A stretch of 64,000 bases of DNA from Arthrobacter sp. ISL-85 (lineage in GTDB: Bacteria; Actinomycetota; Actinomycetes; Actinomycetales; Micrococcaceae), in assembly GCF_018613675.1 (NCBI RefSeq), contig NZ_JAGGPQ010000017.1, positions 1 to 64,000 of the forward strand, given 5' to 3'. A program made the translations under genes and the position numbers. Numbering within the stretch: position 1 is the stretch's first letter; each line of letters opens with the position of its first letter. The notes beneath the pieces were generated by a model that saw nothing but the letters and a program-made list of their open reading frames with translations, did not search any database and was not told the DNA's origin. Positions 1-64,000 of the stretch are shown one piece after another.

Positions 1-2
1 TC

Positions 3-557
3 ACCGCCGCCCTGTCCTCCCTGAACGCCGGGCTCTACTCCACCGGCCGGATCCTGCGCTCCATGTCCGTCAACGGCTCCGCCCCGCGCTTCGCGTCCCG
101 CATGAACAAAGCAGGCGTCCCCTACGGCGGCATCGCCATCACCGCCACCGTCTCCCTCCTCGGCGTCCCGCTGAACTACCTCGTCCCCGCCGAAGCCTTC
201 GAAATCGTCCTGAACATCGCCTCCGTCGGCATCGTCATGACCTGGGCCACCATCGTCCTCTGCCAAATCCAACTCAAACGCTGGGCCGACAAAGGCTGGG
301 TCGAACGCCCCTCCTTCCGGATGTTCGGCGCCCCCTACACCGGCTACCTCTCCCTGCTCTTCCTCGCCGGGGTCCTCATCATGGTCTTCATCGACTCACC
401 CCTGACCATGCTCGTCACCGCCATCGCCTCCATCCTCATGATCGCCGGCTGGTACGCCTGCCGCACCCGCATCCGCCAAATCGCCGAAACCCGCGACGGC
501 TACACCGGAACCTCCCCCGTCATCGCCAACGCACCGGCTGACACCTTCAAGAAGTAA
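3..557 (+). CDS. Amino acid permease (APC superfamily), 5'-truncated
   Basis: The frame is open from the left edge of the window, so only the C-terminal part (about 184 residues) is present; an internal ATG at 63 is not the true start. The first visible residues, LNAGLYSTGRILRSMSVNG, match the segment before the last transmembrane helices of APC family amino acid/proton symporters of the GABA, D-serine/alanine/glycine or aromatic permease type. At least three hydrophobic helices follow, then a short charged cytoplasmic tail. It would import an amino acid across the cytoplasmic membrane; the substrate cannot be read from this fragment. A strong hairpin follows the stop codon. Confidence 0.85.
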   Translation, partial: TAALSSLNAGLYSTGRILRSMSVNGSAPRFASRMNKAGVPYGGIAITATVSLLGVPLNYLVPAEAFEIVLNIASVGIVMTWATIVLCQIQLKRWADKGWVERPSFRMFGAPYTGYLSLLFLAGVLIMVFIDSPLTMLVTAIASILMIAGWYACRTRIRQIAETRDGYTGTSPVIANAPADTFKK

Positions 558-571
558 CTGCCTCAAAACGT

Positions 572-624
572 CCGACGGCGGCACCTGGGCTCTGGAATCC
601 GCAGAGCCCAGGTGCCGCCGTCGG
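572..624. terminator. Bidirectional hairpin terminator between permease and ggt
   Basis: A perfect 23-bp inverted repeat (572-594 with 602-624) encloses a 7-nt loop. It starts 14 bases after the permease stop and ends 23 bases before the ggt stop on the other strand, so it fits a shared terminator for two convergent genes. The T-run on the plus side is short (GGGGTTTAA). Confidence 0.85.
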
Positions 625-647
625 GGTTTAACGGTGGTTCCTGCCCG

Positions 648-2498
648 TCACTTCGACGGCTTGACCACCACAGCCGATCCGCCCCCACGCCTGACCGGCT
701 CGGCTGCGGCCAGGGTCCGCCCGTCCTCCAGGAACTCGATGGCGGTGGCTGCCCCGATCTCCGAGGCGGACGTGAACGAGTCGCCCGATGGCGTCAGCGT
801 GTGGCCGAAGCGCGATGTCAGGGCCTGTCCGTACTTGTCGATGAACGCCGGCTCAGCAGTGACGCTGGCAGTGTTGCGCTGGGACGCGCGGGGCGCCGCA
901 ATGGCGTCGGGGGTGCTCATGCCCAGGTCAATGCGGTTGACGATGGTCTGCAGGACGGTGGTGATGATGGTGGAACCGCCCGGGGAGCCCAACGCCAGGA
1001 ACGGCTTGCCGTCCTCCAGCAGGATGGTGGGCGACATGGATGAACGCGGCCGCTTGCCCGGCTCAATCCGGTTGGGGTCCGTGGCGCTGTAGACCGTGGA
1101 GAAGTCGGTGAGCTCGTTGTTGAGGAGGAACCCGCGGCCGGGAACAACCATCCCGGAGCCGCCGGTCTGTTCAATGGTCAGCGTGTACTCCACCACGTTG
1201 CCCCACTTGTCCGAGACCGTCATGTTGGTGGTGGAGATGTTCTCCGTGTCCTTTTCATCGGCGAGCGCGGCCGGTTTCGCCGGGCAGGTTCCGTCGTAGG
1301 AGCTGACGTTACCGGCCTGCACCGGCTTGGTTGCCGCGTGGTTGGGGTCGAGCTCGCAGGCGCGTTCCTTGCCGAAGATGGAATCAGTCAGGGCCTTCGT
1401 GGGGACCTTCACGAACGCGGGGTCGCCGACATACTTTGCGCGGTCCGCGAAGGCGAGGGCGCTGGCCTCCAGGTAGTGGTGCAGCACGGCCGGCTGGTCG
1501 GCCTTCAGTGCCGGCAGGTCGAACACGTCCAGGATGTTCAGCGACTCCCCAACGGTGGTGCCGCCGCTGCTGGAGGGCGCCATCCCGTAGACGTCATAGC
1601 CGCGGTAGTTCACGTGGGTGGGGTCCTGGTCCAGCGCTTCGTAGTCGGCCAGGTCCTCCGTGGTCATGGAACCTTTGGGGACGGGGAGGGTAGTGTCCTT
1701 GGACTTGGGCGGGTTTTGCACGGTCTTGGCGACCTCTTCCGCCAGAGGCCCGTTGTAGAACGCGCCCATGCCCTTATCCGCCAGAAGCCGGTAAGTGTCG
1801 GCGAGGTCGGGGTTCTTGAACACCGACCCCACCTCCGGGAGCTTCCCGTCGTGCAGATACAAGTCCTTCGTGGATGTAAACGCTGCGAAGCGCTTCTGGT
1901 TGTCCGCCGTCTGCTGGCGGAACGTATCATCCACAACAAAACCGCGGTCAGCGACCTCGATGGCGGGTTCCAGGGCCTTCTTCAAACTGAACTTGCCCCA
2001 ACGCTCCAAGGCGCGCTCCCACGTTGCGGGCGTACCCGGAACGCCCACGGAGACACCGCTGGTGACGAGCTCGGGGGTAAACGGGTAGGGCTTTCCAGTG
2101 GCGGGATCGATGAACGCATCGTGCTTGATCCCTGCCGGCGCCGTTTCCCGTCCGTCGATGGTACTGACCTTCCCGGACTTGGCGTCGTAGTAGACAAAGT
2201 AGCCGCCACCGCCGATTCCGGCGCTGTACGGTTCGGTGACTCCGAGGGTGGCTGCCGCGGCAACGGCGGCGTCGACGGCATTTCCGCCATGCCTGAGGAC
2301 GTCGATGGCCGCCGCTGACGCTTCCGGGTCTACAGTGCTGACGGCGCCGCCGTAGCCGGTGGCTGTGGGATTCTTGCCGGTGTGGCGCTCGTCGCCTTCA
2401 TGCTGATTTGTTGCAACGGCAGGGCTCACGGCCCCGGTGGTGACGCTTATGGCCAGCGCCGCAGTAACAGCTGCGAGCCGGCGTCCGAGGTGTGGCAT
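648..2498 (-). CDS. ggt: Gamma-glutamyltransferase (gamma-glutamyltranspeptidase)
   Basis: Transfers or hydrolyses the gamma-glutamyl group of glutathione and related peptides; exported and self-cleaved into two subunits. The ATG at 2498 is chosen because AGGAG lies just upstream, giving 616 residues and a good signal peptide ending near SPAVA; the longer frame to 2558 adds an unlikely leader. Family marks: DGRETAP near residue 115 (the Arg binds the gamma-glutamyl carboxylate), PSSSGGTT near 308, the autocleavage/nucleophile Thr in ISTTNMTV (about T423), LLNNELTDF, PRSSMSPT and GSPGGSTI. The residue after the TT pair is Asn where many homologues have His. It is divergent from ldh with about 90 bases between starts. 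Confidence 0.95.
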   Translation of the reverse strand: MPHLGRRLAAVTAALAISVTTGAVSPAVATNQHEGDERHTGKNPTATGYGGAVSTVDPEASAAAIDVLRHGGNAVDAAVAAAATLGVTEPYSAGIGGGGYFVYYDAKSGKVSTIDGRETAPAGIKHDAFIDPATGKPYPFTPELVTSGVSVGVPGTPATWERALERWGKFSLKKALEPAIEVADRGFVVDDTFRQQTADNQKRFAAFTSTKDLYLHDGKLPEVGSVFKNPDLADTYRLLADKGMGAFYNGPLAEEVAKTVQNPPKSKDTTLPVPKGSMTTEDLADYEALDQDPTHVNYRGYDVYGMAPSSSGGTTVGESLNILDVFDLPALKADQPAVLHHYLEASALAFADRAKYVGDPAFVKVPTKALTDSIFGKERACELDPNHAATKPVQAGNVSSYDGTCPAKPAALADEKDTENISTTNMTVSDKWGNVVEYTLTIEQTGGSGMVVPGRGFLLNNELTDFSTVYSATDPNRIEPGKRPRSSMSPTILLEDGKPFLALGSPGGSTIITTVLQTIVNRIDLGMSTPDAIAAPRASQRNTASVTAEPAFIDKYGQALTSRFGHTLTPSGDSFTSASEIGAATAIEFLEDGRTLAAAEPVRRGGGSAVVVKPSK

Positions 2499-2586
2499 GG
2501 TGGCTCCTAAAGGGATGTCGAGTGATGTGGGCCACGCTACTCTTCGGGTATGACACACTCAACGAACACCGGAAAGGAAGGGCATC

Positions 2587-3534
2587 ATGCCAGGATCCAA
2601 GCTCGCAGTGGTGGGCGCCGGGAGTGTCGGGACCTCGTTGGCATATGCCGCCCTGATCCGCGGTTCGGCCAGCAATATCGCGCTCTATGATGTCAACACC
2701 CCAAAGGCGGAGGCGGAAGCCCTGGACCTGGCGCATGGCAGCCAGTTCGCAGCGGCGTCGGCGACCGTCACCGGGGGCGGGGATATCGCCGTGACGGAAG
2801 GTGCCGACGTCGTGGTCATCACCGCGGGGGCAAAGCAGAACCCCGGCCAGAGCCGCCTGGACCTTGCCGGCACCAATGTGCGGATCCTTGAGCAGCTGAT
2901 GCCTCCGTTGCTTGAGCGGGCACCGGACGCCGTCTATGTCCTGGTAACCAACCCCTGCGACGTCCTGACCGTGGCCGCCCAGCGCATTTCCGGCCTGCCC
3001 CCGCAGCGGATCTTTTCCTCCGGCACGGTGCTGGACACGTCCCGGCTGCGCTGGCTGCTGGCCCGCCGGGCCGGGGTTTCCGTCACCAGCGTCCACGCCA
3101 GCATGGTGGGCGAGCATGGCGACACCGAGTTCCCGCTCTGGTCCGGCGCCACCATTGGCCCGGTACCGATCCGCGACTGGACGGCCGACGGCGAGCGGAT
3201 CTTCACGCCCGAATGCCTCGCCGACACTGCCAAGGAAGTGGTGCAGGCCGCCTACAAGGTGATCGCCGGCAAGGGGGCCACGAACTACGCCATCGGCCTG
3301 TCCGGTGCCCGGATTGTGGAGGCGCTGCTCCGCGACGACAACGCCGTCCTGCCCGTCTCCACCGTACTGTCGGGGCTTCACGGAATCTCCGGGGTGGCGC
3401 TGTCCCTCCCCAGCGTGGTGGGGCGGGGCGGCGTGCACCGCGTCCTGGAAACACCCATGGACGACGTCGAGCTGGCGGCGCTGCGGCATTCCGCGGACAC
3501 CCTGCGTCACACCATGGACGCGCTGGGCCTCTGA
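2587..3534 (+). CDS. ldh: L-lactate dehydrogenase
   Basis: Interconverts pyruvate and L-lactate with NAD(H) in the cytoplasm. The 315-residue length is normal for the family. It has the Rossmann motif GAGSVGTS at 10-17, Asp35 at the NAD ribose position, Gln84 (the LDH specificity residue; malate dehydrogenases carry Arg there) followed by substrate Arg90, TNPCD at 121-125, and catalytic His177 in GEHGDTEF. The ATG has a GGAAGG ribosome site. It is transcribed alone, away from ggt; 120 bases separate it from the next gene. Confidence 0.95.
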
Positions 3535-3654
3535 AAGACCCCCATGCAACGCCGCTGCAACCCTTCCGGACGGCGGCTTCGCATAAGCTCACTTCCACGT
3601 GCCAAACGCTGACCCGAACACGGCTGGCTCAACGACGAACCAACAGGAGCAAGC

Positions 3655-4971
3655 ATGACCAACTGGCGGATCAGGGATTTCCATTCGGCCGACCTGGACG
3701 GCATCCTGCACCTGTGGGAGACGCTGAAGGCCAACAACGTAGAACCGGTCTATGCCCTGTCCGAGGTCCTCGCCTCGTGCGAAAAAGACCACGCCGTGGT
3801 GGCGGTACAGGGTGACCAGGTGGTCGCTGCCGCCGTCGGACGTGCCGCGCACGACCAAGGCTGGATCGTGTTCCTTGCCACCCTGCCGGAGTACCGCGGC
3901 AGGGGCATCGGCACCTCACTGCTCGCCGCCGTCGAAAACCGCATGGCCCCGCACGGCCTGAACAAGCTCTCGGCACTGATGCCGGAATCCGAAACCCGGG
4001 TGGAGGCGTTCCTGGGCCGCGGCTTCGCGCTCAAGAAGAACCTCCGCTACTTCGAACGCACCATCCCGGTCCAGCGGCAGGAACTCGGCGCACTGGGGCA
4101 ACTCGGCGGCCGCGTCCTGGCGCGCGACCTGTGGGAAAACGTCGCTGGCATGCGCAAGGAAAAGGAACTGCTCGAACGCCGCCTGGTGCTTCCACTCGCC
4201 GAGGCGGACCTGGCTGACGAGTTCGGCGTGGTGCCTCCGCGCGCCGTCGTCCTTTTCGGCCCGCCCGGGACCGGCAAGACCACCTTCGCCAAAGCCATCG
4301 CGTCGCGGCTGGAATGGCCTTTCGTGGAAGTGTTCCCTTCCCGCCTGGCCGGGGATCCGCAGGGGCTGGCCGGGGCGCTGCGCGAAACATTCCTGGAGAT
4401 AGCCGAGCTGGAGCACGCCGTCGTGTTCATTGATGAGGTGGAGGAGATCGCCTCCCAGCGTGCCGGTGATCCGCCGTCGCCGCTGCAGGGCGTGACGAAC
4501 GAGCTGCTCAAGATCATCCCGGCGTTCCGCGAACAGCCCGGCCGCCTCCTGGTCTGCGCCACCAACTTCATCCGCGCCCTGGACTCCGCGTTCCTGCGCC
4601 ATGGCCGGTTCGACTACGTCATCCCCATCGGGCTGCCGGACCGGCAGGCCCGCGAGGCGATGTGGCAGCGGTTCATCCCGGCGGCCGTAGTGGATGCCGT
4701 GGACGTGGAGCTCCTGGTGGAACGCACCGAGGGTTTTTCCCCGGCGGACATTGAGTACGCTGCCCGCAGTGCCTCCCAGCGGGCGCTGGAAAAAGCGGTG
4801 TACGACGACGGCGGGCTGGCCTCAGGAGGCGAAGTTTCCGTCCGCGAGGCGGTGCGGAAGGGTCCCTCCACCCAGGACTACATCGATGCCATCGGTGACA
4901 CCCGGACTACCGTGAGCCCCGAAGTGCAGGCGGATTTCCTGGAGGACATCGAGTCGCTGGGGCGGGTCTAA
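3655..4971 (+). CDS. GNAT acetyltransferase fused to an AAA ATPase
   Basis: A 438-residue two-domain protein. Residues 1-140 form a GNAT N-acetyltransferase with the acetyl-CoA loop RGRGIG at 81-86 after the EY of beta4. Residues about 165-400 are a classical AAA module of the FtsH/Cdc48 type: Walker A GPPGTGKT 202-209, Walker B VVFIDE 256-261, sensor-1 Asn304 in CATN, arginine-finger region RHGRFD 315-320 and an alpha-helical lid GFSPADIEYAAR at 360-371. There is no membrane segment or protease domain. Neither the acetylated substrate nor the ATPase client can be read from sequence. An AGGAGC site precedes the ATG. The stop overlaps the stop of the convergent HD gene by three bases. It could be a protein-remodelling enzyme with an acetyl-CoA-linked sensor or modifier. 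Confidence 0.9.
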   Translation: MTNWRIRDFHSADLDGILHLWETLKANNVEPVYALSEVLASCEKDHAVVAVQGDQVVAAAVGRAAHDQGWIVFLATLPEYRGRGIGTSLLAAVENRMAPHGLNKLSALMPESETRVEAFLGRGFALKKNLRYFERTIPVQRQELGALGQLGGRVLARDLWENVAGMRKEKELLERRLVLPLAEADLADEFGVVPPRAVVLFGPPGTGKTTFAKAIASRLEWPFVEVFPSRLAGDPQGLAGALRETFLEIAELEHAVVFIDEVEEIASQRAGDPPSPLQGVTNELLKIIPAFREQPGRLLVCATNFIRALDSAFLRHGRFDYVIPIGLPDRQAREAMWQRFIPAAVVDAVDVELLVERTEGFSPADIEYAARSASQRALEKAVYDDGGLASGGEVSVREAVRKGPSTQDYIDAIGDTRTTVSPEVQADFLEDIESLGRV

Positions 4972-5582
4972 GCCCCGGGGCCGGCGTCGTACCGGAGGTT
5001 TTCGTAGTCGGTATCGTCCGCCTCGTCCAACTGCGCATCGAACTCCTCCAGCAGCCAGGGATTGACGCGGGCCAGGATCTTGCGGATCTCCTCCACTTCA
5101 ACGGCGGCGTAAAGCACCGGCCGGGCATCCGGGTACTTGGTGACCGGCGGCTTATCCGGCCACTTTTCCGCCAGCGCCTGGACTCGCTCGGGCAGTGAGT
5201 TATGCGCATTGTCAGCGATCTTGACCAGCGCGGCATCATGGTCCTGGGCAATCTCGTGAATCCCCGACAGGTAGTCATCCGGGTTGCTGTGCAGCCGGTT
5301 GGTGACCCGTTCAATGATGTCCACCGAGCGCTCGGGGACGCCCATCTCCAACAGGGCCTGCCGGGTCATGGGTGTATCCTCGGCGATGTCGTGAAGGTAT
5401 CCCGCGATGCGGATCTCATCGTCGAAGTCCGCCAGGGCGTCACCCACAGCCAGGACGTGTTCGCGGTACGGCCGCTTGAGCTTGTCCTTTTGGCGGTTGT
5501 GCGCCACCTCCGCCAAGACCTTGGCGGTCTCCACGGAGAACCTGGGGGCAGCGTTTTGATCCGGAATGTACTCGTCTGACAT
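4968..5582 (-). CDS. HD-domain phosphohydrolase (RelA/SpoT HD-like)
   Basis: A 204-residue soluble protein with a metal-binding HD fold: His in REHVLAVGDAL, the HD pair in GYLHDIAEDT, and a later conserved Asp/His in KIADNAHN. This pattern and size match the stand-alone (p)ppGpp hydrolase-like/metal-dependent phosphohydrolase group, but there is no synthetase domain, and substrate is unknown. It starts 9 bases after the gluQ stop on the same strand, so the two are probably co-transcribed. Its own stop (TAG) shares bases with the stop of the convergent GNAT-AAA gene. Confidence 0.8.
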   Translation of the reverse strand: MSDEYIPDQNAAPRFSVETAKVLAEVAHNRQKDKLKRPYREHVLAVGDALADFDDEIRIAGYLHDIAEDTPMTRQALLEMGVPERSVDIIERVTNRLHSNPDDYLSGIHEIAQDHDAALVKIADNAHNSLPERVQALAEKWPDKPPVTKYPDARPVLYAAVEVEEIRKILARVNPWLLEEFDAQLDEADDTDYENLRYDAGPGA

Positions 5583-5591
5583 GCACCAAGC

Positions 5592-6488
5592 CTAAAGCTT
5601 GGGCTGGGCCGCTCCAGCCCAGACCCAGGGTTTCGCCGGCAGGCTAGTGGGGTCAAAAGCCGTCAAAGCGTGGTCCAGAGTTCCGGGAGGCAGTCCCAAG
5701 GAAGCGAGCAGCCGGTCCCGAACCTCCGCCAGCGGTGTTCCCGTCCTGGCAAGGTCCGCGAGCGTGACGGCACCGTCGCGTTTGGCCAGCCGCGCGCCGT
5801 CGCGGTTTACCACCAGGGGAACATGCGCATATTCCGGTACGGGAATATTCAGGAGGGACGCGAGATAGGCCTGCCGCGGGGTAGACGGGAGCAAGTCATC
5901 ACCGCGGACCACTTGGTCTATGCCCTGCTCGGCATCGTCGACCACCACGGCGAGGTTGTAGGCGGTGACGCCATCGTTCCGCCGCAGCACGAAGTCGTCC
6001 ACGACCCCGGTGAACTGGCCGTGGAGGACGTCATGGACGGTGAACTCAGCGACACCGGCGCGCAGCCGGAGAGCCGACGGGCGGATGGAGCGCTTGAACT
6101 CCAGCTCGGCGCGGCCCAGGTTGCGGCAGGTTCCGGGGTAAGCGCCCTGCGGGGCATGGGGCGCCGACGCCGCTTCCTGGATCTCCCGGCGTGTGCAGAA
6201 ACACTCATAGGTCAGCCCGGCCGCCTCGAGCCTGGCGATCGCCTCAGCGTAGAGGGGGCCGCGCGCCGTTTGCCTCACCACGTCACCGTCCCCGGTCACG
6301 CCGATGGCGGCCAGGTCCCGCAACTGCTCCGCCTCCGCTCCCGCTCGGGCCCGGTCAAGGTCCTCCACCCGCAGCAGGAATTTCCGGCCGCTGGAGCGGG
6401 CGAAGAGCCACGCAAGGATGGCGGTGCGCAGGTTCCCGACATGCAGCTCCCCGGAGGGACTGGGAGCAAAGCGGCCGGCGGAGGTCAT
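5592..6488 (-). CDS. gluQ: Glutamyl-Q tRNA(Asp) synthetase
   Basis: A truncated glutamyl-tRNA synthetase paralogue that attaches glutamate to queuosine of tRNA(Asp). The 298-residue length, without the anticodon-binding domain, is diagnostic. The HIGH motif is HVGN at 16-19, the zinc site is C96, C98, Y117 and C121 (ECFCTR and YPGTC), and the KMSKS equivalent is RLAKRDG at 233-239. It is the first gene of a pair with the HD hydrolase. A large hairpin lies 25 bases upstream of its start. Confidence 0.93.
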   Translation of the reverse strand: MTSAGRFAPSPSGELHVGNLRTAILAWLFARSSGRKFLLRVEDLDRARAGAEAEQLRDLAAIGVTGDGDVVRQTARGPLYAEAIARLEAAGLTYECFCTRREIQEAASAPHAPQGAYPGTCRNLGRAELEFKRSIRPSALRLRAGVAEFTVHDVLHGQFTGVVDDFVLRRNDGVTAYNLAVVVDDAEQGIDQVVRGDDLLPSTPRQAYLASLLNIPVPEYAHVPLVVNRDGARLAKRDGAVTLADLARTGTPLAEVRDRLLASLGLPPGTLDHALTAFDPTSLPAKPWVWAGAAQPKL

Positions 6489-6814
6489 GGCACCACCTTA
6501 GGCGGAAGAACACAAGAGCCCCTCAGCTACCGAAGACTTCGTCAGATCCGACGCGTCGGTAGCTCAGGGGCTCTTGCCGTGTTTGCAGAGTGAGTTGGTG
6601 TGAACAAGCCTCAATCAGCGGCGGCCTCCTTGCGGGAAGCGGTGTCCAGCGCCCCGGGTGGTGTGCCGGGAACCTGTAGCCTGCGGGACCAGCGGTAGCT
6701 TTTGTCCTTGTTGCCACTATTCCAGCAGACCTCATACAGTTGGAACAACAAGCAGGGCTTGGATTAGTCACTCTGATCAAATCCTGCCGTAGAGCCAGGC
6801 AGGAAGTGATCAGA
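6489..6814. other. Long divergent intergenic region with hairpin and short palindrome
   Basis: This stretch of about 330 bases separates gluQ (minus) from the Lrp gene (plus). No reading frame here looks real. It holds the hairpin at 6513-6576 and a small palindrome GTTGGAACAAC at 6740-6750. I checked both strands for a tRNA because the hairpin contains GGTAGCTCAGGGG, which resembles a tRNA D-arm, but there is no matching acceptor or T-arm. Confidence 0.6.
6513..6576. terminator. Large orphan hairpin upstream of gluQ
   Basis: A 21-bp inverted repeat with a single mismatch (6513-6533 with 6556-6576) encloses a 22-nt loop. It resembles a terminator, but no gene ends here: gluQ and the Lrp gene both start away from it. 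On the minus strand it would lie in the gluQ leader and be followed by TGTTCTTCC, so it could act as an attenuator or be the end of a small RNA or a lost gene. Confidence 0.5.
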
Positions 6815-7273
6815 TTGCAGGAGCTGGACGCCACGGACAAGCGCATCCTGAACGCCCTGGATGCGGACCCTCGCGTCCCCATCATGGTGCTGGCCCAGAA
6901 ACTGGGCCTGGCACGCGGAACTGTACAGTCGCGCCTTGAGCGGATGACGGCGTCGGGCGCCCTCCGCCCCAACAGCAGCCGGGTACTGCCTTCTGCGCTC
7001 GGCCGCGGCGTGGCTGCAGCCGTCAGCGCAGAGCTCGACCAAAGCCACCTGAACGAGGCCATCGCCGCGCTGCGCAAGATCCCCGAAGTTTTGGAGTGCC
7101 ACGCGCCGGCCGGGGACACCGACCTCCTCATCCGCGTGGTGGCCAAAAGCCCGGACGATCTTTACCGGGTGTCCGAGGAGATCCGCCTCTGCCCCGGCAT
7201 TGTCCGCACCTCCACGAGCATGTTCCTCCGTGAGGTCATCCCGTACCGGACTGCCGGGCTGCTGGACAGCTGA
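6815..7273 (+). CDS. Lrp/AsnC family transcriptional regulator
   Basis: Feast/famine-type regulator with an N-terminal winged HTH (ELDATDKRILNALDADPR, then LARGTVQSRLERM) and a C-terminal ligand-binding RAM/ACT-like domain (about residues 70-150). The frame is open from an ATG at 6740, but family members normally begin a few residues before the ELDATD motif. The TTG at 6815 has AGGAAG eight bases upstream and gives 152 residues; GTG at 6806 is another option. Target genes are unknown; it converges with a second Lrp gene 20 bases away. Confidence 0.85.
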   Translation: MQELDATDKRILNALDADPRVPIMVLAQKLGLARGTVQSRLERMTASGALRPNSSRVLPSALGRGVAAAVSAELDQSHLNEAIAALRKIPEVLECHAPAGDTDLLIRVVAKSPDDLYRVSEEIRLCPGIVRTSTSMFLREVIPYRTAGLLDS

Positions 7274-7292
7274 AGACAGAGCACCGCCAAGG

Positions 7293-7748
7293 CTACACCG
7301 GCGGCCCGGCGTTGGACTTCAGGTTCTTCATGACCAGCGTTGACGTCAGCCGTTCCACGCCGGGCAGGGACGTCAGTTCGCTGTCATAAAAGCGCTGGTA
7401 GGCCGGCAGGTCTTCGGCAATGACTTTCAACAGGTAATCCGGCGAACCAAAGAGACGCTGTGCTTCCACGATGTTTGGGTTGTCCGCCACCCGGTTCTCG
7501 AAGATCTCCATGGTGGGCCGGTCCACCTGGCGGAGCGTGACAAAGACGATCGCCTCGAACCCCAGGCCAACAGCGGCCGGATCAATGTCAGCCTTGTACC
7601 CACGGATTACTCCGGACTGCTCCAGGTCCCGCAGCCGGCGGTGGCACGGCGCAACCGTCAAACCCACCTTCGCGGCAAGGGCGGTAGCCGTCATCCGGCC
7701 ATCCTCCTGGAGGTGGCGCAAAATATTTCTGTCGATTCCATCAAGCAC
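7293..7748 (-). CDS. Lrp/AsnC family transcriptional regulator (divergent from LysE exporter)
   Basis: A 151-residue regulator: HTH in residues 1-50 (LDGIDRNILRHLQEDGR, then VAPCHRRLRDLEQSGVI) and a C-terminal effector domain with the usual GSPDYLLKV strand. The family senses amino acids. It is divergent from the LysE-type exporter with 107 bases between starts, the classic layout for an Lrp regulator that switches on amino acid export (as LysG or Lrp-BrnFE do in relatives). That link is inferred from position. Confidence 0.9.
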   Translation of the reverse strand: MLDGIDRNILRHLQEDGRMTATALAAKVGLTVAPCHRRLRDLEQSGVIRGYKADIDPAAVGLGFEAIVFVTLRQVDRPTMEIFENRVADNPNIVEAQRLFGSPDYLLKVIAEDLPAYQRFYDSELTSLPGVERLTSTLVMKNLKSNAGPPV

Positions 7749-7855
7749 GCAATAAAGATACTGCCTCCATCGCGGTGGGAGCGAAAACAGGACAGCACTT
7801 TTGGCCGGATTCTTTCTATGGTTGCTCCTGAGAGCCCTTCGACAGGAGAAACCCC

Positions 7856-8497
7856 ATGAATCCGCAGCTGTTCCTGGCCTTTTTGGTGGTGGCCGCAGCC
7901 CTTGCCTGCACGCCGGGAGTGGACTGGGCGTACACCATCGCGGCCGGCCTCAGGCAGCGCAGTTTTGTCCCCGCGGTCGCAGGGCTCTGCGGCGGCTACG
8001 TCCTCCACACCGCCCTGCTGGTGGCAGGCCTGGCCGCGGTGCTGGCCGGAATGCCCGGCGTCCTGGGCTGGATCACCCTCGCCGGCGCCGGCTACCTGCT
8101 GTGGCTCGGCGTGGGAACCCTGCGGTCCTGGCGCGCGGCCAGCTTCAGTGCGGACGCCGCCGTCGGTCCTGGAACGCAGCTGCGCACCTTCCTGCAGGGC
8201 ATGGGCACCAGCGGTATCAACCCCAAGGGCCTGCTCTTCTACGTGGCCCTCATTCCGCAGTTCGTCAGCGCCGATGCCTCGCTGCCCGTGCCGGTGCAGT
8301 CAGGCCTGCTGGGGATGACATTCGTGGCGCTGGCCGGGGTGGTCTACACGGCGGTGGCCCTGCTGTCCCGCACCTTGCTGCAGAGCAGGCCCGGGGCCGC
8401 GCGGGCAGTGACCCTGGCCAGCGGCATCATCATGGTGGCGCTGGGAGCCGTGCTGCTCGGCGAGCAGCTGCTGCCATTCCTGGCCGGACGCGCCTAG
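7856..8497 (+). CDS. LysE/RhtB family amino acid exporter
   Basis: A 213-residue membrane protein with about six helices. The N-terminus has the TPGVDWAYTIAAGLRQ segment typical of LysE/RhtB proteins (usually PGP in family members) followed by GYLLWLG and a second half with the NPKGLLFY motif. It should export an amino acid such as a basic, branched or homoserine-type residue. AGGAG lies ahead of the ATG. It is divergent from an Lrp regulator and convergent with the next gene, 15 bases apart. Confidence 0.9.
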   Translation: MNPQLFLAFLVVAAALACTPGVDWAYTIAAGLRQRSFVPAVAGLCGGYVLHTALLVAGLAAVLAGMPGVLGWITLAGAGYLLWLGVGTLRSWRAASFSADAAVGPGTQLRTFLQGMGTSGINPKGLLFYVALIPQFVSADASLPVPVQSGLLGMTFVALAGVVYTAVALLSRTLLQSRPGAARAVTLASGIIMVALGAVLLGEQLLPFLAGRA

Positions 8498-8512
8498 CCT
8501 GCAGACGGTCCC

Positions 8513-9490
8513 CTAGTCGCCGCTGAGTTCCTTCCAATCCTGCTCCCAGATGCGCCGCATCTCCTCGTCCTTGCGGATGGGCACGGGCGCCTCGAGTTCG
8601 CGCTGCCGTTCCGCATCCCCGCGCCGGCGTCCCCAGTCGCGCGGGTTGAGGGACCGGCGGCTTGATTCCAGCACCAGCAGCGCCCGGTCCGTCAAAGCAT
8701 CGTTGCGGAGCGCAAGGTGCGTCTTTCGCCGGCGCAGGACTTCGGCGATCGCCTGGTGCGCCGCGTCCAGCCGGCCTTCCCTGCGCAGGGCGCGGGCGCG
8801 GACCAGCAACAGGGCGGCGGAGAGATCGTCCGCGTTCAGCAGACCCTCCGTCCAGTCGATGACGGTGCGGCTTCGGCCAAGGCTGAGGGCCAAGGAGCAC
8901 CGCGCCAGCGCCATGGGGAGCGACGGCGGCAGCCCGGTGAGCGCGTCGAGCGCGGCTTCCGTGCGTCCGGTCTCGCGTAACGAGTGGGCCAGGGCAAGGA
9001 ACACCGATTCCTCGCTGAAGAGCACCGGGACCTCCACCCGCTCGGCAAGCTCGATCCGGGTGACAATCCGGGTGAGGTATGTGGATGAGTACCGATTCGC
9101 TTCGTCATCGTTCCTGGTGGTGAGCCCCCGCTGGAGGAGCTCGGAAGCACGCAGGTAGCCGCCGTGCTTGTACACCAGAAGCCCGGCCATCAGATAGCAA
9201 AGGCCGGCCCAGCCCGGGTAGGCACGGGCCAGGGTGATCAGCCGCTCCGGTTCGCGGCTGGTGAAGACGGCTTCGTGGACCACCTTGGCCGGCTTGGGCA
9301 GCAGCCGCTTGAGCCGCGGCACCTCGCCGTCGATGGACAGCAATGCCGGGTTGCGTCCGCCCAGGACACCTGTCAGCAGGCCGCCCACTCCCCCGGCAAG
9401 ATCGTGGACAGGAGTGCGCAGCTGGGCCTGGCCGAAGGGGGTGAGGTCGCGGCTGTCCCAGTAAATCGGTGCGGTGTCCCCGGCGCTCAT
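8513..9490 (-). CDS. TPR-like hypothetical protein
   Basis: A 325-residue protein of unknown function. Residues from about 90 to 270 are a run of paired amphipathic helices with small residues at TPR positions (for example AYPGWAGLCYLMAGLLVYKHG and ALLLVRARALRREGRLDAAHQAI), so it is probably a tetratricopeptide-type scaffold. No signal peptide or membrane helix is evident; the C-terminus is highly charged. It is monocistronic: LysE ends against it on one side and a small divergent gene starts 140 bases away on the other. Confidence 0.7.
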   Translation of the reverse strand: MSAGDTAPIYWDSRDLTPFGQAQLRTPVHDLAGGVGGLLTGVLGGRNPALLSIDGEVPRLKRLLPKPAKVVHEAVFTSREPERLITLARAYPGWAGLCYLMAGLLVYKHGGYLRASELLQRGLTTRNDDEANRYSSTYLTRIVTRIELAERVEVPVLFSEESVFLALAHSLRETGRTEAALDALTGLPPSLPMALARCSLALSLGRSRTVIDWTEGLLNADDLSAALLLVRARALRREGRLDAAHQAIAEVLRRRKTHLALRNDALTDRALLVLESSRRSLNPRDWGRRRGDAERQRELEAPVPIRKDEEMRRIWEQDWKELSGD

Positions 9491-9630
9491 CCTTCCATGC
9501 TAACCGGCAGGGGTTCACAGCTGGATGCCCCGTGTCCCGGACGCATGAACGCCGAAGGCCTTGTCCCCGGCGTCATTTTCGGGAAGGGTGGCAAGCATCC
9601 TTAGTAATCACTGCGGTGAAGGAGAAACCC

Positions 9631-9861
9631 ATGCAGATCGACAAGAACCAGATCCTCGAACTCCTGCGGTCGCAGGGAGACCAGGAAAAGGCCTCGCAGG
9701 CGGAGTCGGAGCTGCCGGACCAGGTGGACACCGAGCAGCATGCGGGACTGCTGTCCAAACTCGGCATCAATCCGGCCGACTTGCTGTCCAAGCTTCCCGG
9801 CGGGCTGGGGGACAAACTTCCGGGCGGCCTGGGAGACAAGCTCGGCGGGCTGGGCCTCTAA
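9631..9861 (+). CDS. Small Gly/Leu-repeat protein, unknown function
   Basis: A 76-residue acidic protein. The ATG at 9631 has GAAGGAGA directly upstream; the frame is open further left but has no ribosome site there. The N-terminal half (MQIDKNQILELLRSQGD...) looks helical; the C-terminus has two tandem LPGGLGDK units and ends GGLGL. No signal peptide, membrane helix or metal motif. I do not recognise a function. It is followed by the convergent DUF456 gene, 19 bases away. Confidence 0.75.
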   Translation: MQIDKNQILELLRSQGDQEKASQAESELPDQVDTEQHAGLLSKLGINPADLLSKLPGGLGDKLPGGLGDKLGGLGL

Positions 9862-9880
9862 GCTACTGGGGCTCTGAGAG

Positions 9881-10384
9881 TCAGCCGTTGGCGGCGGCTA
9901 TCCAGACCCCGATGACCCAGGTGCTGGCCGCCAGGCAGGCGAGCCCGAATTCGGCGAGCATCCCCAGGCCGGTGGCCTTCAATGCCGCCAAACTGGACCG
10001 CGCCGCCGTCGAGATGTTCCGCGTGCGGAGAAATTCGCTGGCCAGCAGGCCCCCGGCGAAGCCAGCAAAGAGCCCCACCACCGGGATGATGAACATCCCC
10101 ACGACGCCCGCCACCAGGGCCACTGCGATGCTGCGGCCGGGAATGGCGTGCTGCTTCAGCTTCCTCCCCGTGAGGACAGCGCCGGCAGTCATCCCCGCGG
10201 CGACAAAGATCATGGCCACCGCGAAGACCACCCACCCGGCCGTCCCGGCACCGCCCCAGATGGCCCACGCCAGCAGGCTCACGCCGATCAGGACACTTCC
10301 GGGCAGGACGGGGATGATGGTGCCCGCCACCCCCACCAGGATCGCCAGGCCGCACAGGATGGTCACCACGGTCTCGGAGCTCAT
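9881..10384 (-). CDS. DUF456 family membrane protein
   Basis: A 167-residue integral membrane protein with four to five hydrophobic segments, glycine-rich helices and the charged loop GRKLKQHAIPG between the second and third. The pattern (IPVLPGSVLIG near the N-terminus, GMFIIPVVGLFAGFAGG in the middle) is that of DUF456 proteins. The function of the family is unknown. It lies downstream of malic enzyme on the opposite side of a short gap and reads in the same direction. Confidence 0.8.
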   Translation of the reverse strand: MSSETVVTILCGLAILVGVAGTIIPVLPGSVLIGVSLLAWAIWGGAGTAGWVVFAVAMIFVAAGMTAGAVLTGRKLKQHAIPGRSIAVALVAGVVGMFIIPVVGLFAGFAGGLLASEFLRTRNISTAARSSLAALKATGLGMLAEFGLACLAASTWVIGVWIAAANG

Positions 10385-10438
10385 GGTCCCCAGTCTAGGG
10401 TCCGGTTCAGCGCCTTAACGCCCGACGGGAAGGGAGTC

Positions 10439-11638
10439 CTACTCCGCTTCCACCGCCGCGGCGACCGCGGCGGTGACGGCCGGAGCAACGCGCGGGTCCA
10501 GGGGGCTGGGCACGATGTAGTCGGCAGACAGGTCCTCAGCCGCGAGCTCTGCAATGGCGCGCGCCGCTGCAAGCTTCATTGCCGGGGTGATGCGGCGCGC
10601 ACCGGCGTCAAGAGCACCGCGGAAGATGCCCGGGAACGCCAGGACGTTGTTGATCTGGTTGGGGAAGTCGCTGCGGCCGGTGGCAACCACCGCGGCGTAC
10701 TTCACGGCAACCTCGGGCAGGACTTCGGGGTCCGGGTTGGACAGTGCGAACACGATGGCGTCCTGGTTCATGGTGGCCAGGTGTGCCTCGTCCAGCTTTG
10801 AGGAGGAGACGCCGATGAAGACGTCAGCTCCGGCCAGCGCCTCAGCGGGGCCGCCGGTGACGGCGCGGGGGTTGCTGCGGCCGGCGATGTCCGCCTTCTT
10901 GCTGGCCGGATCAGCCGCCAGATCGGGGCGGCTGCTGTTGATGACGCCGCGCGAGTCCAGCAGGACTACGTCGCTGGTGCCGGCTGCGAGCAGGATCTCG
11001 GCGACGGCGATTCCCGCCGCGCCGGCGCCGGACACCACTACCTTCAGCCCTTCCAGGCTGCGGCCGGTCACCTTGGCGGCGTTGGTCAGTGCGGCGAGGG
11101 CAACCACGGCGGTGCCGTGCTGGTCGTCGTGCATGACCGGGCAGTCAAGGGCTTCGATCAGCTTTTCCTCGAGCTCGAAGCAGCGCGGGGCGGAGATGTC
11201 CTCAAGGTTGACCGCGCCGAAGCTGGGGCGAAGGCGGACCAGGGTTTCCACGATCTCGTCCACATCGGTGGTGTTGAGGACCAGCGGGATGGAGTCAAGG
11301 TCGCCGAAGGTCTTGAAAAGCGCGGACTTGCCTTCCATGACGGGCAGCGATGCGCTGGGACCGATGTTGCCCAGGCCCAGGACGGCGGTGCCATCGCTGA
11401 CCACCACCACCAGGCGCTCGGCCCAGGTCAGCGTGCGGGCGAGTTCGGGCCTGGCATGGATGGCGCGGCTGACCTCGGCCACACCAGGGGTGTAGGCGAT
11501 GGACAGGTCCCGCTTGTTGGACAGCGGAACAGTGCTGGTGACGGACAGTTTGCCGCCCTGGTGTGCGCCAAAGATCTCGTCTTCGGTCAGGGCCGTGGCT
11601 GCTGAATTGTCGGTGGCTGTGGATGCGTCAATGGACAC
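10439..11638 (-). CDS. NAD(P)-dependent malic enzyme
   Basis: Oxidative decarboxylation of malate to pyruvate with NAD(P)+. From the chosen GTG at 11638 (AGGAGA seven bases upstream) it has 399 residues, the usual size of the short bacterial form; the frame is open to 11842 but that leader is not protein-like. Motifs: SIAYTPGVAEV near the N-terminus, DLDSIPLVLNT, the metal/substrate region NLEDISAPRCFELE, HDDQHGTAVV, and the NAD-binding loop GAGAAGIA. No PTA-like C-terminal domain is present. Together with ldh it feeds the pyruvate node. Confidence 0.93.
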   Translation of the reverse strand: MSIDASTATDNSAATALTEDEIFGAHQGGKLSVTSTVPLSNKRDLSIAYTPGVAEVSRAIHARPELARTLTWAERLVVVVSDGTAVLGLGNIGPSASLPVMEGKSALFKTFGDLDSIPLVLNTTDVDEIVETLVRLRPSFGAVNLEDISAPRCFELEEKLIEALDCPVMHDDQHGTAVVALAALTNAAKVTGRSLEGLKVVVSGAGAAGIAVAEILLAAGTSDVVLLDSRGVINSSRPDLAADPASKKADIAGRSNPRAVTGGPAEALAGADVFIGVSSSKLDEAHLATMNQDAIVFALSNPDPEVLPEVAVKYAAVVATGRSDFPNQINNVLAFPGIFRGALDAGARRITPAMKLAAARAIAELAAEDLSADYIVPSPLDPRVAPAVTAAVAAAVEAE

Positions 11639-11944
11639 GTCATTGTCTCCTGGTGCTGGCCGTGGGCGCACGGCACATGGGGCTGGAGCCCGGGTGGGCC
11701 CAAGCAGGGAAGTAGTGCGACAGGAAACCCAGGGGTGGCGGGTCCGTAGGAACGCCGGGGATGTTTCCGCCCTGCCGCTCCGGTGCCTCCATGGTAGGCA
11801 GCCCCACATGGGCTTGTGGGCACGTCTTGAAGGGCACGGCACGCGACAAAACGTTTAGGCGGGGGAGATTGTGGCCCGCATCACGTGATTATGGCGGATT
11901 TAATACAGATCCGGTCTAGACCAGTTACGCGGATCGGCCCTCTG
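11639..11944. promoter_or_regulatory. Malic enzyme upstream region with GGTCTAGACC palindrome
   Basis: About 300 bases without a convincing gene separate the malic enzyme start from the end of the TetR gene. A perfect palindrome GGTCTAGACC sits at 11913-11922, resembling GntR/FadR-type operators (TGGTCTAGACCA-like). It is about 275 bases from the malic enzyme start, so the leader may be long or the site may belong to a distal promoter. Confidence 0.4.
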
Positions 11945-12538
11945 TTAACCGGATTCGGCAGCCGGGGAGAGACGGCCGCAGGCCTTTTTGAGGTCTTCCT
12001 CGGCTTCGAAGAGGGAGAGCCGGCGGTTCCGCACGGACTGGACCAGACCAGTGACCGTCAGGAGGAGGACTCTTGCGCCGACTGCGTCACCGCAGGCTCC
12101 GGCCACCAACTTCTCACTGAGCGCATCAATCTCGCGCAGGAGTTCAGTGGTGTCCTTTTCCGGGAGGTACACGCCCCGGCTGAGGCACTGCTCCACCGCG
12201 GGCTGCATGACCCGCATGTGAAAAATCTCCATGAGCAGGCCGGAAAGTGCGCGGCCCCGGAAGCGCTGGGACGAGCCACGGGAACCCGCCTGCAGCTCGT
12301 CAAGCTGCTGCCGGTACAGTGCCAGCATCAGATGGCTGGGGGATGGAAAGTAGCGGTAGAGCGTGCCCAACGGAACGTCTGCCTTTTCTGCGACCTCGGA
12401 GAGTTCCACGGCATCCAGGCCCGTGCGGGCAAACCCTGCAGCGGTGTCCAGGATCCGTGCGTAGCGGAGGCGCTGGCGTGGAGCGGACGGCCTGGCGGCC
12501 ATGGGCGGATGGTCTGAAAAAGTCTCGGGCATCAGCAT
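11945..12538 (-). CDS. TetR/AcrR family transcriptional regulator
   Basis: N-terminal HTH with the family pattern ARILDTAAGFARTGLDAVELSEVAEKADVPLGTLYRYF split over residues 25-65, then a ligand-binding helical domain. The last helix of the HTH is followed by PSPSHLMLALYRQQ as in KstR-like regulators, though the ligand is unknown. I chose the ATG at 12538 (198 residues) because the extra 30 residues to 12628 are basic and tryptophan-rich and unlike the family; 12532 and 12496 are alternatives and none has a clear ribosome site. It reads in the same direction as the MFS gene upstream. Confidence 0.85.
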   Translation of the reverse strand: MLMPETFSDHPPMAARPSAPRQRLRYARILDTAAGFARTGLDAVELSEVAEKADVPLGTLYRYFPSPSHLMLALYRQQLDELQAGSRGSSQRFRGRALSGLLMEIFHMRVMQPAVEQCLSRGVYLPEKDTTELLREIDALSEKLVAGACGDAVGARVLLLTVTGLVQSVRNRRLSLFEAEEDLKKACGRLSPAAESG

Positions 12539-12670
12539 TCCGGGGTTGTGTCTTAGGGACTGCGGCCAGGAGCGCCCCCACTTCCGTACCGCCCTGCAGC
12601 CCGGCTCAACTATACGGCACCGGTCCATGCCCCAATTAGTCAGCGGCCTTATCTTCAGGTACCCAAAGCG

Positions 12671-13957
12671 TCAGTCGACGCCCCTGATCTTCACCACGAA
12701 GACCGCGCCCAGCAGCCCAATGACCGCTGCGGTAAGGAACAGTGTCCGGTACCCTCCCCCGTAGTTCACGGCCAGCAGCGCCAGGGCCGGAGCAACCACC
12801 TGCGGCAGCGAGTTGGCGACGTTGATGACGCCCATGTCCTTGCCCCGGCTGACGGCGAAGGGCAGCACCTGGGTCAGCAGCGCGAAGTCCACGGCCAGGT
12901 AGGCGCCGAACCCGATGCCCAGGACGGCAGCGCCGGCGAGCGCACCGGGCCACACGGGAAAGAACGCCATGATGGCGCCGGCCATGGCAATGGTGGCGGA
13001 CGAGCCAATAACGAAAGGCTTCCGCCTGCCCACCCTGTCGCTCCAGGGTCCGGCAAGGACGGCAGTGATCATCACCATCACCGCGTAGATGCCGGTCAGG
13101 ACCAGCACCCCGGCGGCTGGGTCCTCGTGGTGGATGATGTCCCGCAGGAAGAAGAGCAGGTAGACGATGGTGAGCTGGTTGCCCACGTTGACCAGGAAGC
13201 GGGTGAGCCAGGCCCAGGCGAAGTCGGAGTAGCGCCGGGGGCTGATCCAGAAGCCGCGCAGGAAACTGCCGATCCGGAACCTCGTGGGCGCGTCCTTCGG
13301 CAGCGCGGGGTCGTTCCGGTGCAACAGGTACGGCAGCACGGACAGCAGCAGAGCGCCCGCGCACAGCCAGTAGCCCACCATGAAGTTGCCCGACACCACC
13401 GCGCCGAAGACGGCTCCGGTAAGGATGCCAAGGGTCTGCCCCATGGCAGCGAGCCCGCCCACTCCCCCGCGCTGGGCCACGGGAACCCTGTCCGGGACGG
13501 CCGCCGTGATGGCTGCATAGGCGGCGTTTGCACCAAGCTGCACCAGGCACCAGAAAAGCACCATGAGCGCCACTGCACTTGAGAAGGACATGGCCAGGAG
13601 CGCCGCTGTGGCCAGCACAGCCCCGGCCAGCACCCATGGGGCCCGGCGGCCGAAATGCGAAGTTGTCCGGTCAGAGAGTGCGCCGAACAGGGGATTGGCC
13701 ACCAGTGAAACAGCGGCCCCGCAGGCAGTCACCAGCGAGAGGATGGCCTCCTTGGCGGGAGCATCGATGCTGATGGCCTGCTGGCCGATGAAGACGTTGA
13801 TGGGGCCGAAGAAGGCTGCGTTGATGCCCACGTTCACCAGCACCAGGCCGGTGACCCAGCGCGCGGTGACCTTTTCCCTGGGCTCGGCGAGCGCCGACGT
13901 CGTGCCTTCCCCTGCGGAGGCGCGCTCCAACGGCGCAGGCGTGTCGGACAGACTCAT
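12671..13957 (-). CDS. MFS transporter
   Basis: A 428-residue major facilitator with 12 hydrophobic segments. Motif A-like loops are present in both halves: GALSDRTTSHFGRRAPW (about 90-106) and GPWSDRVGRRKPF (about 290). The D-R-T-x-x-x-G-R-R-x-P-W form is typical of the glycoside-pentoside-hexuronide-like/sugar-type MFS group, so a sugar or glycoside substrate is plausible but not shown. The gene is followed on its strand by the TetR gene 132 bases downstream, and it is divergent from rraA. Confidence 0.88.
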   Translation of the reverse strand: MSLSDTPAPLERASAGEGTTSALAEPREKVTARWVTGLVLVNVGINAAFFGPINVFIGQQAISIDAPAKEAILSLVTACGAAVSLVANPLFGALSDRTTSHFGRRAPWVLAGAVLATAALLAMSFSSAVALMVLFWCLVQLGANAAYAAITAAVPDRVPVAQRGGVGGLAAMGQTLGILTGAVFGAVVSGNFMVGYWLCAGALLLSVLPYLLHRNDPALPKDAPTRFRIGSFLRGFWISPRRYSDFAWAWLTRFLVNVGNQLTIVYLLFFLRDIIHHEDPAAGVLVLTGIYAVMVMITAVLAGPWSDRVGRRKPFVIGSSATIAMAGAIMAFFPVWPGALAGAAVLGIGFGAYLAVDFALLTQVLPFAVSRGKDMGVINVANSLPQVVAPALALLAVNYGGGYRTLFLTAAVIGLLGAVFVVKIRGVD

Positions 13958-14077
13958 GGCGGGCTCCCCCTGGTGCGGCCGGTTTGCGGTGGGATCAGAC
14001 TATCGTGGGCGGTACCTGGCCGCGCCGCGCCAGGTGCCGGATGTGCATAACCCACCACTACTGCGAGGAGAGCCCAA

Positions 14078-14575
14078 GTGAGCACAACAGCAGGAAACGG
14101 ATCCGCTGCAACCGTGAACACCGCGGACCTCTATGATGAGCGCGGCGACGGGCTGGCATCGGTGTCCCTGCAGTTCCAGTCCCTGGGCGGCCGATCCCAC
14201 TTCAGCGGTCCGGTCCGGACCATCCGCTGCTTCCAGGACAACGCCCTGGTGAAGTCCACGCTCAGCTCGCCCGGGAACGGGGCGGTACTGGTGGTGGACG
14301 GCGGCGGCTCGCTGGGCACTGCCCTGATGGGGGACATGATCGCGGAAAGTGCCGTGGCGAATGGCTGGGCCGGAGTGATCATCAATGGCGCCATCCGCGA
14401 CCGGGTGGCCATCGCGGAACTGGACCTCGGCGTCAAAGCCCTGGGGAGCAACCCCAGGAAGAGCCACAAGGCCGGTGCCGGCGAGGTGGACGTGGACGTG
14501 GTGATCGACGGCGTGACCTTCCGTCCCGGAGCCGCCGTCTGGTGCGACCCGGACGGGATCCTCGTGGAACCCTAG
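14078..14575 (+). CDS. rraA: RraA family protein (RNase E inhibitor-like / HMG aldolase)
   Basis: A 165-residue protein of the RraA fold. Start is GTG at 14078 with GAGGAG upstream. Family marks: TADLYDERGD near the N-terminus, VVDGGGSLGTALMGDMIAE, GVIINGAIRDRVAIAELDLGVKALG and the C-terminal RPGAAVWCDPDGILVE. The G-x-[ML]-G-D-x20-R-D active-site pattern of 4-hydroxy-4-methyl-2-oxoglutarate/oxaloacetate aldolases is present (GDM... and IRDR), so the protein may be an aldolase or a regulator of RNase E; sequence alone does not decide. Confidence 0.88.
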   Translation: MSTTAGNGSAATVNTADLYDERGDGLASVSLQFQSLGGRSHFSGPVRTIRCFQDNALVKSTLSSPGNGAVLVVDGGGSLGTALMGDMIAESAVANGWAGVIINGAIRDRVAIAELDLGVKALGSNPRKSHKAGAGEVDVDVVIDGVTFRPGAAVWCDPDGILVEP

Positions 14576-14636
14576 CGAACGGCGGCCAAAGCTTCGCGGC
14601 GAAAAACGCGGAGCGGGGAATGGAAACAGCCGGTAA

Positions 14637-14659
14637 GATAGTTACTGAAAGCAACTATC
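14637..14659. promoter_or_regulatory. Palindromic operator upstream of DHA2 exporter
   Basis: A perfect 7+7 inverted repeat GATAGTT...AACTATC with a 9-base spacer lies 36 bases before the start codon at 14695. Its form and position fit a MarR-type operator over the promoter of a drug exporter. No regulator gene is adjacent. Confidence 0.55.
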
Positions 14660-14694
14660 GCTGCTTATATCCTTTTCTTCCCCTTGGAGCACCC

Positions 14695-16359
14695 ATGTCC
14701 AAAGCCGCTGCCGCGCCACGCACCGGAGAAGTCCTGACACAACGCCAGATCGTCACCGTGATGGTCGGCCTGATGCTGGGCATGTTCCTGGCATCCCTTG
14801 ACCAGACCATCGTCTCCACCTCCATTTACACCATCGCCAACGACCTGGACGGGCTCTCCCTGCAGGCGTGGGCCACCACCGCGTACCTGATCACCTCCAC
14901 GGTCAGCACCCCGTTGTACGGCAAGTTAAGCGACATCTTCGGACGCCGCCCGCTGTACCTGACGGCGATCCTCATCTTCCTGGTGGGCTCGCTGTACGCC
15001 GGGTCCGTGCACTCGATGACCGAACTTGCCGTTGCCCGCGGCATCCAGGGCCTGGGCGCCGGCGGCCTGCTGGCCCTGGCGCTGACCATCATCGGCGACA
15101 TCGTCTCGCTCAAGGACCGCGCCAAGTTCCAGGGCTACTTCATGTCCGTGTTCGGCATTTCCTCCGTCCTGGGCCCCGTGGTGGGTGGTGCGTTCGCCGG
15201 TTCCGCCAACATCCTGGGTTTTGACGGCTGGCGCTGGGTCTTCTTCATCAACATCCCCATTGGCCTCGCCGCGTTGACGGTGGTGTTCCTGTTCCTGCAC
15301 CTGCCCGCCAAGCACCTGAAGCAGAAGATCGACTACTGGGGCGCTGCCGCCATCACCGTGGCCATCGTTCCGCTCCTCCTGGTCGCCGAGCAGGGCCGCA
15401 CCTGGGGCTGGACCTCCCTGAACTCCTTCCTCTGCTACGGCCTGGGCGTGGTGGGCATCGCCTGGTTCCTGCTGGCGGAGAAGCGTGCCGGCGACTACGC
15501 CCTCATCCCGCTCCGGCTCTTCCACAACATCACGTTCGGGCTGTCGTCGCTGCTGAACTTCATCATCGGCATCGGCATGTTCGGCGCCATCGCCATGCTC
15601 CCGATGTACCTCCAGCTGGTGAAGGGCCTCACCCCCACCCAGGCGGGCCTGATGATGATCACCTTCACGGTGGGCATCCTGTTCGGTTCCATCACGGCCG
15701 GCCGAACCATCTCGGCGTCCGGGACGTTCCGCATCTTCCCCATCATGGGCACCGGCATCCTGACCGCGGCCGCCCTGGTCATGGGTTTCTCACTGGGGGT
15801 GGACACCGAACTGTGGGTTCCCGGACTCATCGCCGTCTTCTTCGGCGTCGGCCTGGGCTTCTGCATGCAGCCGCTCACCCTGGCCATGCAGACCTCGGTT
15901 CCGCCGCGGGACATGGGCGTGGGAACCTCCTCCGCTGCGTTCTTCCGCTCGATGGGCGGCGCGGTGGGCACCGCCGTCTTCATCTCGATGCTCTTCAGCC
16001 TGGCCGCCAACCGGATTGCCGACAGCATGAAGGCCGCCGCCACGGATCCGGCGTACCTGGCCGTCCTGAAGGATCCCGCCGTGGCGTCGGACCCCGCCAA
16101 CGCCAAGCTGTACGACTTCTTCAAGAACGGGGCGTCAAACGATTCCCTGAATGACACCAGCTGGCTGCATACCGCCAACAGCACCCTCACCAGGCCCATT
16201 ACGGACGGTTTTGCCACGTCCATCGACACCGTGATGCTGACGGCGGCGGCGCTGACGGGGCTGGCGTTCCTCATCAGTTTCGCCCTTCCCCGGAAGAAGC
16301 TGACCGACCAGAAGGCGTCCCCACAGGACAAGGACAGCGTGGAGATCCCGGCGCACTAG
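14695..16359 (+). CDS. MFS transporter, DHA2 (14-TMS) multidrug type
   Basis: A 554-residue proton-driven exporter with 14 predicted helices. It shows the DHA2 start (LASLDQTIVSTSIYTIANDL), motif A GKLSDIFGRRPLYL, and the antiporter motif C region GISSVLGPVVGGAFAG in helix 5. A long loop near 455-510 precedes the last helix and the C-terminus is charged. The start at ATG 14695 has TTGGAG upstream; the open frame further left overlaps the rraA end. Expected role is efflux of a hydrophobic drug or natural product, probably under the palindrome at 14637-14659. A terminator follows. Confidence 0.92.
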   Translation: MSKAAAAPRTGEVLTQRQIVTVMVGLMLGMFLASLDQTIVSTSIYTIANDLDGLSLQAWATTAYLITSTVSTPLYGKLSDIFGRRPLYLTAILIFLVGSLYAGSVHSMTELAVARGIQGLGAGGLLALALTIIGDIVSLKDRAKFQGYFMSVFGISSVLGPVVGGAFAGSANILGFDGWRWVFFINIPIGLAALTVVFLFLHLPAKHLKQKIDYWGAAAITVAIVPLLLVAEQGRTWGWTSLNSFLCYGLGVVGIAWFLLAEKRAGDYALIPLRLFHNITFGLSSLLNFIIGIGMFGAIAMLPMYLQLVKGLTPTQAGLMMITFTVGILFGSITAGRTISASGTFRIFPIMGTGILTAAALVMGFSLGVDTELWVPGLIAVFFGVGLGFCMQPLTLAMQTSVPPRDMGVGTSSAAFFRSMGGAVGTAVFISMLFSLAANRIADSMKAAATDPAYLAVLKDPAVASDPANAKLYDFFKNGASNDSLNDTSWLHTANSTLTRPITDGFATSIDTVMLTAAALTGLAFLISFALPRKKLTDQKASPQDKDSVEIPAH

Positions 16360-16377
16360 CCCGGGAACGCATGGGTC

Positions 16378-16413
16378 AGACGACGACGGCGGCACGGCCC
16401 GCCGTCGTCGTCT
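16378..16413 (+). terminator. Hairpin terminator after DHA2 exporter
   Basis: A perfect 15-bp stem (16378-16392 with 16399-16413) around a 6-nt loop, followed by TCTTTGC. It begins 19 bases after the exporter stop. Confidence 0.8.
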
Positions 16414-16565
16414 TCTTTGCGCAGGTCAACGGGGCGGCGGCATTCCCCCAGGTGGATCGAGGGGCCGCGGCATGGAACACTTGCGGGAGCACACCGGGCA
16501 GGTACCCGGTTCCGCAGCCGACGACGTCCGCGCAGAATCCACCACACCAAGACCCAGGGAGAACC

Positions 16566-18008
16566 ATGCCCACTGCACAGGAGCAGACCAATACCGGGAT
16601 ACCACAGCGGGTGATCTGGCTGGCCCTTGCGGGGGCGGTGGGCGGATTCCTCTTCGGTTTCGATTCATCAGTGGTCAACGGTGCGGTGGACGCCCTGAAG
16701 GGGGAATTCGCCCTGTCCGAGGCCGTGACAGGCTTCGCCGTGGCCGTCGCCCTGTTGGGCTGCGCGGCCGGCGCCTTCCTTGCCGGCAAGGTGGCGGACC
16801 GGCATGGCCGCATCCCCGCGATGAAACTTGGCGCGCTGCTCTTCCTGGTCAGCGCCGTGGGAACCTGCTTCGCTTTCGGCGTCTGGGACCTGGTGTTCTG
16901 GCGCCTGGTGGGCGGCCTGGGCATCGGCCTGGCATCGGTGATCGCCCCGGCCTACATCTCGGAGATTTCGCCACGGCAGGTGCGCGGCCGCCTGGCCTCG
17001 CTGCAGCAACTGGCCATCACCACCGGTATCTTCGCCGCCCTGCTGTCTGACGCCCTCCTGGCCACCAGCGCCGGCGGGGCGGACCAGTCATTCTGGCTGG
17101 GCATTGAGGCGTGGCGGTGGATGTTCCTCGCTGCCGCCGTCCCCGCCGTCGTCTACGGCTGGATTGCCTTCACCCTGCCGGAATCCCCGCGGTTCCTGGT
17201 GTTCAAGGGGAAAGAGGATGAGGCCCGGAAAGTCTTCACCTCCATCGCACCCGCCGAGGACACCGACCGGCACATCCGCGAGATCCAGGAAGCCATCGAA
17301 GAAGACAAGGCGGCCGGCCAGAAGGGCTCGCTGCGCGGCAAGACCCTGGGCCTGCAGGCAGTGGTCTGGGTTGGGATCATCCTGTCCGTGCTGCAGCAGT
17401 TCGTGGGCATCAACGTGATCTTCTACTACTCCACCACCCTGTGGAAGGCTGTGGGCTTCCAGGAGAAGGACTCCCTGGCCATCTCGGTGGCCACGTCCGT
17501 CACCAACATCCTGGTCACCCTGGTGGCCATTGCCCTGGTGGACCGCATCGGCCGCCGGCCCATCCTGCTGGCGGGCTCCATAGGCATGGCCGTCTCCCTG
17601 GGCACCATGGCCCTGGCATTCTCTTCCGCCACCGGCTCAGGCGAGGACATCACCCTCCCGGGCGCATGGGGTCCCGTGGCACTGGTAGCCGCCAATGTGT
17701 TCGTGGTCAGCTTCGGCGCCTCCTGGGGACCACTGGTCTGGGTGCTCCTGGGCGAAATCTTCCCGTCCCGGATCCGGGCCCGGGCCCTGGGCCTGGCCGC
17801 TGCCGCGCAGTGGGTGGCCAACTTCGTGATCACCCTCAGCTTCCCGGTGATGGCCTCCGCATCGTTGCCGCTGACCTATGCCATGTACGCCCTGTTCGCC
17901 GCCGCGTCCTTCTTCTTCGTCATGTTCAGGGTGCCGGAGACCAACGGCATGTCCCTGGAGCAGGCGGAGACTCTGTTCGTGCCGAAGGGTTCGGCGAAGG
18001 CCAAGTAA
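16566..18008 (+). CDS. MFS sugar porter
   Basis: A 480-residue sugar/proton symporter of the SP family (Pfam Sugar_tr) with 12 helices. Signatures in order: GGFLFGFDSSVVNGA in helix 1, KVADRHGRIPAMK loop, RLVGGLGIGLASVIAPAYISEISP, PESPRFLV after helix 6, QQFVGINVIFYYS in helix 7, DRIGRRPILL, and PETNGMSLEQ at the C-terminus. These match xylose/glucose/myo-inositol-type porters. The start is ATG 16566 with GGGAGAA upstream. Confidence 0.93.
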   Translation: MPTAQEQTNTGIPQRVIWLALAGAVGGFLFGFDSSVVNGAVDALKGEFALSEAVTGFAVAVALLGCAAGAFLAGKVADRHGRIPAMKLGALLFLVSAVGTCFAFGVWDLVFWRLVGGLGIGLASVIAPAYISEISPRQVRGRLASLQQLAITTGIFAALLSDALLATSAGGADQSFWLGIEAWRWMFLAAAVPAVVYGWIAFTLPESPRFLVFKGKEDEARKVFTSIAPAEDTDRHIREIQEAIEEDKAAGQKGSLRGKTLGLQAVVWVGIILSVLQQFVGINVIFYYSTTLWKAVGFQEKDSLAISVATSVTNILVTLVAIALVDRIGRRPILLAGSIGMAVSLGTMALAFSSATGSGEDITLPGAWGPVALVAANVFVVSFGASWGPLVWVLLGEIFPSRIRARALGLAAAAQWVANFVITLSFPVMASASLPLTYAMYALFAAASFFFVMFRVPETNGMSLEQAETLFVPKGSAKAK

Positions 18009-18058
18009 CGCCCCATCACTTTCCGCTTCTTTCCCCGCGACGCCCCATCACTTTTCGC
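18008..18058. repeat. Intergenic direct repeat, 32-bp period (two copies)
   Basis: ACGCCCCATCACTTTYCGC occurs at 18008-18026 and again at 18040-18058, exactly 32 bases apart. The first copy overlaps the last base of the sugar porter stop codon. The unit resembles the reverse complement of the 32-bp tandem repeat at 20411-20561 (about 20 of 32 positions agree), so both may be one repeat family. Confidence 0.65.
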
Positions 18059-18068
18059 AGGAAAACAA

Positions 18069-18103
18069 CAAACCCTCCATCACAAGTCGTGATGGAGGGT
18101 TTG
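18069..18103. terminator. Bidirectional hairpin terminator
   Basis: A perfect 15-bp stem (18069-18083 with 18089-18103) and 5-nt loop between convergent sugar porter and MFS genes. Confidence 0.85.
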
Positions 18104-18128
18104 CTGATTCTTGCCTGACGCGCAGTGC

Positions 18129-19355
18129 TTACACCACGTGCGGTTCGTGCGAGGACAGGTAGCCACGGCCGCCGAACGCGATCAGGATGGCGATCACCAT
18201 GGCCACGGCGCCGGCGAAGAACGGAACCTGCGGGCCAAAGTGCTCACCAAGCTGCGCCGCCAGGAACGGTGCCAGGGCGCCGCCCATCCAGCGGACAAAG
18301 TTGTAACCGGAAGATGCCACCGGGCGGGGCGAGTCCGAGACACCCATGGCCAGTTCGGTGTAGATGGTGTTGTTCACGCCCAGCAGCGCCCCGGCAGCGA
18401 TCACCAGCACGACGACGGCAGGCACCGAGTGCCCCGCTGCCAGTCCCAGCCCGGCCAGGTCCAGCATGAGCAGGAACAGCGTGCCGGTCAGGACCTTGAC
18501 GGCACCGAAGCGGGCCTGCAGCGGCGGCGCCACGAAGACGGAGAACACCGCCACAGCCACGCCCCAGCCGAAGAAGACGCCGCCGATTCCATACGCGTTC
18601 ATGCCCAGGATGAACGGGGTGAAAGCCAGGATGGTGAAGAAGCCGTAGTTGTAGAACAAGCCGCTTGCCGCCGTCGTCCGCAGTCCCTTGTGGCCCAGGG
18701 CCAGCAGGGGATCGCGCAGCCGCACCTTGCGCTCAGGCAGCGGGGTCTTGGGCAGCAGGGCGAACAGGGCGATGAAGGCGGCGGCCATCAGGACGGCGGT
18801 GCCGAAGAACGGCGCGCGCCACTGCCAGCCGCCCAACAGGGCGCCAAGCAGCGGGCCGAGGGAGATGCCCAGGCCCAGGGCGGCCTCGTAAAGGATGATG
18901 GCAGTGCCGGCGCCGCCGCTGGCCACGCCCACGATCACGGCGAGGGCGGTGGCCACGAAGAGGGCGTTGCCCAGCCCCCAGCCGGCGCGGAAGCCCACCA
19001 ACTCGCCGACGCTGCCGGACAGGCCGGAGAGCGACGAGAAGACGACGATGACGGCCAGGCCGATCAGCAGGGTTTTCTTGCCGCCGATCCGGGACGACAC
19101 AAACCCCGTGATCAGCATGGCCAGCGCAGTGACCAGGAAGTAGCTGGTGAAGAGCAAAGACACCTGGCTGGGGCTGGCGTCCAGGTTGGCGGCGATGGCC
19201 GGGAGGATGGGGTCCACCAGCCCGATGCCCATGAAGGCGAACACTGCCGCGAGCGCGGTTGCCCACACTGCTTTCGGCTGCTTCAGGAATGAGGCCTTTT
19301 CCGCCTGCAGGGTTGATTCTGGTGCTTGCAGTGATTCTGCGAGCTGGCCGTCCAT
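18129..19355 (-). CDS. MFS transporter controlled by adjacent MarR gene
   Basis: A 408-residue MFS protein with 12 helices; the N-terminal half has FMGIGLVDPILPAIAANLDASPSQVSLLFTSYF split by loop GFVSSRIGGKKTLL (motif A) and a glycine-rich helix 5 ALGLGISLGPLLGALLGG (motif C), which mark DHA1-type drug/proton antiporters. It starts 28 bases after the MarR stop and is read in the same direction, so MarR and exporter form one operon. Role: efflux of a toxic compound sensed by MarR (inferred). Confidence 0.9.
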   Translation of the reverse strand: MDGQLAESLQAPESTLQAEKASFLKQPKAVWATALAAVFAFMGIGLVDPILPAIAANLDASPSQVSLLFTSYFLVTALAMLITGFVSSRIGGKKTLLIGLAVIVVFSSLSGLSGSVGELVGFRAGWGLGNALFVATALAVIVGVASGGAGTAIILYEAALGLGISLGPLLGALLGGWQWRAPFFGTAVLMAAAFIALFALLPKTPLPERKVRLRDPLLALGHKGLRTTAASGLFYNYGFFTILAFTPFILGMNAYGIGGVFFGWGVAVAVFSVFVAPPLQARFGAVKVLTGTLFLLMLDLAGLGLAAGHSVPAVVVLVIAAGALLGVNNTIYTELAMGVSDSPRPVASSGYNFVRWMGGALAPFLAAQLGEHFGPQVPFFAGAVAMVIAILIAFGGRGYLSSHEPHVV

Positions 19356-19383
19356 GGAGGGTACTCCTAAGTATGTGGCTGGT

Positions 19384-19842
19384 TTATTTCTGGAGGGATG
19401 CGTTGATCTTGTCGATGACCGGCAGCGCCTCCGCCAGGGCCTTGCGGTCCTGGTCGGTGAGGGTGCTGAGGATTTCGGCCATCACTTGGTTACGGCGCCT
19501 GTTGGCGGAGTCGACGGCGGCCCGGCCTTCGGGGGTGAGGATCACCCGCACAGCACGGGAGTCCGCCGGGTCCGGCTCGCGGCGGGCCAGGCCCGCGCGT
19601 TCGAGCTTGATGATCTGCTCCGTGGCGCTGGGCACGCGGACCCCGAGATTCCGGGCGATTTCGCCGACGCGCTGGCCCTCGCCGAGCAGCATCTTGAGGG
19701 TGCTGAGCTGGGCGGCGCTGAGTTCGCCGTCCGCGTCGAGGCGCCGGACCAGGTAAACACTGTGGCGAAGGGCTTCGCGGAACCCGGTGGCAAGTTCCTG
19801 CAGCTGGGGATCGGTGGTGTTCATCGTTAGGTAGCCTAACAT
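19384..19842 (-). CDS. MarR family transcriptional regulator
   Basis: A winged-helix repressor of about 150 residues: recognition helix VPSATEQIIKLERAGLARRE and wing DPADSRAVRVILTPEG. Two starts are possible: ATG 19842, with AGGGA six bases upstream, or ATG 19824. Two adjacent palindromes at 19826-19855 overlap or precede both starts and should mediate autorepression. It is the first gene of an operon with the MFS exporter. Confidence 0.9.
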   Translation of the reverse strand: MLGYLTMNTTDPQLQELATGFREALRHSVYLVRRLDADGELSAAQLSTLKMLLGEGQRVGEIARNLGVRVPSATEQIIKLERAGLARREPDPADSRAVRVILTPEGRAAVDSANRRRNQVMAEILSTLTDQDRKALAEALPVIDKINASLQK

Positions 19843-19855
19843 TTAGGGTCCCTAA
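19826..19855. promoter_or_regulatory. Tandem palindromes at MarR start
   Basis: GTTAGGTAGCCTAAC (19826-19840, perfect 6+3+6) and TTAGGGTCCCTAA (19843-19855, perfect 6+1+6) lie side by side. The shared half-site TTAGG suggests two bound repressor dimers. Confidence 0.6.
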
Positions 19856-19866
19856 CGGTCAACGGT

Positions 19867-20388
19867 TTAGAGGGGCAGCTTCATCCCCACGTGACTGGCC
19901 TCGAATCCCAGCCGCTCGTAGAACCGGTGCGCGGCTGTCCGGCTTTTGTGGGTGGTCAGCTGCATCAGTGTGCAGCCGCGTCGGCGGGACTCCGCGATGG
20001 CCCAGCCCACCATCAGCGCGCCCATGCCCTGGCCTCGAAGCGACGTCCCCACTCGGACGCCCTCCAGCTGCGAGCGCCAGGCCCCCTGCCGGGAGATGCC
20101 GGGAAGAAAGCTCAGCTGGAACGTGGCAACCACCGGTCCGGCCTCCCCGGCGGTCGGCACTAACTCACCCACCACCAGCAGATGTGACGGGTCGGCTTCA
20201 ATCGCCGCGAAAGCTCGCTCGTAAGGCTCCATGTCCTTCGCGGTTTCGCGCCCGGCACCCAGGGCGTCATCGGCCAGCAGCCGGACCATGGCGCCCAGGT
20301 CCGCGCGGGTGGCGTGGCGGAGGCGGAACGTGCCGCCAGCGACGCCGGCAGTGAACAAGGCGGGAGGGACACCGTCGGTGGAGATCAC
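19867..20388 (-). CDS. GNAT family N-acetyltransferase
   Basis: Acetyl-CoA-dependent acetyltransferase, about 173 residues from GTG 20388. It carries the N-terminal FRLRHATRADLGAMVRLLADD pattern, the acetyl-CoA loop RGQGMG, and the C-terminal TAAHRFYERLGFEASHVGMKL. The open frame continues to 20439 but those codons come from the tandem repeat, so I reject them. No strong ribosome site is seen. Substrate is unknown. Confidence 0.85.
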   Translation of the reverse strand: MISTDGVPPALFTAGVAGGTFRLRHATRADLGAMVRLLADDALGAGRETAKDMEPYERAFAAIEADPSHLLVVGELVPTAGEAGPVVATFQLSFLPGISRQGAWRSQLEGVRVGTSLRGQGMGALMVGWAIAESRRRGCTLMQLTTHKSRTAAHRFYERLGFEASHVGMKLPL

Positions 20389-20410
20389 CTGCCCAGCTTT
20401 GCACAGGATA

Positions 20411-20561
20411 TGAGCGGGCGTTTCAGGAAAACACGCCAAACGTGAGCGGGCGTTTCAGGAAAACACGCCAAACGTGAGCGGGCGTTTCAGGAAAACACGC
20501 CAAACGTGAGCGGGCGTTGCCGGAAAGGGCGCCAAACGTGAGCGGGCGTTTCCGGGCCGGG
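20411..20561. repeat. 32-bp tandem repeat array, 4.7 copies
   Basis: Unit TGAGCGGGCGTTTCAGGAAA plus ACACGCCAAACG repeats at 20411, 20443, 20475 and 20507 with exactly 32-base spacing; a partial fifth starts at 20539. The first three are identical, the fourth diverges. Each unit contains GGCGT...ACGCC, a small hairpin. It sits between the start of a GNAT gene and the mtlD terminator. There are no unique spacers, so it is not a CRISPR array. Confidence 0.9.
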
Positions 20562-20567
20562 AACGCA

Positions 20568-20618
20568 CCACGCCGGCACCCGCCACTGGATGCAAGTGGT
20601 GGATGCCGGCGTCGTGGT
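20568..20618 (-). terminator. Hairpin terminator after mtlD
   Basis: A 17-bp stem (20571-20587 with 20595-20611, one mismatch and one G-U pair) with a 7-nt loop; flanking ACCAC/GTGGT extends it. It lies about 40 bases downstream of the mtlD stop on the minus strand. Confidence 0.7.
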
Positions 20619-20656
20619 TTATCCAGTACGTCGGTAAGTCCGGAAGGCGGAGCCGG

Positions 20657-21820
20657 TCAGGCGGGGGGGCTGGCCATTTCCGCCTGCCGCTCCTCCACCA
20701 GGGTGGCAACGGCATTGAACAGCGGATGGTCCTTCTCGAGTCCGGTGATCTTTGCGGTGGCATCGGCCGGGCTGGCCGAACCCAGGATGCCCGCCAGCTC
20801 GGTAGCTTCGGCATCCGCGGGATCAGTGAAACGCAGCGCGGCGGCGATGGCACCCAGCAACGCCTCCGGCACCACGCCACGTTCCGCCAGTTCGGCAGCC
20901 GGACCAATGAACCGTTCATGCCGGCTCAGCTTCCGCAGCGGAGCACGGCCCACCCGGTTCACGGTGTCCGGAAGGTACGGGTTGGAGAACCGGACCAGGA
21001 TTTTCTGGACGTAGGCTTCCTGCTCGTCGTTGCTGAACCCATGCTTGGCCACCAGGAGCTGCTTGGTTTCCTCCAGCACCGCCCGTACGTCCTCGGCCAC
21101 ATCCTGGTCCGCCATGGCATCGGAGATCTTCTCCACGCCCGCTTCGAAGCCCAGGTACGCAGCAGAGGCATGTCCGGTGTTCACCGTGAACAGCTTCCGC
21201 TCGATGTACGGCGAGAGGTCGTCCACGAAGGTTGCGCCGGGAATCACGGGGGCGGAATCGCCGAACGCGCTGCGGTCAATGACCCACTCGTAGAAGGTCT
21301 CCACGGTAACGTCAAGGCCCTGCCCGGGCTCCTGGTTAGGCACGATCCGATCCACCGCGGTATTGGCGAACACCGCCTTGCCGTCGAGCACTGCGGCGGT
21401 GGCTCCCGGCTGGGAAGCCACCTCCTTGGCCAGGATGTCCGTGGCATTGATGGCGTTTTCACAGGCCATCACCTGCAGGGGCGCCAGGCCGGGCTCCCTT
21501 GCAACGATGCCCTTGGCGATCACGGGCGCCACGAACTTCAGGATGTGCGGACCCACCGCGGTGGTGACGATGTCCGCCGTCGCGATCTCCGAGACCAGCT
21601 CCGCTTCCTGCGCGTTGGAGTTCAGCGCCCGGAAGTTGTCCACCGTGCGCACGGCCGGGGTCTCCCCCACCTCGTGCACCGCGTAGCTGCTGGCCCCGGA
21701 GAGCCGGGTGATCAGTTCCTCCGCCACGTCGGCGAACACCACTTCGTAGCCGGCATCATGCAGGAGCAGGCCCACGAAGCCGCGGCCGATGTTGCCGGCA
21801 CCAAAATGTACTGCCTTCAC
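20657..21820 (-). CDS. mtlD: Mannitol-1-phosphate 5-dehydrogenase
   Basis: Oxidises mannitol 1-phosphate to fructose 6-phosphate with NAD+, the step after PTS uptake. The 387-residue length is standard. It opens with MKAVHFGAGNIGRGFVG (NAD-binding), has DRIVPN, the substrate-binding segment ERKLFTVNTGHAS with the conserved Lys and His, and the C-terminal helical domain. Its ATG overlaps the mtlA stop, so the genes are translationally coupled. Confidence 0.96.
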   Translation of the reverse strand: MKAVHFGAGNIGRGFVGLLLHDAGYEVVFADVAEELITRLSGASSYAVHEVGETPAVRTVDNFRALNSNAQEAELVSEIATADIVTTAVGPHILKFVAPVIAKGIVAREPGLAPLQVMACENAINATDILAKEVASQPGATAAVLDGKAVFANTAVDRIVPNQEPGQGLDVTVETFYEWVIDRSAFGDSAPVIPGATFVDDLSPYIERKLFTVNTGHASAAYLGFEAGVEKISDAMADQDVAEDVRAVLEETKQLLVAKHGFSNDEQEAYVQKILVRFSNPYLPDTVNRVGRAPLRKLSRHERFIGPAAELAERGVVPEALLGAIAAALRFTDPADAEATELAGILGSASPADATAKITGLEKDHPLFNAVATLVEERQAEMASPPA

Positions 21821-23928
21821 TATGCGTTGACCTTTCCGAAGAGGTCCAGGACTTCATCCACCGAGCCTGCGGCTTCCAGCCGCGCCACCTGCTCCTTGTT
21901 GGTGAAGACCTTGGCGATGGAGGACAGGATGTGCAGGTGCTCGTTGTTGATGCCGGCGACGCCCACCACGAATTTGACCTGCTTGCCGTTCCAGTCGATG
22001 CCCTCCGGGTAGCGGATGACCGACACCGCCGACTTGCGGATGTGGTCCTTGGCGGCGTTGGTGCCGTGCGGGATGGCCAGGAAGCTGCCCATGTAGGTGG
22101 ACACAGATTCCTCGCGTTCGTGCATGGCAGCGATGTAGCCCTCGTCCACGGCGCCCCGGGCCAGCAGCAGCCGGCCTGCCTCGTCAATGGCGGCGTCGCG
22201 GGTGGTGGCCGAACCGGCCAGCACCACGCTCTCCCGGGCCAGGATGTCCTGGGAGCCCCCGGCGGAGGCAGCGGCAGCACCCGGCGCCGCGTCAACCCGC
22301 GCGTCGGCGGCGTGGGCACCGTGGGTGGTGCCGGCGCCGGACGCTGCCGCGGTTGCGGGCCCGGGCGCGGAGGCCCCGCCAGGCGTGCCCGCTCCTGCGT
22401 CGGGCCCTTCGGTTGCCGCGGCACCTTCGGTGTTGCTTTCGCGGACCAGCTCAACGATCTCGTCGTAGCGCGGGCTGTTCATGAAGTTGTCCACCGAGTA
22501 GTGCATGGCACTTGAAGTGACCGGCTTGGCGCGTTCGGTCAGGTCCTGGTGGGTGACCACCACATCGTAGGTGTCGCTGAGGCTGGCGATGGAAGCGTTG
22601 GTGACCTTGACGTCCGGGAAGCCGGCCGCCTTGATCTTGTTCCGCAGCACCGAAGCGCCCATGGCACTGGAGCCCATGCCGGCGTCGCACGCAAACACGA
22701 TGTTCCGGACGGGCCCGGCCAGCACGGCCACCCCGCCGCGGCCAGCGGCGGCAGCACCTGCGCCGGCACCGGTCAGCGTGGAGGCAACGGAGCTCTTCTT
22801 CCCCTTCATCGCCTCCATGCGGGCCGTGGCATCGCCAAGGTCGGCCTCGTCGCTGTGCTTGGTGGTACGCAGGATCAGTGAAGAGACGAGGAAGGACACC
22901 GTGGCAGCCAGCACCACGGAGAGGATCACGCCGAAGTAGCTGTCCCGGGAGGTCTGTGCCAGGACGGCGAAGATGGAACCAGGCGCCGCGGGGGCCACCA
23001 GGCCGGAATTCGTGAGGGCCAGGGTGGCGATGCCGGTCATGCCGCCGGCGATCGTACCCAGGATCAGCAGCGGGCGCATCAGGACGTACGGGAAATAAAT
23101 CTCGTGGATGCCGCCCAGGAACTGGATGATCGCAGCGCCGGGAGCCGATGCCTTGGCGGCGCCGCGGCCGAAGAACATGTACGCGAGCAGCAGGCCCAGG
23201 CCCGGGCCCGGGTTGGCTTCCAGCAGGAACAGGATGGACTTGCCCTGGTCCAGCGACTGCTGCACGCCCAGCGGGGTGAGCACGCCGTGGTTGATGGCGT
23301 TGTTCAGGAACAGCACCTTGGCCGGTTCGATGAAGATGCTGGTCAGCGGCAGCAGTCCGTTGTGCACCAGGAACTGCACGAAGTTTCCGGCGGCCGTGCT
23401 GAAGGCGGTCACCAGCGGTGAGATGCCGTAGAAGCCCAGCAGGGCCAGCAAGGCGCCCCAAATGCCGGCGGAGAAGTTGTTGATCAGCATCTCGAAGCCG
23501 GGGCGGATCTTGCCGTCCCACAGCATGTCGAGCTTCTTCATGGTCCAGCCACCCAGCGGGCCCATGATCATGGCGCCAATGAACATCGGGATGCCGGCGC
23601 CGACAATCACGCCCATGGTGCCGATGGCCCCCACAACGCCGCCGCGGACGTCATAGACGTTCTTGCCGCCGGTGTAACCGATCAGGAGGGGCAGCAGGTA
23701 GGTGATCATGGGGCCCACGAGGCCGATATTCGGCTTTCCGTCCGTCTCGCCGAAACCACCCAGCTGCGGAACGGGCAGCCACCCCTTCTCGATGAAGAGG
23801 GCGGTGATGATGCCCCAGGCGATGAACGCCCCGATATTGGGCATGATCATGCCGGACAGGAATGTCCCGAACTTCTGGACGTGCACGCGCGCGCTGGTGC
23901 GGGGTTTTGCAACTGTCTCTGTTGCCAT
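21820..23928 (-). CDS. mtlA: PTS mannitol-specific EIICBA
   Basis: Imports and phosphorylates mannitol. All three domains are in one 702-residue chain: membrane IIC (about 1-345, with GGIHEIYFPYVLM, the GIHE motif), IIB (about 400-490, phosphocysteine in VFACDAGMGSSAMG) and IIA (about 555-702, phosphohistidine in LAIPHGTNAAK). A long Ala/Gly/Pro-rich linker of roughly 55 residues joins IIB to IIA. It lies between the TetR gene and mtlD on the same strand with an 86-base gap after TetR, so it may be co-transcribed with both. Confidence 0.96.
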   Translation of the reverse strand: MATETVAKPRTSARVHVQKFGTFLSGMIMPNIGAFIAWGIITALFIEKGWLPVPQLGGFGETDGKPNIGLVGPMITYLLPLLIGYTGGKNVYDVRGGVVGAIGTMGVIVGAGIPMFIGAMIMGPLGGWTMKKLDMLWDGKIRPGFEMLINNFSAGIWGALLALLGFYGISPLVTAFSTAAGNFVQFLVHNGLLPLTSIFIEPAKVLFLNNAINHGVLTPLGVQQSLDQGKSILFLLEANPGPGLGLLLAYMFFGRGAAKASAPGAAIIQFLGGIHEIYFPYVLMRPLLILGTIAGGMTGIATLALTNSGLVAPAAPGSIFAVLAQTSRDSYFGVILSVVLAATVSFLVSSLILRTTKHSDEADLGDATARMEAMKGKKSSVASTLTGAGAGAAAAGRGGVAVLAGPVRNIVFACDAGMGSSAMGASVLRNKIKAAGFPDVKVTNASIASLSDTYDVVVTHQDLTERAKPVTSSAMHYSVDNFMNSPRYDEIVELVRESNTEGAAATEGPDAGAGTPGGASAPGPATAAASGAGTTHGAHAADARVDAAPGAAAASAGGSQDILARESVVLAGSATTRDAAIDEAGRLLLARGAVDEGYIAAMHEREESVSTYMGSFLAIPHGTNAAKDHIRKSAVSVIRYPEGIDWNGKQVKFVVGVAGINNEHLHILSSIAKVFTNKEQVARLEAAGSVDEVLDLFGKVNA

Positions 23929-24014
23929 GTGATTTCCTAACCGTCACTCCTGCTGCTCCGCAGGATTGGTCCGATGATTACGACGACGTACTGCTGGGTG
24001 ATGCGGGTTGTGGG

Positions 24015-24743
24015 CTAACCGGCCGGGCTGGTGGAGATCCGGTGCAGCCATTCGAGGAAAAGCTTGAGTTCCGAGCTTGAGAGCTGGTCAGAGTGCGAAG
24101 CCTGAAGTGCGGCGTTCAGGGCGATCGCTGCCACCACTACCGAGGATTTCCCGTTGCCGCCCGGGGCCGGGCCGCTTGCCGGCTCGGCGGACACCGCGAA
24201 GATCATGGCGTCCCGGGTCATGGTGGACAGTTCAAGGTTGCGTTCGGAAGCGGGCTCCGCAATCAGCATCAGCGTCACGCCCACGTTGGCGGCCAGGATG
24301 GACCTGGCCGCTTCCCGCGGCTGGACATTCAGCTGGCCCGCTGCCGCTGCCTTGTTCAGCATCTCCTCCATCAGCGCCTCGGCATCCGCCACGATGGCGG
24401 GCCGGCTCTCCGGGCGGATGTTGCCGAACATCACCAGGTACAGCTCGGGCTGGTTCAGGCCGAACTGGACGTGGTTGTCCCACATTCTCCGGATGTCCTC
24501 AAGGGGCTGTCCGGAAGGGGCAAAGTCCCTTTCGCCCGCGACATATTCCTCGAACCCGGCGGCGACGACGGCATCGAACAGACCTTCCTTGTCACCGAAG
24601 TGGTGGTACAGCGTGGGAGCCGATACACCCGCCCGCTGGGTGATCTGGCGGGTGGAGACGGGAGCTCCCGCGGATTTTGCCAGCAGTTCCGCGGCAGCAC
24701 GGAGCAGCCGCATTTTGGGGGGAAGCTGGCCATCCAAACTCAT
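24015..24743 (-). CDS. TetR family regulator next to mannitol PTS
   Basis: A 242-residue regulator: HTH at about 12-55 (AGAPVSTRQITQRAGVSAPTLYHHF over a split) followed by an effector domain of unknown ligand. It is placed ahead of mtlA-mtlD on the same strand and divergent from ptsI, with a perfect palindrome between them. I infer that it represses both transcripts; mannitol systems are more often controlled by MtlR activators or DeoR/GntR types, so this would be a departure. Confidence 0.9.
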   Translation of the reverse strand: MSLDGQLPPKMRLLRAAAELLAKSAGAPVSTRQITQRAGVSAPTLYHHFGDKEGLFDAVVAAGFEEYVAGERDFAPSGQPLEDIRRMWDNHVQFGLNQPELYLVMFGNIRPESRPAIVADAEALMEEMLNKAAAAGQLNVQPREAARSILAANVGVTLMLIAEPASERNLELSTMTRDAMIFAVSAEPASGPAPGGNGKSSVVVAAIALNAALQASHSDQLSSSELKLFLEWLHRISTSPAG

Positions 24744-24761
24744 AACCGCTACCCTAGCACC

Positions 24762-24796
24762 TATAGCGTTGCTATATGAACTGAATCACATACAAT
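24762..24796 (+). promoter_or_regulatory. ptsI promoter with overlapping TetR-type palindrome
   Basis: TATAGC-GTT-GCTATA (24762-24776) is a perfect palindrome. On the plus strand its right half forms TTGCTA (24769-24774), which is spaced 16 bases from TACAAT (24791-24796), a good -35/-10 pair ahead of ptsI (start 24906). A bound repressor would cover the -35. Confidence 0.65.
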
Positions 24797-24905
24797 TTTT
24801 TCAGGCACGTTTCCTGCCCTTGGACGTAGCAGTCCTCCGGCGGACCCCGGCAAGGCGCCGGAGAACCAGGCGGGCCTGTCTACCGGCAGAGAATGAGGAC
24901 CTTCA

Positions 24906-26591
24906 GTGCAGAACTTCCCAGGAGTAGGCGTCAGCCCAGGCCGCGTCATCGGCACCGTCCGGCAGATGCCCAAACCCATCAGTGAGCCTCCCGCCGGTGA
25001 ACAGCTGGCTCCGGACACCACTGCCGAGGAAGCCACCGCAGCGCTGAAGGCAGCCGCCCAGGCCGTGCACGATGAACTGAAGGATCGCGCCACGCATGCC
25101 ACCGGTGACGGCAAGGCAGTCCTGGAAGCCACTGCACTGATGGCCAAGGACACCATGCTGATCAAGGGAGCGGCCAAGCTGGTGGCCCGGGGCGTCTCTG
25201 CCGAACGCGCCATCTGGGAGTCCGGCTCCTCGGTCTCCGAGATGCTGCACAACCTGGGCGGCTACATGGCCGAACGCGCCACGGACGTCCTTGACGTGCG
25301 CGCCCGGATCGTGGCCGAGCTGCGGGGCGTTCCCGCGCCCGGCATCCCCGCCTCCAACACCCCGTTTGTCCTGGTGGCAGAGGATTTGGCCCCCGCGGAC
25401 ACCGCAACGCTCGACCCCAACAAGGTCCTGGCGCTCGTTACGGCCGGCGGCGGCCCCCAGTCCCACACCGCCATCATCGCCCGTTCCCTCGGCCTTCCGG
25501 CAGTCGTTGCCGCCGTGGGCGTTGACGAACTGCGGGACGGTACCGAGGTGTACGTGGACGGCGCAGCCGGCAGCATCACCGCCGACCCCGACGAATCCCT
25601 CCGCTCAGCAGCGGAAGCCTGGGCAGCCACCGCGTCACTGCTGGCCGAGTTCACCGGCACGGGCGCGACGGCGGACGGCCACCAGGTGCCGCTGCTCGCC
25701 AACGTCGGCGGCGGCAAGGACGCTGAAGCGGCCGCAAAGCTCGGAGCCCAGGGTGTAGGCCTCTTCCGCACCGAATTCTGCTTCCTGGAACGTGACACCG
25801 AGCCCTCCGTGGAGGAGCAGGCGGCTGCCTACAAGAGCGTGTTCGATGCCTTCCCCGGCAAGAAGGTGGTGCTGCGCACGCTCGACGCCGGCGCCGACAA
25901 GCCGCTGCCGTTCCTGACCGACTCCACGGAACCCAACCCAGCCCTGGGTGTCCGCGGCTACCGCACCGACTTCACCACCCCCGGCGTCCTGGACCGGCAG
26001 TTGGAAGCGATCGCGCTGGCCCAGCAGCAGTCGCAGGCCGATGTCTGGGTGATGGCCCCCATGATCTCCACGGCGGAGGAAGCATCACGCTTCGCCTCCA
26101 TGTGTGCAGATGCCGGCATCAAGACCCCCGGCGTCATGGTGGAGGTCCCCTCCGCGGCCCTCACCGCCGAAGCGATCCTCCGCGAGGTCGGCTTTGCCAG
26201 CCTTGGCACCAATGACCTCACGCAGTACGCCATGGCCGCCGACCGCCAGCTCGGCCCGCTGGCCAACCTGAACACCCCGTGGCAGCCCGCGGTCCTGCGC
26301 CTGGTTGGATTGACCGTCGAGGGGTCCCGCGCGGAGGGCCACGGCAAGCCCGTGGGAGTCTGTGGTGAGGCTGCCGCCGATCCCGCCCTCGCCGTCGTCC
26401 TTACCGGCCTTGGCGTCAGCACCCTGTCCATGACGGCGCGTTCACTTGCCGCGGTGGCCGCAGTCCTGAAGACGGTGACCCTGTCCGAAGCCCAGGAGCT
26501 GGCCAAGCTGGCCCTCTCCGCGCCGAGTGCCACCGAAGCCCGTGCCTGGGTGCGGGAGAAACTGCCGGTGCTGGAGGAACTGGGGCTCTGA
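24906..26591 (+). CDS. ptsI: PTS enzyme I (PEP-protein phosphotransferase)
   Basis: First phosphotransfer step of the sugar PTS: takes phosphate from PEP and hands it to HPr. The 561-residue protein begins at GTG 24906 (GAGGACC upstream). The phosphohistidine is His187 in GGGPQSHTAII; the PEP-binding half has GVGLFRTEF, LRTLDAGADKPLPF, the signature SLGTNDLTQY and CGEAAADP. It is divergent from the TetR-mtlA-mtlD block, so general and mannitol-specific PTS parts are probably jointly controlled. No HPr (ptsH) gene is found in the window. Confidence 0.96.
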   Translation: MQNFPGVGVSPGRVIGTVRQMPKPISEPPAGEQLAPDTTAEEATAALKAAAQAVHDELKDRATHATGDGKAVLEATALMAKDTMLIKGAAKLVARGVSAERAIWESGSSVSEMLHNLGGYMAERATDVLDVRARIVAELRGVPAPGIPASNTPFVLVAEDLAPADTATLDPNKVLALVTAGGGPQSHTAIIARSLGLPAVVAAVGVDELRDGTEVYVDGAAGSITADPDESLRSAAEAWAATASLLAEFTGTGATADGHQVPLLANVGGGKDAEAAAKLGAQGVGLFRTEFCFLERDTEPSVEEQAAAYKSVFDAFPGKKVVLRTLDAGADKPLPFLTDSTEPNPALGVRGYRTDFTTPGVLDRQLEAIALAQQQSQADVWVMAPMISTAEEASRFASMCADAGIKTPGVMVEVPSAALTAEAILREVGFASLGTNDLTQYAMAADRQLGPLANLNTPWQPAVLRLVGLTVEGSRAEGHGKPVGVCGEAAADPALAVVLTGLGVSTLSMTARSLAAVAAVLKTVTLSEAQELAKLALSAPSATEARAWVREKLPVLEELGL

Positions 26592-26634
26592 CGCCCCCGC
26601 GGGCACGCCGGCTGCACTGGGATAGGCTACGGCC

Positions 26635-27057
26635 ATGGCACTGATAGCCCCCCGCGTCACGGCCGGCCTGCCCGCCGGTGAGGCCCGCGCCCTAACCCGC
26701 GCCTTTGAGGACAGCAATGACATCACCGTGTTCGTGGACGGCACCGTCCACCGCCTGCCCGGGCAGGCACGTGACGCCGTCGTGGATCTCCTCGCCAGGC
26801 TGGGCCGCGGTGAAACGGTGACCGTGAGCAGCGTGGAGGAAATGCTGACCACCTCCCAGGCTGCCGAGCTGGCGGGGATTTCACACACCTACCTGCGCAA
26901 CATGACCGACCGCGGCGAGATCCCGGTGGAGTACCGCGGCTCGCACCGGCGCATCCGGACAGCCGACATCATGATGTGGCTCGAGAAGCAGAAGCTTGCG
27001 GAACAAAAACGCAAGCAGGGCAAGAACGCCGGGGACAACGCCGGCGCGGGCGAATAG
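26635..27057 (+). CDS. Excisionase/MerR-like HTH protein
   Basis: A 140-residue protein. Residues 1-60 resemble an antitoxin-like N-domain; residues 65-120 are a helix-turn-helix of the excisionase group (LTTSQAAELAGISHTYLRNMTDRGEIPVEYRGSHRRIR). A Lys-rich tail follows. In other actinobacteria this type is often paired with a PIN-domain toxin; here the next gene is a hydrolase instead. Its stop (TAG) overlaps a possible GTG start of that gene, which suggests coupling. Confidence 0.8.
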   Translation: MALIAPRVTAGLPAGEARALTRAFEDSNDITVFVDGTVHRLPGQARDAVVDLLARLGRGETVTVSSVEEMLTTSQAAELAGISHTYLRNMTDRGEIPVEYRGSHRRIRTADIMMWLEKQKLAEQKRKQGKNAGDNAGAGE

Positions 27058-27068
27058 TGCGGGCTGGC

Positions 27069-27887
27069 ATGGCGTGGCCGCGGCGCCGCAAAGACGTTGC
27101 GCTTCACTCGGCCGACGTGGAAGCAAACGGCTCAAAGGGCCGCATCCTCTGGGCTGACGGGACGCCCGCCCCCGGACCGGACGCTGCGGCGGCCCCGGCA
27201 GCACCTGCCTACATCCTCATCCACGGCATCGGCGTTTCCCACCGCTACCTGCGGCGGCTCCATGGCGAGCTCGCCACCGCCGCCCCCACCTACTCGCTGG
27301 ACCTGCCGGGCTTCGCCGCGACGCCCAAGCCCCGCACGCAGCTGTCCGTGGCGGACTACGGCGCTTTCATCGCCCAGGCGCTGAAGGCGAGCGGCATCAA
27401 TTCGTACATCCTGGTGGGGCATTCAATGGGCGCGCAGTTCGCAATCGAGGCCGCGCTCTACGCACCTGCGCAGGCACGGCGGCTGGTGCTGATGGGACCC
27501 GTTGTGGACTCGCGGCACCGCAACGTCCGGCGGCAGGGCCTGGCCCTCTTCCTGGACGCGCTCCTCCGCGAAAATGCGTCCTCCAACTGGCTGGTCTTCT
27601 CGGACTACTTCCGCTGTGGGCCGCGCTGGTACTTCACCGAGCTCCCCGTCATGATGGCCTATCCCACAGAGTCGCGGCTGGCAGGAGTGAACATTCCCGT
27701 CCTGGTGGTGCGGGGCAACCACGACCCTGTGGCTGGGGCCGATTGGTCGCTCCGGCTCTCGCAGGTAGTGGCGCAAGGGAGCTTCGTGGAGATTTCCCGG
27801 GCAGGGCACGTGGCACAGCACCTGCGTCCGCAGAAGGTGGCCGCGGCCATTAGATCCTGGGCCTCGCCGCCCACCGCCGCATCTTGA
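27069..27887 (+). CDS. Alpha/beta hydrolase
   Basis: A serine hydrolase of about 270 residues with the full triad: nucleophile in GHSMGAQ, acid in RGNHDPVAG and His in RAGHVAQH. The oxyanion strand is LIHGIGVSHRYL. ATG 27069 is chosen; GTG 27057, overlapping the upstream stop, is equally possible. Substrate unknown. Its 3' end overlaps the 3' end of the convergent PucR gene by 38 bases. Confidence 0.87.
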   Translation: MAWPRRRKDVALHSADVEANGSKGRILWADGTPAPGPDAAAAPAAPAYILIHGIGVSHRYLRRLHGELATAAPTYSLDLPGFAATPKPRTQLSVADYGAFIAQALKASGINSYILVGHSMGAQFAIEAALYAPAQARRLVLMGPVVDSRHRNVRRQGLALFLDALLRENASSNWLVFSDYFRCGPRWYFTELPVMMAYPTESRLAGVNIPVLVVRGNHDPVAGADWSLRLSQVVAQGSFVEISRAGHVAQHLRPQKVAAAIRSWASPPTAAS

Positions 27888-29070
27888 GTGCGGCGTGCAG
27901 TTCCAGCCGGGGAAGTCCTTTGAGGGGGTCCACTCCCAGGAGCTGCCGGATCCGCCCCAGCCGGTTGTAGATGCTGCTGCGGTGCAGATGGAGCCTGCTG
28001 GCCACGTCCTGGACCGATCCATCGTTGTCATAGAGCAGCTCCAGGACCGGGATGAGTTCGCCGTTGCGGTCATGGTCCTCGAGCATCCGGAAGTACACCG
28101 ATCCCGAGTCCGCCCAGGCCCCCACACCTCCCCCGGCCGATGCCAGGAGCTGGTACACGCCGGTTGACCTGCAGTCCACCAACTCGCCCAGCTGCGGATC
28201 CACCGCCGCCGCCTGGGCTGCCACCCGCGATTGCCGGTAGGCCTCGGTAAGCTGGCGGGTCTTGGCGAAGCCCTCGCTGATGCCCAGGATGATCCGGTGG
28301 ACGGGCCGGCCGGAGCGCTTGGCCAGCTCCAGCTGGTAATGGACCAGGACCTGGGCATGGTTGGCGCGGCCGGTCGACTCGCGGAACAGCACGACCGAAT
28401 GGGTTTCAGTGCCGGCGCTGAAGAGGGCGGCATCCATGCCCACCGTTGCCTGCAGCGCGGTGGAGCGGTGGATCAGGGTGGATGCGATGGGGTCGGGGCC
28501 GCTGGCCCAGCCGTCGGCATCCAGTACCGTGACCATCTGCCACGGCCCCCGGCCCTGGACTTCCTTCCAACCGGCCACAGCTGCCACCGCGTTGGGTTCT
28601 CCGGAGCATGCCAGCAGGAACTCCCGTTCGCGGCCCCGCCGGAATTCGGATTCGGCTGTGTTTGAGTCGAGCAGGAGGCCGGAGAGCAGCTCAAGCTCGT
28701 GGTTGACGCCCGGCAGCTGGGTGAGGATCGCCGTCGGGCTTTCCTCCGCCGAGTCCTGCTGCACCCAGAGGTAGCCCACCCGGAAACCCCGGACCATGAG
28801 CGGGACGCAAACGCGGCCCAGCATGCCGAGGTCCGGATTGGCGGGCACAACAACCGGCCGCACGGCGGTGGCAATGCCGTGCGAGAGCTGCCACGCACTC
28901 ACGTCCGCCGGGACCTTCTTGCTCAGCAGGAAATTCACCCGCACCCTGTCCGCGTGGGACTGGTTGGAGCTGTAGGCGAGGAGCAGGCCATCCAGGTCCT
29001 CAAGGGACAGGCCACGCCCCAGCTTCTGCGCCACCTGTTCGACGAGCTGTTCCACACCCTGCTGCTGCAT
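27850..29070 (-). CDS. PucR-family regulator, AdeR-like
   Basis: About 406 residues from ATG 29070 (frame open to 29124). The N-terminal and central parts form a sensor and GGDEF-like PucR domain, and the C-terminus has the PucR HTH (NDGSVQDVASRLHLHRSSIYNRLGRI, interrupted here for length). Divergent from alanine dehydrogenase. In Bacillus, AdeR, a PucR-family protein, activates ald; the same layout here supports an AdeR role (inferred). Overlaps the hydrolase gene tail-to-tail. Confidence 0.85.
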   Translation of the reverse strand: MQQQGVEQLVEQVAQKLGRGLSLEDLDGLLLAYSSNQSHADRVRVNFLLSKKVPADVSAWQLSHGIATAVRPVVVPANPDLGMLGRVCVPLMVRGFRVGYLWVQQDSAEESPTAILTQLPGVNHELELLSGLLLDSNTAESEFRRGREREFLLACSGEPNAVAAVAGWKEVQGRGPWQMVTVLDADGWASGPDPIASTLIHRSTALQATVGMDAALFSAGTETHSVVLFRESTGRANHAQVLVHYQLELAKRSGRPVHRIILGISEGFAKTRQLTEAYRQSRVAAQAAAVDPQLGELVDCRSTGVYQLLASAGGGVGAWADSGSVYFRMLEDHDRNGELIPVLELLYDNDGSVQDVASRLHLHRSSIYNRLGRIRQLLGVDPLKGLPRLELHAALKMRRWAARPRI

Positions 29071-29303
29071 GGGCCAACAGTACTGCCCCCACGGGCACCC
29101 GAACGAACGGACACGAGGCGACACCTGACGCTCCAGCGCTCGACAGATGTCGACTTCCGGCGGGCGAGAACCCCGGAATCATGCGGTTCCACAGTTCGGG
29201 CACCAGCACTCACATGTCGCCTGGCTCACAACGGGATTTATCGTTGAAACACGAAAACCCTTCCGCCTTTCCGGCCCACCGGCCCCAAAAACTGGAGCAG
29301 ACG

Positions 29304-30422
29304 ATGATCATCGGCGTCCCCAAAGAAATCAAGAACAACGAATTCCGCGTGGCCATCACCGCCGCGGGCGTGCACGAGTTCCTTACGCACGGCCACACCG
29401 TGCTGGTGGAGCGCGGCGCAGGCTTGGGCTCGGGCATCACCGACGAGGAATACTCCATTGCCGGCGCCGAAATCGTCAACGAAGCCGATGACGTCTGGGC
29501 CCGCGCCGACATGGTGATGAAGGTCAAGGAACCGATCGCCTCCGAGTACCACCGCTTCCGGAAGGGCCTGATCCTCTTCACGTACCTGCACCTGGCCGCC
29601 GAGCCGGAACTGACCAAGGAGCTCATCAACTCCGGCGTCACCGCCATCGCCTACGAAACCGTCCAGGAAGGCCGCTCCCTCCCGCTGCTGGCCCCGATGT
29701 CCGAGGTCGCCGGCCGCCTCTCCGTCCAGGTAGGCGCCACCTCCCTCATGGCACCCGCGGGCGGCAAGGGTGTCCTTCTCGGCGGCGTGCCCGGCGTGCG
29801 TCCGGCGAAGGTGGTTGTCCTTGGCGCCGGTGTGGCCGGCACCAACGCCGCAGCCATGGCCCTGGGCCTGGGCGCCGACGTCACCATCCTGGACATCAAC
29901 ATCAACCGCCTGCGCGAGCTGGACGCCCAGTACCAGGGCCGGCTGAAGACCGTTGCGTCCAACAAGTACGAGATCGAAAAGTCAGTGGTGGACGCGGACC
30001 TGGTGATCGGTTCCGTCCTGATCCCCGGCGCCAAGGCTCCCAAGCTCGTCACCAACGACCTCGTGGCCCGGATGAAGCCCGGCTCGGTCCTGGTGGACAT
30101 CGCCGTGGACCAGGGCGGCTGCTTCGAGGACACCCACCCCACCACGCACCAGGAACCCACGTACAAGGTGCACAACACCATCTTCTACTGCGTGGCCAAC
30201 ATGCCCGGCGCCGTGCCCAACACCTCCACCTACGCACTGACCAACGTCACCCTGCGCTACGCCGTGTCCCTGGCCAACCTGGGCATCAAGGCCGCCTTCG
30301 ACCGCGACCCCGCCCTCGCCGCCGGCCTCAACATCGCCGCCGGCCATGTGGCGCACCACTCCGTGTCCGAGGCCCACGGCCTGCCCCTCGTTGCCGACTG
30401 GCACGAACTGGTCTCGGCGTAG
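29304..30422 (+). CDS. ald: Alanine dehydrogenase
   Basis: Reversible oxidative deamination of L-alanine to pyruvate and ammonia with NAD. The 372-residue length is standard. Start ATG 29304 has GGAG seven bases upstream. Motifs: MIIGVPKEIKNNEFRVA, the catalytic Lys in MKVKEP, His in YLHLAAEP, and NAD loop VVLGAGVAGTNAA. It is divergent from the PucR regulator and ends at a large hairpin. Confidence 0.97.
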   Translation: MIIGVPKEIKNNEFRVAITAAGVHEFLTHGHTVLVERGAGLGSGITDEEYSIAGAEIVNEADDVWARADMVMKVKEPIASEYHRFRKGLILFTYLHLAAEPELTKELINSGVTAIAYETVQEGRSLPLLAPMSEVAGRLSVQVGATSLMAPAGGKGVLLGGVPGVRPAKVVVLGAGVAGTNAAAMALGLGADVTILDININRLRELDAQYQGRLKTVASNKYEIEKSVVDADLVIGSVLIPGAKAPKLVTNDLVARMKPGSVLVDIAVDQGGCFEDTHPTTHQEPTYKVHNTIFYCVANMPGAVPNTSTYALTNVTLRYAVSLANLGIKAAFDRDPALAAGLNIAAGHVAHHSVSEAHGLPLVADWHELVSA

Positions 30423-30428
30423 TCCCTT

Positions 30429-30492
30429 TCATCGATTGCTCCGTAACTGTCCTTTTGAACGCTCAGAACGGCACTTACGGAGCAATCGATGA
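30429..30492. terminator. Long perfect hairpin between ald and oxidoreductase
   Basis: An 18-bp perfect inverted repeat (30429-30446 with 30475-30492) encloses a 28-nt loop, directly followed by TTCTTTTA on the plus strand. It serves two convergent genes. The loop is unusually long for an intrinsic terminator. Confidence 0.75.
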
Positions 30493-30497
30493 TTCTT

Positions 30498-31559
30498 TTA
30501 AGCCACTTCACGTGCCTTTTCGATGATCTTCAGAACCTCGACCGCGTCCTCCGGGTTTACTGGGAGGGGAAGGTTTGAGGCTGCTCCGCCGTCGAGGATC
30601 TTGTCTGCCAGGAGCCGGTAGAACTCCGGGTATGCGCCGCGCTCGGTAGGTAGGGCATCCAGGTGGCCGTCGCGGCCCAGGAGCCCTGCCCACTCGGGTG
30701 CCTCGACTCCGTACTCCTGGTCCAGGGGGCTCCCGCCGGCCGCGATATAAGGCTCCTGCGGGTCCACGCCGTTCTTGGTGAAGCCGCCAATCGAGCCCAG
30801 CACACGGAAGCGGGGCCCTTGCTGGGCGCACAGCATGTTCATGGCCAGGTGGCTGGTCACTCCGGAATGGTGCCGCAGGACCAGGAAGGCGTCATCCTCC
30901 GCGCGCTCGTCGGACCGCCGCGCCTGCAGGTCCGCGTGGAGGACATCGGCCGGGCCGAACAGCTGAAGCGCCTGGTCGATCAGGTGGCTGCCCAGATCGA
31001 ACAGTACGCCTCCCCCGTCGGCAGCCCCGGCCCGCGCCTTCCAGGCCTTGGCGATGGCCGGAGACCAGCGCTCGAACCGCGACTCAAAGCGGGTCACCTT
31101 GCCCAGGGCCTGGGCGGCCAGCAGCTTCCGGAGGGTGAGGAAGTCCCCGTCCCACCTGCGGTTGTGGAATACCGTCAGTACCCGGCCAAGTTGCCGAGCC
31201 AACGTGATGAGTTCCTGGCCCTGCGCGCTGGTGACCGCGAACGGCTTGTCCACCACTACGTCCAGCCCCGCCTCCAACGCAGCCCTGGCGACGGGGTAGT
31301 GGGTCATGGGCGGCGTCGCCAGGACCACAAGGTCAAGGTCAGCTGCGCGCCTCAGGACGGCGGCGCCGTCGCGCACTACCTCCACTCCGGGATTCCGGGA
31401 TGAGGCAGCCGCCTGCCGCCCGGCGTCGGACGTTGCAATGACCTCCAGCGAGTAGCTGGTGTCGGACGCCAGAAGCGGCGCGTGGAAGACGCTGCCGGCC
31501 AGCCCGTAGCCGACGACGGCGGTGCGGATGGTGCGGGGGGCGCCTTCTGTTCCGGTCAT
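30498..31559 (-). CDS. Gfo/Idh/MocA family oxidoreductase
   Basis: NAD(P)-dependent dehydrogenase of 353 residues. N-terminal Rossmann segment VVGYGLAGSVFHAPLL, the catalytic Lys motif DKPFAVT (EKP equivalent), and the C-terminal substrate domain with GGGVLFDLGSHLID. The H in DLGSHLIDQ and the W...R loop match sugar/inositol/scyllo-inosose type enzymes; the substrate is not fixed. Monocistronic, 100 bases from the peptide ABC operon end. Confidence 0.9.
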   Translation of the reverse strand: MTGTEGAPRTIRTAVVGYGLAGSVFHAPLLASDTSYSLEVIATSDAGRQAAASSRNPGVEVVRDGAAVLRRAADLDLVVLATPPMTHYPVARAALEAGLDVVVDKPFAVTSAQGQELITLARQLGRVLTVFHNRRWDGDFLTLRKLLAAQALGKVTRFESRFERWSPAIAKAWKARAGAADGGGVLFDLGSHLIDQALQLFGPADVLHADLQARRSDERAEDDAFLVLRHHSGVTSHLAMNMLCAQQGPRFRVLGSIGGFTKNGVDPQEPYIAAGGSPLDQEYGVEAPEWAGLLGRDGHLDALPTERGAYPEFYRLLADKILDGGAASNLPLPVNPEDAVEVLKIIEKAREVA

Positions 31560-31665
31560 GGAAGCAACGCTACCTCCGGTCCCACGCGGTTAAAAGAGGC
31601 CGGCACCCTTGGTAAACCAGGGGTGCCGGCCTTCCACTATGCGGGCAAGCCCGCAGGAGCGGTGG

Positions 31666-33381
31666 CTACTTCTTTTCCCAGCCGAGGGTGGTCCAGTCCG
31701 GAACCTGGGACAGGCTCTGGAACAGGGACGGCCCGTAGTTGGCCAGGCCGGTGCGGACGAAGGAGATCTGCGGGCCGTTGAAGACCACGCCCATGGAGTA
31801 GTACTTGGCCATGTGCTCCTTTTCTACGTCCATTGCTGCCTTGTTGCGGGCAGCGTTGTCCTCGATGGAGGCGAGGTCGGCAATCTTCTTGTCCAGCTCC
31901 GCGTCGCCCAGCTTGTTCTCGTTGGTCTTGGAGTCGTAGTACTGCTTGACCGCATCCGTGGCGTCCGGGCCAACGGTGTAGCCGGAGATGCTGAGATCGA
32001 ACTCGCGGCTGCCCAGGACCTTGCCGAAGTCGGCGGAGGCACGCTGGTCAATCCCGACGTCCATGCCGCCGGCCTGGAGCTGCTTCTGCAGGGTCTGTGC
32101 CACTGCCAGGGTCGTGGGGTCGTCACCGAAGTTGCTGATCTTGAAGGCGGCAGGCTTGCCGTCCTTCTCCATGATGCCGTTGGCGTTGGCCGTGTAGCCG
32201 GCATCGGTGAGGACCTTCTTGGCAGCGTCCGGGCCGGTTTCCTTGACGGGGTAGTTGTCCTGGTAGTACTCGGAGAACGGCAGGAGCATCATGGAGCCTG
32301 AGCTGGGCTCTTCCCAGTTGAGGCCGTTAAAGCGGACCTTCCGCAGCGCTTCACGGTCCACGGCGGCGAAGATGGCCTTGCGGACGTTGACGTCAGAAAT
32401 GCGCTGGGCGTTCAGGTTCAGGCCGCCGGCAAAGAGCCGCTGGCCGCGGCGGATATCAGAGTCCTTGGTGCCGTCCAGCTGCTTGTACAGCGAGATGGTG
32501 TTGGCGTTCATCGCATCGATCTCGCCGTTCTTGAACGCGGCGATCTGGGCGCTGGTTTCCAACTGGCGGAATGTCACGTTGGACAGGACCGGCTTCTGGC
32601 CCCACCACTTGTCGTTGGGCACCAGGGTCACGGTCTTTGCAGCGGTGTCGTACTGGTCCAGCTTGAACGGACCGGCCATCCACTCGGGGTGCAGGTTGCC
32701 GTTGAAGCCCTCATTGAAGATTTCGGGGGTGTTGACCGCGGGGTGGATGAGGCCGAAGAAGAGCGAATCCACGGGGAAAACCGGGCGGCTGGTCTTGACG
32801 ATGACCTCCTTGTCGTTGCTGCCGGCCTCGACGGAGTCAACGAACTCATAGGCGCCCGAGCTGACGATGTCGTAGCCGGCATCCGGGCTCTTGAGGATGT
32901 TCCAGGTGTTCTTGAAGGCCTTGACGTCGATGGGGGTGCCGTCGTTGTAGGTGGCCTTGGGGTTCACCTTGATGGTGATGGTCTGTTTGCCGTCCTTGAC
33001 TACGCTGTCCACGGATTCGCAGAAGTCGGTGTTGGGCGTGACCTTGCCCTTGAAGTCCACCTTCCAGCAGCCGCCGATGCCGCCGCTGTTCATCCCCACG
33101 GGGTTCATGGGAACCTGCAGGGCGGAGTTGTCCGCGCTGTTGCCGTTGTTGGAGAACCCGTTGAAGTCCGGCCCAATGTTGCCCAGCGGAAGGGTGACCT
33201 TGCCGCCCTGCTGGAGATCGGCTGCCGGCTTCTCATTGATGCTGATCAGCTTGGAAAGATCGCTTCCCGAGCCCTGCGCCTTGGCCGTTTCGGGGCCGCT
33301 GGCACCGCCGCCACCGCAGGCGGTCAGCGCCAGGGCCGCAGCAACGGCTGCAGCTCCGCCGATCCTGTTCAGTTTCCTCAT
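31666..33381 (-). CDS. Peptide ABC transporter substrate-binding lipoprotein (DppA/OppA type)
   Basis: Extracellular solute receptor of SBP_bac_5 type, 571 residues. The ATG 33381 has GAAGGG upstream and gives a signal peptide with lipobox ALTAC (Cys22); the frame continues to 33417 without support. It is the last gene of a four-gene operon, after the ATPase by 51 bases. Likely binds oligo- or dipeptides or similar amides. A nickel or opine substrate cannot be excluded. Confidence 0.92.
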   Translation of the reverse strand: MRKLNRIGGAAAVAAALALTACGGGGASGPETAKAQGSGSDLSKLISINEKPAADLQQGGKVTLPLGNIGPDFNGFSNNGNSADNSALQVPMNPVGMNSGGIGGCWKVDFKGKVTPNTDFCESVDSVVKDGKQTITIKVNPKATYNDGTPIDVKAFKNTWNILKSPDAGYDIVSSGAYEFVDSVEAGSNDKEVIVKTSRPVFPVDSLFFGLIHPAVNTPEIFNEGFNGNLHPEWMAGPFKLDQYDTAAKTVTLVPNDKWWGQKPVLSNVTFRQLETSAQIAAFKNGEIDAMNANTISLYKQLDGTKDSDIRRGQRLFAGGLNLNAQRISDVNVRKAIFAAVDREALRKVRFNGLNWEEPSSGSMMLLPFSEYYQDNYPVKETGPDAAKKVLTDAGYTANANGIMEKDGKPAAFKISNFGDDPTTLAVAQTLQKQLQAGGMDVGIDQRASADFGKVLGSREFDLSISGYTVGPDATDAVKQYYDSKTNENKLGDAELDKKIADLASIEDNAARNKAAMDVEKEHMAKYYSMGVVFNGPQISFVRTGLANYGPSLFQSLSQVPDWTTLGWEKK

Positions 33382-33432
33382 GGTTTTCCCTTCATCGTGG
33401 TGCGGGTGGTGATGCATGTGGGTCGCGAAGTC

Positions 33433-35631
33433 TTAGGGCGCATGGTGGTCCACGGTTTCGTGGACCACCAACATGTCCTCATCCAGTTCGCCGTCCGGGT
33501 AGAAGCAGGCGAACTGCTGGTCCCTGGAGCCCGTTGCGGCTTCCAGGGGCGGTTCGAGGGTGCGGCATTTTTCCTGCTTGGCCGGCGGCAACGCGGCGAA
33601 GACAGGACAACGGGTGGCAAAGTTGCAGCCCTTCGGTGCCTGCAGGGGTGAAGGCAGGTCGCCTTGGAGGATGATGCGTTCCCGGGTGCGCTCCAGCTGC
33701 GGGTCCGGCACGGGGATCGCGGAGAGGAGTGCGCGGGTATAGGGATGGCGGGGGTTATCGAACACCCGGTCCACAGCGCCGATCTCCACGATCTTCCCCA
33801 GGTACATGACGGCCACGCGGTTGGAGATGTGGCGCACCACCGAGAGATCGTGCGCCACCAGCAGGTAGCTCAGACCCAGTTCGGCGCGCAGGTGGTCCAG
33901 GAGGTTGATCACGCCGGCCTGGACCGACACGTCGAGGGCCGAGACGGGCTCGTCCAGGACCACCAGCTTGGGGTTCACGGCCAGTGCGCGCGCAATCCCG
34001 ATCCGCTGGCGCTGGCCGCCGGAGAACTGGTTGGGGAAGCGGTTCACGTGGTCCGGCTGCAGGCCCACGAGCTTCATCAGCTCCATGATCCGCTTTTTGA
34101 TGGCCGGCCGGTCCATGCCGACGTTCTGGAGGGGCTCGGCAAGGACTTCGTATACCGTGAACCGCGGGTCCAGGGCACCCGTGGGGTCCTGGAACACCAT
34201 CTGGAGTTCGCGCCGCATCTTGCCTTTAGTCTTGGCATCAGCTGCCTGCTTGTTGCTCAGGCCGCCGATCACCACCTCTCCGTCCTGGTCTGGATGGAAT
34301 TCCAGGATTTCCAGGAGCGTGGTGGTCTTTCCCGAACCGGATTCGCCCACGATGGAGAAGCATTCGCCTTCGCGGATATCGAAGCTCAGGCCGTCCACGG
34401 CCTTGACGGTGCCGATCCTGCGCTTGATCAGGGCCCCCCTGGTCAGCGGGAAGTGCTTCCGAACGTCCTTCAGCTGCAGTACCGTGGACCGCTCGGCCCG
34501 GGGGATCGCGTCGAAGCGGGACACCGCCACCGGCGGGGCGGCGAACACGCCGTGGACGTCCACGCTCCCGCCCAGGGAGCCGGACTTGATGCAGGCAGCC
34601 CTGTGCAGGGCTGCGCCGGCCACCGGTGCCAGTGCGGGTTCGCCGTCGAGGCAGGCGTCCGAGGCCAGGGGGCAGCGGGGCGCGAACGAGCACCCAGTGG
34701 GAGCGTGCAGCAGATTGGGCGGCATGCCCTCAATGGGAACGAGCGACGCTTTCTCCGCCACATCCACGCGGGGCACGGCCCCGAGCAGACCCATGGTGTA
34801 GGGCATCCGCGGGTTGTAGTAGATGTCATCAACGCCACCGGTTTCCACCGGTTTACCCGCATACATGACCATGATGTCGTCCGCCATCCCGGCCACCACG
34901 CCAAGATCGTGCGTGATCATGACGACGGCGGCGCCGGTCTCCTCCTGTGCCGTGTGGAGCACCTCGAGGACCTGGGCCTGGATGGTGACGTCCAAGGCGG
35001 TGGTGGGCTCGTCGGCGATCAGGACGCGAGGGTTGTTGGCAATGGCGATGGCGATCATGACGCGCTGGCGCATGCCGCCGGAAAATTCGTGCGGGAAGGC
35101 CTTCAGCCTGTCCTTGGGGCTGGGAATCCCCACCATGGCCAGAAGCTCGACGGCGCGGGCTTCTTTGGCTGCCCTGCTCATGGTGGGGTGGTGGATGGTC
35201 AGCGCCTCGATGATCTGGGTGCCCACCGTGAAGACTGGCGTGAGGGAGGAGAGGGGGTCCTGGAAGACCATGGCCAGCTCGTTCCCGCGGTACGCGCACA
35301 TGGCTTTGTCGCTCAGTCCCAGCAGTTCCTGGCCCTTGAGCCGCACGGAGCCGGAAACCTGGGCCGTGGGCGGGAGGAGTCCCATGATGGCCAGGGAGGT
35401 GACTGACTTGCCGGAACCCGATTCACCCACGATTCCCAGCGTCTTGCCCGGCATCAGGTCGAAGTCGACGCCCCTGACGGCGTGGATCACGCCGTTCTCG
35501 GAGTTGAAGCGGACGTTCAGGCCTCGGACCGACAGGACTGCGTCGTTAGGGGCATGCAGTCCTGCCACATGCAGGCGCTCCACGCCATGCCGTGCGGGTT
35601 CGGTGGCTCCAGTGGTGGTTTCGCTGCTCAT
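33433..35631 (-). CDS. Peptide ABC transporter ATP-binding protein, fused double ATPase (DppD-DppF)
   Basis: Two full ABC ATPase domains in one 732-residue chain. First: Walker A GESGSGKS near 65, signature FSGGMRQR, Walker B VLIADEP, and the oligopeptide C-terminal motif CSFAPRCP. Second: Walker A GESGSGKT near 420, FSGGQRQRIG, LVVLDEP, and CNFATRCP. In many bacteria these are two genes; here they are fused. It energises uptake through the two upstream permeases and its start overlaps the stop of the permease before it. Confidence 0.95.
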   Translation of the reverse strand: MSSETTTGATEPARHGVERLHVAGLHAPNDAVLSVRGLNVRFNSENGVIHAVRGVDFDLMPGKTLGIVGESGSGKSVTSLAIMGLLPPTAQVSGSVRLKGQELLGLSDKAMCAYRGNELAMVFQDPLSSLTPVFTVGTQIIEALTIHHPTMSRAAKEARAVELLAMVGIPSPKDRLKAFPHEFSGGMRQRVMIAIAIANNPRVLIADEPTTALDVTIQAQVLEVLHTAQEETGAAVVMITHDLGVVAGMADDIMVMYAGKPVETGGVDDIYYNPRMPYTMGLLGAVPRVDVAEKASLVPIEGMPPNLLHAPTGCSFAPRCPLASDACLDGEPALAPVAGAALHRAACIKSGSLGGSVDVHGVFAAPPVAVSRFDAIPRAERSTVLQLKDVRKHFPLTRGALIKRRIGTVKAVDGLSFDIREGECFSIVGESGSGKTTTLLEILEFHPDQDGEVVIGGLSNKQAADAKTKGKMRRELQMVFQDPTGALDPRFTVYEVLAEPLQNVGMDRPAIKKRIMELMKLVGLQPDHVNRFPNQFSGGQRQRIGIARALAVNPKLVVLDEPVSALDVSVQAGVINLLDHLRAELGLSYLLVAHDLSVVRHISNRVAVMYLGKIVEIGAVDRVFDNPRHPYTRALLSAIPVPDPQLERTRERIILQGDLPSPLQAPKGCNFATRCPVFAALPPAKQEKCRTLEPPLEAATGSRDQQFACFYPDGELDEDMLVVHETVDHHAP

Positions 35632-36617
35632 GCCGTCTTCTTTTCCGCGGTGATTTTCCGGGCCCTGGCCTTTTTGGCTTTGCCGGTGGAACTGGAGCTG
35701 GGGTCAAAGGCATCGCGCAGGCCGTCATTCATCATGGCCAGTGATCCGGTCAGCAGGAACATGACGGTGAGCGGAACCCAGAACATCCAGGGGAAGGTTG
35801 AGACCTGGGAGGTGGCCTGGCCGATCAGCACGCCCAGGCTCACGTCCGGGACCTTGATGCCGATGCCGATGAAGGAGAAGGCCACTTCCGCGAGGATGGC
35901 AGCGGTGACGCCGCGGGTGATGTCCAGGATCAGCAGCGAGCCGATGTTCGGCACCAGATGCCGCCAGACGATGCGGCGCGGCGGAACGCCCATGTACTGC
36001 GCCGCCTTGACGAAGTCACGCTGCATGAGGGACATCGACATGGAGCGGATCAGCCGGGCCGTGCCCATCCAGCTGAACACCAGCAGGACGATGATAAGCA
36101 GCAGCCACGAGGGAAGGTCGCGTTTCAGGCCCGCGGCTCCGCCGCTGGTGGCGACCGCAACTACCAGGAGCGCCGGCATCATGATCAGCGCCTCCAGGAT
36201 AAACAGCATGACCTTGTCCGCCTTGCCGCCGAAATAGGCCATCGTGCAGCCGTAGACGGCGGCGATCAGGACCGATACCAGGCCCACCACCAGGCCGATC
36301 AGGATGGAAATCCTGGTGCCCTCCACGGTCATGGCGTACAGGTCGATTCCTGCCTGTGACGTGCCGAGGTAGTGGTCAGCGGACGGCCGCATCCCGATGC
36401 TGAAGGGATCGATGGTTTCCTTGTCCCACTGGGTGAAAAACCCCCCGATGAACGAGAAAACGGTCAGGGCCAGGAAGATGGCCAGGCCAGCCACAGCCGT
36501 CTTGTTGCGCAGGAAGCGGCGGAAGATGATGGTGGTTTTGCCTATGACGACGTCGGCGCTTTCCAAGTGCGCATCCTGCGCCACTGCTGCCGGGTCAACG
36601 GCGTTCAGGTTGGTCAT
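35628..36617 (-). CDS. Peptide ABC transporter permease (DppC/OppC type)
   Basis: A 329-residue inner-membrane permease of the BPD_transp family with five to six helices after an extended N-terminus (OppC_N-like VIGKTTIIFRRFLRNKTAVAGLAIF, shortened by spacing here). The EAA-type loop is ARLIRSMSMSLMQRDFVKAAQYMGVPPRRI. It starts two bases after the preceding permease's stop and overlaps the ATPase start. Confidence 0.94.
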   Translation of the reverse strand: MTNLNAVDPAAVAQDAHLESADVVIGKTTIIFRRFLRNKTAVAGLAIFLALTVFSFIGGFFTQWDKETIDPFSIGMRPSADHYLGTSQAGIDLYAMTVEGTRISILIGLVVGLVSVLIAAVYGCTMAYFGGKADKVMLFILEALIMMPALLVVAVATSGGAAGLKRDLPSWLLLIIVLLVFSWMGTARLIRSMSMSLMQRDFVKAAQYMGVPPRRIVWRHLVPNIGSLLILDITRGVTAAILAEVAFSFIGIGIKVPDVSLGVLIGQATSQVSTFPWMFWVPLTVMFLLTGSLAMMNDGLRDAFDPSSSSTGKAKKARARKITAEKKTA

Positions 36618-36619
36618 GG

Positions 36620-37603
36620 CTACTGCACCCGCACTCTCGGGTCGACAAGCGTGGTGGCGAAGTCCGCCAGGATGGCGCCGAGGGCGAAGATCACGGAACC
36701 GTAGGCCAGCGTGGCCGTGGCCGCATTGACGTCCTGCAGTGAGATGGCATCGATGCTCCAGGACCCCACGCCCGGCCAGGCGAAGATCTTTTCGGCGAAG
36801 AAGCCTCCGGCGAAGATGGCCGGGATGGTGAAGGCGATGCTCTGGGCCACCGGGATGAAGGAAACACGTAGCGCGTGCCGGGCGATCGCCTGGTTCCGGG
36901 TCAGTCCCTTGGCCCGTGCGGTGCGGACAAAGTCCGCGTTCACGTTGTCCAGCAGGTATTGCCGCTGCGCAATCTGGTATGCGCCCCAGCCCACCAGTGT
37001 GATGGCCACCGTGGGCACCACGTAGTGGGCCAGCATGTCACCGAACTGGGCCCAGCCCGGCGCGAGGCCTGGGGTGGAGATGCCGGTGACGAAGAAGATC
37101 CGGTCCCCCACGGATTCGTTGATGTTGATGGCGCCCAGCTGCACCAGGAAGTAGGCGATGGGCGCCGGCACGATGTAGGCGAGGTAGCTGTAGGACGTGA
37201 TGACCCGGTCCTGGACCTTGTACTGGCGTGCTGCGGAATAGACGCCGAGCGCGACGCCGATTACCAGGGTCAGGATGATGGACGCCAGGAAGAGCCGGGT
37301 GGAAATCCAGACCCGGTCCCCGAATTCGGCATTGATGTACGCGCCGTTGGGGCTGCGGCCCCAGTCCCAGCGGGTGACGATGCCGGTGAGCCAGTCAACG
37401 TAGCGCTCCCATGGGCTGAGATCCGGGTCCAGGCCCTTCAACCGCATCGAATTGGCAACCTGTTCCGGGGTGGGCCGGGGGATGCGTTCCTGCTCGAGCA
37501 GCGCCGGCTTGAGCGAGCTGACAGCCAGGAAGTAGCCGGCGGACGTGGTGAGGAAGATCATCACCACATAGGTGATGCCGCGCTTCGCGAGGTACTTGAG
37601 CAT
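36620..37603 (-). CDS. Peptide ABC transporter permease (DppB/OppB type)
   Basis: First gene of the operon; 327 residues, six helices. N-terminal MLKYLAKRGITYVVMIFL is the usual OppB start, and the EAA loop reads NVNADFVRTARAKGLTRNQAI. The upstream 267 bases to the TetR gene should hold the operon promoter; no clear box was picked out. Confidence 0.94.
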   Translation of the reverse strand: MLKYLAKRGITYVVMIFLTTSAGYFLAVSSLKPALLEQERIPRPTPEQVANSMRLKGLDPDLSPWERYVDWLTGIVTRWDWGRSPNGAYINAEFGDRVWISTRLFLASIILTLVIGVALGVYSAARQYKVQDRVITSYSYLAYIVPAPIAYFLVQLGAININESVGDRIFFVTGISTPGLAPGWAQFGDMLAHYVVPTVAITLVGWGAYQIAQRQYLLDNVNADFVRTARAKGLTRNQAIARHALRVSFIPVAQSIAFTIPAIFAGGFFAEKIFAWPGVGSWSIDAISLQDVNAATATLAYGSVIFALGAILADFATTLVDPRVRVQ

Positions 37604-37870
37604 GGGCGCTGCTGGATCCTTCCGTCTTCCCCGGACGAGCTCGGGTTGTGCCGCCTCACCGGGTCCTGCGCCAGCGGGTAGCTGGTCTCCCGCAGCCCTC
37701 AGGGCAGGTCCTGGTGGACTATGTTGCGGGTCACATTCCAGAGGAAACTATCACAAGCCCCAAGCCGAAAAGCGCGGGAATCCCCTGAAATTGGACACGC
37801 CGTATCAGATCGTTATGAATAGTTCTGTGAAGTTGGTGTGACTGGACCCGGCTGCGCTCCGCCGCGGACC

Positions 37871-38482
37871 CTACGCGTCCGTGACAATCCGTGTCACAAG
37901 GTCGCGCCAGGACGCTGTCAGCCGCTCGGGTGTGACGCCGTGTTCACGGATGAGGTGCAGGAGCCGTTCGGGGTCGAGGGTGGCATTCAGGGATCCCGCC
38001 AACAGCCCTGGTTCCGGGGAGTCGATGCCGCCTTCGCGCAGCAGCATGTCCACATGCCGGTTCCAAAGAGCGGCGGCCGGGACTTCGAACCTTCCCCGGG
38101 AAGCATTGCCGGCCGCGAGGACCAGGTCCCCGTATTCCACCACGTAAGCGATCCGTTCGGCTCCGAAGGCGATGAGCCTCTCGAGTGGCGCAGCGCCTGG
38201 CCCCAGGGGCGGGGGGCCGAACAGGAAGCGGGCCTGGAAGGCGGCCTCCGAGTCGTTCAGCAGTGTCAGCATCAGACCGGCCCGGCTGCCGAATCGGCGG
38301 AAGACGGTGCCCTTGCCCACCCCGGCGTGCTCCGCCAGGCGGTCCATGGTGAGGGACGCGGCGCCGCCGTGCTCAATCAGTTCCCGGGCAGCCAGCAGGA
38401 GGCGTTCCCGGTTCCGGGCAGCATCGCTGCGTTCGGCGGCCGTTACCGGCGTCATTCCCGGCCGCACTGGGATGGAACTCAC
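37871..38482 (-). CDS. TetR family transcriptional regulator
   Basis: A 203-residue repressor: HTH with GAASLTMDRLAEHAGVGKGTVFRRF, followed by a helical effector domain. Divergent from the FMN reductase gene (120 bases between starts), which it may control through the palindrome at 38509-38528. Confidence 0.9.
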   Translation of the reverse strand: MSSIPVRPGMTPVTAAERSDAARNRERLLLAARELIEHGGAASLTMDRLAEHAGVGKGTVFRRFGSRAGLMLTLLNDSEAAFQARFLFGPPPLGPGAAPLERLIAFGAERIAYVVEYGDLVLAAGNASRGRFEVPAAALWNRHVDMLLREGGIDSPEPGLLAGSLNATLDPERLLHLIREHGVTPERLTASWRDLVTRIVTDA

Positions 38483-38508
38483 AAGGACAGTGTAGCCACG
38501 GGGAATAC

Positions 38509-38528
38509 AACCGGACTACGGTCCGTTT
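38509..38528. promoter_or_regulatory. Palindrome between TetR and FMN reductase genes
   Basis: CGGAC-TACG-GTCCG (38512-38525) with AA/TT partly matching outside it. This form is common for TetR-family operators and lies in the shared divergent promoter region. Confidence 0.5.
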
Positions 38529-38602
38529 ACTCTGGTGAAGGCTCCACGAGCCCGAAGTTTGACCGAACGCGGCCCCGCCGCTTCCCCTAGCCAGGAGTTC
38601 CC

Positions 38603-39160
38603 ATGACCAAGAGCACAGTACTCACCCTTGTCGGCAGCCTCCGCGCCGAGTCCACCAACCAGAAGCTGGCCGAAGCCATCCAGCTCAACGCCCCGGAGCA
38701 GGTGGACGTGGTGATCCACGAAAGCCTCGGCAACATCCCGTTCTACAACGAGGACCTCGACGTCGAAGGCCAGGTCCCGGCCGCCGCAGCAGCCCTGCGC
38801 GCCGCAGCCGAACAGGCCGACACCGTCCTGCTGGTCACCCCCGAACACAATGGCACCGTACCCGCCGCCCTGAAGAACGCCATCGACTGGCTGTCCCGGC
38901 CCTTCGGCGCCGGCGCCCTGGCAGGCAAGCCCACCGCCGTCGTCGGCACCGCGTTTGGCCAGTATGGCGGCGTCTGGGCCCAGGATGAGGCCCGCAAGGC
39001 CGCCGGCATCGCCGGTGCGCAGATCCTGGAAGACGTCAAGCTCGCCGTCCCCGGCTCCATGGTTCGTTTCGCAGAGGTCCACCCCAAGGACGACGCCGAA
39101 GTCGTGGAGCAGATCAAGGGCGTTTTCGACGCCCTCGCCGCAGCAGCTCCGGCAGCCTGA
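38603..39160 (+). CDS. NADPH-dependent FMN reductase
   Basis: A 185-residue flavodoxin-like oxidoreductase (FMN_red). It has the flavin phosphate loop LVGSLRAESTNQKLA, the substrate/flavin motif TPEHNGTVPAALKNAIDWLSRP and GAFGQYGG-like loop. Candidates include quinone, azo or chromate reductase. Divergent from a TetR regulator; a terminator follows. Confidence 0.92.
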   Translation: MTKSTVLTLVGSLRAESTNQKLAEAIQLNAPEQVDVVIHESLGNIPFYNEDLDVEGQVPAAAAALRAAAEQADTVLLVTPEHNGTVPAALKNAIDWLSRPFGAGALAGKPTAVVGTAFGQYGGVWAQDEARKAAGIAGAQILEDVKLAVPGSMVRFAEVHPKDDAEVVEQIKGVFDALAAAAPAA

Positions 39161-39170
39161 CCCCGGCGAC

Positions 39171-39207
39171 GCAGCGCCCGGCACGCGGTTTGCGTGCCGG
39201 GCGCTGC
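39171..39207 (+). terminator. Hairpin terminator after FMN reductase
   Basis: A 16-bp perfect stem (39171-39186 with 39192-39207) and 5-nt loop, 10 bases after the stop codon; no strong U-run. Confidence 0.8.
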
Positions 39208-39327
39208 TGCGTCCAATCGCCGCCGTGACCAAGTCTTGTCCCAACCGGTACCGTGCGGACATCTGCCCCGGCAACGGCCGCCGTAGCGTTAATCCACTGG
39301 ACCTACCGGATCGGATTGCGGTGCCGC

Positions 39328-39981
39328 ATGGCAAAAAGATGGAGCTTGGGCGGGTATCGACGCGGCACCTTGGCCGTATCGGCCGCGGTTTGCCTGGCGC
39401 TGCTGCCTGCCGGTTGCACCCTCCCGGTTCCCCAGTCCGAAGGGTCAAGCGCAGCCCCGCTGGCCCTCCTTCCCGCAACGATGCCCGGCGATTCCCCTTT
39501 GGCGGAGGCCGGAAGAGCGGGCGGGAAAACCGAAGATCCACCGGCGGCGGCTTCGCCGGTACCGGACAGCAGCGCCGGGCCCACGGCGCCGCCGGTGACG
39601 GCATACTTCGTGCTGGTGGGCGACGGCGGACGGAACGGCGTCCGCTTTGGCTGCAATGACAGCCTGGTTGGCTACCCTTGGCCAGGAGGCACCGGGGATG
39701 CGCGGCTCCGGGCGGCGGTCGGTGCCCTGCTGGGAGACGGCCGGCAGCCCGGGAGCGCCTACAACGCCCTCGGCGCTTCGCGGCTGAAGTTCCTCTCTGG
39801 AAGCTTCGACGGCACCACCGTGACCGTCTACCTGTCGGGCACCCTGAACCAGGGCGGATCCTGCGACCTCCCCAGGATCGAGGCCCAGCTTACCCAGACC
39901 GCCCTCGAAGCCGTGGGTGCCATCAGGGCCGATATCTACATCAACGGCGAATCCCTGGCGGATTACCTAAAGCTGAAGTAA
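39328..39981 (+). CDS. GerMN-domain lipoprotein
   Basis: About 217 residues from ATG 39328 (frame open to 39253). A basic N-terminus, hydrophobic helix and lipobox LPAGC (Cys30) mark a lipoprotein. A Pro/Ala/Ser-rich linker follows, then a GerMN domain at about 90-215 (TAYFVLVGDGG, YNALGASRLKFLSGSFDGTTVTVYLSG). In this group GerMN is thought to bind peptidoglycan or act in envelope assembly; spores are not implied. Confidence 0.82.
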   Translation: MAKRWSLGGYRRGTLAVSAAVCLALLPAGCTLPVPQSEGSSAAPLALLPATMPGDSPLAEAGRAGGKTEDPPAAASPVPDSSAGPTAPPVTAYFVLVGDGGRNGVRFGCNDSLVGYPWPGGTGDARLRAAVGALLGDGRQPGSAYNALGASRLKFLSGSFDGTTVTVYLSGTLNQGGSCDLPRIEAQLTQTALEAVGAIRADIYINGESLADYLKLK

Positions 39982-40013
39982 CAGTCCCCCGGTGAATCAG
40001 GAATAAACAGGTG

Positions 40014-40044
40014 TTGCTTTCTTGGCAACAGCTGGTTGTATCCT
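40014..40044 (+). promoter_or_regulatory. Promoter of the aminotransferase gene, leaderless start
   Basis: TTGCTT (40014-40019) and TATCCT (40039-40044) are spaced 19 bases. The GTG start codon at 40051 sits seven bases after the -10, exactly where transcription should begin, so the mRNA is probably leaderless. There is also a GTTGC...GCAAC inverted repeat at 40013-40029. Confidence 0.5.
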
Positions 40045-40050
40045 GACTCT

Positions 40051-41343
40051 GTGACCCACGAAACACTTGACACTTCTGCCGGAACGCTGCCCGCCGAAGC
40101 CATCGACGCGATCGAGCGCGCGGCCACATCTGCCCACCGCCACGAGGAACTGTTCTCCGAGCGCGCGGCGAACATCCGCCAGTCGGCCGTCAGGGACGTC
40201 TTCGACATCTCAATGCGGCCGGGACTCGTTTCGCTGGCGGGAGGAAGCCCGTACCTGCAGTCACTCCCCCTGGACCGCCTGGCAGCGACAGCCGCGAAGA
40301 TCATCGGCGAAGACGGACTCACGGCCCTGCAATACGGCGCAGGGCAGGGCACCGCGGAGCTGCGGGAACAGATCTGCGGCGTCATGGCCGCCGAAGGCAT
40401 CCTGGATGCCCTGCCGCGGAACGTGGTCATCACTGCGGGCTCCCAGTCCGCCCAGGACGTGGCCACGAAGCTCTTCTGCAATCCGGGCGACGTGGTCCTG
40501 GTGGAGGACCCCACCTACGTCGGCGCACTGAATACTTTCGAGGCGTACCAGGTTCAGGTTGAAACGGTGGAGATGGACCAGTACGGCCTGGTTCCGGAAC
40601 TGCTGGAGGCACGCATAGCGGCGCTGCAGCTCGCCGGCAAGAGCATCAAGTTCCTCTACACCATCCCCAACTTCAACAACCCCTCGGGCATCACCCTGGC
40701 CAGGGAACGGCGGCAGCAGGTGGTGGACATATGCCGCAGAGCGAATATCTTGGTTCTCGAGGACAACCCCTACGGGCTGCTCCGCTTTGAAGGTGAGCCA
40801 TTGCCGCCCTTGCGGGCGGCCAACCCGGATGACGTCATCTACCTGGGCTCCTTTTCCAAAATTTTCGCGCCCGGACTACGGATCGGCTGGGCCCTTGTTC
40901 CCGAACACCTGCAGCGCCGCTACTACCTTGCCGCGGAATCCGTGACGCTCTGCCCGCCCGCCCTGAACCAGATGCTGGTCTCCGCGTACCTGCGAGACTA
41001 CGACTGGACAGGCCAGATCGAAACTTATCGAGGGCTGTACGCCGAGCGGTGCCGCGCGATGCTGGCCGCCCTGAAGGAAAACATGCCGGCAGGAACCACC
41101 TGGACCAGCCCGCAGGGAGGCTTCTTCGTCTGGGTCACCCTGCCGGAAGGCATTGACACCTACCCGCTGCTGCACAAGGCAATCGACGCCGGTGTGGTGT
41201 TTATCCCCGGCGCCGCCTTCACGCCGTCGGACAATCCCTCCAACAAGCTGAGGCTCGCCTTCAGCGCCGTCCCACCCGACGCGATCGCTGAGGGAGTGCG
41301 CCGATTGGCGCCGGTGCTGCAGGAAGCCATGGCCGCGCTGTAG
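40051..41343 (+). CDS. PLP-dependent aminotransferase (2-aminoadipate/MocR-like fold type I)
   Basis: A 430-residue aminotransferase without an HTH domain. Motifs: VSLAGGSPYLQSLP near 50, YGAGQGTAELRE, NVVITAGSQSAQDV, IPNFNNPSG, the PLP lysine in LGSFSKIFAPGLRIGW, and the substrate Arg in KLRLAFS. This is the fold of 2-aminoadipate aminotransferases and MocR effector domains; substrate unknown. The start is GTG 40051; TTG 40036 would be upstream of the likely transcription start. Confidence 0.93.
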   Translation: MTHETLDTSAGTLPAEAIDAIERAATSAHRHEELFSERAANIRQSAVRDVFDISMRPGLVSLAGGSPYLQSLPLDRLAATAAKIIGEDGLTALQYGAGQGTAELREQICGVMAAEGILDALPRNVVITAGSQSAQDVATKLFCNPGDVVLVEDPTYVGALNTFEAYQVQVETVEMDQYGLVPELLEARIAALQLAGKSIKFLYTIPNFNNPSGITLARERRQQVVDICRRANILVLEDNPYGLLRFEGEPLPPLRAANPDDVIYLGSFSKIFAPGLRIGWALVPEHLQRRYYLAAESVTLCPPALNQMLVSAYLRDYDWTGQIETYRGLYAERCRAMLAALKENMPAGTTWTSPQGGFFVWVTLPEGIDTYPLLHKAIDAGVVFIPGAAFTPSDNPSNKLRLAFSAVPPDAIAEGVRRLAPVLQEAMAAL

Positions 41344-41387
41344 CGTAAGCCACACGAACGCCGAAAACCGAGCAAAGGAGCATGCAT

Positions 41388-41816
41388 ATGGGTGGAATCA
41401 TCGTTGTAGGGGTTGACGGCAGCGAGACCGCGAAGAAGGCGGCCGAGTCGGCCAGGGACCTGGCTGCGGGGCTGGGCGCTTCACTCCACGTCGTGTCCGC
41501 CTTCGACAGCGACCGGACCGAAGTGTTCGGCAGCGGCAGCGACCGGTGGATCGTGTCTGACGCGGATGCCGCGGAGCAGGTGGCGCGGACAGTGGCGGAA
41601 TCGCTGGGCCGCGAGGTCACGGTGACGTATTCGGCAGCCCGCGGACGGCCCGCCGACGCACTCATCAAGGAGGCAGGCCGCATGGACGCCCGCATCATCG
41701 TCGTGGGAAACCGGCGCATGCATGGCATCGGGCGGGTCCTTGGCAGCGTGGCCAACAGCGTGGCCCACAACGCCCCGTGCGACGTGTACATAGCCAACAC
41801 CTACGACGCCGACTGA
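41388..41816 (+). CDS. Universal stress protein (UspA family)
   Basis: A single Usp domain of 142 residues. It begins with IIVVGVDGSETAKKA and ends with the ATP-binding pattern G-x2-G-x9-G-S in GNRRMHGIGRVLGS, so it probably binds ATP. Start ATG 41388 sits eight bases after AAAGGAG; the ATG at 41382 is too close to that site. Confidence 0.9.
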   Translation: MGGIIVVGVDGSETAKKAAESARDLAAGLGASLHVVSAFDSDRTEVFGSGSDRWIVSDADAAEQVARTVAESLGREVTVTYSAARGRPADALIKEAGRMDARIIVVGNRRMHGIGRVLGSVANSVAHNAPCDVYIANTYDAD

Positions 41817-41843
41817 GCCGCCCAACCGGCTGAGGTAACGCAG

Positions 41844-41883
41844 GACACCCCCTGTGGTGGTGGACATCGCTGCGGGGGGTGTC
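41844..41883 (+). terminator. Possible hairpin terminator after the Usp gene
   Basis: A 9-bp stem GACACCCCC (41844-41852) with GGGGGTGTC (41875-41883) and 22-nt loop; no strong U-run, so weak. Confidence 0.4.
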
Positions 41884-41989
41884 GGTTCTCACCGCGATTT
41901 CGCCGTTTCAGTTGCTGGCGCAACGATAAAATTGGATGGGCCCCCAAAGGCGTGGACACTGACGAATCCACCCCAGCGAAGGGCTCCCC

Positions 41990-42325
41990 TTGATCACCAT
42001 GCAGCGCCGCCAGCTTGTTGGCCACGACATCCTCCTGGCCCGCCACGGCAACCACATCAGCTCCATGCGGCTTGACCGCAGCAATGACAGGGTGGTTGCC
42101 CTGCTCGATGATGGCAGCCTGGACAGCGCACCGAACCTCATCTCTCCCGGCCTCCAGCTTCCCCAGACCGTGCGAAGCGTCCTCCGCGAGGACTGGAAGC
42201 TCCTGAGCGCCTGGGCCGGCATGGCTGCGCTCACGGGTGGCCTGATGACTGCCGCCGCGGTTGCCTTGGGAACCACCGCGGATCCGGCCATACTCGAGGC
42301 CTTGACCGCGTACGCCGCCAACTAG
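41990..42325 (+). CDS. Small hypothetical protein with one hydrophobic segment
   Basis: A 111-residue protein from TTG 41990 (GAAGGG seven bases upstream; ATG 41999 is the next choice). The N-terminal two thirds look like a soluble beta-rich region (LDDGSLDSAPNL) and residues 72-95 form one transmembrane-like helix. No recognisable domain. It is convergent with the PAP2 gene. Confidence 0.6.
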   Translation: MITMQRRQLVGHDILLARHGNHISSMRLDRSNDRVVALLDDGSLDSAPNLISPGLQLPQTVRSVLREDWKLLSAWAGMAALTGGLMTAAAVALGTTADPAILEALTAYAAN

Positions 42326-42354
42326 GCCACCAGCCCGCTGCCCGGCGCGAACGT

Positions 42355-42987
42355 TCAGCCCACCAGCCAGCCCTGCAGCAGCCACCAGATCCCGGCCATC
42401 ACCACGCCGCCGAAGAGCGAACCGGCCACCACCTGGGCCAGGGAATGGGCCCGCAGGACCACCCGTGACCAACTGACCGCCGGGATCAGGAGCAGCAACG
42501 GAGCCCACGCGGCGCCAAGCATCAGCACCACGACGACGGCGGCGCAGGACGCGGCAGCGGCGTGGCCGCTCATCTTCCAGAACGGGCTGACCACGGCCAG
42601 TACCGCGACGCCGCCCACCACCGCCAGGACCATCGCAACGACGCTCGCCGGCGCGTCCACCGCACCCAGCACCAGCAGCCCTACAGCGATGCAGCCCAGC
42701 GCCATCAGCAGCACAGGTGCGCGCTGCTTCCGGTCGCTGACATGGTGGTCCGTGACCTTGCCCAGCCTGACCAGGACCAGCAGCACCACCAGTGGAAGCA
42801 CGCACACGAAGAGGGCTGCCAGCGCTCCGTAGCCGATGGTTCCCGGGAATCCTGCCTGGGCCACGGGGCTGATCAAAAGCTGCAGGGAGACCACCACAGG
42901 GGGCTGGAAGACCTCCGTCAGCCACTTGGCCGCCCGGTTTTTGACCCGGATCGACCCGTTGTTTTCCACCACGTCCGGACTCAGCAC
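42355..42987 (-). CDS. PAP2-superfamily membrane protein with altered catalytic residues
   Basis: A 210-residue protein with six helices in the arrangement of type-2 phosphatidic acid phosphatases. The motifs are partial: motif 1 is KVTDHHVSDRKQR (77-89) without the usual RP; motif 2 is SGH at 140-142; motif 3 is SRVVLRAHSLAQ (174-185), where Arg175 and His181 are kept but the final Asp is Gln185. It might be a lipid or undecaprenyl-phosphate phosphatase with altered chemistry. Starts two bases after the E2 stop, so it may be in the bkd operon. Confidence 0.85.
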   Translation of the reverse strand: MLSPDVVENNGSIRVKNRAAKWLTEVFQPPVVVSLQLLISPVAQAGFPGTIGYGALAALFVCVLPLVVLLVLVRLGKVTDHHVSDRKQRAPVLLMALGCIAVGLLVLGAVDAPASVVAMVLAVVGGVAVLAVVSPFWKMSGHAAAASCAAVVVVLMLGAAWAPLLLLIPAVSWSRVVLRAHSLAQVVAGSLFGGVVMAGIWWLLQGWLVG

Positions 42988-42989
42988 AC

Positions 42990-44447
42990 CTAGTCCAGGA
43001 GGAGCGCCGGCTCTTCCAGGATGGCCGCGACGTCGGCCATGAAGCGGGCTGACAGATCACCATCCACCACGCGGTGGTCGAAGGATCCCCCCAAAGTGGT
43101 GATCCAGCGGGGAATCACCTCTCCGTCCAGGACCCAGGGTTTCTGCTTGATGGTTCCGAAGGCAACGATGGCCACCTCTCCCGGATTGATGATGGGCGTG
43201 CCTGTGTCGATGCCCAGGGCACCGATGTTGGTGATGGTCAGCGTACCGCCCTGCATTTCCGGGGGCTGGGTCTTCCCGGCCCTGGCGGTGGTAGCCAGGT
43301 TGTTCAGGGCCAGCGCGAGTTCCTTGAGGGACAGGTCCTGGGCGTTCTTGATGTTGGGCACCATGAGCCCGCGCGGGGTGGCTGCGGCGATGCCCAGGTT
43401 CATGAAGTGCTTGACCTGGATCTCGGCTGACCCGTCTTCATTGTCCACCCAGGAAGCGTTCACGCTGGGGTTCCTCGCGGCGGCCCAGATGACCGCCTTG
43501 GCCAGGATGAGCAGCGGAGATACCTTGATGCCCTCGAAGTCCCGGGAGGTTTTGAGCCGCTTGACGAATTCCATGGTGCGGCTGGCGTCGACGTCCACGA
43601 AGATGCTGACGTGCGGCGCTGCGAACGCCGATTCCACCATCGCTTTTGCCGTGGCCTTGCGGACGCCCTTGACCGGAATGCGCTCCACGCGCTGGTCCTG
43701 CGGCTTGCCGGCCTTGCCCCAGAAGCCGTCCGCTTTATCCAGCTCGGCGTCGCGCTGCGCCTGGTAGCTGACCAGGTCCTCGCGCGTCACCTCGCCGCGG
43801 GAACCGGTGGCAACGACGTCGGCGAGGTCGATGCCCAGGTCGCGGGCAATCTTGCGGACGGGTGGCTTGGCCAGCACGCGGTTGACCAGGCCCGTGATGG
43901 TGCCGCCAAGGGTTGGCCGGTTGTCGACGGCGGCTGTATGGCCGGCGGTGACCTCGGCGGCCGTGCGGGGCTGGACAGGTTCAACTTCGGGAGCGTTCAC
44001 GGTCACGGCGGCCGCCGGTGCAGTCTTCCGGGGACGGCGCTTGACGGCATCGGCTTTGGGCCCCGAACCCACCAGGGGAGCATTGAACGGGGCACCGGCG
44101 GTGTCCTCCCCTGCGTCCACGGGCAACTTGCCGTAGAGCGGCTGGGCGGGAACATCAGGGGCAGCCTGGGGCGGGCGGACGTCGGCAGGCGTTGGGTCGC
44201 CGGTAATTTCGTCGCTGACGCTGATGATTGCGGTCCCGACGTCGACCGTCACGCCTTCCGCCACCAGCAGTTCGGTGACGGTCCCCGCAAAGGGGGATGG
44301 GAGTTCCACGATCGACTTTGCGGTTTCGATCTCGCAGATGACGTCGTTGATGGCGACGGTATCGCCTGGCTTGACCTTCCAGGAGACGACTTCCGCCTCG
44401 GTGAGGCCCTCGCCGACGTCGGGCAGATTGAACTTGTTCAGGGTCAT
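42990..44447 (-). CDS. bkdC: Branched-chain 2-oxoacid dehydrogenase E2 (dihydrolipoyl acyltransferase)
   Basis: Core of the complex that converts branched-chain 2-oxo acids to acyl-CoA. Lipoyl domain 1-80 with lipoyl Lys44 in IETAKS; Ala/Pro linker; E1/E3-binding domain around 220-255 ([19 protein letters not shown]); catalytic domain to 485 with [11 protein letters not shown] 44447 is preceded by GAGGACACC. It begins 7 bases after the E1beta stop. A pyruvate substrate is possible, but the neighbours favour branched-chain acids. Confidence 0.94.
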
Positions 44448-44454
44448 GGTGTCC

Positions 44455-45435
44455 TCAGTAGGAGAGGGCGCGGTCCAGCGCCTCCAGGATGCGGTCGATG
44501 TCCGGAAGGTAGTCTTCCTCCACCTTGGCAACGGGGTAGGGCATGTGGAACCCGCCGACGCGGATGACGGGCGCCTCGAGGGAGTGGAACGCCCGCTCGC
44601 TGATCCGGGCCGCGATCTCGCCGCCGATTCCGCCGAACGTGGGGGCTTCGTGCGTCACGATCAGCCGGCCGGTCTTTTGGACCGAGGCGGTGACGGTGTC
44701 GAAGTCGATTGGGGAGATGGACCGGAGGTCGATGACTTCGACGCTCCTGCCGTCCTCCTCCGCAGCGTTGGCGGCCGCCAGCGCCACGGGCACCAGGGGG
44801 CCGTAGGCCACGATGGTGGCATCGGTGCCTTCCCGGAGTACGTGGGCCTTGAACGGATCCTCCGACGGCCCGGGCGTCTCGACATCAACATCGCCCTTGA
44901 GCCAGTAGCGGCGCTTGGGTTCGAAAACGATGACCGGGTCCTGGCACTCCACGGCCTGCTGGATCATCCAGTAGGCGTCGTGGGGGTTGGACGGGGTGAT
45001 GATGCGCAGGCCCGCCGTGTGGGCGAACAGTGCCTCCGGGGATTCTGAGTGGTGTTCAATGGAGCCGATGCCACCGCCGTACGGGATCCGGATGACCACG
45101 GGCACGCTGAGGTTGCCGTTGCTGCGGGCATGGATTTTGGCGAGCTGGGTGGTGATCTGGTTGAAGCCGGGGAAGACGAACCCGTCGAACTGGATCTCGC
45201 AGACCGGGCTGTACCCCCGCAAGGCCAGGCCGATGGCGGTGCCGATAATTCCGGACTCGGCCAGCGGGGTATCCACCACACGGTCCGGGCCGAACTCGCC
45301 GATCAGTCCGTCGGTCACCCGGTAGACGCCGCCCAGGGGCCCGATGTCCTCGCCCATCAGCAGCGATTTGGGATTGGCGGCCAGGGTGGCGCGAAGGCCC
45401 TCGTTGATGGCCTTCGCGATGGTCATGGTGGTCAT
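44455..45435 (-). CDS. bkdB: 2-oxoacid dehydrogenase E1 component, beta subunit
   Basis: A 326-residue transketolase-like subunit that with E1alpha binds thiamine diphosphate and decarboxylates the oxo acid. Motifs: [18 protein letters not shown] and the C-terminal TK_C domain with [11 protein letters not shown] and [15 protein letters not shown]. Its start shares a base with the E1alpha stop (TGATG), so translation is coupled. Confidence 0.94.
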
Positions 45436-46667
45436 CAGTGGCCTGCCTCCTCTACCTGCCCGGCGTACTCTTCCCCGCCGGCGAATCCTGCGCTGTATTC
45501 CTCGAACCACGCCAGTTCCTCGGCCACCAGCGGGTGGGCCTCCTTGTAGACGTTGGCGAAGGCCTGCCGGATATCCGGGTCTTCAAGATCGTGGGCGGTG
45601 CGCCGGACGTAGGCGGCCAGCTCGTCGCCGTCTGCCTTGACCTTGGCGAAGTAGGCATCGTCCGCCAGGCCCTCGGCCCTCAGGTACTTCTCCAGCCGTG
45701 CCAGGGGATCCTTGGCGCGCCAGGCATCCTCCTCCGAAGACTGCCGGTACTTGGTGGGATCGTCGGCAGTAGTGTGGGCCCCCACCCGGTAGGTGAAAGC
45801 TTCGATGAGGACCGGCCCCTTACCTTGGCGGGCGTGCTCCAGCGCCCACTCGGTGACGGCGTGCACGGCGATGACGTCATTGCCGTCCACGCGGATGCCG
45901 GGGAAGCCGTAGCCCTTGGCGCGGTTGGAGAGCGGTACGCGGGACTGGACGTTGGTGGGCACGGAGATGGCCCAGTGGTTGTTCTGGCAGAAGAACACCA
46001 CAGGAGCTTTGTAGGAGGAAGCGAAGACCATGGATTCATGGACGTCGCCCTCCGAGCTGGCGCCGTCGCCGAAGTAGGCGATGACGGCGGCATCCGGCTG
46101 CTTGCCTGCTGCATCCGACGCGGCCGCTAGCTTCTGGTCGCGCTGGATTCCCATGGCGTAGCCCACGGCGTGAAGGGTCTGCGCGGCCAGGACCAGCGTG
46201 TACAGGTGGAAGTTGGTGTCCTTGGGGTTCCAGCCGCCATTGGAAACACCACGGAACTGGCGCAGGAGTTCAGCCAGGTCCACGTTCCGGGTAAGGGCAA
46301 CCCCGTGCTCCCGGTAGGTGGGGAAGATGTAGTCCTGCGGCTGGCTGGCCCTGCCCGAGCCGATTTGCGCTGCTTCCTGCCCGGTCAGCGGTGGCCACAG
46401 TGCCAGTTGGCCCTGGCGCTGGAGGGCGGTCGCCTCGACGTCGAACCGCCGGATGGCGGCCATGTCGGCGTACAGGCCACGGAGGTCCTCCGGGGTGAGT
46501 TTGTCCGCGTAGTCGCTGAAGACCGGATCAGTGCCCAGCTTCCCGTCAGGGCCGAGCAACTGCACCATTTGGGCAGCGGGCTCGCCCAAGACGGCTTCAG
46601 CATCAGCTTCCCGCTGGTCGTCTACCGCTGTTCCGTCGAACTCGGTGGAAGGCAGATGAGTGCCCAT
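45435..46667 (-). CDS. bkdA: 2-oxoacid dehydrogenase E1 component, alpha subunit
   Basis: A 410-residue subunit with the thiamine-diphosphate motif GDGASSEGDVHE...N near the middle (AYFGDGASSEGD, then NNHWAIS) and the phosphorylation-loop equivalent YRVGAHTTADDPTKYR. ATG 46667 has AAGGAG upstream. First gene of bkdA-bkdB-bkdC; E3 (lipoamide dehydrogenase) is not in this window. A palindrome and the aminotransferase gene lie upstream. Confidence 0.94.
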   Translation of the reverse strand: MGTHLPSTEFDGTAVDDQREADAEAVLGEPAAQMVQLLGPDGKLGTDPVFSDYADKLTPEDLRGLYADMAAIRRFDVEATALQRQGQLALWPPLTGQEAAQIGSGRASQPQDYIFPTYREHGVALTRNVDLAELLRQFRGVSNGGWNPKDTNFHLYTLVLAAQTLHAVGYAMGIQRDQKLAAASDAAGKQPDAAVIAYFGDGASSEGDVHESMVFASSYKAPVVFFCQNNHWAISVPTNVQSRVPLSNRAKGYGFPGIRVDGNDVIAVHAVTEWALEHARQGKGPVLIEAFTYRVGAHTTADDPTKYRQSSEEDAWRAKDPLARLEKYLRAEGLADDAYFAKVKADGDELAAYVRRTAHDLEDPDIRQAFANVYKEAHPLVAEELAWFEEYSAGFAGGEEYAGQVEEAGH

Positions 46668-46730
46668 ACCGTTCTCCTTGCTTGCCGCATCCGGATGCAA
46701 TGCAATGTCGCTGGGATATATGCCGCACGA

Positions 46731-46742
46731 GGAATACATTCC
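46731..46742. promoter_or_regulatory. Palindrome GGAATACATTCC upstream of bkdA
   Basis: A perfect 12-base palindrome 64 bases before the bkdA start, flanked by ATGCCG and CGGCAT arms (46720-46754) that widen it. It could bind an Lrp/BkdR-type regulator; no such gene is adjacent. Confidence 0.45.
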
Positions 46743-46815
46743 CGGCACGGCATACATTGGCTTATTGATCCTAACTTTATCTTCGGTAAGTAGCAGGAGG
46801 GCTACTTGTTAAGTG

Positions 46816-47934
46816 CTAGGAAGTTGCCGGTGCCTTTGTATAGTCGGCACACAATTGGAGGAACCGGGTGTTGGCCTCGGGTTCCCCGATACTGACCCGT
46901 ACGCCTTCTCCCGCGAACGCCCGGACGGAGAGCGCGCGTGTCCCTGCCATCTCCGCGAAGGCCGCACTTTCAGCACCAAGGGCAAGCCAGACGAAGTTGC
47001 CTTGGGCATCAGGGATGGCCCAGCCGAGGTCCCGGAGCCCGGCGGTCAACCGCGCCCGCTCGTCCACGAGCTTTTGTACCCTTTCCACAACCTGCCCGTA
47101 ATTATCCAGGGAAACAATTGCTGCCTTTTCAGCTATCTGGGATACGGCGAAGGGGGTTGCGGCAACCCGCAGGTACTGAGTCAGTTCGGGGTGGGAGACG
47201 CTGTAGCCAACCCGGAGCCCTGCAAGGCCATGCGCTTTGGAAAAGGTCCGGAGCACCACCACGTTGGGGTATTTCCGGTAAAGGTCGATCCCGTCCACGG
47301 CGTCCCCGGCCCGCACAAACTCCTGGTAGGCCTCATCGATGACCACCACCACGTCTGCCGGAATGGATCGGATAAAAGCTTCGGTTTCGCCAGCGGTAAG
47401 GGCCGGGCCGGTGGGATTGTTGGGCGTGCAGAGCAGGATGACTTTGGTGCGCGCGCTTACGGCGGCGGCCATGGCGTCCAGGTCATGGCGCCCGTCGGCG
47501 GTCACCGGGATGCGAACGCTCTCGGCGCCTGCCAAACCCACACTTATGGGGTACGCCTCGAAGGAGCGCCACGCATAGATGACTTCGTCCGCCTTGCCGT
47601 CCTCGTTCTGGCCGGCAAAGGCGGCCAGAATCTGGTTCAGGGCGCCCAGACTTCCCGCTCCGGTGACGATGTCGGCGGCCGGTACGCCCAGGAACTCCGC
47701 GAGCGCCGCGCGGAGCTTGCTGCTCAGCGGGTCCGGGTACCGGTTGAAGTCTGTTTGGCCGGCTATGGCCTCAAGCACGGCCGGGATGGGCGGCAGCGGG
47801 TTTTCGTTGGAGGAGAGCTTGTAGCTGGCAAGACCGCTGACGGCGGCCGGCGGTTTTCCTGCCGCGTAGCGGGGCAGGCGGTCCAGCACCGGGCGCGGTG
47901 CGATCCCGCCCGCCCTGGTATCAGATGAAGTCAT
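46816..47934 (-). CDS. Histidinol-phosphate/aromatic aminotransferase
   Basis: A 372-residue fold-type-I aminotransferase of the HisC group. PLP marks: SSNENPLPP near 42, PNNPTG 171-176, Asp200 and Tyr203 in VIDEAYQEF, Lys233 in TFSKAHGLAGLR and the Arg near 345. Its position ahead of the branched-chain dehydrogenase operon suggests aromatic or branched-chain amino acid transamination (Pat-like) rather than histidine synthesis. ATG 47934 has GGAG two bases upstream; the open frame to 48192 is not protein-like. Confidence 0.88.
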   Translation of the reverse strand: MTSSDTRAGGIAPRPVLDRLPRYAAGKPPAAVSGLASYKLSSNENPLPPIPAVLEAIAGQTDFNRYPDPLSSKLRAALAEFLGVPAADIVTGAGSLGALNQILAAFAGQNEDGKADEVIYAWRSFEAYPISVGLAGAESVRIPVTADGRHDLDAMAAAVSARTKVILLCTPNNPTGPALTAGETEAFIRSIPADVVVVIDEAYQEFVRAGDAVDGIDLYRKYPNVVVLRTFSKAHGLAGLRVGYSVSHPELTQYLRVAATPFAVSQIAEKAAIVSLDNYGQVVERVQKLVDERARLTAGLRDLGWAIPDAQGNFVWLALGAESAAFAEMAGTRALSVRAFAGEGVRVSIGEPEANTRFLQLCADYTKAPATS

Positions 47935-48043
47935 GGCTCCTAGCCTACGTCCAAGCCCCCATGGGAATCCGGGGAGCGAACCGCCAAACACATCAGGTCT
48001 AACCGCCATCCACCCACGAGGGAAGGTATGGAAGCATGGTGCC

Positions 48044-48469
48044 ATGGGTTCATTCATCCTTCGGGTCATCGTCAATGCCGCAGCCCTTTGGGTGGCCAGC
48101 TGGATCCTGCCGGGAATGGACATCTCGAGCACGGCGGCATCTGATGTTGTGGCCAGGACCGGCATTTCGCAGGACACCGGGACCGTCGGCATTATCCTGG
48201 CCTACCTCTTTATCGGCCTCATTTTCGGCGTGGTCAACGCCTTCGTGCGGCCGCTGGTACGGCTCCTCGCGCTTCCCATTACCGTCCTGACACTTGGCCT
48301 GTTCGCCATCGTCATCAATGCCGCCATGCTTTACCTGACGGCCTGGATCAGCAGCTACACGCCGGTGCACCTCACCATCGATTCCTTCTTCTGGACTGCG
48401 CTCCTGGCCGCGATCATCATCTCCCTGGTGTCACTGGTGGCGGGTTTGCTGCCGGGCGGCAGGCGCTGA
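48044..48469 (+). CDS. Phage holin family membrane protein (DUF-type)
   Basis: A 141-residue protein with four hydrophobic helices and a GGRR tail. VNAFVRPLVRLLALPITVLTLGLFAIVINAAMLYLTAW (here cited in parts) matches Phage_holin_4 family proteins, which are widespread chromosomal membrane proteins and not proof of a prophage. Start ATG 48044; divergent from hisC-like gene. Confidence 0.83.
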   Translation: MGSFILRVIVNAAALWVASWILPGMDISSTAASDVVARTGISQDTGTVGIILAYLFIGLIFGVVNAFVRPLVRLLALPITVLTLGLFAIVINAAMLYLTAWISSYTPVHLTIDSFFWTALLAAIIISLVSLVAGLLPGGRR

Positions 48470-48695
48470 CTTCCCGGAACCGTTGCCTCCCTGTCGAGTA
48501 GGCCCTCCCTCCCAGGAAGCCCTCCCACCCAAGTAGCAGGGTGGCAGTGGGCAGGTACCCTTAGGTGCCGTTCCCCGGAACAGCAGCAAAAACTTCAGTA
48601 CCCACCACCCATGACCCCTCCCGGACCAGCCGCTTAGGCTGCAAATCGGGCCCCAAAAGGCCCCTTGCTGTCAGTTCCGGAAAACGGGGGCCCAA

Positions 48696-49604
48696 ATGAA
48701 GCCCATAAAATTGCTGCTCGCTGCCTGCCTGCTTTTTACCTTGCAGGCCAGCCCCGCGCACGCAGATACAGAGCCGACGCCGCTGAGCTCCGTTGGGCTG
48801 GGCAACGACATTTCGTGGCCTCAGTGCGGGCGGGTTCTTCCCGCGCCCCCGGCCTTCGCGATCGTGGGCGTGAACGGGGGACGGCCGGACACGGTTAACC
48901 CGTGCCTGGCTTCTCAACTGGCGTGGGCGGACCAGACCGCGGACGGAACCGCCGGCACACCGGCGGCGGTCTACGTCAATACCGCCGCAACGGGACCTGT
49001 GCCGTCCATGTGGTGGCCGGCAGACAACACCTACGGGGGCGCTGATGTCACCAACCCCTATGGTAGGTGCGACGACGCCGCGTCTCCGGCCTGCGCCTAC
49101 GTGCACGGCTACGGCATGGCCGCCACTGCCGCCGATGTCCTGCAGGAAACCGGGCACAGTGTGGCACACCGTATGTGGTGGCTCGATGTCGAGTTCGGAA
49201 ACAGCTGGTTATGGGACAGGACAGTCAATGCAGCCGAGCTGGAGGGCATGACGGCGTATCTGCAGGGCGCCGGAGCAGAAGTGGGCATCTACTCCACGGG
49301 GTACCAATTCAGCCAGATTGTGGGCGACGTCGGTCCCGGCAGCAATCTCTACAGACTTCAAAACTGGCTGGCGGGCGCCTATTCCGCAGAGTCAGCACAG
49401 GAGTATTGCGGGGGCGCCCCCTTGACGCCAGGCGGAACTGTCACCACGACACAGTTCACGGAAAACGACCTCGACTACAACTACCGGTGCCCCGCCGCCA
49501 CCGCCCCGGCACCGGCTCCACAGCCCACTCCGCAGCCCACGCCACCACCGGAAAAGACTCGCTCGAATCTCTACGCTGAACTGCACGCCGCCCAGATTTC
49601 ATGA
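48696..49604 (+). CDS. Secreted GH25-like hypothetical protein
   Basis: A 302-residue exported protein: signal peptide ending near AHA-D, a TIM-barrel-like core with GNDISWPQCG near residue 37, AAVYVNTAATGP, MWWLDVE and GIYSTGYQF, as in actinobacterial GH25/DUF1906-type proteins, then a Pro/Gln/Ala-rich linker and a short C-terminal tail. Acidic residues of a lysozyme-type active site (D...E) are present in DISW and LDVE but catalysis is unproven. The 226-base region before it holds no clear gene or riboswitch. Confidence 0.75.
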   Translation: MKPIKLLLAACLLFTLQASPAHADTEPTPLSSVGLGNDISWPQCGRVLPAPPAFAIVGVNGGRPDTVNPCLASQLAWADQTADGTAGTPAAVYVNTAATGPVPSMWWPADNTYGGADVTNPYGRCDDAASPACAYVHGYGMAATAADVLQETGHSVAHRMWWLDVEFGNSWLWDRTVNAAELEGMTAYLQGAGAEVGIYSTGYQFSQIVGDVGPGSNLYRLQNWLAGAYSAESAQEYCGGAPLTPGGTVTTTQFTENDLDYNYRCPAATAPAPAPQPTPQPTPPPEKTRSNLYAELHAAQIS

Positions 49605-49634
49605 GTCCTGCAAAGGGCGGGGACAAACGCCGAT

Positions 49635-50981
49635 TCACTTGGCACCCGGTTGCGCTTGCCCCGAAAAGGGATCCCTCCGGTCCATCCGAGGAGTGGGTGG
49701 TGAAGGCTTAGACAAGGAAAAGCGGGTGGCAACAGCAGCACCGCCGGTTCCCAAGACCCCACCCAGCACGGCGGTGGACTGCACCAGGGACGGATCCTTG
49801 CTGGCGCCCACCAGGCGCGCCGCATCCTCATAGCCAGTGAGGCGGTGTCCAGGCCCCAGGCCTGCATCTTCTCCCCCGCGCACGTAAAGGTCATCAGTCA
49901 CGGTCACGGTGACTTGATTCCGGGCGTCCTGGTTCGGTAGTCCATCACTGCCCGGCACCCAGTCCGTGCGGTGTTCCAGGTGCAGTGTGCTGACCTCCGG
50001 CGGAGGCGTTATGCGGGAAACGGGTGACCCGGCAGTCAGGACATATTTCATGCGGTACTCCCTGAGGAAGTCCTCATCTGCCGCCAGATTCATGGCGTGG
50101 ATACCGCCCTGGCTGTATCCCACGGCCACCACGTCCGCTCCCGGTTCCGCGCCGGCAGCCCGGAGGGCCTGGAGAACGGCGGCATTCACCTGCTCCGAAT
50201 TGCTGCCCATCCCGTCAACAATGCCGGAAAGATCGAAAGGATTCGTGCCTTCGTCGGCGTCGTTCACCTGCGTCCCGGGAACCACCACGATGTATGCCCT
50301 GCCGCCACTGGTGTCCACCTCGATGATTTCGATGTAGCCGCTGCCCCGCTCCTCGATCAGCCTGACCCGCTCCAGCAGCCCGGCAGGAGTGGCGTCGAGA
50401 TCGATGGGCATACTTTCTTCCCGACTGACCGTCACCGGACCGGGGCGCAGCGAGGGGATGAGCAAGCCAACCCCCGGTTTGATCATGGGAAGGACCGCCA
50501 CGGCATTGCCCAGCAGCGATTCAGTGGCATCACCGTTGAGGAAGCCTGTGCGCCAAAAGTCGACGTGCTTCTGAAGCTCGACCGCTGGTTTCGATAGGCC
50601 GGGCATCCACTGCATGTGGGCAGTGGATTCGGCCACCTCGTAATCCCACCTGCAACTGCGCACCTGCCCGCTGATCCGCTGCAGTTCCTTGCGCACTTTC
50701 TGGACCGCATCCCGTGCCTCCCCGACAGCAATAAGCGCGGCTGTTCCCGTGGAGCGGGGTTGATTCTGGTACGAACCAAGCTCCTGCCAGGCGCCGAAAA
50801 GCTCCGACTCGACGGCGCCGAGCCGTCCGGCGAGTCCATCAAGCTTCGCGGCTCCCGCCTCCAGTTCCTCCAGCTGAACGGTTATGCCGCCCACGCCTCC
50901 GGAAATTGTCAGGATGCCATCCGGGGGTGGCGGCGCAACATGGAGGGGACCGCCTGATCCGGAGGGGGTCGCGTCAGCCAT
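49635..50981 (-). CDS. Hydrolase with N-terminal WXG/LXG-like helical domain
   Basis: A 448-residue protein. Residues about 30-125 are long amphipathic helices of the WXG100/LXG type; residues 190-440 are an alpha/beta hydrolase with nucleophile Ser290 in GYSQGG, a probable acid in HRTDWVPG (Asp340) and His in GLGPGHRLTG. There is no Sec signal, so secretion, if any, would use a type VII route. It starts directly at the stop of the small WXG-like gene, with which it forms a two-gene operon. Target is unknown; a lipase/esterase activity is likely. Confidence 0.8.
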   Translation of the reverse strand: MADATPSGSGGPLHVAPPPPDGILTISGGVGGITVQLEELEAGAAKLDGLAGRLGAVESELFGAWQELGSYQNQPRSTGTAALIAVGEARDAVQKVRKELQRISGQVRSCRWDYEVAESTAHMQWMPGLSKPAVELQKHVDFWRTGFLNGDATESLLGNAVAVLPMIKPGVGLLIPSLRPGPVTVSREESMPIDLDATPAGLLERVRLIEERGSGYIEIIEVDTSGGRAYIVVVPGTQVNDADEGTNPFDLSGIVDGMGSNSEQVNAAVLQALRAAGAEPGADVVAVGYSQGGIHAMNLAADEDFLREYRMKYVLTAGSPVSRITPPPEVSTLHLEHRTDWVPGSDGLPNQDARNQVTVTVTDDLYVRGGEDAGLGPGHRLTGYEDAARLVGASKDPSLVQSTAVLGGVLGTGGAAVATRFSLSKPSPPTPRMDRRDPFSGQAQPGAK

Positions 50982-51283
50982 CAGATCCGTCCGTCAGCCG
51001 AACAATCAGCTGTCAGTGCTGCGCGCGCGTGGACGGCCACTGCCGCGGAAGCCTCCCGGATCCGGTCCAGCGCGCGCCGTACCGCCACCGCCTGCAGGCT
51101 CACGGAATCACGGTATGCCTGTCCAGCCGGTGATTCCCAGTCCACCAACTGAATTGCGTGGAATCCCGCCAGAACCTCTTCAGTCCTGTCGGAACACTGC
51201 GCCACCTTTCTGCCCACCTCCTGGACTCCAAGGCTGGCGCCCAGCCCGCTACCCCATATCCCGTCCATCGGATCGTTCCCCAT
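50981..51283 (-). CDS. WXG100-like small protein
   Basis: A 100-residue helical-hairpin protein with the W-x4-G type turn WESPAGQAYRD at 49-59 between two helices, as in WXG100/ESAT-6-like proteins. The stop and the start of the hydrolase gene share a base at 50981. It could be a chaperone or secretion partner of the hydrolase. No ESX core genes (EccC etc.) are seen. Confidence 0.75.
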   Translation of the reverse strand: MGNDPMDGIWGSGLGASLGVQEVGRKVAQCSDRTEEVLAGFHAIQLVDWESPAGQAYRDSVSLQAVAVRRALDRIREASAAVAVHARAALTADCSADGRI

Positions 51284-51449
51284 GCCAGCTTCCCCTCACA
51301 GCCTCCCCGGCCGGATAACCGGCCCACCTTTGCCGCTCCCCACGCTAGGCAGGCGCCCGTACCCGGGTAAGCGCCGCCGTCGGCTATGTGGACAAGTAAC
51401 CTGGACGGCGCACTTAAGCCGCCGACAGACTTCATGAAAGAATCAACAC

Positions 51450-52892
51450 ATGCCTGAAACTGCCGCCACAGCTGATACCCGTACGCCCTCAGGACGCCTG
51501 GCCCTCGCCGCGTCACCGGAAAGAATTGCGCTCGGACCCCTCGACGGCCGTTACCAGCCCACAGTCGCGCCCCTCGTGGACTACCTGTCCGAAGCCGCGC
51601 TCAACCGGGACCGCGTGGCCGTCGAAGTCGAATGGCTTATCCACCTGACCAGCAACAACGTCCTTCCCGGCGCCGGTCCTTTGAGCGAAGAACAGCAGGA
51701 GCAGCTCCGCGCCATCGTCACCGAATTCGACGCCGCTTCCGTGGCGGAACTGGCTGAAATCGAAGCCGTCACAGTCCACGACGTCAAGGCGGTGGAGTAC
51801 TACATCGGCCGCCGCCTCCCCGCCATCGGCATCGAAAACCTGACTGCCATGGTCCACTTCGGCTGCACATCCGAGGACATCAACAACCTCTCCTATGCGC
51901 TGGGCGTCAAGGGCGCCGTGGAGGACGTGTGGCTGCCTGCAGCCCGCGCCCTCGTGGCCCAGATCAGCAGGATGGCGGAGGACAACCGGGCTGTTCCCAT
52001 GCTCTCCCGCACCCACGGCCAGCCGGCCACGCCCACCACTTTGGGCAAGGAACTGGCCGTCATCGCGCACCGCCTGACACGGCAGCTGGACCGCATCGCC
52101 AGGACCGAATACCTGGGCAAGATCAACGGCGCCACCGGCACCTATGCGGCCCACGTGGCCTCCGTCCCCGGCGCCGACTGGCAGCAGGTTTCCAGGTCGT
52201 TCGTGGAGGGCCTGGGCCTCACCTGGAACCCCCTCACCACCCAGATCGAAAGCCACGACTGGCAGGCCGAGCTCTACGCCGACGTGGCCCGCTTCAACCG
52301 CATCCTGCACAACGTCTGCACTGATGTCTGGAGCTACATCTCCATCGGCTACTTCGCGCAGATCCCGGTGGCCGGCGCAACCGGCTCGTCCACCATGCCG
52401 CACAAGGTCAATCCCATCCGCTTCGAGAACGCTGAGGCCAACCTCGAGATCTCCAACGGCCTGCTGGACACTTTGGCTGCCACCCTGGTGACCTCCCGGT
52501 GGCAGCGCGACCTCACCGACTCCTCCAGCCAGCGCAACATCGGGGTGGCGTTCGGCCACTCCCTGCTGGCCATCTCCAATGTGGCCAAGGGCCTGGAGCG
52601 CCTCGACGTGGCCGAGGACGTCCTGGCAGCGGACCTGGACACCAACTGGGAGGTCCTGGGCGAGGCCATCCAGATGGTCATGCGCGCCGAGGCGATTGCC
52701 GGCGTCGAGGGCATGGAAAACCCCTACGAGCGCCTCAAGGACCTCACCCGCGGCCAGCGCGTGGACGCTGCCCGCATGCAGGAGTTCGTCCAGGGCCTGG
52801 GCCTTTCCCCCGAGGCCGAAGCGCGGCTGCTCTCCCTCACGCCCGGAAAGTACACCGGCATCGCCAACCAGCTGGTGGACCACCTGAAGTAG
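51450..52892 (+). CDS. purB: Adenylosuccinate lyase
   Basis: Two steps in purine synthesis: SAICAR to AICAR and adenylosuccinate to AMP. 480 residues; fumarase-superfamily signature GATGSSTMPHKVNPIRFE with the catalytic loop serine, CTSEDINNLS and SRTHGQPATPTTLGKE. The ATG at 51450 follows ATGAAAGAATC; a weak ribosome site. Ends at a GC-rich hairpin. Confidence 0.97.
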   Translation: MPETAATADTRTPSGRLALAASPERIALGPLDGRYQPTVAPLVDYLSEAALNRDRVAVEVEWLIHLTSNNVLPGAGPLSEEQQEQLRAIVTEFDAASVAELAEIEAVTVHDVKAVEYYIGRRLPAIGIENLTAMVHFGCTSEDINNLSYALGVKGAVEDVWLPAARALVAQISRMAEDNRAVPMLSRTHGQPATPTTLGKELAVIAHRLTRQLDRIARTEYLGKINGATGTYAAHVASVPGADWQQVSRSFVEGLGLTWNPLTTQIESHDWQAELYADVARFNRILHNVCTDVWSYISIGYFAQIPVAGATGSSTMPHKVNPIRFENAEANLEISNGLLDTLAATLVTSRWQRDLTDSSSQRNIGVAFGHSLLAISNVAKGLERLDVAEDVLAADLDTNWEVLGEAIQMVMRAEAIAGVEGMENPYERLKDLTRGQRVDAARMQEFVQGLGLSPEAEARLLSLTPGKYTGIANQLVDHLK

Positions 52893-52923
52893 CCCCCGCA
52901 GCAGGGCAGGGCAGTACGACGGC

Positions 52924-52952
52924 GGCGCCGGGCTTCGAAGAGGTCCGGCGCC
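52924..52952 (+). terminator. Hairpin terminator after purB
   Basis: GGCGCCGG (52924-52931) pairs with CCGGCGCC (52945-52952) over a 13-nt loop, followed by TTCCT. 32 bases after the purB stop. Confidence 0.6.
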
Positions 52953-52999
52953 TTCCTGATGCCCTGGCCTTCCTTATGCCCTGGCCTTCCTTATGCCCC
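52953..52999. repeat. 17-bp tandem repeat, 2.8 copies
   Basis: Unit TTCCTKATGCCCTGGCC at 52953-52969 and 52970-52986 plus a partial copy to 52999, lying between purB and the phosphatase gene. Confidence 0.75.
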
Positions 53000-53058
53000 A
53001 GCAGCGGGGGGACGGCCAGGAAGCACGCCTGCGCCGCCAGGGGTGGGAAACTGGGAAC

Positions 53059-53736
53059 ATGAAGCTGCTCCTTATCCGCCACGGCGAAACCCCCGGCAAC
53101 GTGCTGGGCCAGCTGGACACCGACCACCCAGGCCCCGGATTGACCGAACTCGGCGAACGCCAGGCAGAGGCCATGGCCCGGGCTCTTGCCAACGAACGCA
53201 TTGGCGCGCTGTACGCGTCCACGTTGATCCGGACGCAGATTACTGCCGCCCCGCTGGCACGGCTGCACACCCTTGATGTTGAGGTGCTGGACGGGCTGCA
53301 CGAGATCGAGGCCGGATCACTGGAGAAGCTCACCGACCACGAATCACACAAGCGCTACATGGGGACGGTCATCTCCTGGGCCGCCGGCGACCTGGACCGC
53401 CGCATGCCGGCAGGGCCGGACGGCCACGAATTCTTCGAGCGGTTCGACGCTGCCATTGCGCACGCGGTGGAGCGGGCGGAACGCCAGCAGCACGGCACCA
53501 TTGCCGTGGTTAGCCATGGCGCCGCCATCCGCACTTGGGCGGGGCTCCGGGCCGAGGGCGCAGATCATGAGTTCGCTGCCCGCCATGTCCTGGCCAACAC
53601 CGGAATCGTGGCTCTGGAGGGCAGCCTGGCAACCGGCTGGAACCTGATCCACTGGGACGGAAGCCCGGTGGGAGGCCTTGCCTTGGCGGACCCTACCGCC
53701 GAGGATCCGACGGGTCGGGACGTAGCCGCCCCTTAG
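53059..53736 (+). CDS. Histidine phosphatase (phosphoglycerate mutase-like)
   Basis: A 225-residue protein with the RHG signature LIRHGETPGN at the N-terminus, an Arg in YASTLIRTQITA, Glu in LHEIEAGS and the second His in VSHGAAIRTW. This is the phosphohistidine phosphatase/phosphoglycerate mutase fold; the substrate is open. Start ATG 53059 (CTGGGAAC upstream). Its stop overlaps the kinase gene stop by three bases. Confidence 0.9.
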   Translation: MKLLLIRHGETPGNVLGQLDTDHPGPGLTELGERQAEAMARALANERIGALYASTLIRTQITAAPLARLHTLDVEVLDGLHEIEAGSLEKLTDHESHKRYMGTVISWAAGDLDRRMPAGPDGHEFFERFDAAIAHAVERAERQQHGTIAVVSHGAAIRTWAGLRAEGADHEFAARHVLANTGIVALEGSLATGWNLIHWDGSPVGGLALADPTAEDPTGRDVAAP

Positions 53737-54692
53737 GCCTGCTGCCGAAGGCGCCGGGGCGAAAAGGCCCGCAGCGCGGGACACGGACGTGCATCCAGGT
53801 GGCTGCCGCGGGCGCCTTGAATGCTTTGGCTGCGGGACGGGACCCCTGGGATAAGCCGCGCTGCCATCGCTGCGGCATCTGCCGCCGTCGGCCGTTCCCA
53901 CGGGTCCATAGCCGTCAGGGACCGCAGCAAGGGGCGCCAGTCGCCGAGGTGGTCCGGGACTTCCGGTGACCGCAGGGTCCGGGCCACGAGGGATTCGATG
54001 GCGGTGCCCGGGAACGCCTTTGCGCCCGTGAAGAGTTCCAACAGGACCAGCCCCATGGCGTATACATCCCAGGAGGGTGAAGCTGCCCCTCCGGATGCCT
54101 GCTCGGGACTCATATAGTGCACCGTGCCGGACGAAATTCCTGGTTCGGGCGCCGAGCCGGTTGCGGCAGCAATGCCAAAATCGATAATCCGGACAGGGCT
54201 TCTCCGCAGGCCGCTCAGCATCAGGTTTGCGGGCTTGATATCACGATGCACAAGCCCGCGGGAATGAAGGTGTGCCAGCGCACCGAAAAGGCCGCGGGCC
54301 CAGGCCGCCACATCACCGGACGTGGGTTCCGCAACCCGGATGGTTTCGGCCAGGCTGGCCCCCAGGGCCAGTTCCTCCACGAGATATGGGCGCCCCGAAT
54401 GGGAACCGCTGCCGGCCACGACGCCCTGGGCCACAAGCCTCACGATGGACGGGTGGTTGAGACGTGCAAGGACGGCAGCCTCGGTGCGGATCCGCTGATG
54501 CTGCTTCCGGCTGTCAGCTGCCGCGATCTTCACAGCAACCTCTGGACCGCCCTCCAGGTCCACCGCACGAAAGACTTCGGCAGCGGAGCCCCTGCCCAGG
54601 CGTTCCCTCAGCTGGTAGCGGCCCGCCAGGGGCACGCCGGAGTTCAGCGGCGAATGCGGCAGCGTATCCACCGCCGTGCAGCCGTGCCTCAT
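53733..54692 (-). CDS. Soluble Ser/Thr protein kinase
   Basis: A 319-residue Hanks-type kinase. GRGSAAEVF P-loop at 33-41, VAVK Lys55, catalytic HRDIKPAN (149-156), DFG 171-173 and YMSPEQ 193-198 (in place of APE). No transmembrane helix or PASTA domain, so it is cytoplasmic. The ATG overlaps the stop of the small upstream gene (54689), suggesting one operon. Substrates are unknown. Confidence 0.93.
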   Translation of the reverse strand: MRHGCTAVDTLPHSPLNSGVPLAGRYQLRERLGRGSAAEVFRAVDLEGGPEVAVKIAAADSRKQHQRIRTEAAVLARLNHPSIVRLVAQGVVAGSGSHSGRPYLVEELALGASLAETIRVAEPTSGDVAAWARGLFGALAHLHSRGLVHRDIKPANLMLSGLRRSPVRIIDFGIAAATGSAPEPGISSGTVHYMSPEQASGGAASPSWDVYAMGLVLLELFTGAKAFPGTAIESLVARTLRSPEVPDHLGDWRPLLRSLTAMDPWERPTAADAAAMAARLIPGVPSRSQSIQGARGSHLDARPCPALRAFSPRRLRQQA

Positions 54693-54964
54693 GCGGAGAG
54701 GGCGGCGGAAGGGTGAGCGGCGGGGGCGTCAGGTGTCCACGCATCGAGCTGAAACCCACAAGCGCACCGCCACACAGCCGGAAGTTCGGTATCTCCGGCA
54801 TCGGTTGGAGCAAATGTGTAGCTGGCACGCTCCCACCGGAGCGCCGGCGTTACCAGCTGCATTGGAGAGCCGCAATGGCGGGCAGCCTTTCCCTGCGGCG
54901 CTGCGGTGCCGTCCAGGGTTGATCGCCTCAGGTCCAGGTTGCCGTCCGGGATCGTGGCACCCAT
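54689..54964 (-). CDS. Small Cys-containing protein upstream of kinase
   Basis: A 91-residue protein from ATG 54964 (a GTG at 55012 would add 16 residues). HCGSPMQL (His30, Cys31) and WRCACGFQL (Cys67, Cys69) form a possible zinc site around a central beta-rich part. Stop and kinase start share four bases, so the two are translationally coupled. I do not recognise the family; a role in regulating the kinase is inference. Confidence 0.65.
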   Translation of the reverse strand: MGATIPDGNLDLRRSTLDGTAAPQGKAARHCGSPMQLVTPALRWERASYTFAPTDAGDTELPAVWRCACGFQLDAWTPDAPAAHPSAALSA

Positions 54965-55058
54965 GCCGGACCCACGCGGTGAAACTTCGGTGGAAGAAAC
55001 CAACCCACTCACGACTCCATTGGAAGAAACTTCGGGGACGATCGTAAGCCTACATATA

Positions 55059-55086
55059 ACTAGCCGAGCTAGCTAGTCAGGCTAGT
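55059..55086. promoter_or_regulatory. CTAG-rich palindromic region
   Basis: ACTAGCC (55059-55065) and GGCTAGT (55080-55086) form an inverted repeat with AGCTAGCT (55067-55074) between. It precedes the kinase operon and overlaps the last codon of the MarR gene. Similar CTAGTTA text lies upstream of the MarR gene. Confidence 0.5.
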
Positions 55087-55597
55087 GAACTTTTAATTCT
55101 TCGCCATCGCGAACGTTTAGCGCCTCAGTCATGCGCTGCAGGAAGTCGACCACAACGCGCGCTTCCCCGGCAGTGAGGCCCTCCGCAACCGCCATCATGC
55201 GGCGGTGCATGGCGCCGAGGGTTTCCCGGACCTCGTTGTCCGACTCAACGGTGGGGACCACTACCACCGAACGGCGATCGGATGGATGCGCTTCGCGGCG
55301 GACGTGCCCGCTGGCCACAAGGCGATCGATCAGCGACGTGGTGGAAGCGCTAGTAATATTCAGGAACTTGCTCAGGTCCCTGGGGACAACCTGCTTGCCC
55401 GACGCCTGCGCCCTCAGCAGGTACCTCAGGGCAAGGATGTCCGTTTCCCCCATGCCCATGGAGTCCCTGGTGCTGCGGCGGATGTCGGTCTCGGCAGCCC
55501 GGTAGTCCCGGAGCGCCTTCAATACCGCTGCACTGTAGTCCAGTTGTCCGTCGGGCCCGTACCAGTAGCCGGAACCCTCGTTGCCTGTAGAAGCCAT
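55082..55597 (-). CDS. MarR family transcriptional regulator
   Basis: A 171-residue winged-HTH protein: recognition helix SASTTSLIDRLVASGHVRR and wing PSDRRSVVVVPT. On the minus strand TAAAAT lies six bases before the ATG, so the transcript may be leaderless. It may bind CTAG sites upstream of itself and of the kinase operon (inferred). Confidence 0.9.
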   Translation of the reverse strand: MASTGNEGSGYWYGPDGQLDYSAAVLKALRDYRAAETDIRRSTRDSMGMGETDILALRYLLRAQASGKQVVPRDLSKFLNITSASTTSLIDRLVASGHVRREAHPSDRRSVVVVPTVESDNEVRETLGAMHRRMMAVAEGLTAGEARVVVDFLQRMTEALNVRDGEELKVH

Positions 55598-55755
55598 GCC
55601 ATCATTTTAGACCGGCTGGTAACTAGACCGCCAAGTAACTTCCTCCTGGCGGCCCCAGCATTGGCGTTATCGAGGTGCTAACCGCGAGGAAACACCTGCG
55701 TAACTCCCGGCGCCTAGCCTTGTCAGGCATACCCCTCCGGCGAATCGAGGCAGAG

Positions 55756-56259
55756 ATGCAAACCAACCCCCGGCTGAACATCCGGCAGGTCTCCTGGTCC
55801 AACCCCGTTGGCGCCGACCTTCGCCGCGCCCAGCAGGCCGAACTTGACGCCCGCTTTGGCCGGCCTGACCACGAGCCCGGCCCGCCGCCGTCGGGCGCCG
55901 ACTGCGCCGTGTTCCTCGTGGCGTATGACAAGGGGTCGGGGCAGCCCGTGGGCTGCGGTGGGCTGCGTCTCCTGGATGGATCAACGGCGGAAATCAAGAG
56001 GCTCTACGTGCTGCCGTACACCCGGGGCTCCGGCGTTGCCAGCTCCATCCTCGCGGCCTTGGAGGCAGAAGCGTTCAGCCAGGGCATCACCCGCATCAAG
56101 GCGGAGGCCGGATCAGCCCAGCCTGACGGGCGGAACTTCTACGAAAATTCAGGATTCGAGCCCATCCCCAACTTCGGGCCCTACATCGGCGTGGAGCACT
56201 CGCACTGCTACGCCAAGCGCATCAACGCCCATAGCGCCGCGCAGACTGCGATGGCCTAG
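55756..56259 (+). CDS. GNAT family N-acetyltransferase
   Basis: A 167-residue acetyltransferase. ATG 55756 has GAGG five bases upstream; the frame is open to 55675. It has VGCGGLRLLDGSTAEIKRLYVLPYTRGSGVASS-type beta4-alpha3 signature (RGSGVA) and the C-terminal NFYENSGFEPIPNFGPY. Substrate unknown. Confidence 0.9.
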   Translation: MQTNPRLNIRQVSWSNPVGADLRRAQQAELDARFGRPDHEPGPPPSGADCAVFLVAYDKGSGQPVGCGGLRLLDGSTAEIKRLYVLPYTRGSGVASSILAALEAEAFSQGITRIKAEAGSAQPDGRNFYENSGFEPIPNFGPYIGVEHSHCYAKRINAHSAAQTAMA

Positions 56260-56313
56260 GGACGGGCCCGTCACACTGGGATTGCCGGCAGTGCCTTCGG
56301 CTAGTCTCGGCCT

Positions 56314-56748
56314 ATGGAATCAGCAGACATCACCTTCCGGACCCGCAAGTGGGTCCGCCCCGAGGACCTCAACGCCAACGGGACCCTCTTTGGCGGCAGC
56401 CTGCTGAAGTGGATCGATGAAGAGGCCGCCATCTACGCCATCCTCCAGCTGGGAAACGGGCGCGCAGTCACCAAGTACATTTCGGAGATCAACTTTGTCA
56501 GCTCCGCCGTCCAGGGCGACCTCATCGAGATGGGCTTGACCGCCACCCGGTTTGGCCGGACCTCACTGACCATGCGGGCCGAGGTCCGCAACATGATCAC
56601 CAGGCAGAGCATCCTCACCATCGAGGAGATCGTCTTCGTGAACCTGAGCCAGGACGGTAAGCCAGCGCCGCACGGCTATACCGAAATCACCTATGACCGG
56701 GACCGGATCCCCACCCACCACCTCAGCGGGACCGCAGTTCAGGACTAG
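56314..56748 (+). CDS. Acyl-CoA thioesterase (hotdog fold)
   Basis: A 144-residue single hotdog domain of the YciA/BACH type: NANGTLFGGSLLKWIDEEAA with the catalytic Asp in WIDE, KYISEINFVSSAVQGDL and the VFVNL strand. Hydrolyses acyl-CoA thioesters. It follows the GNAT gene by 54 bases. Confidence 0.9.
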   Translation: MESADITFRTRKWVRPEDLNANGTLFGGSLLKWIDEEAAIYAILQLGNGRAVTKYISEINFVSSAVQGDLIEMGLTATRFGRTSLTMRAEVRNMITRQSILTIEEIVFVNLSQDGKPAPHGYTEITYDRDRIPTHHLSGTAVQD

Positions 56749-56836
56749 CGCCGTCCAGGACCAAGATTTCCCCTCGGTTTACGCACAGGTCCCCAGCCGT
56801 TTCCCGAACTGGTCCAAAGTGGGCAGCCGGGCTGTT

Positions 56837-56857
56837 TATCGAATCGATAGCTATAAC
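56837..56857. promoter_or_regulatory. Palindrome and -10-like box upstream of ABC operon
   Basis: TATCGA-A-TCGATA (56837-56849) is a perfect palindrome; ATAGCTAT (56847-56854) overlaps it. TATAAC (56852-56857) could be a -10. It is about 80 bases before the lipoprotein start and is a candidate operator. Confidence 0.5.
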
Positions 56858-56932
56858 ACCCCGATTTTTGCCATGCCCGGCTATAGGCTGTGCGGACATG
56901 CTCCGATTCCAGTCCAGAAATGAGTCCTGATC

Positions 56933-58009
56933 GTGCGTAAATTGCAGACTTTGGTTGCCGCCGCTGTCGCCGCCACCCTTCTCGCCGGCTGCGGTGGTGC
57001 TTCCACCCCGCCGGCTTCAACCGGCGAAGCCTCCGGAGCTCCGGCAGGTGCGTCAGGTGACACCCTGGTTGTCTACACCAACTCCAACGGCGAAGGCCGT
57101 GGCGATTGGCTGGCCGCAAAGGCGGCCGAGGCGGGGTTCAAGATCGAGATCGTGGGGGCCGGCGGCGCCGATGCCACCAACAAACTCATTGCCGAAAAGA
57201 ACAACCCCATCGCCGACGTCGCTTTCGGCCTGAACAACATGTACTTCTCGCAGGTCAAGAATGAGGGCGCGTTGGAGGCCTACCAGCCCGCGTGGGCCGG
57301 CGAGGTGGACAAGGGCCTTGGCGACGGGGAGACGTACTGGCCCCTGGTGAAGCAGGCCATCCTTTTGGGCTACAACTCGGACAAGATCAGCAAAGACGCC
57401 GCGCCAAAGGACTGGACCGACCTGTGGACCAAGGACGAGTTCAAGAGCCGCTACGAGCGGGTCACCGGCCTGGGCACGGCCACGGCGCAGCTGGTCTTCG
57501 CCGGCATCCTCTCGCGGTACCGGGACGACTCCGGCGATTTGGGGATTTCCGACGACGGGTGGAAGCAGGTTGAGCAGTACTTCAAGAATGGCAGCCCCGC
57601 CGTAGCCAAAACTGACCTGTTCGCCCGCATTGCCTCCGGCGAAGTGGACATGGGCCAGATGCCGTCCTCGATCATTGCCGACCGCGAGAAGTCCTTCAAA
57701 GTGAACGTGGACACGGTCATCCCTTCCGTTGGAGTCCCGCTTGCAGTTGAGCAGATAGCCCTGGTGAAGGGAACCAAGAAGAAGGAGCAGGCGCAGAAGT
57801 TCATCGACTGGTTCGGCAGCGCAGAGGTCCAGGGCGAGTTCGCACAGAAGTTTAACGCCATGCCGGTCAACAAGGGTGCGCAGGCGAAGGCGAATCCCGA
57901 GGTAGTGGACTTCTTTGCCGGCCTTAAGCAGCAGGACATCGACTGGGGCTTCGTCCAGAAGAACATGGGCGCCTGGGTGGAGAAGATCGAACTTGAGTAC
58001 ATGACGTAA
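56933..58009 (+). CDS. ABC transporter substrate-binding lipoprotein (Fe3+/2-aminoethylphosphonate type)
   Basis: A 358-residue extracellular receptor with lipobox LLAGC (Cys20) after a basic N-terminus; SBP family 1/13 of the ferric-iron, thiamine or 2-aminoethylphosphonate group (YTNSNGEG and FIDWFGSAEVQ). Start GTG 56933. First gene of a three-gene operon; the next starts 47 bases later. The bound substrate is not deducible. Confidence 0.9.
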   Translation: MRKLQTLVAAAVAATLLAGCGGASTPPASTGEASGAPAGASGDTLVVYTNSNGEGRGDWLAAKAAEAGFKIEIVGAGGADATNKLIAEKNNPIADVAFGLNNMYFSQVKNEGALEAYQPAWAGEVDKGLGDGETYWPLVKQAILLGYNSDKISKDAAPKDWTDLWTKDEFKSRYERVTGLGTATAQLVFAGILSRYRDDSGDLGISDDGWKQVEQYFKNGSPAVAKTDLFARIASGEVDMGQMPSSIIADREKSFKVNVDTVIPSVGVPLAVEQIALVKGTKKKEQAQKFIDWFGSAEVQGEFAQKFNAMPVNKGAQAKANPEVVDFFAGLKQQDIDWGFVQKNMGAWVEKIELEYMT

Positions 58010-58056
58010 CCCGTACTGCCAGCCGCCGTTCCCGCGTTCCATCAGACAGGGTTGCC

Positions 58057-59121
58057 ATGATCCGCTTGGAAAACATCGAAGTTACCTTTGGCGATTTCAC
58101 CGCCATTCCGCATCTGGACCTGCACGTGCGCCCGGGCGAGTTCTTCACCCTCCTGGGGCCGTCCGGGTGCGGAAAGACGACGGCGCTGCGCACCCTGGCC
58201 GGCTTCATCCAGCCGACCAAGGGTACGGTCCGGGTGGACGGGAAGGATGTGACCCGCCTCCCAAGCGACAAGCGGCAGGTGGGCATGGTGTTCCAGAACT
58301 ATGCCCTGTTCCCCAGCATGAGCGTGTGGGAGAACATCGCCTTCGGGCTGCGGGTCCGGAAGGAAAAACCGGCAGACAGCGACCGCCTTGTACGGGACAT
58401 TGCACGGCGTGTGGAGCTCAGCGATGAGCAGCTGGCCAAGAACGTGGCCGAGCTGTCCGGTGGCCAGCAGCAGCGCGTGGCGGTTGCACGGGCCCTCGTG
58501 CTGCGGCCAAAGATCCTGCTGCTGGATGAGCCACTGTCCAACCTGGACGCCAAGCTCCGCCACCAGTTGCGCCAGCAGCTCAAGGACCTGCAGAGCGAGT
58601 TCGGCATCACCACCGTGTACGTCACCCATGACCAGGACGAGGCCCTTGCCATGAGTGACCGGGTGGCGGTGTTCAACAAGGGAGTGATTGAACAGGTCGG
58701 GACACCCCAGGAAATTTACGACCATGCCGCCACGGAGTTCGTCTGCAACTTCATCGGTGACAGCTCAGCCCTGACGCCGGACTTCGTGGCCGAGGTCAAC
58801 CGGCTCTCCGGCGCCGGCCTCAGCAGCGAGGCGAGATCCTACCTGCGCGTGGAAAAGGCCTCCCTGGACCAGCCCGCGGACGGAGGAAGCGCCGTCGGAC
58901 TACCCGCTACCGTGGTATCCAGGACGTACCACGGCCTGCACAGCCGGTATATGGTCCGCAGCCATGGCGCGGACATCCGCCTCCTGGTCAGGGAAGACGG
59001 AGCAGCGCACCCGGCGGCGGGCACCGCCACTACGGTCTACGTGCAGCCCGGGCACATCCTTCAGTACCATCCGGGTACTGGCGCCTCTCTGGCGCTGGAC
59101 CAGGCGGTTGCCCTGCCATGA
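58057..59121 (+). CDS. ABC transporter ATP-binding protein
   Basis: A 354-residue nucleotide-binding subunit: Walker A GPSGCGKT near 34, Q-loop MVFQNYALFP, signature LSGGQQQRVA, Walker B ILLLDEP and H-loop VTHDQDEA. The C-terminal ~110 residues form a TOBE-like domain. Its stop overlaps the ATG of the permease by four bases. Confidence 0.95.
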   Translation: MIRLENIEVTFGDFTAIPHLDLHVRPGEFFTLLGPSGCGKTTALRTLAGFIQPTKGTVRVDGKDVTRLPSDKRQVGMVFQNYALFPSMSVWENIAFGLRVRKEKPADSDRLVRDIARRVELSDEQLAKNVAELSGGQQQRVAVARALVLRPKILLLDEPLSNLDAKLRHQLRQQLKDLQSEFGITTVYVTHDQDEALAMSDRVAVFNKGVIEQVGTPQEIYDHAATEFVCNFIGDSSALTPDFVAEVNRLSGAGLSSEARSYLRVEKASLDQPADGGSAVGLPATVVSRTYHGLHSRYMVRSHGADIRLLVREDGAAHPAAGTATTVYVQPGHILQYHPGTGASLALDQAVALP

Positions 59122-60941
59122 GCGGCAACATCACGGTGCGCACTATGGCCCGCTCGCCTTTCGTCCTGGTGGTCGGCGCCGTTCTCACCTGGTTCATAGC
59201 CGCGTTTTTGGTATGGCCCAACGTGAACATCCTGTTGGCCACCTTTTTCCCTGACGGCAGCTTTTCAGGCAGGGCTGCGGAGAAGCTGTTCTCCTCGCAG
59301 CGGGCAATGAAGGCGCTTGGCAACAGCTTCCTCCTGGCCGTCGCACTGTCCGTCACGGTGAACCTGGTGGGCGTCTTCATCGTTTTGGTGACGCATTACT
59401 TCCGGATCCGTGGCTCGCGGATACTCTTCCTTGGGTATGCCTCCACGTTTATCTATGGCGGCATCGTGCTGGCGGCGGGGTACAAATTCATTTACGGCGA
59501 CAAGGGCATCGTCACGTCGTTGCTGGTCCGGCTGTTCCCCGCGATGGACCCCGGTTGGTTTTCCGGATTCTTCGCTGTGCTGGTGGTCATGACCTTTGCC
59601 ACCACCACCAACCACATGCTGTTCGTTGCCAACGCCCTCAAAGGCATCGATTACCAGACCATCGAGGCGGCGCGGAACCTTGGTGCCTCCACCTGGACCA
59701 TTCTGCGGCGCATCGTCCTTCCCATGCTCAAGCCCACGCTGTTCGCCGTGACCATCCTGTCCTTCCTCACCGGTTTGGGCGCGTTGAGCGCCCCACAGGT
59801 ACTGGGCGGCCGCGATTTCCAGACCATCACGCCGATGATCCTGACGTTCACCAACAGCCCCACGTCGCGGGACCTGGCGGCGCTGCTGGCCGTGATCCTT
59901 GGCCTGGCCACCATGCTGATGCTCGCGGTCATGTCCAGGCTGGAGAAAGGCGGCACGTACTTTTCGGTGTCAAAGGTGTCGTCCGAGCTGCAGAAGCAGG
60001 ACATCACCCACCGCGGCGCCAATCTGGCCGTGCATGCTGTGGCATATCTCCTCTTTGCCATCTACACGCTTCCGGTGGTGCTGATTGTGCTCTATTCGTT
60101 TGCTGACGGCGCGGCCATCCAGACCGGCCAGCTCTCGCTGGCCAACTTGACACTGGACAACTACGTCCGCGTCCTCACCCAGCAGTCCGGGCTGCGGCCC
60201 TTCATCGTCAGCGTCGTGTACAGCGCACTGGCGGCGGTCATCGCGGTGGCCGGCCTGCTCTTCGTGTCGCGCCTGCTGCAGAAATACAAAAACTGGGTGG
60301 CCTCAGCATTCGAGTACCTGCTCCACATCCCGTGGATCCTGCCCTCCGCGCTGCTGGCCCTGGGCCTGATTGTCAGTTACGACCACCCCAATCCGCTGGT
60401 GGGCGGCGCCGTCCTCACGGGAACAACGGTGATTCTGCTCATCGCCTTCGTCACGGTGAAGATCCCGTTCACACTCCGGATGCTCAAGGCGTCCTTTGCG
60501 GCCGTGAACTCTTCCCTGGAGGAGGCTGCCGCCATCATGGGCGCCAAGACCCTGTACGTCTTCCGGCGGATCCTCCTGCCGCTGGTACTCCCTGCGGCGG
60601 CAGCCATCACGGCCCTGAATTTCAACAGCCTGCTTGACGATTACGACACCGCTATCTTCCTGGCCCATCCGCTGGTGCAGCCGCTGGGCCTGGTGATCAA
60701 GGCCAACACCGACGGGGCCGAAGGAACTGAGGGAATCGCGAACACCTTCGTTTACACGGTGCTCCTCATGGTCATCACGGGAGTGACGATGTATCTCGTG
60801 TATGGCAGGTCGGGGCGGCAGAGGAATAGGAAGCGTCTGCCCGCGGCTCCTCCCCGCTCGCCGGTCCCCGGCACTGCACTTCCCGCTGCACAGGCCCCGG
60901 GCGAGGACGATGCCACGCGTCCGGCCGCTGCGGTCCGCTGA
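59118..60941 (+). CDS. ABC transporter permease, fused two-half (FbpB-like)
   Basis: A 607-residue permease with two BPD_transp domains and about 12 helices. EAA loops are ALKGIDYQTIEAARNLGAS (first half) and the SLEEAAAIMGAKTLYVFRRI pair (second half), so both pore-forming halves are in one chain, as in ferric iron or 2-aminoethylphosphonate transporters. A low-complexity Pro/Ala-rich C-terminus follows. Convergent with the FAD monooxygenase, which it abuts. Confidence 0.94.
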   Translation: MSGNITVRTMARSPFVLVVGAVLTWFIAAFLVWPNVNILLATFFPDGSFSGRAAEKLFSSQRAMKALGNSFLLAVALSVTVNLVGVFIVLVTHYFRIRGSRILFLGYASTFIYGGIVLAAGYKFIYGDKGIVTSLLVRLFPAMDPGWFSGFFAVLVVMTFATTTNHMLFVANALKGIDYQTIEAARNLGASTWTILRRIVLPMLKPTLFAVTILSFLTGLGALSAPQVLGGRDFQTITPMILTFTNSPTSRDLAALLAVILGLATMLMLAVMSRLEKGGTYFSVSKVSSELQKQDITHRGANLAVHAVAYLLFAIYTLPVVLIVLYSFADGAAIQTGQLSLANLTLDNYVRVLTQQSGLRPFIVSVVYSALAAVIAVAGLLFVSRLLQKYKNWVASAFEYLLHIPWILPSALLALGLIVSYDHPNPLVGGAVLTGTTVILLIAFVTVKIPFTLRMLKASFAAVNSSLEEAAAIMGAKTLYVFRRILLPLVLPAAAAITALNFNSLLDDYDTAIFLAHPLVQPLGLVIKANTDGAEGTEGIANTFVYTVLLMVITGVTMYLVYGRSGRQRNRKRLPAAPPRSPVPGTALPAAQAPGEDDATRPAAAVR

Positions 60942-61997
60942 CTACTTTCCCGCACCGCTGCCGACGGCGGCCCGTGAGTTTCGGCGTCGGACCAGGCTGA
61001 GCAGGCGGTCCCGCAGCGGCTGGGCACGGTCGGCGAGCGCTACGCGCCCAAGCGCCGAGGAGGCCAGGCTCACGGCGCGGGTGCGAAGTCTCCGTTGCCG
61101 GTTGTAGGCGCGCAGCGCCTGGTCCCCGGGCAGGGTGTTGAGGAGGTCGGCCAGTGTCACCGCGTCCACGAGGGATTCGCAGGCGCCGCGGCCAAGGGTG
61201 GGCATCATGGCGTGCGCGGCATCTCCAATGAGCGCAATCCTGCCACTGACGTAGGAGCTCAGATGCGGCACTGTCCACAGGCGCTGGACCAGGCATTCCT
61301 CGGGTGTGGCTGCGGCCAGGGCTCGCCGGATGGCAGGTGCGTGGCCGGAGTAGCGCTCCCGGGCCTGTTCCAGCGCTGCCGAAACATCAATTCCGTAGGG
61401 GCCGAGTCCTGAACGGTAACTGGCGTACCAGAAGGAGCCTCCCCGGGCAGCGGCCATTCCGAACAGGTCGCCGCGGCCCCAGTACTCGCCCGCCTCGTCC
61501 GGACCGACCGGAGCAGGGAGGGTACCGCGAAGGGCAAGGTAGGGAGTGAGGCGGGCGTCGGAGGCGGTGCCCCAGACCACCCGGCGGACCATGCTGTGGA
61601 CGCCGTCGGCCCCCACCACCAGTCCGCCGTCATGGGGCAACTCGTGTATCTGGGCGGTGGCCCGGCGAACGGTTTCCGGCACGGCACTATCCAACAGCCG
61701 GAGCAGATCAATCCGGGAAATACCGAACATCTCCCCGGCGTCAACGGTGATCCAGGGTTCTCCCTGGGCGTTCCGGACCGATCCGCTGCCGAGGACCGGG
61801 CTGACCGTCCGCGCTTCCTCAAGGATCCCAATCCTCGCCAGCGCCCGCTGGGCGTTGGGCCACATTCCCAGCGCGTTGCCGACCGCGGGCAGTTCCGGGC
61901 GTTTCTCGTATACGGTCACCTCGAAGCGGTTGGAATCCAGGGCCCCCGCGAGGGCGAGCCCGGCGATGCCGCCGCCAACGATCGTGATCGTTTCCAT
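60942..61997 (-). CDS. FAD-dependent monooxygenase/oxidoreductase
   Basis: A 351-residue group-A flavoprotein: N-terminal VGGGIAGLALAGAL, central GADGVHSMVR and FAD-ribityl GDAAHAMMPTLGRGA. Hydroxylates an aromatic or other substrate using NAD(P)H; substrate unknown. Divergent from a TetR gene with 57 bases between starts, with a palindrome in the gap. TetX-like drug-modifying enzymes share this architecture, but that is only a possibility. Confidence 0.9.
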   Translation of the reverse strand: METITIVGGGIAGLALAGALDSNRFEVTVYEKRPELPAVGNALGMWPNAQRALARIGILEEARTVSPVLGSGSVRNAQGEPWITVDAGEMFGISRIDLLRLLDSAVPETVRRATAQIHELPHDGGLVVGADGVHSMVRRVVWGTASDARLTPYLALRGTLPAPVGPDEAGEYWGRGDLFGMAAARGGSFWYASYRSGLGPYGIDVSAALEQARERYSGHAPAIRRALAAATPEECLVQRLWTVPHLSSYVSGRIALIGDAAHAMMPTLGRGACESLVDAVTLADLLNTLPGDQALRAYNRQRRLRTRAVSLASSALGRVALADRAQPLRDRLLSLVRRRNSRAAVGSGAGK

Positions 61998-62008
61998 GCA
62001 GCAATTTT

Positions 62009-62022
62009 ACTACTTTTGTAGT
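62009..62022. promoter_or_regulatory. Palindrome between monooxygenase and TetR genes
   Basis: ACTAC-TTTT-GTAGT at 62009-62022 lies between divergent starts (61997 and 62054). It is a typical small TetR operator and would control both promoters. Confidence 0.6.
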
Positions 62023-62053
62023 GAATAGGAAGGAGTCCTCTTACACTGAACGC

Positions 62054-62593
62054 ATGCCGGACCGCCGCACCCAACTGCTTGATGCCGCCTTGGCCGTGGT
62101 GGCGGAGAAGGGGATGAAGGGCCTCACCCACCGCGCGGTTGACGCGGCAGCAGACGTCGCCGAGGGAACCACCTCGAACTACTACCGCAACCGCGCAACC
62201 CTGGTTGAAGCCGTCCTGGACCGGCTGCTGGAGCTGGACGCTGCCCTTCTGGCGGACCAGTCGCCGGCAGGACCGCCGCGGGACACGGAACAACTGGCCA
62301 ACCAGATGGCCGCAATGGTGCTGGCCCTGGCCGGACAACATGCCGGCCTCACCCGCGCCCGCCTGGCACTGTCCCTGGACAAGCCCGGTTCCGTGACCGC
62401 CGGCCACTTCCAGCTGGTGGGCGGCCTGGAACAGGCCCTTGCCGGGCTGGGCGTACCGGACGCGCGGGCCCGCGCACGGGATGTTGCCGACTACGGCGAC
62501 GGGGTGCTGCTGCACCTGCTCACCGTGAGGCGGGACGAGCAGCCCAGTGCTGCCGCCATCGCAGCGGCTGTCCGGCGGCTCCTGGCACCGTAA
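62054..62593 (+). CDS. TetR family transcriptional regulator
   Basis: About 179 residues from ATG 62054 (frame open to GTG 62021). HTH with MKGLTHRAVDAAADVAEGTTSNYYRNR, a short helical effector domain after it. Divergent from the FAD monooxygenase; it probably represses it and itself. No ribosome site is obvious for ATG 62054; AGGAAGGAG at 62027-62035 is too far upstream. Confidence 0.88.
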   Translation: MPDRRTQLLDAALAVVAEKGMKGLTHRAVDAAADVAEGTTSNYYRNRATLVEAVLDRLLELDAALLADQSPAGPPRDTEQLANQMAAMVLALAGQHAGLTRARLALSLDKPGSVTAGHFQLVGGLEQALAGLGVPDARARARDVADYGDGVLLHLLTVRRDEQPSAAAIAAAVRRLLAP

Positions 62594-62633
62594 ACCCAAA
62601 CCAGCCACACGCCGTCGAACTTCTCCAGTGGCG

Positions 62634-63821
62634 CTAAGCGGAGGCGGGCCAGCCCGTGTAGGCCTCGGCCAGGTAGGCCCTGCCGTGGCGGGAGGAGACC
62701 ACTGAGTTCAGTTCGCCGAGCTGGCGGGCGCGGGAGAAATCGTCGGCGTCAGCGGGGGTGTGGAGCATGGTGGTCATCCAGTAGGAGAACTGCTGGGCCT
62801 TCCACACCCGGTCAAGGGCGCGGTCACTGTAGGTCTCCAGGAGCCGGTCCGAGCCGGAGTTGTAGTGGCTGTCCAACCCCTCGAAGAGGACCTTGACGTC
62901 ATTGATGGCCAGGTTGAGGCCCTTGGCGCCGGTGGGCGGAACGGTGTGGGCGGCATCGCCTGCGAGGAACAGGTTGCCGTAGCGCATGGGAGTGTGGACG
63001 AAGCTCCGGAAGGGCAGCACCATCTTCTCCAGGACCGGGCCTTCCTTGAGCTCAAAGCCGTTGCCGTTGACGCGGCTGCGGAATTCGGCCCAGATCCGGT
63101 CGTCATCCCATTCCGCCACGCTTTCCTTGGGGTCGCACTGGAAGTACATCCGCTGCACAGTCTCCGTGCGCTGGCTGATGAGGGCGAAGCCGTTGGCCGA
63201 GTTGGCGTAGATCAGTTCATCTGAGCTGCGCGGGGCCTCGGCCAGGATGCCAAACCAGGCGAACGGGTATTCGTGGAAGTACCACGTGCGGTGGGCTTCC
63301 GGAATCTGGAACCGGCAGTGGCTGCGCGAGCCGTCCGCCCCCACCAGGAAATCGGCCTGGATCTCGAACTCCACGCCATCGGCGTCCCTGAACCAAACTT
63401 TTGGCTTGCCCTCCAGATCATGGACGGTAGTCTCCGTGACGCTGTAGCGGACGTCGCCGCCGTAGTCCTTCCGCCGTGCGGCGAGGTCCAGGAAGACGTC
63501 CGTCTGCGGGTACAGCCACACGGACTCGCCCACCAGATCCTTGAAGTCGATGCGGTGGCTCTCGTTGTTGAAGCGCAGCTCGATCCCGTCATGCCGGTCG
63601 CCGTCCTGGAGCACCCGGTCTGAGACGCCGCTGTCCACCAGCAGGTTGACGGTTCCGTGCTCCAGGATGCCGGCGCGGACGGTGTGGGAGATTTCCTCGT
63701 GGCTGCGGATCTCGATCACGGTGGATTCGATGCCTGCCTTGGCCAGCAGATGGGAGAGCATGAGCCCGGCCGGCCCGCCTCCCATGATGGCTACTTGGGT
63801 GGTGATGACTTTTCGTGCCAT
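62634..63821 (-). CDS. pobA: 4-hydroxybenzoate 3-monooxygenase
   Basis: Converts 4-hydroxybenzoate to protocatechuate with NADPH and O2. From ATG 63821 it is 395 residues, matching PobA. Motifs: IMGGGPAGLMLSHLL, VGADGSRSHCRF, GDAAHTVPPTGAKGLNLAI, and the 4-hydroxybenzoate-binding loop. Feeds the beta-ketoadipate pathway. A palindrome and probably a regulator gene end lie upstream. Confidence 0.96.
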   Translation of the reverse strand: MARKVITTQVAIMGGGPAGLMLSHLLAKAGIESTVIEIRSHEEISHTVRAGILEHGTVNLLVDSGVSDRVLQDGDRHDGIELRFNNESHRIDFKDLVGESVWLYPQTDVFLDLAARRKDYGGDVRYSVTETTVHDLEGKPKVWFRDADGVEFEIQADFLVGADGSRSHCRFQIPEAHRTWYFHEYPFAWFGILAEAPRSSDELIYANSANGFALISQRTETVQRMYFQCDPKESVAEWDDDRIWAEFRSRVNGNGFELKEGPVLEKMVLPFRSFVHTPMRYGNLFLAGDAAHTVPPTGAKGLNLAINDVKVLFEGLDSHYNSGSDRLLETYSDRALDRVWKAQQFSYWMTTMLHTPADADDFSRARQLGELNSVVSSRHGRAYLAEAYTGWPASA

Positions 63822-63915
63822 GGCTGCGTCTCGCTTCGTTGCGGGGCCCGGCAAAGGGCCGGATGGGTTGCCTGGCTTCAGTGTGCGGCAGGACGGGTGA
63901 CCGGCGTTACAGAAA

Positions 63916-63930
63916 TTCCGTTCATCGGAA
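63916..63930. promoter_or_regulatory. Palindrome upstream of pobA
   Basis: TTCCG-TTCAT-CGGAA (63916-63930) is a perfect 5+5 inverted repeat 95 bases before the pobA start. IclR-type aromatic-catabolism regulators often bind sites of this form. Confidence 0.5.
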
Positions 63931-63944
63931 CAGGCTTAGGGCAA

Positions 63945-64000
63945 TCAGGACTCAGCCAGGCCCCGGGCGATACCGCGGGCCGCCGTCTGCAGTGCAGGGA
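63945..64000 (-). CDS. C-terminal fragment of a gene upstream of pobA, possibly a regulator
   Basis: The last codons before the right edge read LQTAARGIARGLAES on the minus strand and stop at 63945. Helical composition and position ahead of pobA are compatible with the end of an IclR-family activator such as PobR, but only about 18 residues are visible, so this is tentative. Confidence 0.4.
   Translation of the reverse strand, partial: PALQTAARGIARGLAES

What the first reader, a model, noticed from the sequence alone, without database searches (positions are those of the whole stretch)
49635..51283. WXG100-like protein coupled to a hydrolase with an N-terminal WXG-type domain
A 100-residue WXG100-like gene shares its last base with the start of a hydrolase that itself carries long N-terminal helices of WXG/LXG type. 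This is the form of a type VII secretion substrate and its partner, with a lipase-like effector. No ESX core or immunity gene is visible, so it could be an orphan effector module or a solitary secreted esterase.
Basis: partly seen in the sequence, partly recalled or inferred. Interest (0 to 1): 0.6.

Follow-up and report, generated by a model that had tools for sequence, protein, structure and literature searches.

The report
Lipase-like cargo with secretion partner
Two joined genes in a soil bacterium encode a lipase-like enzyme and a small helper that together carry the export tag of the type VII secretion machine; the pair looks like an old, steadily inherited cargo of that machine rather than a weapon.

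Summary
A 100-aa helical hairpin (50981-51283, -) overlaps by one base a 448-aa serine hydrolase (49635-50981, -) whose first 130 residues form a second, EsxB-like hairpin. The enzyme's hairpin carries YxxxD/E (58 of 58 aligned loci; 18 of 19 testable loci of other families) and the partner an invariant turn tryptophan (58 of 58): the two halves of a type VII export signal. The genome encodes two EssC-like ATPases elsewhere. Over 248 genomes of the order, the hydrolase is missing in 13 of 17 without an EssC-like ATPase and in 28 of 231 with one. A sister group of nine hydrolases lacks motif and partner, has W-x-G in its own hairpin, and in seven of nine follows an EspG-like chaperone gene. The pair is in 61 of 61 genus genomes, beside purB in 37 of 37 loci tested, under purifying selection, with no recognised immunity gene. 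Best reading: a conserved type VII cargo enzyme, not a polymorphic toxin. Export, activity, substrate and the ATPase used are untested.

The parts
50981..51283 (-). small partner gene, 100 aa, helical hairpin (helices 6-46 and 52-96), W in the turn
51122..51139 (-). W49-E-S-P-A-G, tryptophan half of the proposed composite signal
   Evidence: W, S and A invariant in 58 of 58, P 54, G 56
49635..50981 (-). serine hydrolase gene, 448 aa, N-terminal EsxB/PE-like hairpin fused to a lipase-like alpha/beta hydrolase
50592..50897 (-). N-terminal helical hairpin (about residues 29-130)
   Evidence: AlphaFold2 helices 33-73 and 76-124; profile match to EsxB, E 2.3e-5
50628..50642 (-). Y114-E-V-A-E118, YxxxD/E export motif
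   Evidence: Y 58 of 58, E 55 and D 3 of 58; 18 of 19 testable distant loci
49710..50432 (-). catalytic domain (about residues 184-424), lipase-like alpha/beta hydrolase
50112..50114 (-). Ser290, proposed nucleophile in G-Y-S-Q-G-G
   Evidence: 58 of 58
49962..49964 (-). Asp340, proposed triad member
   Evidence: 58 of 58
49845..49847 (-). His379, proposed triad member
   Evidence: 58 of 58
47933..48469 (+). PF04020 four-TM protein, conserved convergent neighbour (not claimed to be part of the mechanism)
   Evidence: Pfam E 1.4e-27; within 5 kb in 47 of 90 genomes with both hits listed, all 47 convergent
51450..52892 (+). purB (adenylosuccinate lyase), conserved flanking gene on the other side
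   Evidence: beside the pair in 37 of 37 genus loci tested

Best explanation
The two genes make one type VII secretion cargo. Step 1 (inferred): the 100-aa hairpin and the hydrolase's N-terminal hairpin pair into an Esx- or PE/PPE-like four-helix bundle, which brings the partner's turn tryptophan (W49) next to the hydrolase's YxxxE (114-118) and so forms the composite export signal. Step 2 (inferred, with comparative support): an EssC/EccC-type ATPase encoded elsewhere in the genome recognises the signal and exports the complex. Step 3 (inferred): outside the membrane the Ser290-Asp340-His379 hydrolase acts on an ester of the cell's own envelope or surroundings (lipid, lipoglycan or polymer). 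Because the pair is conserved, vertically inherited at one site and has no recognised immunity gene, it is most likely a standing physiological enzyme and not a polymorphic toxin. Shown here: gene anatomy, invariance of both half-signals and of the triad, EsxB likeness, ATPases in the genome, co-absence with the ATPase, and an EspG-like chaperone gene beside a sister group. Not shown: pairing, export, activity, substrate, and which of the two ATPases is used.
For: Coupled partner upstream in 58 of 59 loci. YxxxD/E at one place in 58 of 58, in 78 of 78 readable of 80 named loci, partly the same genomes, and in 18 of 19 testable of 20 loci that I chose from other families; shuffled N-domains have it in that 25-residue place in 5%. 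Partner W in 58 of 58. EsxB/CFP-10 is the best PDB match of the hydrolase profile, motif on motif; partner members match T7SS_signal PF21725 (12 of 25) and PPE (3 of 25, best E 1.6e-4) at E<=0.01. Contrast in 44 further loci: all 31 with an HMM-detected partner have YxxxD/E; of 13 without, 4 have YxxxD/E and, by reading, an upstream frame with a W motif; 9 have neither but carry W-x-G in their own hairpin, and 7 of these 9, against none of the other 35 loci, have an EspG-like gene (one over the PF14011 cut-off, six by iterated profile from it). Own genome has EssC-like ATPases (549 and 289 bits to TIGR03928, both under its cut-off of 778) and a WXG100 protein over its cut-off. Co-absence: 13 of 17 ATPase-less against 28 of 231 ATPase-bearing genomes lack the hydrolase (p 1.7e-8); in genomes up to 2.4 Mb 12 of 13 against 2 of 29, where the control gene PF04020 shows 6 of 13 against 15 of 29. 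61 of 61 genus genomes; purB beside it in 37 of 37, distance correlation 0.69.
Against: No EssC-like gene within the stretches of up to about 10 kb on each side in 20 distant loci, and the partner HMM hit only 13 of those 20. Four ATPase-less genomes keep a hydrolase hit (G218, G237, G388, G400; the first three are incomplete or highly fragmented, G400 is not), and 28 ATPase-bearing genomes lack it. G203, ATPase-less by the same search, has a sister-type hydrolase with an EspG-like gene. Over all 248 genomes the control PF04020 is depleted too (8 of 17 against 35 of 231, p 0.003), so genome reduction contributes; genomes are related, so p-values overstate; the 2.4 Mb limit was set after seeing the data; hydrolase hits were not sorted into the two types in the order-wide counts. 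8 of 58 enzymes also hold a W-x-G in the first 130 residues and one sister-type protein has a YxxxD near the end of its hairpin. Foldseek gives no match at E<=0.001 for either model; VIA Z of about 9-10 is modest for a helical hairpin. Two of 44 loci (L204, L207) have no His at the aligned triad place.
Confidence: 0.7

Rival explanations
1. It is an antibacterial lipase toxin exported by type VII secretion, as TslA is in staphylococci, with a distant or intrinsic means of self-protection.
For: Lipase-like fold, partner gene, fast divergence (median protein distance 0.50 against 0.07 for purB).
Against: No recognised immunity gene: the downstream neighbour is often the convergent PF04020 gene or, in the window's lineage, a 302-aa protein; one site, present in 61 of 61 genus genomes, distances that follow purB; the same catalytic domain in all 58 aligned loci.
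Confidence: 0.15
2. A cytosolic or membrane-bound hydrolase whose hairpin domain and partner regulate it; no secretion.
For: No EssC-like gene beside it; a hydrolase hit without the ATPase in G400, a 99% complete genome.
Against: Invariance of Y and D/E in an otherwise poorly conserved domain, EsxB likeness, co-absence with the ATPase, EspG-like gene beside the sister group.
Confidence: 0.12
3. The co-absence with EssC-like ATPases only reflects genome reduction, and the pair is tied to no particular machine.
For: PF04020 is depleted too over all genomes (8 of 17 against 35 of 231); of the 17 ATPase-less genomes, 8 are of family f3 and 3 of f4.
Against: In genomes up to 2.4 Mb the hydrolase splits 12 of 13 against 2 of 29 and PF04020 does not (6 of 13 against 15 of 29, p 1.0). 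Seven ATPase-less genomes keep PF04020 but lack the hydrolase (G209, G283, G296, G322, G396, G406, G426).
Confidence: 0.1

Closest known systems
LipY and other PE/PPE-linked lipases and hydrolases of mycobacteria
   Same: N-terminal helical domain with YxxxD/E ahead of a hydrolase; in PE/PPE pairs the WxG sits in the partner (passages of PMC4536007 and PMC7028111).
   Different: No PE match in the window hydrolase or in 30 family members at E<=0.01; here a dedicated partner is coupled to the enzyme, whereas LipY is said to have little evidence for a PPE partner (passage of PMC4536007); another host group.
EsxA/EsxB (ESAT-6/CFP-10) pairs
   Same: Two neighbouring small hairpins; the hydrolase's hairpin matches EsxB with YxxxE on YxxxD.
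   Different: One half is fused to an enzyme.
TslA with TlaA1/TlaA2 and TilA (type VIIb lipase toxin)
   Same: Type VII cargo with a lipase domain, a helical targeting domain and small partners (abstract and passages of PMC10730906).
   Different: TslA has the reverse domain order, two partners and an immunity lipoprotein; here the order is forward, with one partner and no recognised immunity gene.
T7SSd/T7SSe of Garrett et al. 2024
   Same: The genome's C35 locus has an FHA-bearing EssC-like ATPase with a kinase, a PP2C phosphatase and FHA proteins, as described for these subtypes (PMC11217815: abstract, sections 9 and 15, passages).
   Different: The genome's best WXG100 hit is on another contig; the paper's main text has no 'Arthrobacter' or 'Micrococc'.

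Membership tests
Split-signal type VII substrate pair (Esx or PE/PPE type) | YxxxD/E after the helical hairpin of one partner | tested here: met
   58 of 58; 18 of 19 testable distant loci
Split-signal type VII substrate pair (Esx or PE/PPE type) | W-x-G in the turn of the other partner | tested here: inconclusive
   W 58 of 58, but followed by x-S-x-A instead of a strict x-G in these 58 loci
Split-signal type VII substrate pair (Esx or PE/PPE type) | adjacent, coupled genes | tested here: met
   58 of 59 by HMM; 51 of 58 with 1- or 4-base overlap
Split-signal type VII substrate pair (Esx or PE/PPE type) | heterodimer and EssC/EccC-dependent export | not testable with these tools
WXG100 family (PF06013) | small protein over Pfam's gathering score | tested here: not met
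   no match at E<=1 for the window protein; 1 of 25 members at E 0.0034
LXG toxins | LXG domain in the hydrolase's N-terminus | tested here: not met
   no LXG family among the matches at E<=1
PE / PPE families | PE domain in the hydrolase, PPE domain in the partner | tested here: not met
   no PE match; 3 of 25 partners match PPE, best E 1.6e-4, the window's own partner not
Polymorphic type VII toxin | immunity gene next to the toxin domain | tested here: not met
   by reading neighbours: convergent PF04020, or a 302-aa protein in the window's lineage; an unknown kind of immunity gene cannot be excluded
Polymorphic type VII toxin | toxicity | not testable with these tools
   needs expression assays
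Serine hydrolase of alpha/beta fold (lipase-like) | nucleophile elbow and Ser-Asp-His triad | tested here: met
   58 of 58, 20 of 20 distant loci by alignment; 42 of 44 others have the His; fungal lipases and feruloyl esterase at Z 9-10
Serine hydrolase of alpha/beta fold (lipase-like) | esterase or lipase activity | not testable with these tools
   needs assay
T7SSd (for the C35 ATPase locus) | FHA-bearing TsdC and kinase TsdD at one locus | tested here: met
   FHA and FtsK/SpoIIIE domains; Pkinase E 1.2e-40
T7SSd (for the C35 ATPase locus) | TsdA, TsdH and TsdI at the locus | not tested
   best WXG100 hit is on contig C37; TsdH and TsdI were not searched

The most novel reading that the evidence does not exclude
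This pair is a core, order-wide cargo of the type VII machinery of Micrococcales-like Actinomycetota: a standing envelope lipase or esterase. One enzyme family comes with two loading schemes: type A, enzyme with YxxxD/E plus a coupled W-bearing partner; type B, enzyme with its own W-x-G plus a coupled EspG-like chaperone gene. That would mean type VII secretion in these bacteria mainly serves ordinary envelope physiology, and it gives a natural paired set for taking the export signal and its chaperone apart.
Probability: 0.45. Interest if true: 0.75.

Novelty: new variant of a known kind. Interest (0 to 1): 0.55.

Why it matters
Type VII secretion is known mostly from mycobacteria and Bacillota, as a virulence or killing device (own knowledge). 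A conserved, vertically inherited, non-toxin-like enzyme cargo in all 61 genomes sampled of a soil genus would point to a basic role. It also offers a harmless host in which the composite signal, the choice between two EssC-like ATPases and the cargo's substrate can be tested. The listings of five paper searches, in one open-access library, showed no paper that by title or abstract start describes this family.

Tried and rejected
The order-wide search with alignment A1 failed twice on the machine; a single-protein query was used instead, so weak relatives may be missed. Foldseek against PDB was not decisive. An EssC-like gene beside the hydrolase was sought in 20 distant loci and not found. 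Family names considered for the hydrolase and not adopted: LXG, PE, cutinase, Abhydrolase. My first description of the sister group as having no partner gene was wrong: a later check found an EspG-like gene upstream in 7 of 9 (none found in L201, L202). The two groups were not read with equal care at first: four type A partners missed by the HMM (L211, L214, L215, L219) were accepted by reading upstream frames with a W motif, while W-bearing frames upstream of seven of nine type B genes were set aside as not partner-like; several of these frames are the EspG-like genes. The 44 loci were chosen by me, and include two loci each from G078 and G111 and three (L231-L233) picked because they looked like the second type, so their numbers are no frequencies. 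Which ATPase is used stayed open: the C35 ATPase is conserved at 66-67% identity in 5 of 7 sampled genomes of genus g26, all 7 of which lack type A, and no C3-type ATPase was recognised there; but other genomes have hydrolase hits without a recognisable C3 type, so this is only a lead. One search used coordinates transcribed from the listed rows (143 of 207 and 150 of 205 genomes with hits); 43 of its 90 genomes do not have the two genes close together.

Full report
What is there. On the minus strand a 100-aa ORF (50981-51283) ends on the first base of a 448-aa ORF (49635-50981). The genome is Pseudarthrobacter/Arthrobacter-like: the 80 named loci found with the hydrolase family are nearly all titled Pseudarthrobacter or Arthrobacter. 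AlphaFold2 models show the small protein as a helical hairpin (helices 6-46 and 52-96, mean pLDDT 83.9) and the large one as a hairpin (33-73 and 76-124), a low-confidence linker and an alpha/beta hydrolase (mean pLDDT 81.7).

It is conserved as a unit. The hydrolase query matches 61 of 61 genomes of the genus, the window's included, and 139 of 149 of the family at E<=0.001 (some of the weaker matches are the sister type below). Of 59 loci (the best-scoring 30 and 29 more), 58 have a recognisable partner directly upstream by HMM; in L051 it lay outside the stretch searched. Overlaps are 1 base in 32 and 4 bases in 19 of 58. Synonymous changes dominate (dN/dS 0.11-0.17 in 8 comparisons). purB lies beside the pair in 37 of 37 genus loci tested, and hydrolase distances follow purB distances (Spearman 0.69 over 595 pairs of 35 loci; two with short purB stretches dropped), which argues for vertical inheritance at one site. 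The hydrolase nevertheless changes fast (median distance 0.50 against 0.07).

It carries a split signal. In the hydrolase's hairpin Y114 is invariant and position 118 is E (55) or D (3) in 58 of 58 loci. The motif recurs in 78 of 78 readable of 80 named loci, partly the same genomes, and in 18 of 19 testable of 20 loci chosen from other families of the order (L182 lacks the Y, L179 is cut by its contig end). Shuffled N-domains have such a motif in that place in 5%. The partner has an invariant tryptophan in the turn (W-x-S-x-A, 58 of 58) and YxxxD/E near its C-terminus in only 1 of 58. In the 20 distant loci the partner HMM finds 13. A profile of the hydrolase finds EsxB/CFP-10 as its best match among PDB chains (E 2.3e-5), with YxxxE on YxxxD. 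Partner members match Pfam T7SS_signal (12 of 25) and PPE (3 of 25). That YxxxD/E in one partner and WxG in the other form a joint signal is described for mycobacterial pairs (passages of PMC4536007 and PMC7028111).

Two types in one family. Among 44 further loci (and four earlier ones; chosen by me, some because they looked different), all 31 with an HMM-detected partner (E<=0.1, at the 5' end of the hydrolase) have YxxxD/E. Of the 13 without, four have YxxxD/E and, by reading, an upstream frame with a W motif. Nine have no YxxxD/E at the aligned place and carry W-x-G in their own hairpin (one of them, L236, has a YxxxD near the hairpin's end). In seven of these nine, and in none of the other 35, the locus holds an EspG-like gene upstream: in L200 it passes Pfam's EspG cut-off (E 5e-7), the six others join it in an iterated profile search. 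EspG is a type VII chaperone that binds PPE proteins (passages of PMC7028111). So type A brings its own partner, and type B appears to bring a chaperone gene.

The machine exists in the genome. The window's genome encodes a 1481-aa FHA-FtsK/SpoIIIE protein (549 bits to EssC model TIGR03928, cut-off 778) in a locus with a kinase, a PP2C phosphatase and FHA proteins, a second 1360-aa FHA-FtsK/SpoIIIE protein (289 bits), and a WXG100 protein over its cut-off. The first locus resembles T7SSd/T7SSe of Garrett et al. (PMC11217815: abstract, sections 9 and 15, passages).

Presence and absence. Over the same 248 genomes of the order the hydrolase query matches 207. The EssC query separates 231 genomes (best E 1.1e-39 or lower) from 17 with only weak matches (best E 2.2e-16 or higher). 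The hydrolase is absent in 13 of the 17 and 28 of the 231 (Fisher p 1.7e-8); in genomes at least 90% complete and at most 5% contaminated, in 11 of 13 and 24 of 220; in genomes up to 2.4 Mb (a limit set after seeing the data) in 12 of 13 and 2 of 29. The control gene PF04020 is absent in 8 of 17 and 35 of 231 (p 0.003), but in the small genomes in 6 of 13 and 15 of 29 (p 1.0). Genome reduction therefore explains part of the overall trend, not the contrast within small genomes. Against the link: G218, G237, G388 and G400 keep a hydrolase hit without the ATPase (the first three are incomplete or highly fragmented); in the family set 3 of 4 ATPase-less genomes lack the hydrolase and the fourth, G203, has type B with an EspG-like gene; the genomes are related. 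Of 17 stretches around PF04020 fetched to look for empty sites, mostly from genomes without a hydrolase hit, 8 also hold purB nearby; between the two genes no frame matches the hydrolase or partner profile better than E 0.05, and in G085, G217 and G279 the gap is under 150 bases.

The enzyme. Ser290, Asp340 and His379 are invariant in 58 of 58 and align in 20 of 20 distant loci; L204 and L207, of 44 others, lack the His at the aligned place. VIA-align gives fungal lipases and feruloyl esterase at Z about 9-10 (the class name 'class 3 lipase' is recalled) and EsxA/EsxB for the hairpin at Z about 8.6-9.4; Foldseek had no match at E<=0.001. No Pfam family claims the window protein; only scattered weak alpha/beta-hydrolase matches appear among 30 members.

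What it most likely does. The best reading is a split-signal cargo of a type VII system that acts outside the membrane as an esterase or lipase. Core presence, vertical inheritance and the lack of a recognised immunity gene speak for physiology and against a polymorphic toxin such as TslA, whose locus has reverse order, two partners and an immunity lipoprotein (PMC10730906, abstract and passages). Pairing, export, activity, substrate and the choice of ATPase remain untested.

Noticed in passing
window 47933-48469 (+): PF04020 four-TM protein lies within 5 kb of the hydrolase in 47 of 90 genomes of the order where both hits were listed, all 47 convergent; hisC-like gene, PF04020, [pair] and purB look like an old neighbourhood.
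   Followed up: partly
window 48696-49604 (+): 302-aa protein, signal-peptide-like start by eye, no Pfam match beyond chance; it lies between the pair and PF04020 in the window's lineage.
   Followed up: no
L067 53-11635: Locus with zinc-ribbon/RDD/FHA protein, PP2C phosphatase, FHA protein, kinase and 1481-aa FHA-FtsK/SpoIIIE ATPase; resembles T7SSd/T7SSe in a group not named in the 2024 survey's main text.
   Followed up: partly
L071 7614-11696 (-): Second FHA-FtsK/SpoIIIE ATPase, faster evolving than the first (72% against 97% identity to G098).
   Followed up: partly
L069 9317-10141 (-) and L070 9180-9521 (+): Two further proteins with WXG100 matches under the cut-off (E 3.8e-4 and 2.1e-5), possible other type VII substrates.
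   Followed up: no
L199, L200, L222, L231, L232, L233, L236: Type B hydrolases (W-x-G in the fused hairpin) behind an EspG-like gene; one over the PF14011 cut-off, six by iterated profile. EspG outside mycobacteria, coupled to an enzyme, deserves its own study.
   Followed up: partly
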